This document shows positions 1-64,000 of a stretch of DNA of 64,000 bases, piece after piece. Each line of letters begins with the position of its first letter. The first letter of the stretch is position 1. A program made the position numbers and the translations under genes. The notes beneath the pieces were generated by a model. It was not told where the DNA came from. It ran no database searches and saw nothing but the letters and a program-made list of their open reading frames with translations. The stretch is taken from assembly GCF_028640845.1 (NCBI RefSeq), contig NC_080541.1:158356502-158420501 (forward strand). Reading direction: 5' to 3'. The stretch is from Ahaetulla prasina (lineage: Eukaryota > Chordata > Lepidosauria > Squamata > Colubridae).

Positions 1-21
1 ATATAAATTGGAATAATTAAC

Positions 22-24
22 AAA

Positions 25-71
<47 letters not shown>
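22..71. repeat. (AAAT)n microsatellite
   Basis: About twelve AAAT units in a row. It could be the A-rich tail of a retroelement just left of the window, but the left edge cuts off the evidence. Confidence 0.9.
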
Positions 72-72
<1 letters not shown>

Positions 73-334
73 CTCACAGAGAGTTGTCCCACGGCGAGTT
101 AGCCGCAGCGAGTTGGCCCATTCCTCTTGGCAGCATGCCCACTCTTAGGTCTGTAGAGGCACTGCTCCTCCTATCTGCCCATCTGTCCTCCAACAAGTAG
201 GCCACCCTGCGCAATAGCACTCGATCACAGCTCTAGGCTATGGCGGAAGTAGAGACTGGGCCCTTCGGCAGTCTCAGACATTGTTGTTCTTGTGCCACTG
301 CTACCATTGGGGAATGCTGCTTCATGGTCACACA

Positions 335-635
335 TTTTGGGTAAGGGAACAATTGTCCCTGTTGCCCAGTGTTCTCAAGGATTTGCTGTGCACCACTTAC
401 TGTACCTTCAGGCATTTTTCTCCTGCTGTTGAAAGATCTGTGTAGTCTATCCAATGCAGAACTTGGTCATATCAAACCTTCTTTCCCAAAGCCACCTTGG
501 AGTTTGAACTAGCAGGGCTTTGGAAGTCTTGGATAGACTGTGTGGGCTTCTCAACAGCAGGAGAAAAATACCTGAATGCTGCAGATACGCAGGAGCATTG
601 CGTAACAGGGTAATTGTGCTCTTGCCCAGGATGCA
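335..635. repeat. Imperfect inverted repeat
   Basis: The left arm (about 335-454) reads on the minus strand much as the right arm (about 529-635) reads on the plus strand. Both contain TTGGATAGACT followed by CAACAGCAGGAGAAAAAT, then a stretch with ACAGGG and ATTGT. The arms are roughly 75% similar over 100-120 bases, with a loop of about 75 bases. The repeat family is not recognised. Small open frames on both arms are by-products of the repeat and do not look like genes. Confidence 0.6.
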
Positions 636-821
636 TGCCCTACCCTGCTTTTACCCAGCCCGAGTAAAGAGAGCTATTTTTAATCAATTTATTGCTATCT
701 CATTTGCTGTATGGATATCCTAAATTTTAACAAGAGCGTAAATAGGAAAAATTGCATTTCTAAAGAATTCTTAGAAAACAGTAGTTAATACTACAGTGTC
801 CATTCATTATACATCTGTAAT

Positions 822-844
822 TATATATATATATATATATATAT
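822..844. repeat. (AT)n microsatellite
   Basis: Uninterrupted AT dinucleotide run inside AT-rich DNA. Confidence 0.9.
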
Positions 845-1154
845 GAATGATAATTTTAATAATACATCAAAGTATAGTAGCCATTGTTTTTGACTGGGAT
901 ATTGAATATCACAATATATTTATTATTTTATTAGTATCCTGATGAATAATCTTTACCTGTTTATAGCTATGTACATTTTAGAACTATTCTGTAACGAGCA
1001 TGGTGATTTATAAAATAAATTTGGGGTCTTGGAGCTTCCATGTATGTCATTAAAACTGTGACATAAAAATCATTGTTTAATTGATTTATTAAAATGGAAA
1101 GTAAAAGAAGAACATACCAAGGCCAGTTTTTTTCTTTTTACAAATTTGTAATCC

Positions 1155-1345
1155 CTTTTAATGGGGTGGAATCGGAGTGACTGGATGGAGCTGAGTGCTT
1201 ACTGGCCGGATGCCCTTCTTGACACCTACACAGAGTTTGCAGCAGATATTTATTCTTTGCACCCTAATAGAGAAACATCTGTAACTGCCTAGAATTGAAC
1301 TCTCTCAACCTTCGGCGAGCGTCTTCATCTTTAGGCCACCACACC
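1155..1345 (-). mobile_element. tRNA-derived SINE, minus strand
   Basis: On the minus strand the element starts near 1345 with a tRNA-like head. A box-A-like GTGGCCTAAAGATG is followed by a box-B-like GTTCAATTCT. It ends near 1160 with GGGCATCCGGCCAGTAA and a short run matching the RTE/CR1-type tails seen on other vertebrate SINEs. This is known from squamate SINE families in general; the exact family name is not certain. It is decayed and no clear target duplication was found. Confidence 0.6.
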
Positions 1346-1349
1346 CCTC

Positions 1350-3040
1350 TAAGCTCAGTAGAGACAACAATAGAAGGGAGAGTTTTCAATATTTGAGTTA
1401 GAACTGGTGAAAATTTTGAATCCTTTTCCATTTCTCTCCCCAGGCGACAAATGTTACAAAAACAAAATATAGAAGAGAAAATATTTAGGAAATCTGTGAC
1501 AGATATAATAGCAAGGGACAGATTTGAACAATCCAAAGCAAAACTTAAAACCGTGAAGGAACCTCATGAAAAAATATTGTATTCATTACCAGTCATTGGC
1601 AGTTCGAGCAGTGCAAAGCCTATTGCAGAGTATGGTGGCTAAGAAGGTAAGGAAAAATATGGAAATTAGCATAAACCTAATTTTGACATGTCATTTAAAT
1701 GTTTCAGATTTTAAAAAATGAATCGGCTTCTAACTAACCTTGTATATGTTTCTTCTAATGCTGATTTTGACAAAAATCCAAAAAAAAGAATCTGACAATT
1801 AAATATAATACATAAATTCAAATATTTCAGCACTTCCAAATGAAGAAAACACAGCTGTATACCCGTTGTGCTAATTGTTAGCAAATGTTGACTTTTAAGC
1901 AGCAAATATTTCAAGCATGCATTACAATTACCTCTGTATTTGGCTTTAAAATTAAATTATTCAATGCCATATAAAAATAATTGAGGAAAAATTCATTGGT
2001 TGTTAATGCAGCCAAGTAGTATGAGTGCAATTAAACATGTTAACTATACTTATTGTAGGCAGGACTGCTGGAGCTTTGCCTCAGTGATTCCTTCGTAACT
2101 GTATATAGAACAATGCCATAAGCCATTAGCTCTGGATAGAATGTATTTTCAGTTGCTCTCTGGCTATGCCTAATGCAATAATTTGGTCCCAGCTGCTAAC
2201 TTTCATTAACACGCTGTGTACTTTGATTAGTTTCATTAGCTGCTTTCCTATGTGTAATTAATTATGTTTCTCGTTGATTCTACTTTAATTCTTTGTATAT
2301 ATATTTCTCCATGTGTGTCATGGACAGGAATGGAAAACTCAGGCAATTGCTAGGAGAGATATGAGGTGTTTCCTAGCTTCTCCTAATTCAGTCATCAACA
2401 TATTTTTTAATTTTGTACAGCCATTTAAAGATCTCCACCTTTTTTGATTGTGTCATTTTCTGTGCAGTACTCTTTTCACAATTTAGATGTACTGCCATAG
2501 GCACGATGAGATCTTCTCTTTTAATTATTATTTTGCCTTGTGCATCCATATGGGATGCAGAGAATGGTGTTATAGAGAGCTGGGAACAGACTACACATTA
2601 CACCATTCATGTATTAATGATTACTTTTATTAAAAAGAACAAGTAAAAAATAAAATAAAAGAAGCAGTTTTCTTTGTAGTCGGTTGATCTGTTTTATATC
2701 ATAAACTGTTTTATATCATAAACATAAAGTTTGAGGTTGTTTAGGTTTCAGTTTCTAATTATGAATTGACACACACACAGTAGTTGATTACTTGTTACAA
2801 TATCGTTCTTGTTTTCCAAATTTGTTTCACCAATCAAATTTATGTTAGCCAACCCAAGCATCACTTTTTGAGATTCTCATCTATGCCCAAATTTTTCTTC
2901 CAATTTTTCTTATTATGTATTGTGCTTCTTTCCTAAACCCATAATCCCTTGAACTCCATTTATGCTCTGTACAGTAACAGTACAACATATGGAAATGCAT
3001 TCTATACTGTTTATTTTTAGGGTAATTTCCCCTCCCTCCA
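1350..3040. other. No gene or recognisable element
   Basis: AT-rich DNA with only short chance open frames and a small CA run near 2770. Nothing here matches a family I recognise. Confidence 0.5.
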
Positions 3041-3176
3041 TGTATGTATGTATATATATATGTATGTAGGTCTTTGGTTAGAAAACAAATATATATGTAT
3101 ATATATATATATATATATGTATATACACACACACACATATATATATACTGTGTGCATATACATACATACATACTTA
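3041..3176. repeat. Compound TA/TG/CA microsatellite
   Basis: TATG, TA, CA and TACA tracts follow one another. Apparent proteins on both strands rich in Y, I, C and V are translations of the microsatellite and should not be annotated as genes. Confidence 0.85.
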
Positions 3177-3806
3177 GATACTGCGATGAAGCAATAGTTT
3201 GTTCCACAGGGAAAGTAGGATATTATTAATGCTTAGCCTTCTGTATGCTTCACGTATTGAAATGTTGCTCACATTTTGTTCACAATCTTCTCCCAATGCA
3301 AAAGTGAATACAGTTTTTGTAAGTACATTTCTCCTGTGTCATCTGAAAGGCCTGCTAGAGAGGTCACACCAGGAAGTGCAGTTAATATCAACTCTCTAAA
3401 AAACTCAACTCCACATCTCAGACTTGAGAAATGACTTAAGCTTTTTTTATCGAAGACAAGAAAGAAAACTTACAGAAAATCTTTTTATTTCCGAACATGG
3501 GAATGAAGCCCTAGACACTTGCCAAGGTTTAAATTGTAAACTTTTTCCTACCATCTTTTTGAGGCAATGGATTTTTGAAAATGGAGAATCCATTCCAACT
3601 TTACCTTAATTGTTATGTGTGGTAGAGAATCATTTGTTGCTCTCTTGCCAGCACCAGTCCTGGCCAAAGCAGCAACAAAGAACCAGATAATTATTCTTTA
3701 TTGTAGATTTTGGCAAAAATGTCTCTCTGTTGGTGATGGTGAGGATTTAAGGCTAAGAAAGGAGTGTAATATTGAGAAAGGTTAAATTAAGAGGATAAGA
3801 TAGGAC

Positions 3807-4271
3807 CATCATGGCGAACCTATGGCACACATGCTAGAGGTGGCACGCAGCACCCTCTCTGTGGGCACACAAGCCATCGCCCCAGTTCAGTGTTGCACAT
3901 GCTCGCACGCCTCCTGTGGGCCAGCTGGTCTTTGGATCTCTGCATGCATGCACAGAGGGAGGGGGGCGCGCGCAGGGGCTGCACGTGCATGTGCAGGTGG
4001 GCATGTGGACGGGGTGCTTGTGAGGGGCCATGCGCACATACGCAGAGTGGGGCGTGTGTGGGGGGCCACGTGTGCATGCATGGGGGGCATGTGGGGGGCA
4101 CGCACATGTGCAGGGGCAGGGGGCATGCAGGAGGCCATGTGCACATGCGTTGGGTGGGGCGCATGCACAGGGGCTGCACTCAGATTGCATTTTGGGAGTT
4201 CAGGCGCTCACACTTGCATTCGCACACACGTGCTTTGGACATGCGCTTCGAAAAAGGTTAGCCATCACTGG
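3807..4271. mobile_element. Non-autonomous hAT DNA transposon (MITE)
   Basis: The element begins CATCATGGCGAACCTATGG and ends GGTTAGCCATCACTGG. The ends form terminal inverted repeats of the CAGTGATGGCGAACC type known for vertebrate hAT MITEs. It is flanked by an exact 8-bp target duplication, GATAGGAC, at 3799-3806 and 4272-4279; 8 bp is the hAT hallmark. The interior is G-rich with TGCATG and GCACATGTGC repeats, which create long spurious open frames on both strands. There is no transposase. A related, more decayed copy lies at 31363-31812. Confidence 0.9.
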
Positions 4272-4611
4272 GATAGGACATGTTGAGTCAGAAGAAATAA
4301 CAAAGGTTATATCCTAACTTGGTATTATTTCAGACTCGAAAGACAATTAGCTGTTAGATAATTAATAAAATTGCTTACTATATTACGTCATTGTTGGCCA
4401 TCAGAGACACTATGTATTTTAACTTTCAGCTCCTGCTCATGTTTTTACTTATCAGTCAATCATACATGTTCCATTTGATAGCTTCAGTTGCTTTTTAAGA
4501 GAGGCTTATTATGAGAGTCATGCCTTCTCTTTCCTTAAGGCACTTTTGGCACTCAGCACTTTGAAAAATGTGTTATCTATTGAAATATTTGTATTCAAAA
4601 TGGACAGTGAT

Positions 4612-4731
4612 TTGTCCTATCCTATCCTATCCTATCCTATCCTATCCTATCCTATCCTTTCCTAAGCTAAGCTAAGCTAAGCTATCCTATCCTATCCTAT
4701 CCTATCCTATCCTATCCTATCCTATCCTATC
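4612..4731. repeat. (TCCTA)n array with GCTAA interruption
   Basis: Pentanucleotide TCCTA repeats run on both sides of a central block of four AGCTA units near 4665-4684. The array sits directly beyond the 3' end of the L1 fragment that follows. Confidence 0.9.
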
Positions 4732-4739
4732 CAATTTCA

Positions 4740-5285
4740 ATATGCTGAAGGGGTATTTACATATCTTCTTGTGCAATCTCAAGATAAACATCTCTTTCAT
4801 AAATATATTTTTGTTTTTCTAACATATTTTCCCATCTAGCCAGTTATAGAATAAATCTCATATTTTATAATATTGCTTGTCTTCTTGATCTCTAATTTCA
4901 AATGTCAATTTAATCATCCCTGCACATTCCATCATCTTTCTAATTATTTCATCTTGCAAAGGTAATTTCTCATTTTTCCAATTTTTAGCAAACACAATCC
5001 TAGCTGCTGTAGTAATATTCACAATCAAATATTTTACATTTCTAGTATATATCTCAGGAATAATTCCCAACAGAAAAACTTCTGGCTTAAAGTCAATGCG
5101 ATTTTTAATCATTTTCTCCAACCATGTGTGTATCTTAGTCCAATATCTTTTCCCTTCAGCACATGTCCACCACATATGGTAGTATGATCCAGGTGTCTGA
5201 TGACACTTCCAGCATTTTTCTGATTTGTCCTTAAACATTCTTGCAATTAAACATTCTTTAATTTGTCCTTAAACATTCTTCATGT
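4740..5285 (-). mobile_element. L1 LINE 3' fragment, minus strand
   Basis: 5'-truncated L1: the end of ORF2 (4858-5238) plus about 120 bases of 3' untranslated DNA down to the TCCTA array. The 5' break lies in a small direct duplication (TTTGTCCTTAAACATTCTT occurs twice between 5221 and 5280). No target duplication was identified. Confidence 0.7.
4858..5238 (-). pseudogene. L1 ORF2p C-terminus (fragment)
   Basis: 126 residues that match the extreme C-terminus of L1 ORF2p, the endonuclease/reverse transcriptase of L1 elements. The visible marker is the Cys-rich segment CWKC...HMWWTC near the N-terminal end of the fragment, followed by the usual tail with W, K and L residues (RYWTKIHTWLEKM). 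Full-length L1 ORF2p is about 1,200-1,300 residues, so endonuclease and reverse transcriptase domains are absent and the copy is inactive. The frame is intact over the whole fragment, so it is not very old. It probably belongs to a squamate L1 lineage; the ORF1-only L1 at 44.6-47.7 kb may be a relative, but they do not overlap and cannot be compared. Confidence 0.75.
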
Positions 5286-5599
5286 CGGGGATAAATGCCA
5301 CCTGTACAGTGTGGCTTTTTATGTAAGATCATCCACTGCCTTTGGGGTGAGCAACTTTATGCCAAGGGCAGAAAAATATGAATTAGTAAGACAAATATAT
5401 TAGAACAATAAGAAATATAGAATCATGCAGATATCATCCATGATACTTCTACATTCCTTTCTATTCTTATAAATTATCCTTGTATTCACCATGCTCCATA
5501 ACAGCCTTTTATTTAAACTCCTCCTCTTTCTGTCTCCATCCAACCATAGTTTCTTCTAGCCTTCCCTTCCTCTTGACAGCACGTCAGTTTTCATATATT

Positions 5600-5990
5600 T
5601 GTTTGGCAATTTAGTCGTAACTTATACTCTCACTATATACTGCATATCAGCCAGTAACAAAAAACCATTGCATACGGAACTAGACCCACTTTTTATATCC
5701 CCAGCCATCACATCTATAATAATAAACATATCCCAATATAAATATCCTCTATATATTTATCCATCAATTCATTGGAAACCAAGAGGACATGAAACAGCCT
5801 TGTCTTACTCCTTGCTGAAAGTTGACCATTTGCTAAGCATTCTGTTTATTCTTCTGTATACTAACTTTCAGCAGCGGCACCGGAACTACCAGTCTTTCTT
5901 TCCACATTCACGTAAAACATTTCATAATTTGACCTGTTTACTTTGCCGTATGTTTTCTCTAATTCCGCAAATATACGGAGAACGTTTTTG
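5600..5990 (-). pseudogene. Decayed LINE reverse transcriptase relic
   Basis: On the minus strand, short frames read LEKTYGKVNR near 5950-5920 and, after stops, GVRQGCFMSSW near 5815-5780. These resemble two conserved non-LTR RT motifs: the palm motif before the catalytic Asp, and the GxRQGCxxSP motif. The catalytic Asp-Asp box is not readable and several stops interrupt the frame. The long plus-strand open frame over the same bases is a shadow. The clade cannot be assigned. Confidence 0.4.
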
Positions 5991-6009
5991 TCGCTTTTAT
6001 AGTTAAATA

Positions 6010-7255
6010 GTTAACATTATATATTGTAATATATGTAAATTATATGTTGAGCAAGGGTACATTATAGGCTGAGTATATAATGAAGAGTTAGTTATTTCCA
6101 TGCAAGATAGAAGTAGGTGAAATTTATTTTGGTAAAATGCTACATCTTTGAGATCTCACACATACTTTACATAAAGGTTTACTCTCGCACAGACAATTTT
6201 AACCTTAGGATTCAGTGGTCCACAGAAGGTAACAACAATAGCCATATGTTTGTCTTGGAAAAAACTGTCATTTCACTGTAGTATTTTTAAAGAAAAAATT
6301 ATGAAGGTATTATAATTTAATTATGCATATAGCCAGCTAATGATCCTAATGATACATTTAAGAGGAGGAGAAGGAGGAGATTATATGGCAAACAATGTAA
6401 GCCCCATCATGTTTACTTCAGTCAAGCCTGATGGCTACTGTCATGTCTGAAACCCATTGTATTCTTTTTTCCCCTTCTTCTTTCTTCTCTAAAAAGACAC
6501 AGGCGATGTGAGAATATCTCCTTTGTGTTATCATTCCCCCCGAGAGATTTCTAAATTATCATGAAAATATGCCGACAGTGGGCATGTTGGCTGATTTGAT
6601 TCATTCAGAATCAATTCCCGATTGACACAGAAATGTGAGCTTTATTCAGTTAAGCAGCCCAGTTAAAGGAAAAGAAGGAAAACTGATTTTGCCTGCTATG
6701 TTTACCCTATAAATATTCTTGATAAGATCAACAAGGGTATATTATGCAAGCTAAGAATTTCACCATGTGTATGAAGGACACATACTTTTCACAGGTGATG
6801 TTTGCATTATTTCCAATGTAAATTTCACTCCTTGTTCCAGGTAGTGATGTCCCAAATCCCTCAGGGTGTTGTCAGTAGTCATCAAATCTAACAGTGATGG
6901 TCAGTGAGCAGTCCTATTGAACTCTGTGGGACTTACTTTACAGTAGACATACAAGAGATTGAACTATAAACATTTAATGCAACCTTCAAACAGGCATTTT
7001 GTTTGAAAAGCAATGTCCAAATTCAACTCAAAGCACCAAAGTCTTTAGTCTCTTTTTGACATTCCTCCGATAGTTCATCTGAAAACGAATCTCTTCACTT
7101 TGCTTTGAAGATAGCTTTCAATGAGATTTTAGGACCAATCCTATTTTTCTGAGATTCAGTGTTATATATTATGTTCTTATTTAAATACATATGTATTACG
7201 ATATAAAAGAATGCACTCATGTATTTTTACTATTTGAATAATAAATTTACAGTAG
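6010..7255. other. No gene or recognisable element
   Basis: AT-rich, apparently unique sequence without repeats or long frames on either strand. Confidence 0.5.
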
Positions 7256-7261
7256 AACTTT

Positions 7262-7276
7262 CCAGTAGATGGCAGC
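7262..7276 (+). promoter_or_regulatory. CTCF-like core site
   Basis: CCAGTAGATGGCAGC differs at one position from the vertebrate CTCF core CCACYAGATGGCAGC. It sits in otherwise unique AT-rich DNA and is not inside a recognised repeat. Whether it is occupied cannot be judged from sequence. Confidence 0.4.
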
Positions 7277-8740
7277 ATCATTCAGCCTTTTTAAAAGGTT
7301 GTACTGAATAAAGGGCAACAAAATTCTCATTTAATTGTGAAGGAAATGTTAATAGCTGTCCAGAAACATAGTCATTAAAATGCTGCTATAAAGGTATCCA
7401 TGTTAGATGAAGCCACCAAATATTTGATTATTATTTGATTTTCCTATTAATAAACACTTGGACAAATTGCAGGAGAATTTTACTTGGTCCTGCTTGAAAA
7501 AATGAATCTTTGTTTGCCTGACCAGGCCTATTCTTTTCTTTTTTTTTAAACAGATGCAATATAACAAGGATGAACACAAAGGGAGTAAAAATGTAGCAGA
7601 TTTTTATAGATCAGATTTGCTTTAAAGATCGACCAGCAAGCTATGATGAATGGTTGTAGTTACCTACGGGAAGTATTTAATTCACAGTCTATCTGAAGAA
7701 TGGAATTTGAAAGATCCCTTTGCTTACAGGGGAGAGTATTTAAATAACTGAAATATACCATTTTTTTTGTCTTTTCCCAGACTGCAACATTCTGCAAATT
7801 TATGCTACTTCAACTGTGTGTTTCTTGCATGCAATGATAGCTTCCATGCAATGAATTGTGGATGTGAAAAGGAAAAGGATCACAAATTAGAGCTTTCTAC
7901 TACAATCCGAGGCAAAATAGGCAGGGGTGTGCACAACACATAACAATGTACACCTATTCCTTTTACAAAAGCAATACGCATACAATACACAGAACATATG
8001 CCCTGTTTTGAAATTGAAGGCAATGCTCTGGCTGTCAGAAAGTCAATATCTTGTCATATACAAATATTGTATAACAAACAGATTTGTACCTCTTAGGTCA
8101 CAATCACCTCAGAATCAAATATATGGCTAATAAACATATTCACACAACAAAAATTCAGAGGTCTACCTCATAAGATTGGCTTCCATGCAGTGAAAGCACA
8201 ATTATTAATAGCGCTATATTGCTGAGACTGGTTTTATTTTTCCTCATAGTAGTCTTTCAGTCCAACTCATACTTTTGTTTTTCATGAAAAGATCCAGTAA
8301 ATGCTATGCAGTTTATGGTAGATAAGCCAGGATTTCATGTTTGTACTCTGGGATATATTAGAGATGAATTGACTTTTTTTCCATTGCTGGATCTGGATAT
8401 TACCCACCCTTTCCCCTCCTAAATTTAATTTTGGCTTTTGTTGAATCTATCGAAACAACAAAATAGCAATCCCTATATTATCCTTTGGGTAGAAAGTCAG
8501 CCAAATTGTTTTCAACAATGTTCTGGTGTATTTTGGGAAGGCAGTAGGACTGTTTACCATGCACCTGTTCTTAGAAACACTGTTCAGAAAATATCGCTAG
8601 CATTAGTGCTGTGGCTTTGCGTGCATGACATTCAGCAGGGTTATGATTTGGTCATGGAAATTCCTTATGTAATTACATAGCAAAGGTATGACTTGGAGAC
8701 TTGCTTTGTGCTTTACAAAGCATGCTTTAAAAAAATGATG
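7277..8740. other. No gene or recognisable element
   Basis: Unique-looking AT-rich DNA. The 60-80 codon open frames here have no recognisable motif and unbiased composition. Confidence 0.5.
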
Positions 8741-8741
8741 T

Positions 8742-9410
8742 GGATTATTTATTTATTTATTTATTTATTTAATTTAATTTTTATACCGCCCTTCTCCCGA
8801 AGGACTCAGGGCGGTGTACAGGCAAAAATAAAACAATACAATATACAGATTAAAATACCATTTAAAAAACTTATTTAAATTAGCCTGAGATTAAAAATTT
8901 TCATACTAAAAAACCCCATTTAAAATTAATAAAATTTCCCCTTAAAACTAATTTAAGCCAGCCCCGCGCGGATAAAGAGATGTGTTTTTAGTTCGCGACG
9001 AAATGTCCGAAGGTCAGGTATTTGACGTAGACCCGGGGGAAGCTCATTCCAGAGTGTGGGCGCCCCCACAGAGAAGGCCCTTCCCCTGGGGGCCGCCAGC
9101 CGGCATTGTTTGGCGGACGGCACCCTGAGAAGTCCCTCTCTATGGGAGCGTACGGGTCGGTGGGAGGCGTGTGGTAGCAGCAGGCGGTCCCGTAAGTACC
9201 CAGGTCCTAAGCCATGGAGCGCTTTAAAGGTCATAACCAACACCTTAAAGTGCACCTGGAAAGCCACAGGCAGCCAGTGCAGCCTGCGCAGGATCGGTGT
9301 TACATGGGAGCTACGTGTAGCTCCCTCTACGTGTAGCTCCCTCTATAACCCGCGCAGCTGCATTCTGGACTAACTGAAGCCTCCGAGCGCACTTCAAGGG
9401 GAGCCCCATG
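8742..9410 (-). mobile_element. CR1 LINE 3' end, minus strand
   Basis: 5'-truncated CR1 copy. Its 3' end on the minus strand is ACCGCCCTGAGTCCTTCGG...AGAAGGGCGGTATAAAA followed by (AAAT)n, a hairpin-forming tail also present on the SINE at 54.6 kb. The coding part is at 8953-9267. An 18-base tandem duplication (TACGTGTAGCTCCCTC) lies near 9310-9345. The body is the same family as the CR1 pieces at 39.6-42.1 kb and 59.8-64 kb. Confidence 0.85.
8953..9267 (-). pseudogene. CR1 ORF2 C-terminus (fragment)
   Basis: About 104 residues of the C-terminal end of CR1 ORF2p. Visible markers are KVLVMTFKALHGLGPGYLRD at the start and APTLWNELPPGLRQ near the middle, followed by LRTFRRELKTHLF before the stop. 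This is the characteristic end of CR1-clade proteins, downstream of the reverse transcriptase. The catalytic domains are missing, so it is non-functional. The frame is open throughout the fragment. Confidence 0.85.
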
Positions 9411-9522
9411 ATTAGTCTTGCCTTCAGATCAACAAAAAGTTGTCTTGCATTGCTAGCTTTTCAGTTTCCAAAAGTCTTTGTTTCTTCAGGACTTACACAC
9501 CAGGAACATTCTTCCTTTAACC

Positions 9523-9654
9523 CAGGGGTTCAAACTGGCGGTCTGTGGGCTGGATGCATCCCACGAGGCCATGCCCATGCCAGCTCCGCAAATGGAAAAA
9601 ACATCATGAAACGTCACATGATGACAACATGATGTCGCGAGTTTGACACCCTTG
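9523..9654. mobile_element. Short hAT MITE (132 bp)
   Basis: Begins CAGGGGTTCAAACTGGCGG and ends GAGTTTGACACCCTTG. It is flanked by an 8-bp duplication, CTTTAACC, at 9515-9522 and 9655-9662. It belongs to the same MITE family as the element at 9886-10020. Confidence 0.85.
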
Positions 9655-9885
9655 CTTTAACCTTTCTACTCCTCTATGCCCCATAAGTAATAATTGTCTG
9701 ATAAATAGTTCTTGAAAGCTTGCAACAATTTTGGAAACCTTCAACTAGCCTAATAATATTGTTGCTTCTGTTTTTTTTTAAATCTTAGCCAACATAACAT
9801 AGTGACCCACTTCATAACCAATTTTAAAAACCCTACTAAATTCTTCCACTTGAAATGAAAAGATGAGAACTGGGACTGGTTAGAT

Positions 9886-10020
9886 CAGGGGTGTCAAACT
9901 TACGGCCCACGGGCCGGATGCTTCATGAGCTGACCACACCCATCCCTGTTTTAGCAAGGGAGGGGGAAATCACGATATGTCACACGACAACACCATAATG
10001 ACATGAGTTTGACACCCCTG
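9886..10020. mobile_element. Short hAT MITE (135 bp)
   Basis: The termini CAGGGGTGTCAAACT and AGTTTGACACCCCTG are perfect inverted repeats. An exact 8-bp target duplication, GGTTAGAT, lies at 9878-9885 and 10021-10028. There is no coding capacity. Confidence 0.93.
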
Positions 10021-10029
10021 GGTTAGATA

Positions 10030-11380
10030 CAAAACATTTTGTTATTACTCAGCTGTGATCTTTATAGTATTTCCCAACTCCAATAGAACTGTTTGACCAC
10101 AGATTGAACATTCCATATGTGAAATGTTTTTTCCCCCCATGGCTTGATATTACAAAGCAGCAGAAAATATAAAAGCGAATTAATGATCAATGTAAAATAT
10201 TTGGAAGAGTGCGGCCAGCATGGAAGCATTATTACTGATTTAATCCTAGTGGCATTTTTGCTGCTTATTAGTTGAGCTCTGGGCATCCCAGTTCTGCTTG
10301 TTGACAGCTCCAATTATGGGTGCTGCTAATAGGCTTGTGCTTATGGCCTCCTAGCTCTCAACTCTCCTCCAGCACCTTTGCAGCAATCTAAATAGGTAGT
10401 TAATGTATGTTTATACAAATGAGCACAAATGACTCACTGTGAAAATAAACAGATGGGAATCTTGCTTCAAGATCTGAGATCAACAGTACAGAGCCTGACA
10501 TTTTAAAGGCAAGAGCTCTTTGGTGAACCTACTTTTTCTGATGTAAAGTCAATAAAATATCATGACTACATAGAGAGCTTATCAAATTACTCAGCAAGAA
10601 TTACATAAAGAAATGCTCCAGCTGGTGATAAAATATATCATATTTAAGGAAGATGCCCAATCAGACCAATGTCACATGTTCTGAACCCACAGTGGACAAC
10701 CAGATATCTATGAGCAATTGGTACCGGAGAAATCCTAATTATATTTTCTAGTAACTGTTATGTCAAACTATCAGTATATTAAGAGATATACTGGATTGCT
10801 GCCAGAGACGCTGTAACCAGAGTATAACTAAGTAGTCACAGATTGGCTGTCCTTGATAAATTTGTCTAATTTTCTTCCAAGCTGGCAATTCTCCATCTTG
10901 TGTTAGGGAATGCCATCATTTAGTTATACACTGTATGAAATTAGATTTCCTTTTGTGTGCCTCCACTCACCCCATATTCAAATTCACTAGGTGCCTTTTG
11001 CCCTCACTTCTTGCTAATTTTAATGTCATGACAGCTACTAGGATTATGCAGTGCTTTAGATTTAATGGGGAAGAAGTGTTGCAGAATGTGGGAAGGTGAA
11101 CACAGCGCACCTGTTGCAGATGCACTATAACAGCTATAAAGCTGTTTTCTATTATTTGTGGCTGAAGCAGAAATCTCTACACAGCAGCCTGGTAAAACTG
11201 AAAAAATGTGGCTGCATTAATGAGTCACACATAGAAGTTCTGTTCAGGCCCCCAGTGTTCTGAACAATTCTTAAAAAGTAAGCCCTCTGAAATAAGGGAG
11301 TTTAGCACCCCCAACATTCAAATATATTTTTGTATATTTCCATTTCCCAAACTGCTTTAATATACTTCTTTGTCCTATAG
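10030..11380. other. No gene or recognisable element
   Basis: Unique-looking AT-rich DNA. Open frames are short and unremarkable. Confidence 0.5.
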
Positions 11381-11383
11381 GGC

Positions 11384-11572
11384 AGGGATCCTCAACCTCT
11401 GGTCCATAGCCTGGTACCAGTCCTTGGCTCATTGGGAACCAGGCCACGCAAGTGGTGTGTGAGTGCATGAACCTTTATTTGTGTAAGCATTAGGCACGCA
11501 TGCAAAACCATCCTGTCTCCTCCTGCGGTCATTGCCAGTCTGCAGAGATGCAGAGGTTGAGGACTGGTGCTG
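11384..11572. mobile_element. Probable hAT MITE, decayed
   Basis: The left end CAGGGATCCTCAACCTCTGG and right end GCAGAGGTTGAGGACTGGTG are imperfect inverted repeats. The interior (TGGTACCAGTCC, GGGAACCAGGCC) resembles a widespread vertebrate hAT-type MITE. Flanking bases TCCTATAG and TGCTGTAG could be a decayed 8-bp duplication with two mismatches. Confidence 0.65.
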
Positions 11573-11579
11573 TAGTGAA

Positions 11580-12010
11580 CACTATAACGTACTGATAAAT
11601 TGAAATATTATTTTCTCACATAAAGCTGTATTGAAAAGCTTGATTAAATGATTAGGCATATGGGCTGCTTGTAATAGTATCAAAGTGATAATCACACACA
11701 TGCTATATGGAAATTCATTGTCATAACCAATGTAAAAATCAAACCTGGCTATTCTACAGCAACTGCAAATGAACAAAACTTCATTACATTTCTGTTAATT
11801 TCAGAAAAGTCGGCAGATAAAATGCAAATAATTTTAGTTTCAAACCAATCCACACAGTGAATAAGTGTTTGGTTATGAGATGTGGTAGAAAGATCAGTGA
11901 AGTAAAACTTCCCCTCCTGATTTGACTACAAAAATAAAACAACCATACAAATATTCCACATAAGGGATGATGTTATATTTCTCCTTCATCAACATTTGAG
12001 GGTAAGACAT
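11580..12010. other. No gene or recognisable element
   Basis: AT-rich DNA between the hAT MITE and the CR1 fragment. Nothing recognised. Confidence 0.5.
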
Positions 12011-12019
12011 AAAACCTTG

Positions 12020-12836
12020 TACATATTAATACTATTCTGGCTGTAGAGAATGTATTCTGGCTGTATTCAGAATGTAGAGAAAAGCAAGGTTTTACACTTA
12101 GGCAGGATAAACCAAAGGTACAAATACAGATTAGATGAAACCAGGCTTAAAAACTGTAACTGTGAGAGGGACCTTGTAGTCCTTGTGGACAATCACTTAA
12201 ATATGAGCCAGCAGTGTGCAGCCACCGCCAAAATGGCTAATACAATCCTTGGTTGTATAAACAGGCATAGAATCAAAATAATGTGAAGTATTAGTACAGC
12301 ACAGCTGTATAAAGCCTTACTAAGGCCGCACCTGGAATACTGCATGGAATTTTGGTTACTATATTACAAAAAAGATGTTGAGATTTTGGAAAAAGTGCAA
12401 AGAAGAACAAGTAAAATGATTAAAGGCCTGGAGACTAAGCATATGAAGAACGGATGCAGGATTTGGGTTTGCTAGTCTAGAAAAAAAAAAGGATTTAGGA
12501 GGGACCTGATAGCTATATTCCAGTATTTGAAAGGTTGCCACAAAGAGGAGGGGGTCAACTTATTTTCCAAAACACCAGAGGGCAGGACAAGATACAATGG
12601 ATGGAAACTAATCAACCTGGAATTAAGGAGAAACTTCCTAACAGTGAGGACAATTAACCAGTGGAACAGCTTGCTGTCAGAAGTTGTGCGTGCTTCATCA
12701 CTGAAGGTTTTTAAGAAGAGACTGGACAGTCACTTGTCTGAAATGGTATAGGGTCTCCTGCTTTTGGGGGCGGGTTGGACTAGAAGACCTCCATGGTACC
12801 TTCCAGCTCTATTCTGATTGTAATTGATTGTAGGAT
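12020..12836 (+). mobile_element. CR1 LINE 3' fragment, plus strand
   Basis: The C-terminal part of CR1 ORF2 plus its 3' end GACTAGAAGACCTCC...CTTCCAGCTCTATTCT, the standard amniote CR1 terminus with a short ATTGATTGT-type tail. This is a different CR1 lineage from the copy at 8.7-9.4 kb. Two other tails of this lineage occur at 22228-22350 and 59603-59810. Confidence 0.88.
12050..12751 (+). pseudogene. CR1 ORF2 C-terminal region, broken
   Basis: A first frame (12050-12286) carries KVLHLGRINQRYKYRL and ERDLVVLVDNHLNMSQQC, matching the post-YADD thumb of CR1 reverse transcriptase. A second frame (12527-12751) carries FQYLKG-type sequence, RRNFLTVRTINQWNSL and VFKKRLDSHL, the C-terminal CR1 signature. 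The two frames are separated by stops and a small A-run near 12480. The catalytic palm is missing because the copy is 5'-truncated. No function is expected. Confidence 0.85.
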
Positions 12837-12839
12837 TAT

Positions 12840-13320
12840 GAAAGGGATCCTTGAGACGGACTGAAGTTTAGATCCATCGTTCTAATTGTTCATAGCCATG
12901 ATTCAGATTAGTTTTGATTATTCCAAGTGGTATTAAGAATTTGTCCACAGGAGAAGTTGTTGGTCCTCCAAATGAAAGTAAACCAAAAGCAAGCAAGATC
13001 AACAATTTAATTCAGAGAATATGTCTTAGACATGACATGATTTATATATAGTTTGTATCATATCCAAAATTTATTTTTGTTCTTGTCATAAAACATTTAA
13101 TTTTTAATCTCATGTTTATGTACTATTGCTTTTGTTATTCATAAGCACATATTGATTTTAAGAATGATTTGAAATTTTAAATAGGTCATTATTTAATAAA
13201 CTTAATTGTCACCTAATACTATGGTGCTTGTAAACTGTGAACTGCTTTGTGCTTTTTCATTTTTGCCTCTTTTATCTTTCTTTTTTGTGTATGAGGTTAT
13301 TCCTTTTTTGGTTACAATTT
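12840..13320. other. No gene or recognisable element
   Basis: AT-rich DNA between the CR1 tail and the mariner relic. Confidence 0.5.
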
Positions 13321-13344
13321 ATGCACACATAGACACAAGAGTTG

Positions 13345-13830
13345 AATTAAAAGTAATGCCACTTGTATTTTAAGTTGTCAACATAAGGTAGTGCTGAGGC
13401 ACTTCAAGTTCTAAAATGTTCTTTAGTATCTATTTTTTTCACTTCAGTTGATAGGTGGTTGTTGTCAAGAAAAGGTTGTGTAGCTATTGTTTGTGAAATG
13501 AAAGCCTGCAGTGACTACTCATCAGTGTGCTTTAAGCAACGTGCCATGATTGAGTTGATTGCTGAAAAAGTTCCTCCAAATGATATTCATCACGAAATGC
13601 AGGTTATTTATTGTAACGACTGTATTGACATGATTCTTATGTGTTACTGAGCCCAAAAATGTAAAAATGATTAACCAGGAAGAGCTGATTTGTTTGATCA
13701 TGAACAAAGTGAACAAGATACGAGTTTCACATGAGAAATTTTGATTAACTGATTAAGGATGACCAGCAGATCACTCAAAGAGATTGTTGTCAAACTTAGC
13801 ATTTCTTAGAAATATATGGGTCATGTTATT
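13345..13830 (+). pseudogene. Mariner-like transposase relic
   Basis: The frame 13459-13650 contains CFKQRAMIELIAEKVPPNDIH. This resembles the N-terminal helix-turn-helix of mariner/SETMAR-type transposases (typically KQRAxIxFL..E...P.xIH). Upstream at about 13353, GAATTAAAAGTAATGCCA resembles a mariner terminal repeat. Past the stop, short frames suggest the next transposase segment, but no catalytic DDD motif is readable. It is an old, inactive copy. The assignment rests on one short motif and the terminal-repeat resemblance. Confidence 0.45.
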
Positions 13831-14081
13831 GATGTTTTCTGTTTTATTAAAATATCCCTATTACAACTAAAGTTACCACTAAAGTGGAGAAATTAATTGC
13901 AAAGCACCTTTGTGTATAAAACAGCACTTTCCACCCAGATCACAAATTTATCCAGGAAAATATTATCGACACAAAGAGATCAAGCAGAACCTACATTCTC
14001 TCTCCCATGGAAATCACCTACGAGTGAGAGAATTGCTAATGGCATCAGCTTTACTAATAATGTTGCTTTTCTCTTTCACGC

Positions 14082-14305
14082 TTATTTATTTTTATTTATT
14101 TTATTTTCTCACACAGTATATATAAGCATAAGCATGAAATAATCATACAATATATAAGCATATATATAAGTATGTAATAACTATATTAATTGGATATAAC
14201 GAAAGGAAACAATAGGACAGGAACGGTAGGCACACTTGTGCTCTTATGCACGCCCCTTACAGACCTCTTAGAAATGGGGTGAGGTCAATAGAAATGGGGT
14301 GAGGG
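14082..14305 (-). mobile_element. L2/CR1-like LINE 3' end, minus strand
   Basis: Close match to the 3' untranslated end of the LINE at 23957-25640. Shared strings include GGACAGGAACGGTAGGCAC and GCCCCTTACAGACCTCTTAG. It is 5'-truncated; a 21-base duplication of GAAATGGGGTGAGG lies at the truncated end. No coding DNA remains. Confidence 0.8.
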
Positions 14306-14309
14306 CTTC

Positions 14310-15780
14310 CTACCAAACAGCGTGAATGAAAACCTTACACCTTTGGGATTTAAGGTTAGAGTCTTATTTACAGTCTTTCTTAGTCCGAGGATTGTATGCA
14401 TGTGTACATGTGGCTAATTTCATGCTATAACTTTTGTCTTCTTCATCTCATGTGGTTCAACTTCCTTATTTTGCAACTGCTCGACAAAAGATTATTTCTA
14501 AAAAGCTTGAGTAGCCTGGCTAATGTTTGTCCACATCTTCCCATACATAAAGAGAATCTTTTACTGAACATTAAACAAGGTTGTTCTTAATTTCTGTTGT
14601 ACAAAGTAGTGTTTTGTGTTTTTTTTAAATTCTTACGTTTTTATTCTACCTTTGCCCCAAGCAACTCAAAAGTTCTGTACTCTGTTTTCTTTTCCCAGTT
14701 TAATAATCCATTCACAGCAAGAACTCGGTGAACCAATAACTGGTCAGAATGAACTTCGTTGTTGAAAACAGACTTGAATCTGAGTATTCTAGATTGACAC
14801 TATAGCACATTAAATTCTGTAAGGCTCATTTGCCAATGGAAAATCACCTTGTAATTTTAGCATATACTCTGCTATAGAATTTTAGGCACCTCTATCTCAC
14901 TTCTTTTAAACCCAAATCCATGAATTCAGTAAACAGTTTTAGCCAAATAACAAAGACTCCAGGAACTCTTCCATAAGCAGAGATAATAACACTGGTCAGT
15001 CTAATGGTGGTGTGAGAATTACTGCACATAATGGAGCACTTAGAATACACTACATTTTTTGCTACATGTTGCATTGCACACAATGATAGCAGTTGTGTCA
15101 GCATGGCTGCTGTCCAACAGTAGTGGAACGGATCCAGAGTCAGAGTTTTGCACTTAGATCCCATTCAAATTAGTTCTCTATTAAAATATTGCATTTCAGA
15201 TATGGCCCATATGGTTTTCCTCAATTAGCAAGGAGGAAAGAAAGCGACAGTGCAGAAATAGTGTGAATCTCTGTAAAATTTCTCATCACAACTAAAAGTG
15301 CATCGCTAACATCTAAAAGTGACAACTTCTCATTATGATTGATATCTTTATGTTGAGCCTCACTGAATAGTTTGAACTTGTACTTTTGTTGTCTTATTAT
15401 AACTTAACACATAACACAACATGCTTAAAGAAGCAAGAAATGAAACATTTCCCAGTGTTCATGTTTTGGAGAGCAGGTCATTGGAGGTGTAATTAAACTT
15501 ACTCTTGTGATATAAGGCAGTGTGATCAGGTGAATAATAGAACATTCCATATATATATATGTTGCCTTGCTGAAAGCTGTCCATATTTTCAGACCATGAA
15601 AATGAAAAGAAATACATTTTTCAAAAATGAAAAAAAGTTGTAACTCATTTCTCAACCTAGCATTAATTCAGAGAAAATCAATAATGAAATATTATCAATT
15701 ATTTGGGGACAGCTAGTTCCATCTTTGGCTGTCTCCAGGCTATTTTTCTTAAATGTTTTCTTACTCTGAAATCGGAGAAT
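14310..15780. other. No gene or recognisable element
   Basis: AT-rich DNA without recognised motifs on either strand. Confidence 0.5.
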
Positions 15781-15781
15781 A

Positions 15782-15822
<41 letters not shown>
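15782..15822. repeat. (ATG)n microsatellite
   Basis: About thirteen uninterrupted ATG/GAT trinucleotides. Confidence 0.95.
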
Positions 15823-15824
<2 letters not shown>

Positions 15825-17157
15825 ATAACTCTTTTTTTAAAGTGTGTGAAGGATGAATCATGTGATCAATGGCATTTACTATGAAAACAGAGAACATTTG
15901 TATTTGCCCTTTTAAGAATTCTTTAAATAAAAAGAACAGTAGGCATCAGGTACCTTCACAACATGAATTAAAAAAAAGAAAGAAAATATAACAGGACTTT
16001 TAAATACCATCTCTCTATAGATCATATTTCAAAAGCCAAGAGGCATCTCAATTATAGTAAACTGTGTCTGTCTGTCTATCTGTCATCCATCTATCTCCCC
16101 TAAGAAAGTATATAAAAATGCAAAAGATTTAATAATACAAAGATTTGCTTTTGAAAATATAAGTGACAAAGCTAAATACCAGTCACGTACTGAGATGCTA
16201 TTGTACTGCAAACCAGGTCATCTACCTGCGGGGCTGACTTTTGGTTTCCCTCTTTGAATGTCTCCTATGATGGAAATGCAAGCAATTCTCCAGTGCGCTC
16301 TGCTCTCTTGATCTGGAGCAAAGACTTTAAATTCTCACAACACTCTGTGGAGTTCGGTGGCAAAGATGTGCAAATGGCTACTTTGATTTGTTTAAATATC
16401 AAGAGTTGCGGGCCCACTTAGGACAGAACTGTGAAGAGATGGGCAGGGTTTTTGCACTTACAACATTGCTGTAGGCAACTGGGAATACTGCTGTGAACTA
16501 AGGCATCACCTGGGCATCATCTCTTTGTCAAAGATTTCAGAAACTAAGGTAGCTTTGCATTAGTGCAATAAGAAAATGCCTGGAACATTCACAATAAATC
16601 ACCACAGCAATCAAAGCATACATTTTGTGGTTTGTTCAGTCTTGTTTGGTTTGTAGCTCACTGTGGCATGGATTAAGCTGATGAAGTAATGCCATGCTCT
16701 TGAGATTCTCACTCAGAGTTAATAGTTATAACTACATGGTTGATCCCAATAAAAACAGAAAATGGCTTTACACTTGGTTATTCCCCCCCCCCAAAGAGTA
16801 AGAACCTGATCCTTTCCAGATGCTGCTACATCAACTTTCACAACTTTGGCATATCCAAAGATCAGAGTGGTAGAATTTCAATCCCTCCAAAATCTGGCAA
16901 GATAGAGCATTTTCACCTATGAACAGAGCAGATTTTATCTGGTCTGATTTCATGGCAGCAACCACAATAAATGATAAGTAACAGAGCCCATTCTTTTGTC
17001 TCTACTGTTAGTAAATTTTGTTGAATCTGGTCTTTAAAAAGTGTTCCTTTCTCTCCCTCATCCTTTTTTTTCAAGCAATAAAGCAAAACAGGAAGAAGCA
17101 CTGTCAATTGGAGAATCCTTATGAAACCATTCAATGTGAGTAAACATTCAAGTTGTA
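15823..17157. other. No gene; small TCTG/TCTA run
   Basis: Apart from a short TCTG/TCTA tract near 16065-16100, nothing is recognised. Confidence 0.5.
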
Positions 17158-17165
17158 ATCGTAAC

Positions 17166-17596
17166 CAGGGGTGGGATTCAAAAATTTTAGCAACTGGTTC
17201 TCTGCCCGATTCCTGAGTGGGTGTAGCCATGGTGGGTGTGGCCTACTCCACCTCCTGCACCATGGCAGGGGGGCGTTTTTGCTCTCCGCAGGCTCTGGAG
17301 GCTTTCCTCAAGCCTCTGGGAGGGCGAAAACGGCTTCCCGCGGGCTCCGGAGGCCCTCCGGCAAGAAATGGGCCCATTTCCAGACTTCTGGAATTTCTAG
17401 GAGGCCTGTTTTTCACCCTCCTAGAGCCTCCGCGCTGGCACTGCACTTACCTGGCATCCAAAATGGACCGCGTGGAGACTCATGGGAGGGGCCAGGTGGG
17501 GTGGGCAGGGCCAGCCAGTCCTTGCATCTACCAGTTCAGTGTACCAGGTGTAAAATTAGCATCTGGTTGTCCCAAATCGGCTGAATCCCACCCCTG
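17166..17596. mobile_element. Non-autonomous hAT transposon (431 bp)
   Basis: Begins CAGGGGTGGGATTCA and ends TGAATCCCACCCCTG, a perfect 15-bp inverted repeat. It is flanked by an exact 8-bp target duplication, ATCGTAAC, at 17158-17165 and 17597-17604. The GC-rich interior gives open frames of up to 137 codons in overlapping frames; none has a transposase motif, and these should not be annotated as genes. Confidence 0.95.
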
Positions 17597-17604
17597 ATCG
17601 TAAC

Positions 17605-19870
17605 ACATAGACAACCCTCCAGGATTTTATTTATAACACATTTGTCTCCTTGTATATAATAAAATACATTAATGTGTTCCTATACATTCTTCAATCACTA
17701 ATGAAGGACCACTCATTAATTAAAAAAAAAAATCAAGATTTTTTTTTTTGCTTCTTGTCCTACCCTCAGGTGCTTTGGAGAATAGCTTGACTCTCTCTTC
17801 AGTAGAATTTGGTTTTGATTCAACATAAGTGATAGCTAAAAGAGTACTTCAATCGAAGGAGAAACCGACTCCTGATTTTCAGCAACAGATGACAGACATA
17901 TAGATTGTCAACTTCTGAGTTAGTTATTTTTAACAAAGAGGCAAATAAGGAAGCCTTTGATTTATATGCAAAGGTTTTGGAATTCTGTTTATAATTTTCC
18001 ATTTCCAACTGTTTTCCTCCCCTCTCCCCTCATCTATCATTCTGAAAGTATTAGCATGATTTTTAAATGTGGTTATGTGTACACATTTTAATACACCAAT
18101 GTATATATTGATATGCTTTCTTGTTGTTAATTTAGGGTTGCATAATTGTTTTTAATCTAGTTCACAAGCCAGCCAAATCTGAAGTTGAGTAAAGCATAAA
18201 CTCCGATAATCCATAAAAAGAACCTTGAACAGTCAGTGAAGCATTTCTGTGTAAGTTTTATGACAATTAACTATTGTTAGCCTTTTTAGAAATGTTTTCA
18301 AGTCTTTTTCTATAAAGCTTTTTTATTTTTCTCCTTGGAGTGAGGAATCATTGTTTCCCCTCTGCACGCTACATAAACCTCCACTGCAGCACACAACAGA
18401 ATCATTGCTTGAAGTTCAACAGAAGTACCAAGAGCTTATGACTTCTCTCCCTTTTTGCTTCTTAAAATTAGCGTTTGGCACAACAGTGGGCCGTTCCACT
18501 TCTGACACAGTTGTGCATGAAAGAAAAAGAAGCTAATTCCTTTTGATTTCCGCCAGTTAGTATTAAACTTATGAGGCATGAAATCATCTAATTCTCAAGA
18601 ATCCGGTTTCCATAGAGTTCCCAATAGAAAACATTTCAGCATCAAACATATGGGCTTGTGTCTCACAAACCGTAGGGACATTTATTTACTGACACCTTGA
18701 TTTGCTTGTCCTTGAAAATATTCAGGGACTAAATTTTAAAGACAGATACCAGGATCCAAAAAAGAGACACATTCACAGGGAGGGGAAAACCACCCAGCTT
18801 TGTCTGGTGATCTTATTGCAAGGATCTCTCCTGCTAAGTAACAGATCACTGGAGTTCATCTAATAATTTTCATGTCTTGGCTTTATTGATGTAGAAGACA
18901 ACAGCAGGTCATCAACATTACCTGCATCTCCTTACATGAGGAATGTTTTTCCCCTGAAATATGATAAGCTTGTGGAATATTAAGATGCCTATGTTGAACA
19001 CATTTTTCACATTTTTAGGTAGTTTTTTTTTCTTTAGCAATTTTATTCTTTACTCCATTATATTTTGAGTGTTTTCTTCGATTATGGTGAAGCAGGGGTC
19101 CAGGTTACTAGCTAGAATCTAGTTGAGAGGAAAAGGTTTTGTTTGTTTTGGAGAAGTTAATGAGCCCAGATTTTGATTATTGTCTTTTATAAAAACCAGT
19201 AAAGATTAATGCATTGTGGGAAATGCCCATAGCTCTTTATCTATACTTATTGATGATTTTAGTTGGTCTCAGTGGCTTAATAGTGATTTTTTTTAAAGTT
19301 TAGTGCGAAGGCCTCTATGTACACTTTTATTCAATATATAAACACGGCAGTTCAATATGCTGGTAGCAAATTCAGATGGCTTAAAATGGCAACATCCATG
19401 CACAATAATTGGAGGGCTAAACATAACTTAAAATTTAGCAGCAGTTCAAAAGCCAACAAAAAAGTCTAAAGGATAAAGTCAAATAACACCAAATAACAGC
19501 TTGATTAAGGAATGGTGAGGAACCTTAAAAATAAGTTGAAGAGAAGAGACAGAATGGAGAATCTGGAAGGAAAAAATGATTGGTTGGTTGAAAATTGAAG
19601 AAGTTGGAGAAAAGAATGTGAACCGAAGATGGTTATGCTGAGAGAGGAGCAAATAGCTGTGACAGAATGAAGAACTAGTGAATGGATTGACTCTTGGGAT
19701 TCCTCTCTAGACAAGGAGAGGATTGGGGATCACTCACAAGTGCTCCAGACATTTGCTTCTCCTGAGCAGGCCACAAGACAAGGTATCTGGCAAGTTTAGA
19801 ATTCTGGATGATGAGGGAATTCCATCTTTGCCCAAATTCAAAGTCTTTATTGGCACTGGGTTTATATACT
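17605..19870. other. No gene or recognisable element
   Basis: Unique-looking AT-rich DNA. Confidence 0.5.
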
Positions 19871-19876
19871 TCATAG

Positions 19877-19946
19877 CAGGGGTCTCCAACCTTGGCAACT
19901 TTAAGCCTGGTGGACTTCAACTCCCAGAATTCCCTAGCCAGCAAAG
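19877..19946. mobile_element. Half of a palindromic MITE
   Basis: GGGGTCTCCAACCTTGGCAA through GGACTTCAACTCCCAGAATT is one arm of a palindromic squamate MITE. The opposite arm is missing here. The element at 56189-56275 shows the two-arm form of a related family. Confidence 0.6.
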
Positions 19947-19981
19947 CTGCATATTTAAAATAATATGCAGATAAATGATTA

Positions 19982-20331
19982 GGTAAAGGTAAAGGTTCCC
20001 CTCGCACATACGTGCTAGTCATTCCTGACTCTAGGGGGCGGTGATCATCTCCGTTTCAAAGCCGAAGAGCCAGCGCTGTCTGAAAACGTCTCCGTGGTCA
20101 TGTGGCCAGCATGACTCAATGCGAAAGGCACACAGAACACTGTTACCTTCCCACCAAAGGTGGTCCCTATTTTTTCTACTTGCATTTCTATGTGCTTTCG
20201 AAACTGCTAGGTTGGCAGAAGCTGGGACAAGTAACGGGAGCTCACCCCGTTACACGGCAGCACTGGGGATTCAAACCGCCGAGCTGCCGACCTTTTGATC
20301 GACAAGCTCAACATCCTAGCCCCTGAGCCAA
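19982..20331 (-). mobile_element. Sauria SINE, minus strand
   Basis: tRNA-derived squamate SINE of about 350 bp. On the minus strand the tRNA-like head begins near 20331, the body includes TAACGGGGTGAGCTCCCGTT and CATGACCACGGAGACG, and the 3' end is GGGGAACCTTTACCTTTACC. That 3' end is the BovB-type tail through which these SINEs are mobilised by RTE-BovB. Overlapping open frames on both strands are not genes. Confidence 0.93.
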
Positions 20332-20339
20332 TAGCAATA

Positions 20340-22220
20340 AAGTCACAAAGGATTTCTGAATTGCTGTTCTCTTTGTCTTCGGTGTTCACTGTGTGATCAC
20401 AGTCATGCAAATAATACATCTTTTAATAGCTACTTTTTAAAAAAAATAAGTCTTGGCATGGAAAAAGCCATTCAGATATTAAAGGCGTAGACAAAATGTT
20501 AGATTCTAATTGCTGGCTACCCCTTATTCACTATGCTTCCTTTGAAAAAAACAAAAAATATTCAAATGATATTGGTCACTTTCCAACCAATCTTTGGCAG
20601 TTTTAAATGCATTTATTTATTAAACCGATTTTTATAGCCAAGTTATAAATTAATTGATATCAACTTGCATTGATTTAATTGAAATAATTATACCATCATA
20701 TACAATACTTTAATATTTGCTGGATTTTCTGCACCAGCTCTAATGATGCAGACACAAATTACCTTTGTCACAATTCTTGAGCTTTTGTTTATTTCTGAAC
20801 GAAGGGTCATGACCAAATAGCATAAGATAATTTATTCACTTGTTTTTCCTTAATATCTAAGTTTTTTTTCCTGATAGAAGATCATCTTCAATTACTAACC
20901 AGTTTGTGTTTTAAAAAGAGTAATCTATTTTTTCCCATTTCAGAGTTGAACATCTAAACATCAGGGCGACTCCGCAATTGGATCATCATTATCTTGAGCA
21001 AATTTCAAGGTGACATTACAGTCCCTCTGAAATTAGTATTACACCGCAGTGTTATGAAGTGACATTCATTTCATTCTGGGAAAATGATGACATTAGCATC
21101 TAATTATCTTGAAGGAAATTCAGTATCAATCAGCTTGTCTGCAATATGGCACTGCCTCCATTCTACCAGGTTTGAAGGTGGAGACCATCACGGAACAGGG
21201 GAATTAATACTTTTACAAACCAGTCCTAAACATTTTCTCTTGGGTATGCTGAAATCTGAAAGTTATTAAGACCATGGGACTGACTCACTAACGTACTAGT
21301 CCATTTCCTAAGTATTAGTATGTATGTTATTCAATGGAATTTAACGTATTGTTTTATAGGTGAATTAACCTCTGTCTGCATTAATGTGAAATTAATGTGA
21401 ATCTGAAATCAAACAGAAACTAATTTACACATCCAAACCACACATCCTTTTAATGTAGTATGAAGTAGTAATGTCTACTTCATTATTTCAACCAATCAAA
21501 CTTCCAAATAAAATCAGACAAGATGCTGTCTGTTGGGACAGTTTATCTTCCAACTTCAGTAACTTTCAGAGGAATGGACTAACTCCTAGCATTTGTTGGG
21601 ACATTCCACACATTCAGCTACAAGTCATCACCTGAGAAGATATTATGCCCAGTTTGTGTGTGTGTGTGTTTTGTATTGATAAAAAAAGTAGAATCTAAAT
21701 TATTCATATCTCGTAAGCCCTGATTCACACTGATCAGCACAGAAGGGAAGTGGACTTTTCTATTTTATAAATAACATGTTTTGTCACCAAGTCTCTGCTT
21801 TTCATCTACAAACAAGAGAGAAAACCATTGATATTGGCTCTAGGTGAATGACAAGGCATTGTATCGGAGAAACATCTCGAATGTTCTATTCTTATAGTAG
21901 TGGCCTCCTATTGCTTGTCAAGAAAGAATCTCCAGAGGAGCCTTACTTTCTATGGGTGAAATAGACACATAGATGAAGGGAAGTACAGCGTATGCTCAAT
22001 TAATATTTTTCAGGCTGTCTTTGTAACTTGTTGTGATTCATAACAATAATGATGTGATGGAATGTTGTGTGGATTCCCATGAGGGAGGGGCTGCATTCCA
22101 GAGAGCGAGGAGAGGCCATGAAGTTTAGATAGTTTAGGTTAGAAGAAACAGAATTAAGATGGGTCCTCTCTAACAATTCTCAGAATATATCTTTAATGAT
22201 ATAAATAGTTGCTTTACTTT
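20340..22220. other. No gene; short GT run
   Basis: AT-rich DNA with a GT run near 21655-21669. Nothing else recognised. Confidence 0.5.
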
Positions 22221-22227
22221 GACAAAT

Positions 22228-22350
22228 CCAACACTGGAAGTTTTTAAAAAGAGATTGGACAACCTTTTGTCTGATATGGTATAGGATTTCCTGCCTGAGC
22301 AGGAGATTGAACTAGAAGACCTCCAAGGTCCCTTCCAACTCTGTTATTTT
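22228..22350 (+). mobile_element. CR1 LINE 3' tail, plus strand
   Basis: The last ORF2 codons (a VFKKRLDNLLSDMV-like reading) are followed by GAACTAGAAGACCTCCAAGG and CCTTCCAACTCTGTTATTTTG. This is the same CR1 3' end as at 12.7-12.8 kb, strongly 5'-truncated. Confidence 0.88.
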
Positions 22351-22359
22351 GTAAGATTT

Positions 22360-23950
22360 CTGTCTACAGGTGAGGAACAATAAAGGGAACTGTTCTGAAG
22401 TAATCCTACATGACTTCTTTGGTTCTTGGAGTCTGAAAAATAATAAAAAAAAATTAATGTTTTTTTCAGAGAAAATGTCATGTATTGCTCTCAACATACA
22501 ACAATAAAAATTGTTAATAGGATATTTGGTAATATATATAGCCCAAGAAAACAGATCTGTGCTCTGAGAAGATTACAATCTAAAATTCAAATAAGGAAAG
22601 ATACAGAAACAGGTGGAGATGGTTTTGGAAGTAGCCGTAGAAACCCGATAAATATGTGGGTAACGGATGGGGCAAGGATATGTGCAATCATAGCACTGTT
22701 CCCCCTTTTTTATATAGGTCACAATCATTTTAAAAAGGAGCTGGACTTTGATGCACAACTCCCGCCTATCATCTTCATTTTTCTGACTCCCTCTATTTTA
22801 AAAGAAACTTGCAGTTTCCATAGCATGTTTTTGAAGGATTTGCATAGCCTTAAAAAAAAAAATCACCCTCATTGCTGACGTTATATGGACACATGCACTT
22901 AATTTTCTTGGCAGCAATATGGAAATGGTTAGATGCACTGAGGTCAAAAGTTCTGCTAATTAGACATTCTAATTTTGATTTTTACACAAAAGACTATTCA
23001 TTTGTTTATTATTTTAGCAACTGTATAAATTTATAAAGAAAACTAAAGGAAGATATTTTTGAAAACCTCTCCAAACTACTAGATGCGCACTCCTGCCAAA
23101 GAAAAGTAATTTTAATTACAATATGAAGATATGTCTTATGTTGTTTCTGTGCATATTCTATGACACAACTACTGTAAACAAATCTGTTGGCTTAATAAGA
23201 AGACATGGGGCCAATTTAAGTGTTACAGTCTCAGTCTAATTTACAATAACACTAAGAATAACTATCGAGTCAGATTACAATTTTTCCCCTTCCTTCACTG
23301 TCTTCCTTTTGTTGACTCAAAATTTCTCATTATGTGCAAACCAAGAAATCATGGTTTAATAATGAAACCTCCCATCTGTAATGACAACCTTATCAGCCTT
23401 GCCTTTGGTATTAAATAGGGAAATCTTTTTCACAATGTCTTGAAAGCTAAACAAAGGAAAGTTGAAGCCATATATTTCTATGTGGCTGAAAGTCGTAAGA
23501 GTAACAGTCAGGACAAGCGAATAAGCAAAAGCTTTTCTAGAAAGCTTCTGAAAGGTCTCTGGTGGCAGCCAATATAGATAGCCTTCAGAAGGAACTTCTC
23601 AATTTTTTTTTCCACAATGGCAATCTTGTGATGTACGCTGAGTTGAAAGAAAATAAATGGCCCAAATCACTCAATGAATTTCTGTAGCAAATGGCCTTAA
23701 ACCTGATCCTCGATAGTCTTAGTCCAACATTTTAACCATTCTGAGAGGTCTTTCATAAAACAAAAGTCCTCTTGGAAAAGGAAAACCAAAGGGGTCTTGA
23801 AAGAGCTTGTTGTCCTTCTTTAATATTTCATTCTGCATTTTGGCTTCCATTGTATTTTTCTTGGAATAAAATAAAATAGGTGAATTATGCTGCAGATTTT
23901 GTAGGTGATTTGTTTTTGGAATAAAAGGTTGTTGAAAGAAGCCTCAGAAT
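22360..23950. other. No gene or recognisable element
   Basis: AT-rich DNA. A 132-codon plus-strand frame at 22480-22878 shows no recognisable domain, signal or homology and is probably chance. Confidence 0.45.
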
Positions 23951-24387
23951 GTTAATATTTTATTTATTATTTATTTATTTGTCACAACATTATATATAAG
24001 CATAAACATGAAATAACTATACGATATATAAGCATATATATAATCATAAGTATGTAATAAGTATATGAAATTGGATACAATCAAAGGGAACATTTGGACA
24101 GGAACGGTAGGCACGTTGGTGCTCCTATGCATGCCCCTTACAGACCTCTTAGGAATGGGGTGAGGTCAATAGTAGATTGTTTTTGGTTAAAGCTTTGGGG
24201 ATTTTGGGAAGAGACAACAGAGTCTGGTAGTGCATTCCAGGCATTAACAACTCTGTTTCTGAAGTCATATTTTCTGCAGTCAAAATTGGAGCGGTTCACA
24301 TTAAGCTTAAATCTATTGTGTGCTCGTGTATTGTTGTGATTGAAGCTGAAGTAGTCTTCAACAGGAAGGATGTTCTAACAGATGATT

Positions 24388-25640
24388 CTATGAGTTAAAC
24401 TCATGTCGAAGGCGGCGTAGTTCTAAATTTTCTAAACCCAGGATTTCAAGTCTGGTGGCATAAGGTATTTTGTTGTAATTAGAGGAGTGGAGAACTCTTC
24501 TTGTCAAATATTTCTGGACATGCTCAACTGTATTAATGTCTGAAATGAGGTATGGGTTCCAGACAGGCAAGCTGCATTCAAGAATTGGTCTAGCAAATGT
24601 TTTATATGCTCTGGTTAGTAGTGTAGTGTTTCTGGAGAAGAAGCTACGCAAGATTAAGTTTACAAGTCTTAAAGCCTTTTTTGCGATGTAGTTGCAGTGG
24701 GCTTTGGCACTTTGATCATTTGATATGAAAACTCCAAGGTCTTTAACGGGGTGGGGGGGTCATCTATAAGGTAGTGTCCATCGAGTTTGTATTTAGTGTT
24801 CAGATTCTTTTTTCCAATGTGTAAGACAGAGCATTTGTTGGTTGAGATTTGGAGTTGCCAAGTTTTTGACCATTCCGACACAAAGTCAAGGTCTTTTTGA
24901 AGGGTAGTTGTATTGTTGGTAGTGTTAACATCATCAGCGAAGAGAACACAATTGCTTATAATATGGTCATAGAGATCATTAATGTATAATATGAAGAGTG
25001 CTGGTCCAAGAACACTGCCTTGGGGAACGCCACTTTTGACAGGAACAGAATTTGATAGAGCATTGCCAATTTTGACCACTTATTGTTTGTTTGACAGGAA
25101 AGCTGTTATCCAATTGTGGAGGGGTTCTGAAATACCGTAGGATTTTAGTTTTAGGAGAAGTTTATCATGTACTATTGAGTCAAAAGCTTTACAGAAGTCT
25201 ATGTAGATTGCATTTATTGCTTTGCCCTGATCAAGATTTGAAGTCCATATGTTTTTGCAGTGTAGAAGTTGTAAATTACAGGATAAATTTTTTCTGAAAC
25301 CAAATTGTTTATTAAGAGTAGGTTGTTTGTTTCTAGGTGGAGGGTAATGGATTGGTTGATGATTGATTCCATTACTTTGCAGGTGACGCAGCATAGAGAT
25401 TGGTCTGTAATTTTCAACTAGGCTGGGGTCTCCTTTTTTGAAGACAGGGATGACTGTGGCTAGTGACCAAAGTTTGGGAAGGGAGCTGGTCATGAAAGCT
25501 TTTTCAAAGATTATTTTTTAGGGGTTCTGCTAAATTAGTAGAAAGCTTTTTAAAGAAGTATGCACATAGACCATCAGGTCCAATAGATAGAGATAGTTTC
25601 AGTTTGCTAAGGGCCATGATGTGGTTTAAGAGAAAAGAGG
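24388..25640 (-). pseudogene. LINE reverse transcriptase, broken
   Basis: Three consecutive minus-strand frames. At 25493-25080 the marks are VIPVFKKGDPSLVENYRPIS and IYIDFCKAFDSIVHDKLL (RT palm with the first catalytic Asp). At 25079-24669 they are SGVPQGSVLGPALFILYIND and FADDVN (the Asp-Asp box). At 24651-24388 they are ARPILECSLPVWNPYL and LRRLRHEF (the thumb and C-terminal end typical of the L2/CR1/Rex group). A stop after the first frame and a shift near 24660 interrupt it. Upstream of 25493 the sequence still reads IGPDGLCAYFFKK, then the gypsy element interrupts it. No activity is possible, but the RT core residues are preserved, so decay is moderate. Confidence 0.85.
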
Positions 25641-25827
25641 TGTTATGTATTTAAACTTTAGGAGGGAAGTTTGGGCGGGAACAAGCACGTTGCTGATTGG
25701 CTGATGCCTCAGCCAAAATAGTATTTAAAGAGGGGTTTTTGCTGTTGGTCTTTCGCTGGGTCACAATAAACTAAAGAGCTGTTGTCACTCGTGTGGTCTC
25801 CTGCCTCGTTATTGCCCAAACTTAACA
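25641..25827 (+). repeat. 5' LTR of gypsy element
   Basis: Begins TGTTATG and ends CTTAACA (TG...CA with a 5-bp inverted end TGTTA/TAACA). It contains a TATA-like TATTTAAAG and a polyadenylation signal AATAAA. It is followed at once by TTGGCGACGAGGGTGGGA, the presumed primer-binding site; the matching tRNA was not determined. Confidence 0.95.
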
Positions 25828-25928
25828 TTGGCGACGAGGGTGGGATACTGAGGCAGCGAGACCAGGAAAAGAGCTGAAGGAGCACGGATTCGGAAAACCC
25901 AGCCGGTATTGGAAGCGGTCACATAGCC

Positions 25929-26879
25929 ATGTCCAGCTATACACCGCCAGCGCCATTTGACCTGGCCAAAGAGAAATGGGGGTCGTACATGGCTCGTTTC
26001 GAGTGTTTCCTGGAAGCAAACGAACTACAGGGAGTCTCGGACAATCGGAAGCGGGCTTACTTCCTAAGTCACTGCGGACCGGAGGTTTTCGATACTGCCG
26101 AATCGCTGTCGGAACCAACGCCAGTACAGTCGGTGCCATGGCAAACGCTGCAGACAACACTGAAGGTGCACTACGCTCCGGTGCCATCGAAGTTTGTTCA
26201 GGGTTTCGAGCTAAGACAGCGAGTTCAGTGAGAGGGCGAATCGATAAGCATGTACATGGCCGTATTAAGGAAAGCCGCAAACCACTGTGAGTACCGGGAT
26301 TTGGATGACTCCCTACTGGAACAACTCATTTGTGGGGTCCGGGACATTCGTTTACAGAGGAGGTTGCTGTCCAAAAGCAACCTAACCCTGGCCCTGGCCC
26401 TGGACGAGGCAAGGGCACATGAGATGTCCACCAAGGCGGCGGAAACCCTGCAGAAACCAAACACACCGAACACCGGCACGAAAGCAGCGCCAGTCCACAG
26501 CGAAGTCGTCGAGGCCGAATCCGAGGAAGAGGAAGAAGAAGAGGTCTTCCATACCGGGCGGGCGGAGAGAGGCGACCGGGACGAGTGCGTGAGCTGCGGA
26601 GGCCAACACCAACAACAAAATTGCAGATTCAAGGACGCAATTTGCCGGCGGTGCGAAAAGAAAGGGCACATCGCACAGGCCTGTCGAGCCCCTCAACCGT
26701 CCCGCCTAAAATTCAAACTGGCCAATCAGCAGAGTGCTGGACCGACGAAAACGGCCAGGGATTGGCTCTTCCAAAAGAGGCGCGAAATTGAACCAAACAA
26801 CTGTACGAGTGGGTCATGCATCAACGCGAATCGAAAAGAAGATATTCACACAAACGCACATCGAAGGAGTGCCGTGTAA
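25929..26879 (+). pseudogene. gag: gypsy gag, one internal stop
   Basis: Gag assembles the intracellular retrotransposon particle. The frame starts with an ATG about 100 bases past the LTR and runs 25929-26231. A TGA then interrupts it, and the same frame resumes and continues to 26879. The N-terminal part (FDLAKEKWGSYMARFECFLE) resembles the capsid-like start of Mag-type gypsy Gags. The C-terminal half has an acidic linker and two nucleocapsid zinc knuckles: CVSCGGQHQQQNC (CX2CX3HX4C) and CRRCEKKGHIAQAC (CX2CX4HX4C). Since the reading frame is otherwise clean, the stop is a single late lesion. The pol frame overlaps the end of gag in the +1 frame. Confidence 0.9.
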
Positions 26880-27336
26880 AATGGAGGTGGACACCGGATC
26901 GTCGATCACGATCATGTCCTGGGACACCGTCGCGAGGGACCTGCCAGCGGTCGCGAGATGCCAACTGCAAACCCAAAAGCTGAGAGTGCAAGACTACCAG
27001 GGAAACTGGATCCCTGTTTGAGGAGTCACGTCCGTCAAAGTGAGATACGGAAATTTTAAGAAAACTCTACCGATCACCATCGTAGATGGAGACCTTCCAA
27101 GCTTGCTGGGCCTGGACTGGTTCAGAGCCCTGGGGATGGAAGTGACTGGGGTTCACCGAAACGGAGTCACCCTAAAGGATGAACTGCTGAAAGAGTTCGA
27201 GGACGTCTTCCAGGACTGCCTGGGCAAGTACGTGGGGACCCCTATTTCGTTTAATTTAGACCCCCAAGTGGCTCCCATTAGGTTAAAGGCTTCGCCAAAC
27301 TCGATTTGGCCCAAGCCTACCAACAACTGCCCGTAG
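26734..27336 (+). pseudogene. pol: gypsy pol, protease and start of RT, broken
   Basis: An open frame in the +1 frame relative to gag contains the aspartic protease active site in MEVDTGSSITIMS. The frame is stopped by TGA at 27019-27021 and resumes through PSLLGLDWF, the usual end of gypsy protease, into the segment that leads to the RT (NLDPQVAPIRLK). At about 27290 the sequence jumps from this linker directly to the middle of the RT. The RT fingers region, roughly 70-80 codons, is deleted and the frame shifts by one. This deletion alone makes the element unable to move itself. Confidence 0.88.
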
Positions 27337-28139
27337 ACGAGGACACAGCCGAGGCGCAGACGATCGTAACGCATCGAGGTGCATTCAAATGCACTCGACT
27401 CCAGTTTGGAGTCAGCGTAGCCCCAGGGTTGTTCCAAAATCTAATGGAACGGCTATTACAGGGAATACCGGGGGTCGTACCATATTTTGACGATGTACTA
27501 GTTTCAGCAGAGAACCTAGAAGAATTGGGGACCAAACTACGGAAAGTTTTGGGCATTTTCAGGTCTGCTGGATTTAAGGTCAAACTCAACAAATGCCAGA
27601 TAGGAGTTGAGTCAGTAGAGTTCCTGGGTTACCAAATAGACAGAGAAGGAATCCACCCCACGGAGAGCAAAGTGCGAGCCATCAGGAAGGCTCCGGCTCC
27701 CAAAAATAAGGCTGAGTTACAGGCATTTTTGGGGCTTGTGAATTTTTACGCGGTCTTCTTGCGAAATAAGGCAACAGTAGCAGAGCCGCTGCACAAGCTA
27801 TTAGCAAAAAAGACTGTTTGGTCATGGGGCAAGGCTGAGGCTAGGGCATTCGAGGGTGTTAAGAGCCTATTGTCCAGTGATAGCCTGCTAATCCAATACA
27901 ATGGGACATTGCCACTAGTGCTAGTCTGCAATGCGTCACCCTACGGGGTAGGGGCTGTCCTCAGCCATAGGTTACCGAACGGATCGGAAGCCCCCATCGC
28001 ATATTTTTCCCGTACAATGTTAGCAGCAGAAAGAAACTACAGTCAGCTAGATAGAGAGGCCCTAGCCATAGTTTCGGGAGTTAAGAAATTCCACGAATAC
28101 TTATTTGGGCGACAATTTGAAATACTGACAGATCACTGA
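27292..28139 (+). pseudogene. pol: gypsy pol, RT palm and RNase H, 3' part
   Basis: After the deletion the RT continues with LDLAQAYQQLPVDE (first catalytic Asp region), FGVSVAPGLFQNLMERLL and PYFDDVLVS (YxDD box, here YFDD). The RNase H domain follows (LVLVCNASPYGVGAVLSH, RNYSQLDREALAIV, EILTDH). A TGA at 28137-28139 stops the frame inside RNase H, and the same frame reopens at 28140. Catalytic residues visible in this part are retained. The break pattern is two point stops plus one deletion in pol, not general decay. Confidence 0.9.
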
Positions 28140-28145
28140 CCACTA

Positions 28146-29738
28146 TTGGGACTTCTGGCAGGGGACCGTCCAACTCCGGTTGCATTATCACCCAGAATGA
28201 CCCGTTGGACTATTTTCCTGGCAGCGTACTCGTACAAATTGTCCCATCATCCGGGAAAGGATTTAGGACACGCAGATGCTTTGAGTAGATGCCCCTTGCC
28301 AGAGACGATCGAAGACCCAACCCCGGGGGCACCCATCCTGCTAATTGACTCTCTAGACTCCGGCCCGGTCACTTCTAAGGAAGTGACTAGAGCATCATAC
28401 AGAGACGTTATTATAAGGACTGTAATCGGATGGGTACAGAGGGAATGGCCAAATACACCGGGAGATCGCTTCAAGGACTTTACAAAAAAACGATCGGAAC
28501 TGTCGGTGCAAGAGGGTTGTTTGTTATGGGGGGATAGAGTGGTCATTCTAGAGAAACTGCGAGAAAATGTGTTGGAACTGTTACATGAGGGGCACCCGGG
28601 AATTGTCAGGATGAAAAACCTGGCAAGGAGTTATGTGTGGTGGCCACAAATGGATAAAGATATTAGCGATAGGGTAGGAAAATGCCAGGCCTGCCAAGAG
28701 TCAAGACCACTACCCCCAACAGCCCCCATAAGAGAGTGGGAGAAACCCCAGGGTCCTTGGTCCAGGATCCATATAGACTTCGCCGGGCCATTCCATGGGC
28801 AAACCTTTTTAATCGTGGTAGACGCATTTTCAAAATGGTTAGAAATTCTGCTCATGAAATCCACAACAGCCGAAGCTGTAATTACAACGTTGTGGCACCT
28901 TTTTGTAACACACGGGTTGCCGGACACTCTGGTATCCGACAACGGGCCGCAATTCACGGCTACCCAATTCGAAGGGTACTTAGCAGAAGAGGACATCCGA
29001 CATGTCCTCTCGGCGCCTTTCCACCCGGCGACGAACGGACTTGCAGAGAGATTCATTCGGAGTGCCAAGGAAGCGCTATCTAGAATCACCCCCGGTGATT
29101 GGCAAGCCAAAATCGACACCTTTCTAGTGGTGCAACACAGGACCGCCTGTGTAGCCACAGGGCGCAGCCCATCCGAACTACTAATGGGTCGGAAACTAAG
29201 GTGTCCCTTAGATCGATTGAACCCTACATATTCCCCTGACAAGTACCAAGGCATCCACGAAAAAACCAGGGAAATGACAACGGGTGATTTGGTGTGGGCA
29301 CATAACTATAGTGAAGGCCCAGCATGGCTCAAAGGAACAATCACTGGGGTAACTGGTCCAAAATCATATATAGTGGACCTGGGGGATGGCAGAGTATGGA
29401 GGCGCCACATAGATCAACTACGTAGAAGGGTACAAAATAAACCAGAAACCGCGCAACCAGACCCTGACTACCCAATATTTGAACCAACAGCTAACTTAAA
29501 CCTGCGGCGATCGGAGGACTTATCTGAACTTGGAGAAGTCCAGCGATGCCAACCGGCTCCTCCTGAAGACTGCAGGGATGACTCTGCAAGTAATCCAGGG
29601 CCGGAGGGCCTAGAGGAGGAGCTGGGAGGAACAAACAGTCCCTCCAACCAGCTCGACTCACTCCCAGGGAATGAATTGCGCAGGTCAGAAAGAGTGAGGA
29701 GACGTCCTGTCTACCTGCGTGACTACGTGGAAAAATAA
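28146..29738 (+). CDS. pol: gypsy pol, RNase H end and integrase
   Basis: The longest clean frame in the window (530 codons), though it is the 3' part of a broken pol and has no proper start. It covers the RNase H end (LGHADALSRC), then integrase. The HHCC zinc domain is seen in LLHEGHPGIV...CQACQ. The catalytic core has its three acidic residues in IHIDFAGPF, VSDNGPQFT and NGLAERFIRS, with the usual spacing. A C-terminal GPY/F-like module follows (TGPKSYIVDLGDGRVWRRH). No chromodomain is apparent. The last 100 residues are acidic and proline-rich without a known fold. The intact catalytic triad shows how young the copy is. Confidence 0.9.
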   Translation: MGLLAGDRPTPVALSPRMTRWTIFLAAYSYKLSHHPGKDLGHADALSRCPLPETIEDPTPGAPILLIDSLDSGPVTSKEVTRASYRDVIIRTVIGWVQREWPNTPGDRFKDFTKKRSELSVQEGCLLWGDRVVILEKLRENVLELLHEGHPGIVRMKNLARSYVWWPQMDKDISDRVGKCQACQESRPLPPTAPIREWEKPQGPWSRIHIDFAGPFHGQTFLIVVDAFSKWLEILLMKSTTAEAVITTLWHLFVTHGLPDTLVSDNGPQFTATQFEGYLAEEDIRHVLSAPFHPATNGLAERFIRSAKEALSRITPGDWQAKIDTFLVVQHRTACVATGRSPSELLMGRKLRCPLDRLNPTYSPDKYQGIHEKTREMTTGDLVWAHNYSEGPAWLKGTITGVTGPKSYIVDLGDGRVWRRHIDQLRRRVQNKPETAQPDPDYPIFEPTANLNLRRSEDLSELGEVQRCQPAPPEDCRDDSASNPGPEGLEEELGGTNSPSNQLDSLPGNELRRSERVRRRPVYLRDYVEK

Positions 29739-29790
29739 CATGCAAATTCCATGCAAAGAGGTGGCTCAATGCGTTCTGGGAGGGGAAGAG

Positions 29791-29977
29791 TGTTATGTAT
29801 TTAAACTTTAGGAGGGAAGTTTGGGCGGGAACAAGCACGTTGCTGATTGGCTGATGCCTCAGCCAAAATAGTATTTAAAGAGGAGTTTTTGCTGTTGGTC
29901 TTTTGCTGGGTCACAATAAACTAAAGAGCTGTTGTCACTCGTGTGGTCTCCTGCCTCGTTATTGCCCAAACTTAACA
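29791..29977 (+). repeat. 3' LTR of gypsy element
   Basis: 187 bp, matching the 5' LTR except for two visible substitutions (GAGGGG/GAGGAG and CTTTCG/CTTTTG). The second is a CpG-to-TpG change. It is flanked on the right by the AGAGG target duplication. Confidence 0.96.
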
Positions 29978-30059
29978 AGAGGCATTTAGGATTGCCGAGA
30001 ATCTAAACGTCAGAAGAGTATGAGAATAAGATTATTGTGTATGTTCTCCAAGAAAAGCT

Positions 30060-31360
30060 GATGTGCCAGCTTGGTACTGTATTTGGTACTGAACAATAAA
30101 GTTCAGAGAAGGAACAGAGTGGAGTTGTGGTTATCTATCTTACTAGAAAATCATCTCTTGGAAGCAGAATGTTAAGATTTGTTTTTGGTTTTAAGCCACA
30201 AAGCCAGATTTTGTTGAAATACCATCCATCCTGCTTCCTATTATCTTCCCTGCCTAAGTTGGAGTGGTTTTGAATTTCTTTGTAGAGGTTGTCTACACAA
30301 ATTCAGACTATGAATGAATGGATGGATGCAAGGACAGCCCATTTGGTCTGTTTCACTACTACTATAGAGTAGATTTGAAGTGAATTATTATTAGTGGAGC
30401 AACATCCATCCACTCTCACTGCAACTTCCCGGTTCTTTCTATACAGTACCATAACATCTCCAAAGCATCAATAAGATTATCCTAGGAAGCCCAAATAATT
30501 GAAATTCAGCTTTTGATTCCCCCTCAAAAAAACAACAACAACACCACTTCTCCCATGTAAAATCATTTTATGTAGGCAGTGAAAACTAAAGTACATCTTT
30601 ATAATTCCACTAAGAGTCATTAGGAAGATGTGTTTGCTGGCTAGACACAGAGCATCATCATTTTCTCTGATTGGGCATGGCAATCTAAATTCCCAGAAGG
30701 ATTGGCTTTTAATTATTCTATAAAAGTGAGGATAGTGCTTAAAAAATGCAGGGGAGGAGCAAAGAGGTCGTGATTAATGAAGCACAAGACTTCAATGATT
30801 TGTTTCTAACTATGTTCTCAACAATCTACTGTGGGAAACCTAAGAACTCAAGCCGCCAGTTAGATAGGATGGCTGAACCGATTTGATATGGCACAAGGAT
30901 TGTTATTTTCTGTATTCCTAGGCTTTAGAATGTAGACCGTATTAGGCTGATGTTGCTCTTGGTTGATTAAGTATGTCTGTGATCTAGTAGTTTTATAATT
31001 ACCTTAGGCTGTCTTGTATATGTTGGAATTCCTAAAGACTTTGAGGTTTTATTATAAGCAGAAAAGCTTATTTTAATTCAGATGGTCGAAAGGCTCAACA
31101 GAACAGGAAGATCTGAAGCACCTTTTTCTAGACTCACATTGAAGAAGAAAGTCCTGGGTAGAAGAACTAAGAATGTCCCAGCTAGACAGTCTAAGATTAT
31201 TAGGAGAGGGAAGCCTAATTAATTATCTTTTATTAAGAACTCTGGGCAGAAAAGGTCCACTGGTGAGGTTTTAAATTCTTTACCCTCCTAGTTTGTAGCA
31301 ATAAATACCTGCTACAATTGCTAAGAGGTATGTAATCCAAGAGAAATCTGAATACCCTAG
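30060..31360. other. No gene or recognisable element
   Basis: Unique-looking DNA right of the LINE. A short stretch near 30085-30130 with AATAAAG looks like a possible old LTR or gene end but is too weak to call. Confidence 0.4.
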
Positions 31361-31362
31361 AG

Positions 31363-31812
31363 CCGTGATGGTGAACCTATGGCATGTGTGCCTGAATGGC
31401 ACATGGAGCCATGTCGCCTGGTACACCAGCCATCACCCCAGCCTAGCTCCACCATGCATGTGTGTGTGCCTCCTGCCTGCCAGTTGGTCTTCGGGTCTCT
31501 GCCATGCTTGCGCAGGAGCGGGGCACATGCGGGGGACAAGCATGTGCATGCGCAGGAGGCAAGGTGCATGCACGGGGGCTCTCGCATTGCATTTTGGGGG
31601 TTCGTGCGTGCGTGCTCCCCATGCCCCATTTTGGGCCTGGAAGGTCTCCTGCACCAACCTGGAAGCCAAAATGACATGTAGGAGGTCTGGCCACATACAC
31701 GTGGGTGTGTGTGTGATCACATTGCATTTTGGGGGTCTGGGCCTGCACATGTGCATTTGCACATACACACACGTGCGTTTTGGACACTCGGCACCAAAAA
31801 AGTTAACCAGGT
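31363..31812. mobile_element. hAT MITE, decayed copy
   Basis: Begins CCGTGATGGTGAACCTATGGC, of the same type as the element at 3807. It has the same interior style (TGCATG, CATGTGC, TTGCATTTTGGGGG). The right end AAAAAAGTTAACCAG lacks the final GCCATCACTG, and no target duplication is visible. Long open frames on both strands are artefacts of the G-rich interior. Confidence 0.8.
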
Positions 31813-31814
31813 CT

Positions 31815-32520
31815 TTTTTTGCAGATGATAAAGGAAGCAATTAAACCAAGGCCATAGTTGGGCTTCTGGAATGAATTCACAAAATTACTTCTGAATGCTC
31901 TGGGGTGGTTGGGTGGGTGAGGCTGGGCCAAAGTTTAATACCTCAATTTTTTGCAGCGGCACCTCCTCTGAGATTCACTGAAAACTGAAAAAGAAGGGCT
32001 GCTTTAATGAATGGCAGAGAGATGCAGTGCTTGTGTAAAGCCTGAAACATGCTTTTCAAATCATGGAGTTGTTGGAAATTGGATAATATATACATTTACA
32101 CAAACAAACATTTTTTGAGCACAGTGCTGGGATTTGGGAAGCAAAGCAAAATATAAATAACAACCAAGGAATTCTTGGTAGTCAGAATGTCTGAGTTATA
32201 GTGTCTTTTATAGCTATCTCTTCAGAGTCAGCTAAACTCTTTACAGTTTTCATGAACTTTATTCCCAGACATAAAGAGATAAAGGACTATGTATACTTGG
32301 GAACAAGTGGACGTCTGGGATCACACTGACAGGGCTGTATTTTTTGTGTTATCACCTTATGATAACACACAAATGTAATAATGTTGCTAGACTCAGTCTG
32401 CAAATTACAAAGTATGTTGAACGTTTGATTGTATTTAACACATTAAAATAGGTTGGCTAAACTCTTTGCAATAAATAATTGAATTGCTTCTGTACTAGAT
32501 ATATTGCATTTTATATTGCC
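31815..32520. other. No gene or recognisable element
   Basis: AT-rich DNA. Nothing recognised. Confidence 0.5.
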
Positions 32521-32527
32521 TGGCAGG

Positions 32528-32750
32528 TTATTTTGCTGAGTTTGAGTCAGTCTTGATTCCTGATGACTGCCAGAACAAATCACTAGTTTTCTTGGAAAGG
32601 TTTTTCAGAAGTGGTTAGCCATTGCCTGCTTCCCAGGGTTGAGAAAAAATGCCTAGCCCAAAGTCAAACAATTGGTTCCATGCCTAAGGTAGGACTTGAA
32701 TTCACAATCTTCTGATTTCTAGCCTACACCAATGCTGACTCTTAATTCCA
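32528..32750 (-). mobile_element. tRNA-SINE with BovB-like tail, minus strand
   Basis: On the minus strand the head near 32750 is followed by box-B-like GAATTCAAGTCC, then GCAATGGCTAACCACTTCTG and GACTGACTC toward the tail near 32530. The same SINE family occurs at 55312-55532. It is diverged and lacks a clear target duplication. Confidence 0.7.
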
Positions 32751-32917
32751 TTGAATTGGGATTTTTGGTATACAAAAATTCTACAAGAAGCAGTATTTAC
32801 AATTCTGAAGATTGAATATCACAAGCCAAGGTGACTAGAGTGGTGCAAGAAATAGCCTATAGTGGGTTATTGTTGGTAAAATGCAGAAAACATTTACCCA
32901 ATTTTTAATTCAAAGGT

Positions 32918-33745
32918 GCTTTTTCAAGAGGTAACTGGACTTTCTTGTTTTCTTTGAAGATGCTTTGCTTCTCACCTAAGAAGCTTCTTCAGCTCTGACT
33001 GGATGGTGGGGAATAGAAGGATTTTTACTCTTTGCAGACAGCTGATCATTTGCATTATTTTAGAGAATTGTTGAGGCCACCCAAAAGTTTATCTGTGTCG
33101 TCAGGGTTACCTGTGTAGTGCAAATAGGTATGGAGCCTTCTTGGAACTGTTGAAAGGACTGTGTTGTAGACTGGAGATAGATGATGTTGTATCCCTCCCA
33201 CTCTGTTGAGAGAGGCTGTTCAGTTTTGATAGAAATGGCTTCTTTGAACCCTCTTTCAAACCAGCAGTCCTCTGTGTCCAAAATGTGGACTTTGCTGTCT
33301 TCAAAAGAGTGGCTTTTGTCTTTTAAATGCAGATGGATTGCTGAGTCTTGTTCTTATGGGTTTGTTCTCCTATGTTGTGCCATGCGTTTATGAAGTGGTT
33401 GTTTTGTTTCCCCAATGTACAGATCTGCACAAGGCTCACTGCATTGTACTGCATATACCATGTTGCTCAGGTTGTGTCTAGGTGTTTTGTTCTTGGGTGG
33501 ACAAGCTTCTGCCTTAGTGCATTCTTGGGTTTGAAGTGTGCACATATTTTTTGTTGGCTGAAGATCCTCCTGAGCTTTTCCAATATTCCTGCAATGTATG
33601 GAATAACAACATTGCTTTGTTTATTTTTCTCTTCTTTGTTTATTATGGAGGAGCTCCTGTTGGGTCTTTTTTGAGCAAACTGAGCAAGGTGGTATATGCA
33701 GTACAATGCAATGAGCCATGTGTAGATCTTTTTAAACTCCTGTAC
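32918..33745 (-). mobile_element. Penelope-like element fragment, minus strand
   Basis: The conserved Penelope 3' region (CTGAAGAAGCTTCTTAGGTG on the minus strand) lies near 32955-32990, and the coding part is above it. The right side carries an inverted partial copy of the endonuclease region (33677-33734), see findings. The element is 5'-truncated. Confidence 0.85.
33060..33700 (-). pseudogene. Penelope RT end and GIY-YIG endonuclease, broken
   Basis: Penelope-like elements encode an RT fused to a GIY-YIG endonuclease. On the minus strand the frame 33751-33467 has NVVIPYIAGILEKLRRIF and KPKNALRQKL, the last conserved part of the Penelope RT. The frame 33545-33354 has MVYAVQC...LYIGETKQPLHKRMAQHRR, the GIY-YIG core (YAV...YIG and the downstream Arg/His). 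The frames at 33304-33060 have EDCWFERGFKEAISIKTEQP, the end of the endonuclease. Frame shifts separate the three parts. The first 33 residues of the 33751 frame come from the inverted copy and not from the RT. Confidence 0.85.
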
Positions 33746-33759
33746 AGCCAATGTTTCTC

Positions 33760-34915
33760 CAGGCCAGATGTTATGCTTGAAAGTTAACTCAAGCCTACGT
33801 GTTAATATAAATGCTACTGATTATTAATTTGTATGTAAAATAAGGTTGTTAACTTTATTAATGAATAGTATCGGTTATCAGACCTTTAGCACAATGTTTA
33901 TTATTTAGAAGAATGTTATCAATATACTGCTTGGGTTTTCACAGAAGCAGCCTTATCATTATTCAAAGCGAGACAGTGAAACAAACATCAAATTTAATTG
34001 TATTAACCAGACTTCAAAACTATAATCTGTATACAACAGCTAATGCTTTCATTACTTATCAATTCACTTATAATTATGCTATACACTCCAAAAAAAGTTA
34101 AGCACTTAGCAAATAAGAGTAGATTTTTCTTGACTGTTTACACATTGACTAAAAGAGACTTGGGAGAAAGAATAGATGTTTAGCTTGAATAATTAAGTAT
34201 TATTGCTGTGATTCCAGTCATTGCTTAGCTGCATTCCATATATTGCTGCCTGTCTGTTCCTATACTTGTTTATTTCATCAGTTGATGGGTTGATGGGATA
34301 TTCAGAATATTTTTGAATTTTCCAGTCATATTTTAGCTCCTTTTCTCCCTGAAAAGAGTCAACAAAACACTGATAATGGAATTTTGTTTTCCTTGCCAAT
34401 CCTAAAGATGCTTATACTTGGAAAGTAATTTTTTGTGAAATTTGTAAAAACCCAATTAAGGCTGAGAGGTGAGCGCATCTTGGTTTACAACTTGGTAATC
34501 CTCAGATTAATAGTTGGAAAAAAAACACATTACACTGACATCTATGTCTAAACAAGGCTGTCACAGTTGCATGCAGATTGCCCTTGTTTTTGAAGGGCAC
34601 AGAAATCTGATAATGGCAAGAGTGATTAGAAACCAAAAGGATGAGATCAATTATAGAAATTATATTTATTCCTTGAATAGCTATTTTGATGCGTAATTAG
34701 AAGTTCAATAAAACATAGAACAAATAGGGATCATTTTTTAATTCTCATCTCCAAATTAGAAATGACATTTTTATTTTGCATTATTCCAAATGGCAATGTC
34801 ATGCAATTTCAAATCTGACCAATAAATAAGTGTCCTCCAGGACTAGGAATTTATTTTTATGTGCACTTCAGTAATTTGTTTATCCACTTTTGCTGCATTT
34901 TGGTTTAAGTTAATA
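33760..34915. other. No gene or recognisable element
   Basis: AT-rich unique-looking DNA. Confidence 0.5.
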
Positions 34916-34920
34916 TAATG

Positions 34921-35238
34921 GCAGGAGCATAGTGGCCTAGTGGTTAAGATGCTGGGCTGGACAATTGAAAGGTTGGCAGCTTGAGACCCAAGCACCACAA
35001 GACGGGGTGAGCTCCTGCCAACCTAGCAGTTCGAAAGCATGCAAATGCAGGTAGATAAATAGGTACCACTTCAGTACAAATGTAACAGCATTCTGTGTAC
35101 CTTGGGATATAGTCATTCTGGCCACATGAACTCGGAAGCATCTTTGGACAAAGCTAGATCCTTTAGCTAGAAAATGAAGATGAGCATTACCCCCTAGAGT
35201 CAGATATAATTGAATAGGGGAAATCTTTACCTTTTTGT
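34921..35238 (+). mobile_element. Sauria SINE, plus strand
   Basis: The tRNA-like head has TGGCCTAGTGGTTAAGATG (box A), with box B decayed. The body follows (GACGGGGTGAGCTCC, CCAACCTAGCAGTTCGAAAG), then the tail CCCCCTAGAGTCAG...AAATCTTTACCTTT of BovB type. It is about 310 bp and diverged from consensus. Minus-strand open frames here are shadows. Confidence 0.92.
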
Positions 35239-35677
35239 TTTAACTAATGTCATTATATTTTGAGGAATAGAGTGACGTCTTTTGATTTCTCCTTCATATT
35301 TAGAAGTTTAGAGTTCATTTTGAGTTATAATAGTACTAAACTGCTTGTTTTCCCTATTTCTGCTAAAAGATAAACCTTAACACAGCTGTAGCATATTAGG
35401 GATGACCCAACATTACTTATTATTACATATTAGGGATGACCTGACATTACATGATCCCCCTTCCTTTTCATGGCAAAGGGGCTTCTGTAGCTCAATGAAG
35501 CTATGAGCTATGCTGTGCAGGGCCACTCAAGATGGACAAGTCATAGCAGAGAGCTCTGACAAAATGCATTCCACTGGAGAAGGAAATGGTAACCCACACC
35601 AGTATCTTTGCCATGAAAACCCCATGTAAAGTATCAAAAGGCAAAAAGATATGATGCTGTAAGATGAGGCCCTCAGG

Positions 35678-36600
35678 TTGGGAGGTGTCCAATATGCTAC
35701 TGGGGAAGAGCAGAGGGCTAGTACTAGTAGCGCCAGAAAGAATGAAGTGACTGGGTCAAAGCCGAAAGGACACTCAACTGTGGATGTATCTGGGGGTAAA
35801 AGGAAAGTCCGATGCTGTAAAGGTCTTTACTCCATAGGAACCTGGAATGTAAGAACCATGAATCAAGGCAAGCTGGACGTGGTCAAACAAGAGATGACAA
35901 GACATCAACATTTTAGGAATCAACAAACTAAAATGGACAGGAATGGGTGGATTTAATTCAGATGACCATCAGGGATACTACTGCAGACAAGAATCTCTCA
36001 GAGCTTGGAAGCATGGGGGGGGGTATCCTCAGAAGAAATGGAGTAGCCTTCATAGTCAATAAAAGAACAGGAAAAGCAGTACTGGGATACAATCATCAAA
36101 ATGACAGAATGATCTCAGTTCGAATCTAATATCACAGTAGTCCAAGTCTATGCCCCAACCACTGGTGCTGAAGAGGATGAAGTTGACTGATTCTATGAAG
36201 CCCTACAACACCTTATAGAATTAGTACCAAAAATGATGTCCTTATCATCATGCTAAAGTAGGAAGCCAAAAGATAACCAGAATAACAGGCAGGTTTGGCC
36301 TTGGAGTACAAAACGAAGCAGGGCACAGGCTGGTAGAATTTTGTCAAGAGAATATGATGGTCATAGCAAACACTCTTTTCCAACAACCCAAGAGACAAAT
36401 CTACACATGGACATCACCAGACGGTCAACACAGAAATCAGATTGACTATGTGCTCTGCAGCCAAAGATGGAGAAGCTCTATACAGTCAGTAAAAACAAGA
36501 TCAGGAGCTGACTGTGGCTCAGATCATGAGCTTCTCATTGCAAAATTTAGGCTTAAATTGAAGAAAATAGGGAAAAGCACTAAGCCACTCAGGTATGAAC
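35678..36600 (+). pseudogene. BovB endonuclease domain, broken
   Basis: The frame at 35678 carries IGTWNVRTMNQGKLDVVKQE, the start of the APE-type endonuclease of BovB. The frame at 35947 includes RRNGVAFIVNKR. The frame at 36354 carries WTSPDGQHRNQIDYVLCSQR and ADCGSDHELLIAKF, the SDH motif at the end of the endonuclease. Frame shifts lie between the three. This domain nicks target DNA in active elements; this copy is dead. Confidence 0.88.
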
Positions 36601-36601
36601 T

Positions 36602-37027
36602 AGGGGTGAAATGCTACCAGTTCGCTCTGGTTTGGGCGAACCAGTAGTGATAAAACTACCGGTTCGAGTGAACTAGTAGTAAAAAAATGCTTTAAAAAGT
36701 AAAAAAAAAAGAGGTTCCAACGATCACAGCTGTGTTGTGCGATTGTCGGAACCTTTTTTTACTTTTTAAAAGCATTTTTTTACTATTGGCTTGGGTGAAT
36801 AGGTAGTTAAACATGCTTTAAAAAGTAAAGCGCAGCACAGCTGATTGTCGGAACCTTTTTAAAAGCATTTTTACTACCTATTCACCTGAACCAGTAATAA
36901 AAATGCTTTAAAAAGTAAAAAAAAAAGTTGGTCATGCCCACCCAGTCACATGACCCTACCATCAGGCCACACCCACCAAGCCACACCCACAGAACTGGTA
37001 GCAAAAAATTTTGCATTTCACCACTGA
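36602..37027. mobile_element. hAT MITE inserted in BovB
   Basis: The ends AGGGGTGAAATGC and GCATTTCACCACTGA form inverted repeats. It is flanked by the exact 8-bp duplication TATGAACT at 36594-36601 and 37028-37035. The BovB frame reads on directly across the site if the element and one duplication copy are removed. The interior contains long A/T-rich inverted repeats around GGTTCC/GGAACC. Confidence 0.93.
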
Positions 37028-37029
37028 TA

Positions 37030-37981
37030 TGAACTAAATCATATCCCTGATGAATATACAGTAGATGTGATAATTAGATTTAAGGAAATAGATCTGATAG
37101 ACAGTGTGCCCAAAGAACTGTGGACAGAGGTTCGCAACATTGTACAAGAGGTAGCATCTAAAACCATCCCAAAGAAAAAGAAATGCAAGAAAGCAAAATG
37201 GCTGTCTGAGGAAGCTTTACAAATAGCTGAGGAAAGAAGGGAAGTGAAAGGCAAGGGAGAAAGAAAAAGATACACCCAGTTGAATGCAGAATTTGAGAGA
37301 ATAGCTAGAAGAAATAAGAATGACTTCTTAAATGAACAGTGCAAAAAAAATAAAAGGAAACAATAGAATAGGAAGGACCAGAGATCTCTTCAAGAAAATT
37401 GGAGATATGAAAGGAACGTTTCATGCAAAGATGGGCATGATAAAAGACCAAAATGGCAGGGACCTACAGACACAGAAGAGATTAAGAAGAGGTGGCAAAA
37501 TTACACAGAAGAACTATACAAGAACAAGTTTAACATCCCTGATAAACACGATGGGGTGGTCACTGACTTCAAGCCAGACATTCTGGAATATGAAGTCAAA
37601 TGGGCCTTAGGAAGTCTGAACAACAAAGCTAGTGGAGATGACAGTATTCCAGCTGAGTTATTCAAAATCTTGCAAGACGATGCAGGAAAAGTGCTACACT
37701 CAATTTGTCAGTAAATTTGGAAAACTCTATAGTGGCCATAGGATTGGAAAAGTTCAGTTTACATTCCAATTCCAAAGAAGGGCAATGCCAAAGAATATTC
37801 AAACTACTGCACCATTGCACTCATTTCACATGCTAGCAAAGTTATGCTCAAAATCCTACAAGCTAGGCTCCAGGAGTATGTGCACCAAGAACTATCAGAA
37901 GTACATGCAGAGGAATTAGAGATCAAATTATCAACATGTTGGATCATGGAGAAAGCTAGGGAATTCCAGAAAAGCATTTAG
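37030..37981 (+). pseudogene. BovB linker and RT N-terminus, broken
   Basis: The frame at 37067 reads ELWTEVRNIVQEVASKTIPK and KKKKCKKAKWLSEEALQIAE, the BovB region between endonuclease and RT. Later frames include KASGDDSIPAELFKILQDDA-type sequence (near 37625-37690), and the last recognisable piece is WIMEKAREFQKS near 37945-37975. The RT palm with the catalytic Asp that should follow is absent, replaced by unrelated DNA. Several frame shifts occur. Confidence 0.82.
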
Positions 37982-38380
37982 TTGACACTTGTTATTTGCA
38001 GTTACCAATCAACTCAGGTGCTGTCTATTTGCATGATGAAAGGTGATATTGTGCAATCATGATATCATGTAGACACAATCATGAGGTTTTGGTACCAAGT
38101 GTAAAAAATGAACCTCCTGGTACATGGTTTGGTACAAGATATGTGTCAAAGAACTTGGTGTTGCCCTTTGAGTTTGGAGCTTTGACACAGATCTTGGTGT
38201 TGTCTACATTGGCCATTATGCAGTCTCTAGTGTTCTAACGGGGCTCCTGACAGCTGAATGGGGAGTATTTATGTAGATTTAATGCTGGATGTTGTGTATA
38301 TTGGCTTGTCTTATGATCTCCTTGCTGTTGTTCCATTGGGATCCCAATATTTGAAGGGATATTTTGCTTGGTATGTTATG

Positions 38381-39533
38381 CTTTTGTATTTGCTTAAATC
38401 TTCCTGCTAAAGTTAATAATAATTTTTGACATTTCCATACTTATTGTTGTGTTTATTATCTCTGGATTCTCAAAAAAATAATCATTTGGCCATTGCCTGA
38501 GACTTGGCAATACAGGTAATATTTAGCTATTACCTCCATATTTAAGGGACTGGGAATAATTTGGAATGGTGTGTATGTGTGTATATGTGTGTGTGCGCGC
38601 ACGCGCACATAACCTTTTGTTGTAGTAATTTCAGAAGAAGACAGAGAGCCATCCAGACATCAACAAGTTTATTCTAGATGTCTATTCTAGAACAGACATC
38701 TAGAATAACTCTTAGTGATACCTAGCTGCCTTTGTATATTCCATATTAAAGAAAAGGTTTGTTTGCATTGGCCAAAATGATTTGGAACCAATCTGAAGAG
38801 TGGAAAACTACTCAATGAATTTAAAACAATGTACAATACAATTTCTGTCTGGCCTCTCCAGAAAACAAACATTCCACTTTTATGCATTTGAGATTTGCCC
38901 ATTCCTTGATGTATCATTTTAATAAAGCATGGAGAAATTCAATGCATTGTGATATTTCCTCTCCCCACATTTTCAGACTGCTTTTTAGAATATGAATGGA
39001 AAATGGAAAGTTCAATAATTCATAAACAATATCTCTTCAGTGGTTTATATTATTATTATTTTGAAGTCTTCAGAAAAAGTGAGAATAATATTGGTGTGCA
39101 TTGTGAGTTCTTTCTTGGCCTGAAGAAAATCCCTTTAGGAAGAATAAAGCTTAATAAACAGAAATGTCTGAGAAGCAATCAAAGTTGGTTACCAAACCCT
39201 CGATTTTGGACAGATAACTATAGCTCCCCTGTTATTTCTATTAAAGCTCATTTAATTGCCCAAATTTCTTTCTGGCATTTTCCTCATGCCCAGCATCTCA
39301 TTTCCATGTCTTCATTTTCATTCTATGTCTTCTGTCTGATTGTTTCTGAAAAGTTATAGCTACTTCCTGAAACCGAAAGTATTTCCCACTTATGAATCTG
39401 TTTCTCCAACATCTATTTCAATATTTACAGCTTTGACCACCCTCCTCTGTCACCTGAGATGTCACTAGGCATTTGGAGAAATAATTTATTGCTTCACACA
39501 AGTGCGTAAAATCAGCTTCCATAGGACACAGAA
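38381..39533. repeat. Segmental duplication D, copy 1
   Basis: 1,153 bases repeated at 42060-43216 in the same orientation, roughly 98% identical by eye. Differences include an extra AGGCAT near 39474 and microsatellite length changes. No gene or transposon is recognised inside. The right edge ends in GACACAGAA, which is shared with the BovB-derived filler that follows. Confidence 0.95.
38570..38610. repeat. GT/GC alternating purine-pyrimidine tract
   Basis: (GT)n passing into GCGCGCACGCGC, a potential Z-DNA-forming tract. Its duplicate at 42251-42292 is purer. Confidence 0.8.
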
Positions 39534-39567
39534 GAGATTAAGAAGAGGTGGCAAAATTACACAGAAG
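39525..39567. repeat. 43-bp templated copy of BovB at a breakpoint
   Basis: Identical base for base to 37469-37511 inside the BovB element about 2 kb upstream. It lies exactly between duplication copy 1 and the CR1 fragment. The first nine bases (GACACAGAA) are also the end of the duplicated unit, i.e. microhomology. Confidence 0.9.
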
Positions 39568-39955
39568 GCGGTCTCAAGGTATCCCGGTCCTAAGCCATGG
39601 GCGCTTTAAAGGTGGTAACAAGACCTTGAATTGCACCCGAAGACTACGGTAGCCAGTGTAGGCCGCACAGGATAGGTGTTATATGGGAACAACGCCAAGT
39701 GCTCCTCCATCACCCACAGCCGCATTCTGGACTAACTGGAGCCTCGGGTGCTCTTCAAGGAGCTCCATGTAGAGAGCATTGCAATAGTCCAGGCGGAAAT
39801 GCGAGGCATGAGTGACTGTGCGTAAGGCATCCCGGTCAAGGAAGGCGCAACTGGCGAATCAGGTGGACCTGATAAAATGCTCTGGCACGGCTGTCAAATG
39901 ATTCTCTAAGGACAGCCGATCGTCCAGGAGGACGCCTAAGTTCTCCTCCCTGGGG

Positions 39956-41215
39956 TCAGTACTTCCTCCCCACAGTCAGCAATGGTGTAAGCTGACTGTA
40001 CCGGGACGCCGTACCCACAGCCACTCTGTCTTGGAAGGGTTGAGTTGGAGCCTGTTCCTCCCCATCCAGACCCTTGACGGCCTCAAGACACCGGCCCATC
40101 ACCTCAACAGCTTCATTGGGGTGGCTCGGGATGGAAATGTACAGCTGCGTATCATCAGCGTACAGATGATAATCCACCCCGAAACCACGGATAACCTCAC
40201 CCAGCGGCTTCATGTAGATGTTGAACAGGAGAGGCGAGAGAACAGACCCTGAGGCACCCCACAAGTGAGGCGCCTCGAGGCGATCTCTGCCCCCTGCCAA
40301 CACCGTCTATGACGGTCAGAGAGATAGGAGGAGAACCACCGATACGGTGCCTCCCACCCCAATCCTCCAACCGTCGCAGCAGGATACCATGGTCGATGGT
40401 ATCAAAAGCCGCTGAGAGATCTAAAGAACCAGGACAGAGGAACAACCTGTCCCGGCTCTCCAGAGGTCATCCACCAACGCGACCAAAGCCGTCTCGGTGC
40501 TGTAACCGGGCCTGAAACCGGACTGAACGGGTCCAGATAGACAGATTCCTCCAGGTGCTGAGGAAGCTGATATGCCACACTCAACAACCTTCGCCAAAAG
40601 CGAAGGTTGGAGACTGGACGATAGTTCGCTAAAACAGCCGGGTCCAGGAGGGCTTCTTGAGGAGGGCCTCACCACCGCCTCTTTCAGACATCATACTAAA
40701 AACACCTCCAACAAAGAAGCGTTGGTAACTTCCTGGAGCCAGCCTCGTGTAACCTCCCGGGTGGCCAGCACCATCCAGGAGGGGCACGGGTCCAATAAAC
40801 ATGTAGTGGAATTCAACCTACCCAACAACCTGTCCATGTCCTCAGGAGTCACAGGATCGAACTCAGCCCAGATAACATTCTCAAGACTCATCTCCGCCAT
40901 CCCACCTGAATCTATCCAATCAGTGTCCAAGCCGTCCCGAATCTGAGCGATTTTATCAGACAGATACTGCACAAAATCCTCAGCATGTCCCTGTAAGAGG
41001 TCCTCCCGAGCCTCCTGCCTGAGCAGGGAGCGGGTCACCCTAAACAGGGTGGCTGGGCGATTATCTGCCGATGCGATGAGTGCGGAGAAATAGTTATGTT
41101 TCACCACCCTGATCGCCACTAGGTAGGTCTGAATATATGACCTCACTAGTGTTCGGTCTGGTTCGGAGCGGCTGGACCTCCAGGCGCTCTCTAGGCTTCT
41201 TTTCCGGCGCTTCAT
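39956..41215 (-). pseudogene. CR1 reverse transcriptase, broken
   Basis: Read on the minus strand. 41215-40691 is the linker after the endonuclease (KRRKRSLESAWRSSRSEPDR). 40675-40421 has SGFRPGYSTETALVALVDDL. 40445-40197 has LDLSAAFDTIDHGILLRRLE, with the first catalytic Asp. 40303-39956 has [18 protein letters not shown] and [10 protein letters not shown], the Asp-Asp box. These are the RT motifs of CR1 in the right order, separated by frame shifts. 39570-39955 is the remaining thumb region without a long frame. All catalytic motifs are readable; the copy is dead by frame shifts and truncation. Confidence 0.88.
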
Positions 41216-41299
41216 CTCTCTCAGCTCCTCGTTATACCAAGGAGCTGGTCGAGTTCGCCGGGTCAGAAGCTAGCGCACGGCACATAAAGCGCCAGCGCC

Positions 41300-41953
41300 T
41301 CATCCCAGGCGGCCGCCAGCCTCAGCCGAGCCGTGGGCTAACTCCCTCGGGAATGGCCCAAGCTCCGTCAGAAACCTCTCAGGGTCCATCAGGCGCCTGG
41401 GACGGAACCATTGAACCGGTTCCGTCTCCCTATGGTGAGGTGCAGCGGTCCGAAAGTCTAGCTGAAGGAGTAAATGATCAGACCATGACAAGGGTTGAGA
41501 TATTAATTCCCCTAACTCCAGATCATTTAGCCACTGTCCCGAGACAAAAATCAAGTCCAGTGTGTTACCCCCGGCGTGGGTGGGGACCGCAACTACCTGG
41601 GTCAGGTCGAAGGCCATCATGGAAGCCATGAACTCCCGAGCTGCCGTCATTGAGTCGCCGGACGGCAAGTTGAAATCCCCCATGACCATAAGCCTGGGGG
41701 TCTCAACCGCCGTCCCGGCTATCATCTCCAGCAGCTCGGGCAGGGCTGCCGTCACGTAGCAAGGAGCCAGGTACATGATCAGCAAGCCCACCTGCACCCC
41801 CCGGCCCCACCTCACGAAGAGGGTTTCACAACCGTTTATCTGCGGGACAGCGACCTCCCTCGGAGCCAGACTCTCGTTAATAACAACCGCTACTCCCCCA
41901 CCCCTACCCTGGGCCCTCGGCTGATGAAATGCACGAAAACCCGGCGGGCACAT
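41300..41953 (-). pseudogene. CR1 endonuclease domain
   Basis: 217 codons on the minus strand covering most of the APE-type endonuclease of CR1 ORF2. Marks are GVAVVINESLAPREVAVPQI, VMGDFNLPSGD (metal-binding Asp/Asn) and PLSWSDHLLLQLDF (SDH). This domain nicks target DNA to prime reverse transcription. The frame is intact over this stretch; the first part of the domain (NKAPLI...MGITETW on the minus strand near 42050-41995) lies in a broken frame above it. Plus-strand open frames over the same bases are shadows. Confidence 0.88.
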
Positions 41954-42059
41954 CTCAATGAGGGGAACCCCCCCCCTCCGTGCCCAGCCAGGTCTCCGTA
42001 ATGCCCATTAGGTCCGCTCCCCCCTCTTAAATAAGATCAAATATGAGGGGGGCCTTATT

Positions 42060-42249
42060 CTTTTGTATTTGCTTAAATCTTCCTGCTAAAGTTAATAATA
42101 ACTTTTGACATTTCCATACTTATTGGTGTGTTTATTATCTCTGGATTCTCAAAGAAATAATCATTTGGCCATTGCCTGAGACTTGGCAATACAGGTAATA
42201 TTTAGCTATTACCTCCATATTTAAGGGACTGGGAATAATTTGGAATGGG

Positions 42250-42284
<35 letters not shown>

Positions 42285-43216
42285 CGCACACATAACCTTT
42301 TGTTGTAGTAATTTCAGAAGAAGACAGAGAGCCATCCAGACATCAACAAGTTTATTCTAGATGTCTATTCTAGAACAGACATCTAGAATAACTCTTAGTG
42401 ATACCTAGCTGCCTTTGTATATTCCATATTAAAGAAAAGGTTTGTTTGCATTGGCCAAAATGATTTGGAACCAATCTGAAGAGTGGAAAACTACTCAATG
42501 AATTTAAAACAATGTACAATACAATTTCTGTCTGGCCTCTCCAGAAAACAAACATTCCACTTTTATGCATTTGAGATTTGCTCATTCCTTGATGTATCAT
42601 TTTAATAAAGCATGGAGAAATTCAATGCATTGTGATATTTCCTCTCCCCACATTTTCAGACTGCTTTTTAGAATATGAATGGAAAATGGAAAGTTCAATA
42701 ATTCATAAACAATATCTCTTCAGTGGTTTATATTATTATTATTATTATTTTGAAGTCTTCAGAAAAAGTGAGAATAATATTGGTGTGCATTGTGAGTTCT
42801 TTCTTGGCCTGAAGAAAATCCCTTTAGGAAGAATAAAGCTTAATAAACAGAAATGTCTGAGAAGCAATCAAAGTTGGTTACCAAACCCTCGATTTTGGAC
42901 AGATAACTATAGCTCCCCTGTTATTTCTATTAAAGCTCATTTAATTGCCCAAATTTCTTTCTGGCATTTTCCTCATGCCCAGCATCTCATTTCCATGTCT
43001 TCATTTTCATTCTATGTCTTCTGTCTGATTGTTTCTGAAAAGTTATAGCTACTTCCTGAAACTGAAAGTATTTCCCACTTATGAGTCTGTTTCTCCAACA
43101 TCTATTTCAATATTTACAGCTTTGACCACCCTCCTCTGTCACCTGAGATGTCACTTTGGAGAAATAATTTATTGCTTCACACAAGTGCATAAAATCAGCT
43201 TCCATAGGACACAGAA
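42060..43216. repeat. Segmental duplication D, copy 2
   Basis: Second copy of 38381-39533, direct orientation. To its right (43217 onward) is unique DNA that was probably the original right neighbour. A (TG)n(CG)n tract at 42251-42292 and an ATT-repeat length difference near 42730 distinguish the copies. Confidence 0.95.
42251..42292. repeat. (TG)n(CG)n tract
   Basis: Uninterrupted alternating purine-pyrimidine run, a candidate Z-DNA-forming sequence. It is longer and purer than its duplicate at 38570-38610. Confidence 0.9.
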
Positions 43217-43498
43217 AAGCTCCCTGTTAAATGAGCAACAGAGCTCATTTTAGTCTTTCCTTCTCCCATCACAGACTTACAAGTTAATAGACTTTCCACT
43301 GTCATTAGTGCAGGACTTAGTGACCCAATGAGAGTTTTGGCAGATGTTCTTCTATGCCTCCCTGAAAATCTTAAGCATCCTCACTATTCATCCAGCTTTA
43401 TTTATTACATTTACCGGTATATGGTCCTTATTTTCTTAGCATGGGAAGAATGGGAATTTGGATTGCATGTGAAGGGTGGAGGTACAATATCACATTCC
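43217..43498. other. No gene or recognisable element
   Basis: Unique-looking DNA between the duplication and the CR1/L3-type tail. Confidence 0.5.
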
Positions 43499-43979
43499 TT
43501 TCAACTCCTGTTTCAACTCCTACCCTCAAAACAACACTATAGAGTACTGCACACCAGAAGAACAGTTTTTTTCCCTGAATGCCATCACTCTGCTAAACAA
43601 GTAATTCCCTCAACACTATCAAACTATTTACTAAGTTTGCACTACTATTAATCTTCTCATTGTTCCCATCACCGATCTCCTTCCACTTATGACTGTATGA
43701 CTGTAGCTTTGTTGCTTGTATCCTTATGATTTATATTGATATTGTTTCCTGATTGCTTATTTGTACCCTATGACTATCATTAAGTGTTGTACCTTATTGT
43801 TCTTGATGAACGTATCTTTTCTTTTATGTGCACTGAGAGTATATGCACCAAGACAAATTCCTTGGGTGTCCAATCACACTTGGCCAATAAAAAATTCAAT
43901 TCAATTCAATTCAATTCAATTCAATTCAATTCTATTCTATTCTATTCTATTCTATTCTATTCTATTCTATTCTATTCTT
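43499..43979 (+). mobile_element. CR1/L3-type LINE 3' end with pentanucleotide tail
   Basis: Short coding remnant (QLLPSKQHYRVLHTRR and the following FFPECHHSAKQ), then the 3' untranslated end with CAATCACACTTGGCCAATAA. The tail is (ATTCA)n turning into (ATTCT)n at 43893-43979. This tail is characteristic of snake CR1/L3 elements, known to seed pentanucleotide microsatellites. Confidence 0.88.
43893..43979. repeat. (ATTCA)n(ATTCT)n microsatellite
   Basis: Begins as TCAAT units and changes to TCTAT units near 43931, consistent with growth from the LINE tail. The next LINE copy begins directly at its end. Confidence 0.95.
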
Positions 43980-43988
43980 TCCCCAGAT

Positions 43989-44446
43989 TTCTGGGTTCTA
44001 TCCTATCGCAAGATCTCAAATGGACAGCTAACATCAAAAACATCATTAAAAAAGGACAACAAAGAATGTTCTTTCTGCGCCAACTCAGTAAGCTCAAACT
44101 GCCCAAGGAGCTGCTGATCCAATTCTACAGAGGAATTATTGAGTCTGTCATTTGCACCTCTATAACTGTCTGGTTCGGTTCTGCAACCCAACAAGAAAAA
44201 CACAGACTTCAGAGGATAATTAGAACTGCAGAAAAAATAATTGCTACCAACCTGCCTTCCATTGAGGACCTGTATACTGCACGAATCAAGAAGAGGGCCG
44301 TGAAAATATTTGCAGATCCCTCGCATCCTGGACATAAACTGTTTCAACTCCTACCCTCAAAACGACGCTATAGAGCACTGCACACCAGAACAACTAGACA
44401 CAAGAACAGTTTTTTCCCAAAGGCCATCACTCTGCTAAACAAATAA
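43989..44446 (+). CDS. CR1/L3-type ORF2 C-terminus
   Basis: About 152 codons without a stop, ending at 44446. Marks are LGSILSQDLKWTANIKNI, KKGQQRMFFLRQLSKLKLP, FYRGIIESVICTSITVWF and, near the end, LFQLLPSKRRYRALHTRT followed by NSFFPKAITLLNK. This is the thumb and C-terminal end of a CR1/L2-group reverse transcriptase. The catalytic palm lies upstream of the truncation and is missing. Any upstream extension in the same frame is only translated microsatellite (NSIQF and FYSIL repeats). It is open but not functional. Confidence 0.85.
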
Positions 44447-44640
44447 TTCCCTCAACACTGTCAGACTATTTACTGAATCTGCACTACTATTAATTGTTTC
44501 ATAGTTCCCATCACCAATCTCTTTCCACTTATGACTGTATGACTATAACTTGTTGCTGGCAATCCTTATGATTTATATTGATATATTGATCATCAATTGT
44601 GTTGTAAATGTTGTACCTTGATGAACGTATCTTTTCTTTT

Positions 44641-45871
44641 CTTTTCTTTTTTAAATAATTTTTTATTTCCATTTTTAAACATCATATTTATGTACAAATT
44701 ATTATCCATCATTAATCATTAATTTTTATTTATTACTGATTCAGGCCTGCCCGACTGCCACTTCCTTACTACACAATCTCCCTCTCTACCCTCTACTACT
44801 TTCCCATCCTTCATCTCCTTCACTTTACTATTTCCTCTCCTCCTTCTCCACTCCTCCCTTCTTCCACCCTATCTAACCCTCTTATTCCCCTCCTCCTTCT
44901 CTACACTTTCCTACCTACTTTCTTCCCTCCTTCTACTCCTCTCTCCTTTTCTTCCTGAAATGGCAGTCGAGCATCCCCAATATCATTTTAAATTTTTTGA
45001 TTTCATATCTTCAAAAATTACTGTACATTAATAATCAATCCATGTATCATTCCCCCCCCTTCCCCTCCTCCCCTTCCCCCAGACTTCCCAGTGCAAATAC
45101 CGGGTATTATGGCCAACAATCACAAGCTAAAGTATACAAAATATACATAACCTCCCACCTTAAAAAATTTAAAATTATAAATCCCCTCACAATAAAAATA
45201 AAAAGATAGGAAAGAATAATAAGAAAAGAAAAGAAAAGAAAAGAAACAATACCAACTTCACATATTACTTCTTCTTACAGTCCATTTTTAAAATTAATCC
45301 ATCTTCTCAAATTCAATTTTTTTCCCACTTGTATATTCCTTCAAATTTCATAAGTCCATTTCTCAAATTACAGTCCATCTTCTCGAACTCAAATTTTTAT
45401 CACTTATATATTTCTTCAATTGCCATAACATTTAATGTCCATTCTTCTTACAGTCCATTTTAAAAATTAGTCCATCTTCTAAAGTTCAAATTTTTTCCCC
45501 CGCCCACTTGTATATCCTTCAAATTTCATGTCCATTTCTTAAATTACAATCCAGCTTCTCAAATTCAAATTTTCATCACTTATATATTTCTTCAATTGTC
45601 ATAAGATTTAATATTCAATCTTCCAATACTACTCCATCAATCAAATATCAAGCAAATAATCATTTAAACTACATCCACAATATAACAGTAAACAGTTAAA
45701 ATCATTACATCCACATTATCTAAATTCATAAATTTCACTTTCCATCCTTCACAATTGAGTAATATCATCCCATAGATTTATACCATACAAATAGCAAATA
45801 ACAAAAATCCTATAATTTATATCCTAAACAAATCAATTCTAAAAATTAACCATAATCATCATATTCACATC
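44641..45871 (-). other. Non-coding 3' half of the HAL1-like element
   Basis: On the minus strand, ORF1 is followed by a section with internal repeats. The unit around GAGAAGATGGACTG and AAATGG occurs about three times between 45290 and 45560. A polypurine stretch (GGAAGGAG-rich, 44770-44960) and AATAAA precede the tail. No ORF2 start and no endonuclease or RT motif was found in any frame of this 1.2 kb. Confidence 0.7.
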
Positions 45872-46852
45872 TTAAACATTCCTCCCCTCTCCCATTCTAT
45901 TTTCCATCATTTCCAAACCAGCTAACTTAGCATCTAACAACAAAGGATTCCCACTCTTTAAAACATTAATATAAAAATGTCTCGCTTTCATAACTGAATT
46001 AAGAAAATACTTTCTACCTCTAAAATTCACTGACAAACCCATTGGGACTTCCCATCTAAAATATATCTGATATTTCTTAAACTCATCCACCAAAAAAACA
46101 AATTCTCTTCTGTTTCTTAACATTTTAGGAGGAATTTCCTTCATCATTTTTATATCTTGTCCCAATATCTGAAATTTATTTTTATAAAAGGCTTGCAAAA
46201 TTTCATACCTAACCTTTTTAGTTGTAAAATAAATAACCACATCCCTAGGTACTCTATTTTGTCTTGCCCACCAAGAATTAACACGATAAATTCTTTCAAT
46301 ATTAATCTCAAAATCTTCTGGCTCCACACCCTTTATCTGAGCAAAGGCTTGCGTAAAAATCTCCTTTAAATTTTCCTTCCTATTTTGTTTCAACCCCCTC
46401 ACCCTTATAGCATATTCCATTAATCTATATTGTAATATTACTCTTTCTTCATCTGCCCTATCTACCTTTGCCTTTATATCTTCCATCTTATTATCTAAGT
46501 TCCAATTGTTTTGATTTTTTTGAATTTCTTCTATTTTCCTTTGCAACTCTAAATTAGCTTTATTAATTTCTGCAAGATCATCCTGCATCTGAATACAAGA
46601 GCTTAATATTTGCGCAATTGCATCCTTTACCATTTTCATTTCCCTCTTCTGCTCTTCCACCACTTCCTTGAAATCCAACATCTCTTTCTCTATTTCGTCA
46701 AATTTTTGATCTATTTCTAAAAAGTGACTCTCCAAAAACTCCTGTAAAGAATTTCTTACTTCCTTTTTGATTTCTTCTTTTAATTTTTGAATCTGAGCTG
46801 AAGAAATTTCAAAGTTTTTAATGACTTTTGGCACTATTTGCTTAAAAGCCAT
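45872..46852 (-). CDS. L1 ORF1p-like RNA-binding protein
   Basis: An intact frame of 326 codons from the Met of MAFKQIVPK (the frame stays open ten codons further, to 46882). L1 ORF1p is a trimeric RNA-binding chaperone that packages L1 RNA. The first 140 or so residues are rich in E, K, L and I with heptad spacing (IQKLKEEIKKEV, LAEINKANLELQRKIEEIQK) and form a coiled coil. Residues about 155-250 look like the RRM-type domain (IRVRGLKQNRKENL, IERIYRV, PRDVVIYFTTKKVRYEIL). Residues 255-320 look like the C-terminal domain. The length is near that of mammalian ORF1p (about 340). A minus-strand tandem repeat covers the first ten codons. An intact frame after insertion implies a young element. 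Confidence 0.85.
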   Translation of the reverse strand: MAFKQIVPKVIKNFEISSAQIQKLKEEIKKEVRNSLQEFLESHFLEIDQKFDEIEKEMLDFKEVVEEQKREMKMVKDAIAQILSSCIQMQDDLAEINKANLELQRKIEEIQKNQNNWNLDNKMEDIKAKVDRADEERVILQYRLMEYAIRVRGLKQNRKENLKEIFTQAFAQIKGVEPEDFEINIERIYRVNSWWARQNRVPRDVVIYFTTKKVRYEILQAFYKNKFQILGQDIKMMKEIPPKMLRNRREFVFLVDEFKKYQIYFRWEVPMGLSVNFRGRKYFLNSVMKARHFYINVLKSGNPLLLDAKLAGLEMMENRMGEGRNV

Positions 46853-47253
46853 TTTTAAAAAAAGATAGCAATAATAGACCAAGAAAAGAAAAGAAAAAAA
46901 TTAGAAAAAAGTTTCAAAAACTTATCTTCTAAATCACTATAATCCCAAAGAAGAAGAAAAAATATAAATCATAAGATTCTCATTTCTTCCATTTAGTCAG
47001 TATCTTCCTATATATCTTCTATTTCGACACACTTTTGGCACTATTTGCTTAAAAGCCATTTTTAAAAAAAAACAATATAACTTAATAACAGACCAAGAGA
47101 AAAAAAAATACTTAGAAAAAAAATAATTCAAAAAACTTTTCTTCTAAATCACTATAATCCCAAAGAAAAAGAAAAGATATAAATCATAAAATTCTCATGT
47201 CTTCCGTTTAGTCAATATGTTTCTATGTATCTTCTTTCTTCTATTTCAACACT
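46823..47253 (-). repeat. Two 208-bp monomers in the L1 5' region
   Basis: ACTTTTGGCACTATTTGC begins at 46823 and again at 47031; the units are about 90% similar. Each includes the ORF1 start codon region, so the upstream monomer holds a second copy of the first ten codons that then runs into non-ORF1 sequence. This resembles the promoter monomers of rodent L1 in design. Confidence 0.85.
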
Positions 47254-47704
47254 AGCCGTTAGTAAACATTTCTACTTTCGTTTTCAATACACACATTCCA
47301 CAAAACCGCCATTTGCTTTCTTCTCTCCTATCTTCGCAGCAAATAAATCCTCAGGGTTTACAATCTTCTTACAAACAAATGCTAGAACTCCAGTTTCTGC
47401 TCCGTCCACGTTACAATCCATCATAAATCAATTCCTGCCGTGAAAATTGGACACTTCGTTTGTTTGCCATAAAGGCAAATGCCTCACCCAGCCAGGAGCT
47501 TATCAGGTTATAGAAGGAGAACTTCCCGCAAGCTTTAAAAGCTTATTAGGGCATCTCAACCTCAACCTAATTGCTCATCTTTCCTTCTTTGCCCGAAGGA
47601 AAGAATTCCAAGCTGTCGGACCCAGATTTACGATGTCCTGACAGCTTTACAGACTAGGGAGTTAGCAGCTAAATCATAGCTGCTCTCCGCGAAGCGGAGC
47701 CAAA

Positions 47705-47712
47705 CCGGAAGT
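47705..47712. promoter_or_regulatory. ETS-type site at the L1 5' end
   Basis: CCGGAAGT, the ETS/GABP core, lies two bases inside the 5' end of the HAL1-like element. It is a plausible internal promoter element, inferred from motif and position only. It is conserved in the duplicate at about 49794-49801. Confidence 0.4.
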
Positions 47713-47826
47713 CCAACGTATCTTTTCTTTTATGTACACTGAGAGCATATGCACCAAGACAAATTCCTTGTGTGTCCAATCACACTTGGCCAATAAAATT
47801 CTATTCTATTCTATTCTATTCTATTT

Positions 47827-48762
47827 GTACAATAATATCCAAATCCACCTAATGTTCAACAAATCTCCTATAAACTCATCTGGCCAGGAAAATTAGCAAA
47901 TTAGAAATTAAAAAAATTAAAAAATTAAAAATTAAAAATTAGGAAATGCAGGCATTTGAAAAGAAAATGCTTATTCATACATCCATTTCATGCTGAATCA
48001 TGCCCATTTGTACCACATGCCATGCTTTGTTCCCTGAGGATGTTCCCTAAGGATGGGCTTCAGCATGAATCCAAAAGCTCAGAAGACTAAACCTCTGATC
48101 CCAGTGATTGATCCAGATTGGATCCTATAATATTATCCTTGGACACATGTATTAATGCCCTCCTTTGTATTTTAATATAATACAGTGATCTCTATAAGGG
48201 ACATTGCACGTAATGCAAGTTATTCTGACAGATGTATGTAGAAGATTGCAGTTCTAACTTTACAAAATCCTATATCAGTCTTTACTTATTTTTGCTGAAT
48301 TCACAAAAAGGGAGCATTTAGAATAGTGGCAAGTAAAATGCATGAATAAAATGCACAATTATCCTGCCTTATGCATGTCTTGTGGTATGTCCTGGTCTGA
48401 AACAAAGCATGAAGGTGTCCAGAGTGTATTAACTTAGATATTATTTAAAATGACCTAGGACTCAATGGGTGTTCCATATCCAGAGGCATAGCTTGCCGCA
48501 GATATAGAGAATGTACAATGAGACTGAGAACTATTTTGTTCAGAACTTGTTTGAAGCCTCCTTGAGGGATTAGATTGACTTCTGTGGAAATAGGTTGTTT
48601 GATTATGGGACATGTGTGATAGCCCCTTTATGAATGTTGAAGTTGAAAGGATGGAACTGCATGTTGGGATTCTACCAACCTTATCCAGGTTTGCCCAGAA
48701 GCTATAAGTAAAAAAGCAGCAATATGGCAAGACAAAATATTCAGCTGGGTACAGTTGCTTTT
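47827..48762. other. No gene or recognisable element
   Basis: AT-rich flank of the CR1/L3 insertion, with AAAATTA repeats near 47905-47940. It is duplicated at about 49913-50848. Confidence 0.5.
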
Positions 48763-50848
48763 CTATTTCGTCAAATTTTTGATCTATTTCTAAAAAGTGA
48801 CTCTCCAAAAACTCCTGTAAAGAATTTCTTACTTCCTTTTTGATTTCTTCTTTTAATTTTTGAATCTGAGCTGAAGAAATTTCAAAGTTTTTAATGACTT
48901 TTGGCACTATTTGCTTAAAAGCCATTTTTTTTAAAAAAAAAGATAGCTTAATAATAGACCAAGAAAAAGAAAGAAAAAAAAATTAGAAAAAAAAGTTTCA
49001 AAAAAACTTATCTTCTAAATCACTATAATCCCAAAGAAGAAAAAAAAATATAAATCATAAGATTCTCATTTCTTCCATTTAGTCAGTATCTTCCTATATA
49101 TCTTCTATTTCGACACACTTTTGGCACTATTTGCTTAAAAGCCATTTTTTAAAAAATATATAACTTAATAACAGACCAAAAGAAAAAAAAAATACTTAGA
49201 GAAAAAAAAATTCAAAAAACTTTTCTTCTAAATCACTATAATCCCAAAGAAAAAGAAAAGATATAAATCATAAAATTCTCATGTCTTCCGTTTAGTCAGT
49301 ATGTTTCTATGTATCTTCTTTCTTCTATTTCAACACTAGCCGTTAGGAAGCATTTCTACTTTCGTTTTCAATACACACATTCCACAAAACCGCCATTTGC
49401 TTTCTTCTCTCCTATCTTCGCAGCAAATAAATCCCCAGGGGCTTACAATCTTCTTACAAACAAGTGCTAGAACTCCAGTTTCTGCTCCGTCCACGTTACA
49501 ATCCATCATAAATCAATTCCTGCCGTGGAAATTGGACGCTTCGTTTGTTTGCCATAAAGGCAAATGCCTCACCCAGCCAGTAGCTTATCAGGTTATAGAA
49601 GGAGAACTTCCCGCAAGCTTTAAAAGCTTATTAGGGCATCTCAACCTCAACCTAATTGCTCATCTTTCCTTCTTTGCCCGAAGGAAAGAATTCCAAGCTG
49701 TCGGACCCAGATTTACGATGTCCTGACAGCTTTACAGACTAGGGAGTTAGCAGCTAAATCATAGCTGCTCTCCACGAAGCGGAGCCAAACCGGAAGTCCA
49801 ACGTATCTTTTCTTTTATGTACACTGAGAGCATATGCACCAAGACAAATTCCTTGTGTGTCCAATCACACTTGGCCAATAAAATTCTATTCTATTCTATT
49901 CTATTCTATTTGTACAATAATATCCAAATCCACCTAATGTTCAACAAATCTCCTATAAACTCATCTGGCCAGGAAAATTAGCAAATTAGAAATTAGAAAA
50001 ATTAAAAAATTAAAAATTAAAAATTAGGAAATGCAGGCATTTGAAAAGAAAATGCTTATTCGTACATCCATTTTATGCTGAATCATGCCCATTTGTACCA
50101 CATGCCATGCTTTGTTCCCTGAGGATGTTCCCTAAGGATGGGCTTCAGCATGAATCCAAAAGCTCAGAAGACTAAACCTCTGATCCCAGTGACTGATCCA
50201 GATTGGATCCTACAATATTATCCTTGGACACATGTATTAATGCCCTCCTTTGTATTTTAATATAATACAGTGATCTCTATAAGGGACATTGCACGTAATG
50301 CAAGTTATTCTGACAGATGTATGTAGAAGATTGCAGTTCTAACTTTACAAAATCCTATATCAGTCTTTACTTATTTTTGCTGAATTCACAAAAAGGGAGC
50401 ATTTAGAATAGTGGCAAGTAAAATGCATGAATAAAATGCACAATTATCCTGCCTTATGCATGTCTTGTGGTATGTCCTGGTCTGAAACAAAGCATGAAGG
50501 TGTCCAGAGTGTATTAACTTAGATATTATTTAAAATGACCTAGGACTCAATGGGTGTTCCATATCCAGAGGCATAGCTTGCCGCAGATATAGAGAATGTA
50601 CAATGAGAATGAGAACTATTTTGTTCAGAACTTGTTTGAAGCCTCCTTGAGGGATTAGATTGACTTCTGTGGAAATAGGTTGTTTGATTATGGGACATGT
50701 GTGATAGCCCCTTTATGAATGTTGAAGTTGAAAGGATGGAACTGCATGTTGGGATTCTACCAACCTTATCCAGGTTTGCCCAGAAGCTATAAGTAAAAAA
50801 GCAGCAATATGGCAAGACAAAATATTCAGCTGGGTACAGTTGCTTTTC
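48762..50848. repeat. Tandem duplication E, copy 2
   Basis: About 2.09 kb repeating 46689-48763, roughly 97-98% identical by eye. At the junction (48755-48770) TTGCTTTTC meets TCTATTTCGTC with only three shared bases. The frame at 48455-48925 on the minus strand is a chimera: the first 55 ORF1 codons run into unrelated flank, so it is not a gene. Confidence 0.95.
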
Positions 50849-51480
50849 CAATTCAAAATAAATTTTGGAAGATTCAGAATGGAAGAGATAATATCATGGT
50901 ATATCCACTGTCACTTTTTTTTATAGTTACAATGTTGGGGACTTGTACAGGAGTTATTAATGACAGTTTCTTGGAATTATGAACCCATAATAAACAAGAA
51001 TATTGTGGAGCAGGGAACATTTGACTTCAACCCAAACACACCCACTTCAGATATCTTTATATTCCCTGTCAACAAAGAGAGCAAAGATTTCCAAGATGTT
51101 TGATAGAATTCTAAACTCGATACTTCCAACTTTCTGTTTTGATTTTGCTTTTTATTTACAGAATTTTAGCATGCAATGCTACATTCTTCTCAGTTCTTTT
51201 ATTCTTTCTCTTTATAGCTTGTCATCTTTATATGCTAATACCATAAATAAGTTAGCACAGTTTTGTACTTAGATTTAGGATCTTTAATAAAGAGCCCAAT
51301 TTATAATCTGTCATATATTTTCAGAGCAATAACGATATTACAAATTTGAGTAATTTATTCTTGTTGTATTGCTTGTTTTGTGATTATAAGCTACTGAGTT
51401 TATAGGGGATAAGCTACTGAGTGTAAAGACAAGCTGTTGAATTTTGTTGTGTGCATTTCAGTAAAGATTTGATAGGTTGT
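50849..51480. other. No gene or recognisable element
   Basis: AT-rich unique-looking DNA. Confidence 0.5.
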
Positions 51481-52232
51481 AATTTTATTTTCAGCCATTC
51501 ATCAAAAATTGTGATATGATGTAGTTTAATCAGTCTGTCAAGTAAGTAAAGAATCTTAGTTAATTAATTCTTCAGCCAATCCAATTGGCCAATTCACTAT
51601 TAGTACTCAGTAAGGCTGGGTGACATGGTGATTCAGTGGTTAAGATACTGGGCTTGTCAGCTGGAAAGCTAGCAACCCAGGTTTGAGACCCAAGCCCCAT
51701 TGATGGGGTAATCTGCCATCCTTGCATCAGCTTCTGCCAACCTAGCAGTTCGAAAGCATGCAAATGTGAGTAGATAAATAGATACCACTTTGGTGGGAAG
51801 ATAACAGCGCTCTGTGATGTCGTGCTGGCCACATGACCATGGGAAATGTCTTTGGACAGTGCTGCTCAGTGACCTTGAAACAGAGATGAGCACCACCCCT
51901 TAGAGTCAGCAATGATTAGCAGGGTAAAATCCGCAGGGACTTTTTACCTATAGTCAATAATAGAGTACTGTATTCAACACCATAAAAATAAAATATAATT
52001 AGTTTTCAAATAATAGCAGAACTGTTTTTAGTTTCATAAATTAATTATGAATTACTTTTTAATATTCTCTCTGTCAAATTCTATTTTAGCAATAGGTCAG
52101 AAACCAAAAGCTTTCAAAAAGACTAGACCCAAAGACAAAATCTGTTTATTTTTCAGGTATAATTTTATTTTAGTTGATTGGTTATTTTGCAAGTTATGGT
52201 TGCTACCATTGCATGGCATCACTTGACTATAA
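51481..52232. repeat. Mosaic duplication F, copy 1 (contains a SINE)
   Basis: Repeated in direct orientation at 53451-54220. It includes the Sauria SINE at 51614-51948, and its last part also begins the 535-bp tandem repeat that follows. Confidence 0.93.
51614..51948 (+). mobile_element. Sauria SINE, plus strand
   Basis: Box A in GTGATTCAGTGGTTAAGAT, box B in GGTTTGAGACCC, body CTGCCAACCTAGCAGTTCG and tail CCTTAGAGTCAGCAATGATT. It is nearly identical to the copy at 53584-53918 because both were carried by duplication F. Confidence 0.93.
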
Positions 52233-53214
52233 TCATAGAAGTGAATGAAATTGAACGGTGCACTTCGACTCAAGGTGATGGTATGTTATCAACACAGAAC
52301 TGTATGATAGTATTGTGCATTATGTTGTGCTACTTTTTACTCTTGTGAATTGACTTCCTGATTCTTTTAACACTTTCTATGGTCTTTAAGTTTCTCAGCA
52401 TCTCCCTTTTTTTTTCTTTCACAGTGCAATTAATCCACCATTCTTCCAACTTCGTGGTTCTTTAGCTCAGTCTGAAAGCTTTCATAGTAGATTGGCTTCC
52501 CAAATCATTTATCAAGTCAGATCTTGGATCTGCTTATTTCTTTTTTTTTTTTTGGTGAGCTTGCCATTTGTCCCATTTTATTTTTAAGTCACCTGTTATC
52601 AGATTAATCTATTACACATTTTTAAGATATATTTCTTCTAAGAGCACAGGGCAATTTTCATTGAGATCTCTCTTCTTTGTTTATTTTTCAGGTATAATTT
52701 TATTTTAGTTGATTGGTTATTTTGCAAGTTATGGTTGCTACCATTGCATGGCATCACTTGACTATAATCATAGAAGTGAATGAAATTGAACGGTGCACTT
52801 CGACACAAGGTGATGGTATGTTATCAACACAGAACTGTATGACAGTATTGTGCATTATGTTGTGCTACTTTTTACTCTTGTGAATTGACTTCCTGATTCT
52901 TTTAACACTTTCTATGGTCTTTAAGTTTCTCAGCATCTCCCTTTTTTTTTTCTTTCACAGTGCAATTAATCCACCATTCTTTCAACTTCGTGGTTCTTTA
53001 GCTCAGTCTGAAAGCTTTCATAGTAGATTGGCTTCCCAAATCATTTATCAAGTCAGATCTTGGATCTGCTTATTTCTTTTTTTTTTTTTTGTGAGCTTGC
53101 CATCTGTTCCATTTTATTTTTAAGTCACCTGTTATCAGAGTAATCTATTACACATTTTTAAGATATATTTCTTCTAAAAGCACAGGGCAATTTTCATTGA
53201 GATCTCTCTTCTTT
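52143..53214. repeat. Tandem repeat, two units of about 535 bp
   Basis: Unit 1 is 52143-52678 and unit 2 is 52678-53214. Both start TGTTTATTTTTCAGGTATAA and end ATCTCTCTTCTTT. A few substitutions and T-run length changes separate them. A short third piece of the same sequence ends the mosaic at 54140-54220. Confidence 0.93.
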
Positions 53215-53238
53215 TGATTGGCTAAAATGAGTGATTAT

Positions 53239-53460
53239 TACCTATAGTCAATAATAGAGTACTGTATTCAACACCATAAATAAAATATAATTAGTTTTCA
53301 AATAATAGCAGAACTGTTTTTAGTTTCATAAATTAATTATGAATTACTTTTTAATATTCTCTCTGTCAAATTCTATTTTAGCAATAGGTCAGAAACCAAA
53401 AGCTTTCAAAAGACTAGACCCAAAGACAAAATCTGTTTATTTTCAGGTATAATTTTATTT
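53239..53460. repeat. Extra copy of a 220-bp segment in the mosaic
   Basis: Matches 51945-52160 and 53915-54140. The segment starting CCTATAGTCAATAATAG therefore occurs three times within 2.3 kb. It is joined on the left to 24 bases (GATTGGCTAAAATGAGTG...) not present at the other copies. Confidence 0.9.
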
Positions 53461-54220
53461 TCAGCCATTCATCAAAAATTGTGATATGATGTAGTTTAAT
53501 CAGTCTGTCAAGTAAGTAAAGAATCTTAGTTAATTAATTCTTCAGCCAATCCAATTGGCCAATTCACTATTAGTACTCAGTAAGGCTGGGTGACATGGTG
53601 ATTCAGTGGTTAAGATACTGGGCTTGTCAGCTGGAAAGCTAGCAACCCAGGTTTGAGACCCAAGCCCCATTGATGGGGTAATCTGCCATCCTTGCATCAG
53701 CTTCTGCCAACCTAGCAGTTTGAAAGCATGCAAATGTGAGTAGATAAATAGATACCACTTTGGTGGGAAGATAACAGCGCTCTGTGATGTCGTGCTGGCC
53801 ACATGACCATGGGAAATGTCTTTGGACAGTGCTGCTCAGTGACCTTGAAACAGAGATGAGCACCACCCCTTAGAGTCAGCAATGATTAGCAGGGTAAAAT
53901 CCGCAGGGACTTTTTACTTATAGTCAATAATAGAGTACTGTATTCAACACCATAAAAATAAAATATAATTAGTTTTCAAATAATAGCAGAACTGTTTTTA
54001 GTTTCATAAATTAATTATGAATTACTTTTTAATATTCTCTCTGTCAAATTCTATTTTAGCAATAGGTCAGAAACCAAAAGCTTTCAAAAAGACTAGACCC
54101 AAAGACAAAATCTGTTTATTTTTCAGGTATAATTTTATTTTCAGGTATAATTTTATTTTAGTTGATTGGTTATTTTGCAAGTTATGGTTGCTACCATTGC
54201 ATGGCATCACTTGACTATAA
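53451..54220. repeat. Mosaic duplication F, copy 2
   Basis: Copy of 51481-52232 with an added 18-base duplication of CAGGTATAATTTTATTTT near 54124-54160. It stops at GACTATAA, where unique DNA resumes. Confidence 0.93.
53584..53918 (+). mobile_element. Sauria SINE, plus strand (duplicated copy)
   Basis: Near-identical to 51614-51948; the only clear difference is CAGTTTGAAAG instead of CAGTTCGAAAG. It is a passenger of the duplication and not a new insertion. Confidence 0.93.
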
Positions 54221-54607
54221 AGCTCTTTTCAAATTATTCTAATTATGAGAACATTTTTGATCTCCTGCACTTTCTTAGAAAAAAAACATTTTCCCCCATT
54301 TTCCTCATGTTCATTTCTTAATCGCCTATGGAATTTATATATGAAAGATCTAGAAACTGGTTCTGTTGACCAATGTCACAACATAGGTTTACATTTGCAT
54401 CCGCCCCTTATTTGTTATTAAAGCAGTTTAAGCATATCCATCCAGCAGCTGTGACAAGATAACTGCTAGAGGCTATGACTTTAGCAACCTTCGAAGAAAA
54501 CCCATTTCAAAATAATGAAGTGTTCTTGCTTCTTGCTTTGCATACAGTTGTTCCTGCAAGGCAGTGAAAAATGTGATGCATACCCCTTGATTTGACAAAC
54601 AGGAAAT
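54221..54607. other. No gene or recognisable element
   Basis: AT-rich unique-looking DNA. Confidence 0.5.
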
Positions 54608-54614
54608 GAAGCTT

Positions 54615-54880
54615 TTTTTAAAAAATTTTTATTTAAATTTATATCCCGCCCTTCTCCGAAGACTCAGGGCGGCTTACAATGTGTTAAGCAATAGTCTTCA
54701 TCCATTTGTATATTATATACAAAGTCAACTTAATTGCCCCCAACAATCTGGGCCCTCATTTTACCTACCTTATAAAGGATGGAAGGCTGAGTCAACCTTG
54801 GGCCTGGTGGGACTTGAACTTGCAGTAATTGCAAGCAGCTGTGTTAATAACAGACAGACTTAGTCGCTTGAGCCACTAGA
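54615..54880 (-). mobile_element. tRNA-SINE with CR1-type tail, minus strand
   Basis: On the minus strand the head has a box-A-like AGTGGCTCAAGCGACTAAG and box-B-like AGTTCAAGTCCC. A middle part follows (GTTGACTCAGCCTTCCATCC, AAAATGAGGGCCCAG). The tail AGCCGCCCTGAGTC...GAGAAGGGCGGGATATAAA equals the CR1 tail at 8742-8815. A 7-bp duplication, GAAGCTT, flanks it at 54608-54614 and 54881-54887. The shared tail indicates mobilisation by that CR1. Confidence 0.88.
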
Positions 54881-54887
54881 GAAGCTT

Positions 54888-55311
54888 ATTGTGATAACAT
54901 TCACTGCACACAAACAGCTTGAACCTTTATCAACAGTTCCCAATTTCCTTTCTTTGCTTTTAAACAAAGATGGCCGGAACTCTTCAGTATGTCAAGCAGT
55001 AGCTTCTCTAATGTTCCCCATGGCTTTTATAAATTATCGTGTTTTATAATGAATCTTATATCCTAATGTCACAGCAACAAGTTCTCTAATTTGCCACAAA
55101 TAACCAGGATCAAACTGCAGAAAGATGGCTTCGCAGGTAGCGACGTATGAGTGTTCCCTATAGTTCAGATTGAGAAGACATTTCGGTCTTCATACATTTG
55201 ATACTTCTCTGAACATCTGGGTGAAAAATGTGAAGGAATCAAGAGCTTTAAGGGATTCCTGCATAATTTCACAATGCTGTGACTTTACTGATTCCCCCTC
55301 CTTCACTTCCA
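54888..55311. other. No gene or recognisable element
   Basis: Unique-looking DNA between two SINEs. Confidence 0.5.
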
Positions 55312-55532
55312 TCCAATGATGTCAGATTCTCAGAGACTGCCTTGACAAATCCCTGCAGTTTTCTTGGTGAAGTCTTTAGAAGTGGTTTGCCATTCTCTCC
55401 TACCTAGAGCTGAGAGAAGGTGACTGGCCCAAGGTCAGCCAATTGGTTTTATGCCCAAAGCAGGACTAGAACTCAGGGTATCCCAGTTTCTAGCCCGATG
55501 CTTTAACTACTGCACCAAACTGGCTCTTCTGC
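55312..55532 (-). mobile_element. tRNA-SINE with BovB-like tail, minus strand
   Basis: On the minus strand: box-A-like TTTGGTGCAGTAGTTAAAG, box-B-like GAGTTCTAGTCC, then CTTGGGCCAGTCACCTTCTC, GAATGGCAAACCACTTCT and the tail AGGCAGTCTCTGAGAATC. It is the same family as 32528-32750 and better preserved. Confidence 0.85.
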
Positions 55533-55539
55533 TGACTTC

Positions 55540-56185
55540 ATTGTACGTTCACTCAAAGAAAGAAAATACTCTCTCTGAACTTTTTACAACCGATAGAGGT
55601 TTTTGTCATCTGTTTTCATGTCTGCAGGCAGGAGATGGCCACAAAGCAGAAACTATTGATCATTGTTTCTGGGTTGACTGTAAACTGCTTTCAGCTTTTA
55701 TTTCCCCCACCTGGAACAGGCTAAGCCTCAAATAGGATAGGGTTATTCATCAGAATCTCTGTATTCCGATGCTGTGATCTGGGCAAAAAGAAAACAACTC
55801 ATAATATTCTTGTCTGTTAGATCATGGGGCTGCATCCTACCGATTTGTATCCACATCATGGAGAAAGACATATTATTTTCTCCTCTCTTTCTTGTCAATC
55901 TGCTCGGCGTTAGCAGAATTTGTCCGACTGCTAGCACAGCAATAGCCACAACTGGGTCTCTTAGCTTTATTTGTGAAGGAAAGGATTTCAATTCACTGTT
56001 ACCGAAGAAAGAAAAATAATAGTAAATATCTTCCCCCTTTGGACAGAAAGAAGCCGGATTTTTATTTAAAAGATAAGCAGAAATTTGTAGTGGAACATAG
56101 ATTTAAGGTCTCTTTAGCGTGATTTTTAAATACTTAACCCAACCAGAATAGTGTTACATAATACACCATCACCTCTCTCTCTGTG
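55540..56185. other. No gene or recognisable element
   Basis: Unique-looking DNA. Opposed 81-94 codon frames have no recognisable domain. Confidence 0.5.
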
Positions 56186-56188
56186 AGG

Positions 56189-56275
56189 CAGCTTTACAAC
56201 CTGTGGACTTCAGCTGCCAAAATTCCTGAGAATTCTGGGAGTTGGAGTCCACAGGTCATAAAGTTGTCATAATTG
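56189..56275. mobile_element. Palindromic MITE
   Basis: ACCTGTGGACTTCAGCTGCC and GGGAGTTGGAGTCCACAGGT are arms of a hairpin centred near 56230, with outer arms TTTACAAC / GTTGTCATAA less well matched. This is the typical fold-back form of a squamate DNA-transposon MITE. Target duplication not resolved. Confidence 0.65.
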
Positions 56276-56279
56276 CCCA

Positions 56280-57960
56280 CCCATGCTACAAGGTAATACC
56301 CATTAGATTCCCCCTTTGTCCAGCATTCAGAGTAAGTCACCAAATGTACAACTTAGGTTGTGATGAAGAGTTGCCCCCTCCCATTTTGCTTGTCATGAGA
56401 GTTATTTTAATTTTAAACCAATTTAATACCGTGTCAGCTTCGATAATGTCAGTGTCACCACCACACCTTCCTGCTGCGGAGCAATTGCAGCAATTGCCGA
56501 AGTCTTGCTGCAATTGCCTAATACAGTGGCCAAGCATGTCACTGCTCATAATTTAAGCTTGACATTGGGAAGATTAATTTACTGTGAAAATGACCCTCCA
56601 GAGACCAGCCTAGGCACTAGATGAATCATAGTTTAAAAATGGGATATTTTGGTGGTTTCTGAACTTCTAATTAAGTCTTTCAAAGAACCATGGATTGTAC
56701 ATTAGTGATAACCTCTTCTGTTTCCCCAGGGACCTGAAACATGCTCCATGGCTGACAATAGTATGACATCTGGAATTCAACCCATAGCTGGCAAATTAAA
56801 CTTAGAAAGTTATCTGATATTATTGGTATTTCAAGGATCTTTCGAGATGTTTACAAAATGCTGTGACACCAGCAACAGATATTCAAATATTCACACTCAG
56901 GGAACATCTACAGTTTCACTATGCCATGTTTTACTAGTAAACAATGTAGAATATATTCTAGCACTTATGATAAAATACTTCCCTTTTTTCTTTCATACTT
57001 GGCTACTATTATCCTAGGTGTTAGCTGAACTGTATGGGGATCATACATCTGGAAAACCAAACCTTTTTGTACTTCCTTTCCCAATAATGGTTTCAGACAT
57101 GTCTTGAATCTTTCACTATCAAGGTAGGACTGCTCAGGTAATACCTTAGATTTTGTTTGAAGTAAATCATATTAATCATCTATAGAAATGATTTTTTTCA
57201 GTGCTCACCTTTTGTGCAGCAGGACTGGATTGATAATATGAGGAATATGAGATTACATTGTGATTCATCACTGCTGTATTCTGAAAGATACACGTGGCTT
57301 TTGAAGATTAATCCCCTGTCCCTTTATACTGTGTATTTGCACAATATTAGGATTTGATCTTAACAGATGAACAGTATCGCTCGCTGTGCCTACCAACCAG
57401 TCTTTTTTCCTCTGACTTTCTCCTTTTGTTCTTTTACTATATCAATTTATTTAGATGACTATCTATCTCTATTTATCTATTCTCAGAGGTGATGAACAGA
57501 CAGTACAATTTACTATACTGAACATCTAGAAATCCGGTCTTATTTTATATATAAAATGTCATTTCTCTTAGCTTTGTTGAGTCAAAATCGAGGGAAATTG
57601 GAAAGGGCAAAGGCTTGGTGAAGGATAATACTTCAATATATTTCTTATCCTGAATTAGCCAAACATTCATTAATTACTGTATAAATTGCATTACAAACCA
57701 AACCAAACCAAGAATAGCCCTTACAACAAATGCACTTTTATAATATCGTCACTTAAATAGCTTTGACTGTTTGCTTCTCTAGTGAGCCAAAACAATATTG
57801 TATTTTCAGTCCTCTACTGAGAACTGAGACTTCCTGCCACAGGGTCTTTAGCTATTGCAAATTTAAGGGTACCATAAACTAGCAAACAAAAATCCCCAGT
57901 TGTAGGGGCAGCCTCAGTGCAGACACCCACATACAATAATTTGCAACAAAATCTAGAGTA
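56280..57960. other. No gene or recognisable element
   Basis: Mostly unique AT-rich DNA. Several GCAATTGC palindromes cluster at 56485-56520, and AAACC repeats occur near 57695-57710. Confidence 0.5.
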
Positions 57961-58112
57961 GAAAAATGTATTCAGTGGAGCAGCTGAATTCTCAGAGCCA
58001 TTTGTCATTCAGGGTGAGTACAGGCAAAGCTTTCTCAAACTGTTTTACGGGGAGGGGATTGCTCCACAGTGACATGTCTATCAGTGTCACTAAGACTTGC
58101 TCATCTACCTTT

Positions 58113-58146
<34 letters not shown>

Positions 58147-58263
58147 CATCCATCCATCCATCCATCCATCCATCCATCCATCTATCTATCTATCTATCCA
58201 TCCATCCATCCATCCATCCATCCATCCATCCATCCATCCATCCATCCATCCATCCATCCATCC

Positions 58264-58342
<79 letters not shown>

Positions 58343-58483
58343 CATCCATCTATCCATCCATCCATCTATCCATCCATCCATCCATCCATCCATCCATCCA
58401 TCCATCCATCCATCTATCTATCTATCTATCTATCCATCCATCCATCCATCCATCCATCCATCCATCCATCCATCCATCCATCC

Positions 58484-58542
<59 letters not shown>

Positions 58543-58588
58543 CATCCATCTATCCATCCATCCATCTATCCATCCATCCATCCATCCA
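58113..58588. repeat. (TCTA)n/(TCCA)n array with higher-order period
   Basis: 476 bases of TCTA and TCCA tetranucleotides in alternating blocks. The irregular block starting TCCATCCATCTATCCATCC is found at 58341 and again at 58541, exactly 200 bases apart, with matching flanking blocks. All three plus-strand frames stay open (LSIY/PSIH repeats) only because the period contains no stop; none is a gene. Confidence 0.97.
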
Positions 58589-58599
58589 AATTGGGCCCT

Positions 58600-59595
58600 A
58601 GGTTCTATCTCGGTTTACCTTTTTCAATAAGCAACCAAGTTCAAAGATCATTTAAATAGCAATTTATAGTTCTCTGATAATGTGTGGTTTCCCTATGAAA
58701 AGGGGGAACCCCAAGAAATGGATTAAATGTACTTTTATAGTTAACACAACAAAGAACTTCAAAGCAAAAGCTGATTGGTTTAGAAATAGTCATCTGTTCA
58801 GTTACATCACAAGAATTACAGCATAGCCATAAGAAAGAGCATTGTACTGTCAGCAAAAATAAAAGAAACATTTGCAAATGAAAATCATAAAAATGGGTTT
58901 GGGTAAGATACACTCTCAGCGCTTCTCAAGGTTGGCTTAACTATTTGACTAGTTCACGGAGTCTTGAGAACAGCTAAAACCAAAACTGTTATTGGCAATG
59001 TATTTAAAGCTGTCCTGCCAGTCTTGGTTCCTGAAAGAGAGGCTTTTTCTTGAAGGTTAAGGTTTATGGGAAATTATTAACCATACAATTGAAAAAGCAA
59101 ATTTAAAATACAAGAAAACCCATTTTAATTAGCCAGTGCAACAGTATTACAAGAACCATGTTTCAAGTGCTACAAAGGCCATCCTCTGTGGCTCTCACTA
59201 TAGTTTATTAATAGCTTCTTTCTTAGCATAAAATACAAACAGAAATAAGGACAATGGAAAAATGGGAAAGCAGAGGAAATAAGTGAGGGAAGGGGGCGGG
59301 GGAGAGATATTGAATTTAATAGCTGGAACAGTCAAGTGTGCAATAGGGCAGAATCCACAATTGTAGTTGAATAGTTAGAGAGTCCTGATCATGCATGATG
59401 CAATCTATGCTATGATTTGGTTGCTGTAAGTATAACGTGTAAAGGGGGAGTTTCCCTTTTCCCCCTTTTTCTTATGTGTGTTCTGTATAGTGTTAGGTTT
59501 ACCTTATGATGTTCCTCTGTTCCTCACTATCTTGTGTTGTTTCTTTTTGGATGATGACAAAAACTGCTGTATAAATTTAAATGTGTATGTGTGTG
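58600..59595. other. No gene or recognisable element
   Basis: AT-rich unique-looking DNA right of the tetranucleotide array. Confidence 0.5.
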
Positions 59596-59596
59596 A

Positions 59597-59810
59597 TATA
59601 TAATAATAATAATAACAGAGTTGGAAGGGACCTTGGAGGTCTTCTAGTCTAACCCCCTGCCCAGGCAGGAAACTCTACACTATTTCAGAGAAGTGGTTAT
59701 CTAACATTTTCTTAAAAATTTCCAGTGTTGGACCATTTGCAACTTCTGCAGACAAGTTGTTCCACTTATTGATTGTTCTTACTGTCAGGAAATTTCCCCT
59801 TAGTTCTAAA
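59597..59810 (-). mobile_element. CR1 LINE 3' end, minus strand
   Basis: On the minus strand: AGGGGAAATTTCCTGACAGT, then the ORF2 end, then GACTAGAAGACCTCCAAGGT and CCAACTCTGTTATTATTATT. It is the same CR1 lineage as 12.0-12.8 and 22.2 kb. Its truncated 5' end abuts the 5' end of the plus-strand CR1 at about 59813. Confidence 0.9.
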
Positions 59811-59824
59811 AAAACTGCGCATGT

Positions 59825-59837
59825 CCAAGATGGCGTC
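59825..59837 (+). promoter_or_regulatory. YY1-like site at CR1 5' end
   Basis: CCAAGATGGCGTC lies about a dozen bases from the presumed first base of the CR1. It matches the YY1 core AAGATGGCG, which in human L1 sits at the same place and sets the transcription start. The function here is inferred from motif and position. Confidence 0.5.
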
Positions 59838-59844
59838 GCGCCGC

Positions 59845-61140
59845 TGATCGAGAAATGTGGCAGCGAGCCTTCCTGGATGTTTCTGGGCTAGGGGGACCCT
59901 TTTGAGATCTTGGGTCCCCCTGCCCAGGTGGATGAGCATCTCCTCAGCCCGGGGATGCTGAGGTGGGTTTTGGGCGGCTCCAGGTGGCTTCAGGAGGAGC
60001 CCAGGGTGATCTCCCATAGCGGTAGTGGCGGCGTTCTACTTCTGGTGGCGGCGGCCTGGTCTGGCCTGGTCGGCCTGATGCGGCCTGGTCCGGCCTGGTC
60101 CGGCCTGGTCCGGCCTGGTCCGGCAGCTTGGCAGTCGGGGGAGCAATGCCGGCGCCGGTGGCGTTGTGGCCGTCAGCGGCAGCAGGCCTCTTTAGATCGG
60201 CTCGGGGAACCCTTTGGAGAGCTTGAGTCCCCCGTCTGGGCCTCGGGAGAGCGTGACCAGAGCGTTTTCTCCGGTGGCGTTTTCTCCGGTGGCGTCTCTC
60301 TCCGGCGCCGGCAGCGGCCTGGCCTGGCAGCGGCCTGGCCTGGCCTGGCCTGGTTCGGTGGCCGGCATTGGCGTCAGTGGCTTGAGCTGGGGGGTGGGGA
60401 CCCTGTGGAGATCTTGGGTCCCCCCCACCTTGGGTGAGAGGGCCCCCCTCCAGCCTGGGGGGCAAGGAAGGCTCCGGACGGCCTCATCTGGGGCCAACTG
60501 GAGTGTTTCTTCTCCGGCGGCACCCTGGCTTGGTTGGGTGGCACCGGTGTTGGCGGCTCCAGCATCGGACGTCGACGGAAGATGACGCCCGGATGTTGGC
60601 AGCGACTGTGGCAGTATGGGTTTTTTGTGCCTGGATGCTGCAGCGGCCCCCAATGGCCCCCAGGGCTACTCTGTTTAGATGGGGGTGCCGATAGTGCCGA
60701 CGGGGGTGCCCCCCCTTTTTTTTGTAAGCTGGCTGGGATGTGGAATTGACATCTGCAGCGAGCCGGCGGGAGAGATGACGGCGACTGACGACGGTGCCGG
60801 GCTGCTGATGCTACCAACCAGCAATGGCAGGGTTCCAGTTGCTGCCCTCCCCCCACTCCAGCGATGCCAATGATGAAGATCCGTGCCACGGATTCCCCCC
60901 CCAGGTGGAGCTGAGATGGAGCCCATGGAGTCCATGAAATTGGAGGACTCGCCCTTTCCTCCCCCCCCGACCACGCTTGGATTGCCCATAGAACATTATC
61001 AAGCCTCAGTCTGTTGTCATCGGCAGCCAAATTAGTGGCTGCAATTCTCGAGGCTCGATGGGGATGGGGGTGATCTGTTGTGGTGCTGAGTTGACTGAAT
61101 AAGGCGGGGACTATCCCATCTAAAGCCTGAGACTGAGACT
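59845..61140 (+). repeat. CR1 leader with imperfect monomers and short tandem repeats
   Basis: GAGATCTTGGGTCCCCC at 59903, GAGCTTGAGTCCCCC at 60218 and GAGATCTTGGGTCCCCC at 60409 mark three diverged monomers. Between them are (CCTGGTCCGG)n at about 60055-60124, CTCCGGTGGCGTTTT repeats at about 60268-60300 and (GGCCTG)n at about 60315-60355. Overlapping frames of 100-218 codons on both strands result from the CpG-rich composition, and none has a recognisable domain. Confidence 0.7.
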
Positions 61141-61147
61141 GAGACGG

Positions 61148-61372
61148 ATGTCCATCGACTTTCCCACCCGGAGATATCCTGACCGTCCAGGATGGGTCTG
61201 CTTGCCGTGTTTTTTCATCATGCGGACATTTTCAGCGGCTGACCTTCTTGCCCTGCGAGATTCCCCTCTCTCACGGGTTTGGCCCTCTACATTATCGAGG
61301 GCCATCTTGAGGATGGGTTTTGGAACCCCGAGAGGTGGCATGCCAAGAATAGGAGACTTAGGGGATTTTTAA
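61148..61372 (+). CDS. CR1 leader ORF with eIF4E-binding-like motif (frame 1 of 2)
   Basis: A 74-codon frame starting at ATG 61148; an in-frame TAA a few codons upstream supports this start. Residues around 27-44 read FSAADLLALRDSPLSR. This fits the eIF4E-binding consensus Y-x4-L-Phi with Phe in place of Tyr, followed by the basic/Pro/Ser pattern seen in 4E-T (EIF4ENIF1). After about codon 48 the match continues in the neighbouring frame (see next entry), so this copy probably has a one-base indel. The position between leader and ORF2 is where CR1 elements carry ORF1. No other ORF1 domain (PHD, esterase, RRM) is visible. The role, if any, would be binding the cap-binding protein; this is inference. 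Confidence 0.5.
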   Translation: MSIDFPTRRYPDRPGWVCLPCFFIMRTFSAADLLALRDSPLSRVWPSTLSRAILRMGFGTPRGGMPRIGDLGDF

Positions 61373-61530
61373 TTAACTGTTTTAACCGATTTTTTAAGGG
61401 GAGTTTTAATGGGAATTTTACGGGGAGGGTGGAAACTGACGGGTTTGGGTTGGGGGGGGAGGGGAAGAACGGGTGGGGAGGGAAACCCGTCGGGGAGGGA
61501 GCCAAGTCCAATGTGTGTTCGCGGCGTTAA
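61279..61530 (+). CDS. CR1 leader ORF, second frame with 4E-T-like DGFWNPERWH
   Basis: Open without an ATG from 61279 to a stop at 61528-61530. Near its start it reads GHLEDGFWNPERWHAKNRR, then a stretch rich in F and N, and ends in a Gly/Lys-rich tail. DGxWxPExWHA is, from memory, the segment that follows the canonical eIF4E-binding motif in 4E-T. Its distance from the FSAADLL motif in the other frame equals that in 4E-T, which argues that the two frames are one broken gene of about 127 codons. The Gly-rich tail overlaps a run of G-tracts. Confidence 0.5.
   Translation: MALYIIEGHLEDGFWNPERWHAKNRRLRGFLINCFNRFFKGSFNGNFTGRVETDGFGLGGEGKNGWGGKPVGEGAKSNVCSRR
61441..61500 (+). promoter_or_regulatory. 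G-quadruplex-prone tract
   Basis: Successive runs GGG TTT GGG TT G8 A G4 within 25 bases, followed by further G3-G4 runs, satisfy the standard four-run G-quadruplex pattern on the sense strand just upstream of CR1 ORF2. Confidence 0.6.
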
Positions 61531-61732
61531 GTTAGGTCCGAGGGTGGTGGGGGAGGGTTTCGTTCCAGCTTATCAGGGTTGTGCTATTGATATGGTAAGT
61601 GGGAGAGGCAGATATGGCAGAAGGGGGGGGCACATCAGGTTTTGGGAGTACGCTCTCGCTATTTAAGAGCGATCACATGCTCCGGCCCCCCTACTTCTTC
61701 CCGTTCCCCGGGTGGCCAGAGTACTCGGGACT

Positions 61733-61863
61733 TGGGCCTCCGGCTGATGTTATGCAATGCAAGGTCCGTGGTTAACAAAGCCCCCCTGATCTCAAATCTA
61801 ATTCAGGAGGGGACCACGGACGTTATGGGCATTACAGAGACCTGGTTGGGCACGGAAGGGGGG
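61733..61863 (+). pseudogene. CR1 ORF2 endonuclease start, cut by LTR
   Basis: The frame reads [20 protein letters not shown] and [11 protein letters not shown], the first two conserved blocks of the CR1 APE-type endonuclease (Asn and Glu of the active site). The frame then runs into the LTR at 61864. The last 41 bases recur to the right of the LTR. Confidence 0.85.
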
Positions 61864-62411
61864 TGTTGTGACCCAGGTTCCTGGACCCGGACTCCTGGAC
61901 TCGGATGATTCAGAAAGTGAGGGAGAAGACCTGGCAAGCCCTGCTTCTCTTGAGCCCTCTCCCTCTCTGGCACCCACTCAAAGGGAGGAGGAGGGGCCGG
62001 CAAGGCCTGATTCTCTGGAGCCTTCTTCTGATTTGGCAACGCCCCAAGAACAGTTTTGGAGTGATGCAAGACTGCGCAGACGTGACCGGCGCGCGCAGCA
62101 GAAGCAGCGTTGGGATAAAGCCAAGTAATAATTGTCATGCAGTGACATCTGCAGAGACTATAAATAGGAGGCGGGACTTCCTGGTTTTTTGTCTTGGACA
62201 AAGCAATGAATTTGCGTGGGCAAACTGTATCAATGGAGGGAAGAATATATTCGTGAGTAATTCTGGCCTTATCTATAATTTCCTCGTTATCTCCAGAAAC
62301 TTGGCAGGCCCGTGGGTAGACGTGGCCAGGACATCTATCTATGTAAATAAAAGGAAAAAAGGAGGCCTCTGACTGACTCTTTGCTGGGAGTATTGGGGAG
62401 GAAACAGAACA
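61864..62411 (+). mobile_element. Solo LTR (548 bp)
   Basis: Starts TGTTGTGACCCAG and ends AAACAGAACA (TG...CA with TGTT/AACA ends), flanked by GGGGGG on both sides. It contains a TATA box in GACTATAAATAGGAGGCGGG at about 62157-62176 and AATAAA at about 62346. No internal retroviral region is attached, so it is a solo LTR. An acidic open frame occupies the U3 part. The parent family is not recognised. The 3' two-thirds are duplicated at 63371-63690. Confidence 0.75.
61868..62128 (+). CDS. Acidic open frame within LTR U3
   Basis: About 86 codons without an ATG, ending at TAA 62126-62128, just before the promoter. The first two-thirds are rich in D, E, S and P ([15 protein letters not shown], then repeated SLEPS blocks). 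The end is strongly basic ([20 protein letters not shown]). A biased composition that ends just before the TATA box suggests the C-terminus of the parent element's last protein reading into its 3' LTR, as in some gypsy and spuma-type elements. No domain is recognised. Confidence 0.4.
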
Positions 62412-63370
62412 GGGGGGTTATGGGCATTACAGAGACCTGGTTGGGCATGGAAGGGGGGGTTCCCCTCGTTGAAATGTGCCCACCGGGTTTCTGAGCATTC
62501 CATCAGCCGAGGGCCCAAGGTAGGGGTGGTGGGGTGGCGGTTATTATTAATGAAAGCCTGGAACCGAGGGAGACCACTGTACCTCAGATAGCTGGTTGTG
62601 AATCCCTCTATGTGAAGTGGGGTCGTAGGACTCAGGTGGGCTTGTTGATCACGTACCTGGCTCCTTGCTGCGTGATAACAGCCCTGCCCAAGCTGTTGGA
62701 ATTGTTGGCCGGGTTGGCAGTTGAAACCCCTAGACTGTTGGTCATGGGGGATTTCAACTTGCCATCAACTGGTGTGGCATCCTCAACGGCTCAGGAGTTC
62801 ATGGCTTCCATGACAGCCATGGACCTGACTTAATTAGTGGACGGCCCTACCCACATCGGGGGAGGCACTCTAGATCTGATTTTTGTCTCTGGCCAGTGGG
62901 CGAATGATCTGATTTTAAATGATTTAGTTATCGAGCCTTTGTCATAGTCAGATCATTCTCTTCTTCGTGTGGACTTTCGGACCGCTACTCACCACCGCAG
63001 GGAGACGGAACCAATGCGTTGGTTCCGTCCCAGGTGCCTGATGGACCCAGAGAGGTTCCTGACGGAGCTTGGGCCGTTTCCCGAGAACCTGGCCCGCGGC
63101 ACGACTGAAGAACTAGTTCCCTGGGAACAGGCCGTGGCTGGAGCTTTGGACCGTGTTGTGCCTTTGCGGCCTCTGACCCGGCGCATTTCTCAACCAGCTC
63201 CTTGGTTCTCGAAGGAGCTGAGGGAGATGAAACGCCGGAGAAGATGCCTAGAGAGAGCCTGGAGATCCAGCCGTTCTGAGGCTGACCGGACACTAGTTAG
63301 GTCCTATAGTAGGACCTACCTAGTGGCACTGAGGGAAGCAAAGCGTTCTTAGGTTTCCTCCCTCATTGCG
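62095..63370 (+). repeat. Tandem duplication G, copy 1
   Basis: A unit of about 1,277 bases: the 3' part of the LTR followed by the CR1 endonuclease. It is repeated from 63371 to beyond the window end. The joint at 63371-63385 shares CAGCAGAAGC between CR1 and LTR sequence. Confidence 0.92.
62462..63352 (+). pseudogene. CR1 endonuclease domain, broken
   Basis: A frame at 62534 carries VAVIINESLEPRETTVPQI and VMGDFNLPSTG (metal-binding residues) and stops at 62830. After stops, a frame at 62969 has VDFRTATHH (just after the SDH motif) and the linker ISQPAPWFSKELREMKRRRR. Three TAG/TAA stops interrupt the 330 codons. It is the same family as 41300-41953, where the domain is intact. It would nick target DNA in an active CR1. 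Confidence 0.87.
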
Positions 63371-64000
63371 TCAGCAGAAGCAGCGTTCGGATAAAGCCAA
63401 GTAATAATTGTCATGCAGTGACATCTGCAGAGACTATAAATAGGAGGCGGGACTTCCTGGTTTTTTGTCTTGGACAAAGCAATGAATTTGCGTGGGCAAA
63501 CTGTATCAATGGAGGGAAGAATATATTCGTGAGTAATTCTGGCCTTATCTATAATTTCCTCGTTATCTCCAGAAACTTGGCAGGCCCGTGGGTAGACGTG
63601 GCCAGGACATCTATCTATGTAAATAAAAGGAAAAAAGGAGGCCTCTGACTGACTCTTTGCTGGGAGTATTGGGGGGAGGGAAACAGAACAGGGGGGTTAT
63701 GGGCATTACAGAGACCTGGTTGGGCATGGAAGGGGGGGTTCCCCTCGTTGAAATGTGCCCACCGGGTTTCTGAGCATTCCATCAGCCGAGGGCCCAAGGT
63801 AGGGGTGGTGGGGTGGCGGTTATTATTAATGAAAGCCTGGAACCGAGGGAGACCACTGTACCTCAGATAGCTGGTTGTGAATCCCTCTATGTGAAGTGGG
63901 GTCGTAGGACTCAGGTGGGCTTGTTGATCACGTACCTGGCTCCTTGCTGCGTGATAACAGCCCTGCCCAAGCTGTTGGAATTGTTGGCCGGGTTGGCAGT
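63371..64000 (+). repeat. Tandem duplication G, copy 2 (cut by window end)
   Basis: Matches 62095-62721 with only a few changes, including three extra bases in the G-run near 63671-63680. It contains the LTR 3' part (to about 63690), then the CR1 endonuclease start. It continues past the window. Confidence 0.92.

Follow-up and report, generated by a model that had tools for sequence, protein, structure and literature searches.

The eIF4E-binding region of 4E-T (EIF4ENIF1) consists of a canonical (C) motif, a linker and a non-canonical (NC) motif. The human fragment 4E-T(1-68) is reported to bind eIF4E at 2.7 nM (PMC10618305), and 4E-T peptides that carry both the C and the NC motifs displace eIF4G (PMC4164784). 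Binding of 4E-T to eIF4E is described as stabilising deadenylated mRNA, and eIF4E1b and 4E-T are linked to dormant maternal mRNA (PMC10883267). The NC motifs of different 4E-BPs are reported to have no sequence in common (PMC4164784; PMC10618305). In LINEs of the L2 and CR1 lineages, additional coding parts are sometimes placed 5' within a single ORF, and one L2 subgroup, comprising 13 sequences, is assigned to type V with the entry 'No hits' (PMC4120745).

The window, a stretch of 64,000 nucleotides of Ahaetulla prasina DNA at C3:158356502-158420501, carries a LINE copy in which two overlapping frames contain the pair of 4E-T-like motifs that an earlier note had pointed out (Table 1). The translation of the frame at 61124-61372 reads ...FFIMRTFSAADLLALRDSPLSR, with the Met codon at 61220-61222 and the Phe codon at 61229-61231, and that of the frame at 61243-61530 reads ...EDGFWNPERWHAKNRR, with the Asp codon at 61312-61314. 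The offset from Phe to Asp is 83 nt, which is 28 codons minus one base, against 84 nt in in-frame copies. The first motif had been read as an eIF4E-binding motif with Phe for Tyr, and this reading holds, with Pro at +12 and Ser at +14 both as in 4E-T; the second motif fits the corresponding 4E-T segment, as claimed. The LINE probably starts near 59811, since 8 of the 20 other loci start no more than about 10 bases from the equivalent point in an alignment to L011, and a leader of about 1.4 kb precedes the module. The end of an antisense repeat, which we take to be CR1-like, lies directly 5' of the LINE start (59602-59806). The endonuclease is the only ORF2 enzyme that falls inside the window, and PF03372 matches it at 62495-62830 with an E-value of 3.4e-4 and 20.9 bits, below the cut-off of 24.5.

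At 61865-62419 the endonuclease region of this LINE is interrupted by an insertion whose ends look LTR-like by eye (TG...CA). The 3' part of the insertion and the endonuclease stretch are duplicated in tandem, about 1.28 kb apart (62090-63365 and 63370-64000), and the second unit continues beyond the end of the window. A long tetranucleotide repeat at 57957-58601 gives one peptide pattern in three frames.

Table 1 Features of the LINE copy in the window
Feature	Position	Strand	Remark
LINE 5' end and leader	59811..61219	+	probable start at 59811; leader end set at the first Met of the module
4E-T module, first piece	61220..61276	+	MRTFSAADLLALRDSPLSR; canonical eIF4E-binding motif, Phe replacing Tyr
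Inter-motif linker	61277..61311	+	contains the frame change of the window copy
4E-T module, second piece	61312..61344	+	DGFWNPERWHA; 8/11 identical to snake 4E-T
Short ORF1 tail including stop	61345..61530	+	family majority sequence has a separate short ORF1 here
ORF2 frame start	61591..61864	+	frame 61591-61908; L030, L043 and L046 start alike
ORF2 endonuclease region, resumed past the insertion	62420..63347	+	PF03372 match

A search of the 1.77 Gb assembly with the 383-base segment of the window gave 2,965 first-look candidates, 40 of which were scored and show identities of 91-100%. The family of the window's LINE was compared in 21 copies from this one genome, namely the window copy and 20 other loci. 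The segment is present in all of the 20 other loci fetched, and 17 of them have both motifs in one frame, mostly as M[RQ]TFSAADLLALRDSPLSRVWPSTLSRAHLEDGFWNPERWHAKNRRLRGF. Phe and Asp are 28 residues apart in all of these 17 loci except L026, where the spacing is 27. L018 has a stop within the second motif, the reading frames of L027 and L028 are broken in other ways than that of the window copy, and DRFW or EDRFW stands in place of DGFW in L013 and L021. The one-base frame shift of the window copy is found in none of the 20 other loci and is a property of this copy; a one-base indel explains the frame change, as had been supposed. The majority sequence of the 21 copies encodes a short ORF1 of about 103 residues counted from MRTF, followed by a stop and, further on, by the ORF2 frame. 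The start Met of this ORF1 is putative; the ORF is longer if an upstream Met is used, and such a Met can be in frame. The earlier note had asked whether the consensus has one frame with Tyr at the motif: the majority sequence has the motif pair in one frame, but all copies read have Phe and none has Tyr. At a single locus, L013, the ORF1 segment occurs twice on the same strand, about 1.8 kb apart.

The paired motifs of the window reach a BLOSUM score of 84 against a best of 35 in 20 first-order Markov simulations, and the second motif alone scores 60 against a simulated maximum of 32. The judgement that chance is unlikely stands for the pair but not for the first motif alone, which scores 24, lies within the simulated range of 23-33 and would not stand out by itself; the evidence therefore comes from the profiles and the linker, together with the second motif and its pairing with the first. 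Scanned separately against Pfam, the two window frames match nothing. Joined with X, they match PF10477 over profile positions 1-42 with an E-value of 9.3e-5 and 22.0 bits, below the curated cut-off of 28.5 bits. L011, the best intact copy of the window's family tested, also scores below it (E 1.4e-5, 24.7 bits), and the other six of the seven proteins tested, from L030, L038, L039, L040, L043 and L046, are above it with E-values of 8e-9 to 3e-7. PF10477 has zero matches to ten controls (five shuffles and five reversals of five modules). A chance likeness, or a stray EIF4ENIF1 retrocopy beside the window's LINE, would fit a copy that is frame-broken and has no Pfam match in either frame alone. 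However, the module is shared by all 20 other loci fetched and by diverged sister families, which rules out the retrocopy, and the Markov simulation and the clean shuffled and reversed controls rule out chance resemblance, so that either explanation has a negligible probability.

A profile of nine LINE modules, searched against 177,635 distinct PDB sequences, gives six hits at E ≤ 10. The top five are all eIF4E-binding entries, namely a designed 4E-BP (7e-4), Drosophila 4E-T 4ue9 (1.1e-3, aligned through GFW), Thor (0.04) and two eIF4G peptides (0.15 and 0.34), and the sixth is a ribosomal protein (E 1.3). When the window ORF1 alone is the query, the best PDB hit is the designed 4E-BP (0.085) and the next, at 0.37, is an unrelated protein. 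The 4E-BP profile PF05456 matches LINE proteins weakly, with E-values of 0.14 and 0.27. A protein database that includes vertebrate proteins returned nothing at E ≤ 10 for the window ORF1 and for residues 1-120 of P0001, the protein of L030. Viral contigs searched with ORF1, the endonuclease piece and the module alignment, and prokaryote genome contigs searched with ORF1 and the module alignment, contain no confirmed relatives; snakes are not expected in either collection.

Genome-wide, PF10477 gives 66 matches, of which 5 are on C15, in the host gene, and 61 are at dispersed places, all 61 above the cut-off and at profile positions 1-42 to 1-46. The number 61 is a lower bound because 67 of 14,857 first-look candidates were scored. 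Nineteen of the 61 places were read (L030-L033 and L035-L049), and all of them have the module as copies of related LINEs. The canonical motif Y-x4-L-Phi is found with its Tyr in 18 of the 19, and L046 has Phe. By eye, these copies fall into at least five groups besides that of the window, exemplified by L030 (MYSRSQLLNLRVSPLSRTWPSTLSRAYLDDGFWNPERWHA), L038 (MRYSSTDLLQLRGSPASQEWPSKLSRAYLNEGFWDPERWHA), L039 (MYSAAELLGLRDSPFSQKWPSTLSRAYLDDGFWNPERWHA), L040 (MYSAADLLSLRESPLSQMWPSMLSRAYLDDGFWNPERWHA) and L046 (MTFSHNQLLALRDAPLSRVRPFSLSRAYLDDGFWNPERWHA). In the Tyr families, Tyr is often residue 2 with little upstream sequence; it comes immediately after the presumed start Met in 12 of the 19 places read, and 7 of the 19 continue into the start of the endonuclease. 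The genome-wide PF10477 matches, the PDB profile search and the alignment to 4E-T support the proposal that this LINE holds a host ligand module. Of the three outcomes that the earlier note named as refuting its reading, none was observed.

The open frame of L030 spans 1,115 codons, or 1,103 when counted from the Met preceding Tyr, and P0001 matches PF10477 (3e-7), the endonuclease profile PF03372 (4e-10) and RVT_1 (2e-36). In the L030 family, the module forms the N-terminus of a predicted endonuclease/reverse transcriptase protein of 1,103 residues. The placement of the module in a separate ORF1 is right for the window's family but does not extend to the L030 family, where it begins an ORF2-type protein. 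Because P0001 matches PF10477 at positions 1-43 of 663 and has nothing for positions 44-663, the LINE protein is not a 4E-T orthologue. L031 and L033 are 96-98% identical to L030 across the shared ORF, and hence the family looks fairly young; the 3' tail of L030 looks L2-like. Downstream of the module, a variable tail is followed by a common I[CD]TV[SGQ]GRGRYGG stretch in six of seven aligned copies, the seventh being shortened. The GRGRYGG stretch is kept across diverged families (L030, L031, L043, L046 and L048) and may be an RNA-binding RG motif.

Between eight family representatives, dN/dS over 47 codons ranges from 0.12 to 0.66 with a median of about 0.28, and it is below 1 in all 28 pairs; the inputs are single copies, each with later decay. 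The mean identity between families is 0.73 for the module and 0.51 for the tail (21 pairs each). We conclude that these LINEs carry a module that, as far as its sequence can tell, is derived from 4E-T and is probably kept by selection.

The EIF4ENIF1 exon of the Ahaetulla prasina assembly reads SDGVWDPEKWHASLYPNSGRTSPVESLKKELDSDRPALIRR, the same as in the corn snake. The spacing of 28 residues, which the earlier note had given for 4E-T, is present in actual 4E-T proteins such as corn snake P0077 (RYTKEELLDIKEHPQSKQRPSCLSEKYDSDGVWDPEKWHA). Seven LINE modules align with snake 4E-T without gaps and are identical at 16-19 of 39 positions. The first part of 16 positions accounts for 4-6 of these identities, the linker of 12 for 4-5 and the second motif of 11 for 8. 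Shuffles of the linker alone equal the observed score in 19-90 of 20,000 trials, depending on the family. A linker Cys that is conserved in 4E-T, where its role is described in PMC10618305, is absent from the LINE modules. The LINE families have common residues that are missing from 4E-T (WPS-x-LSRAYL and, in the majority, NPER), suggesting a single capture. The LINE module of 39-44 residues is almost certainly homologous to the eIF4E-binding region of 4E-T and conserved.

Many proteins contain canonical motifs, which are short, and the score of the window's first motif alone would allow that an unrelated LINE peptide gained eIF4E-binding motifs independently. Such convergence is opposed by the match in the linker and by the equal spacing. 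Furthermore, because NC motifs are reported not to be shared among different 4E-BPs (PMC4164784), the 8 of 11 identities between the NC motif of the LINE and that of vertebrate 4E-T are telling, and we consider independent gain highly improbable. The host gene encodes the Tyr motif at C15:1875026-1875100, and its next exon begins after an AG at about C15:1880517, immediately ahead of DGVW. An intron of about 5.4 kb thus separates the two motifs in the host, and the LINE has both motifs without it; the module would therefore have been copied from spliced host 4E-T mRNA. Transfer in the opposite direction, in which vertebrate 4E-T gained its N-terminal part from a LINE, would be in keeping with the dissimilarity of fly and vertebrate 4E-T NC motifs stated in PMC4164784. 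However, the LINE profile can already be aligned to the 4E-T of Drosophila through GFW, the 4E-T module is near-identical in mammals, birds and reptiles among the 120 proteins listed, and the intron is in the host copy and not in the LINE, so that this direction has a very low probability.

The module very probably binds eIF4E, judging from its sequence, and would contact the eIF4E surfaces that 4E-T uses; homology and binding, taken jointly, are likely. The Phe of the window's family may make binding weaker. To our knowledge, LINE biology still lacks an answer to two questions: by what means a LINE protein recognises the mRNA that encodes it, and by what means that mRNA is released from the ribosome to serve as a template. 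A tentative proposal is that a vertebrate LINE lineage captured the eIF4E-binding part of 4E-T from host mRNA and retains it at the N-terminus of its retrotransposition protein, and that each protein clamps eIF4E on the mRNA from which it was made, thereby setting cis-preference. Because the module is the first part of the new protein to emerge, it would engage the cap-bound eIF4E of the mRNA under translation. Displacement of eIF4G by the module would stop initiation on the LINE mRNA, and the cap would be shielded from decapping. The module would then tether the enzyme to its own RNA, so that an RNA used for translation is turned into a stable RNP ready for reverse transcription. Oocytes, in which dormant mRNA is stored by eIF4E1b and 4E-T, are a possible setting. 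If this is true, the element itself contains the switch that takes its RNA from translation to reverse transcription, protects the RNA and gives cis-preference.

The module might instead act in trans, competing for eIF4E as a 4E-BP does and thereby lowering host cap-dependent translation or disturbing the mRNAs of 4E-T. Consistently, a 4E-T fragment of residues 1-180 is reported to reduce general translation without silencing a tethered mRNA (PMC3950672). However, LINE proteins are presumably too scarce for a global effect, which would call for large amounts, and where the module is fused to the enzyme in one frame no small free competitor is made; we regard action in trans as unlikely. Another view is that the module mainly takes the element RNP into P-bodies or germ granules via eIF4E or eIF4E1b, as 4E-T carries eIF4E to P-bodies and eIF4E1b binds 4E-T strongly in oocytes (PMC10883267). 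Because P-body targeting of 4E-T is reported to require its C-terminal part (PMC3950672) and the LINE match is confined to the N-terminal end of PF10477, such targeting as the main role is rather doubtful. The sequence is equally compatible with all three modes of action; a clamp on the element's own cap is our working proposal. With a conserved eIF4E clamp at the N-terminus of a LINE protein, both questions would become testable by single-residue changes whose effect in 4E-T is known.

Within a literature search that left most subscription papers and all bioRxiv preprints outside its scope, nothing was found that links eIF4E or 4E-T to a LINE protein. The ORF1 types I-V of the L2 and CR1 lineages resemble the present case in having additional N-terminal coding segments that differ through domain exchange; the domains described for them in the available part of PMC4120745 are RRM, CCHC, coiled coil/Tnp22, PHD and esterase, with eIF4E unmentioned. 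Similarly, the ORF1s of L2 sub-clades are described as non-homologous and recruited from other sequence, and the available part of that source mentions neither eIF4E nor a link to it or to 4E-T (PMC7140322). The present LINEs would be a case of a mobile element that has adopted a host translation-repressor module, and the match of their N-terminal segment to 4E-T suggests that the element took over a host switch for mRNA silencing and storage. A 4E-T module may also explain some of the LINE ORF1s that are currently left unclassified as type V. Other 4E-BPs (Thor and the designed 4E-BP) and eIF4G are alike in having Y-x4-L-Phi followed by R..SP, whereas their non-canonical parts are different. 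The closest likeness is to 4E-T (PF10477), with which the LINE module shares the canonical motif, the linker and the non-canonical motif without gaps and the distance of 28 from Tyr or Phe to Asp. Unlike 4E-T, however, the LINE protein matches no DDX6- or P-body-targeting part and continues into an endonuclease and a reverse transcriptase.
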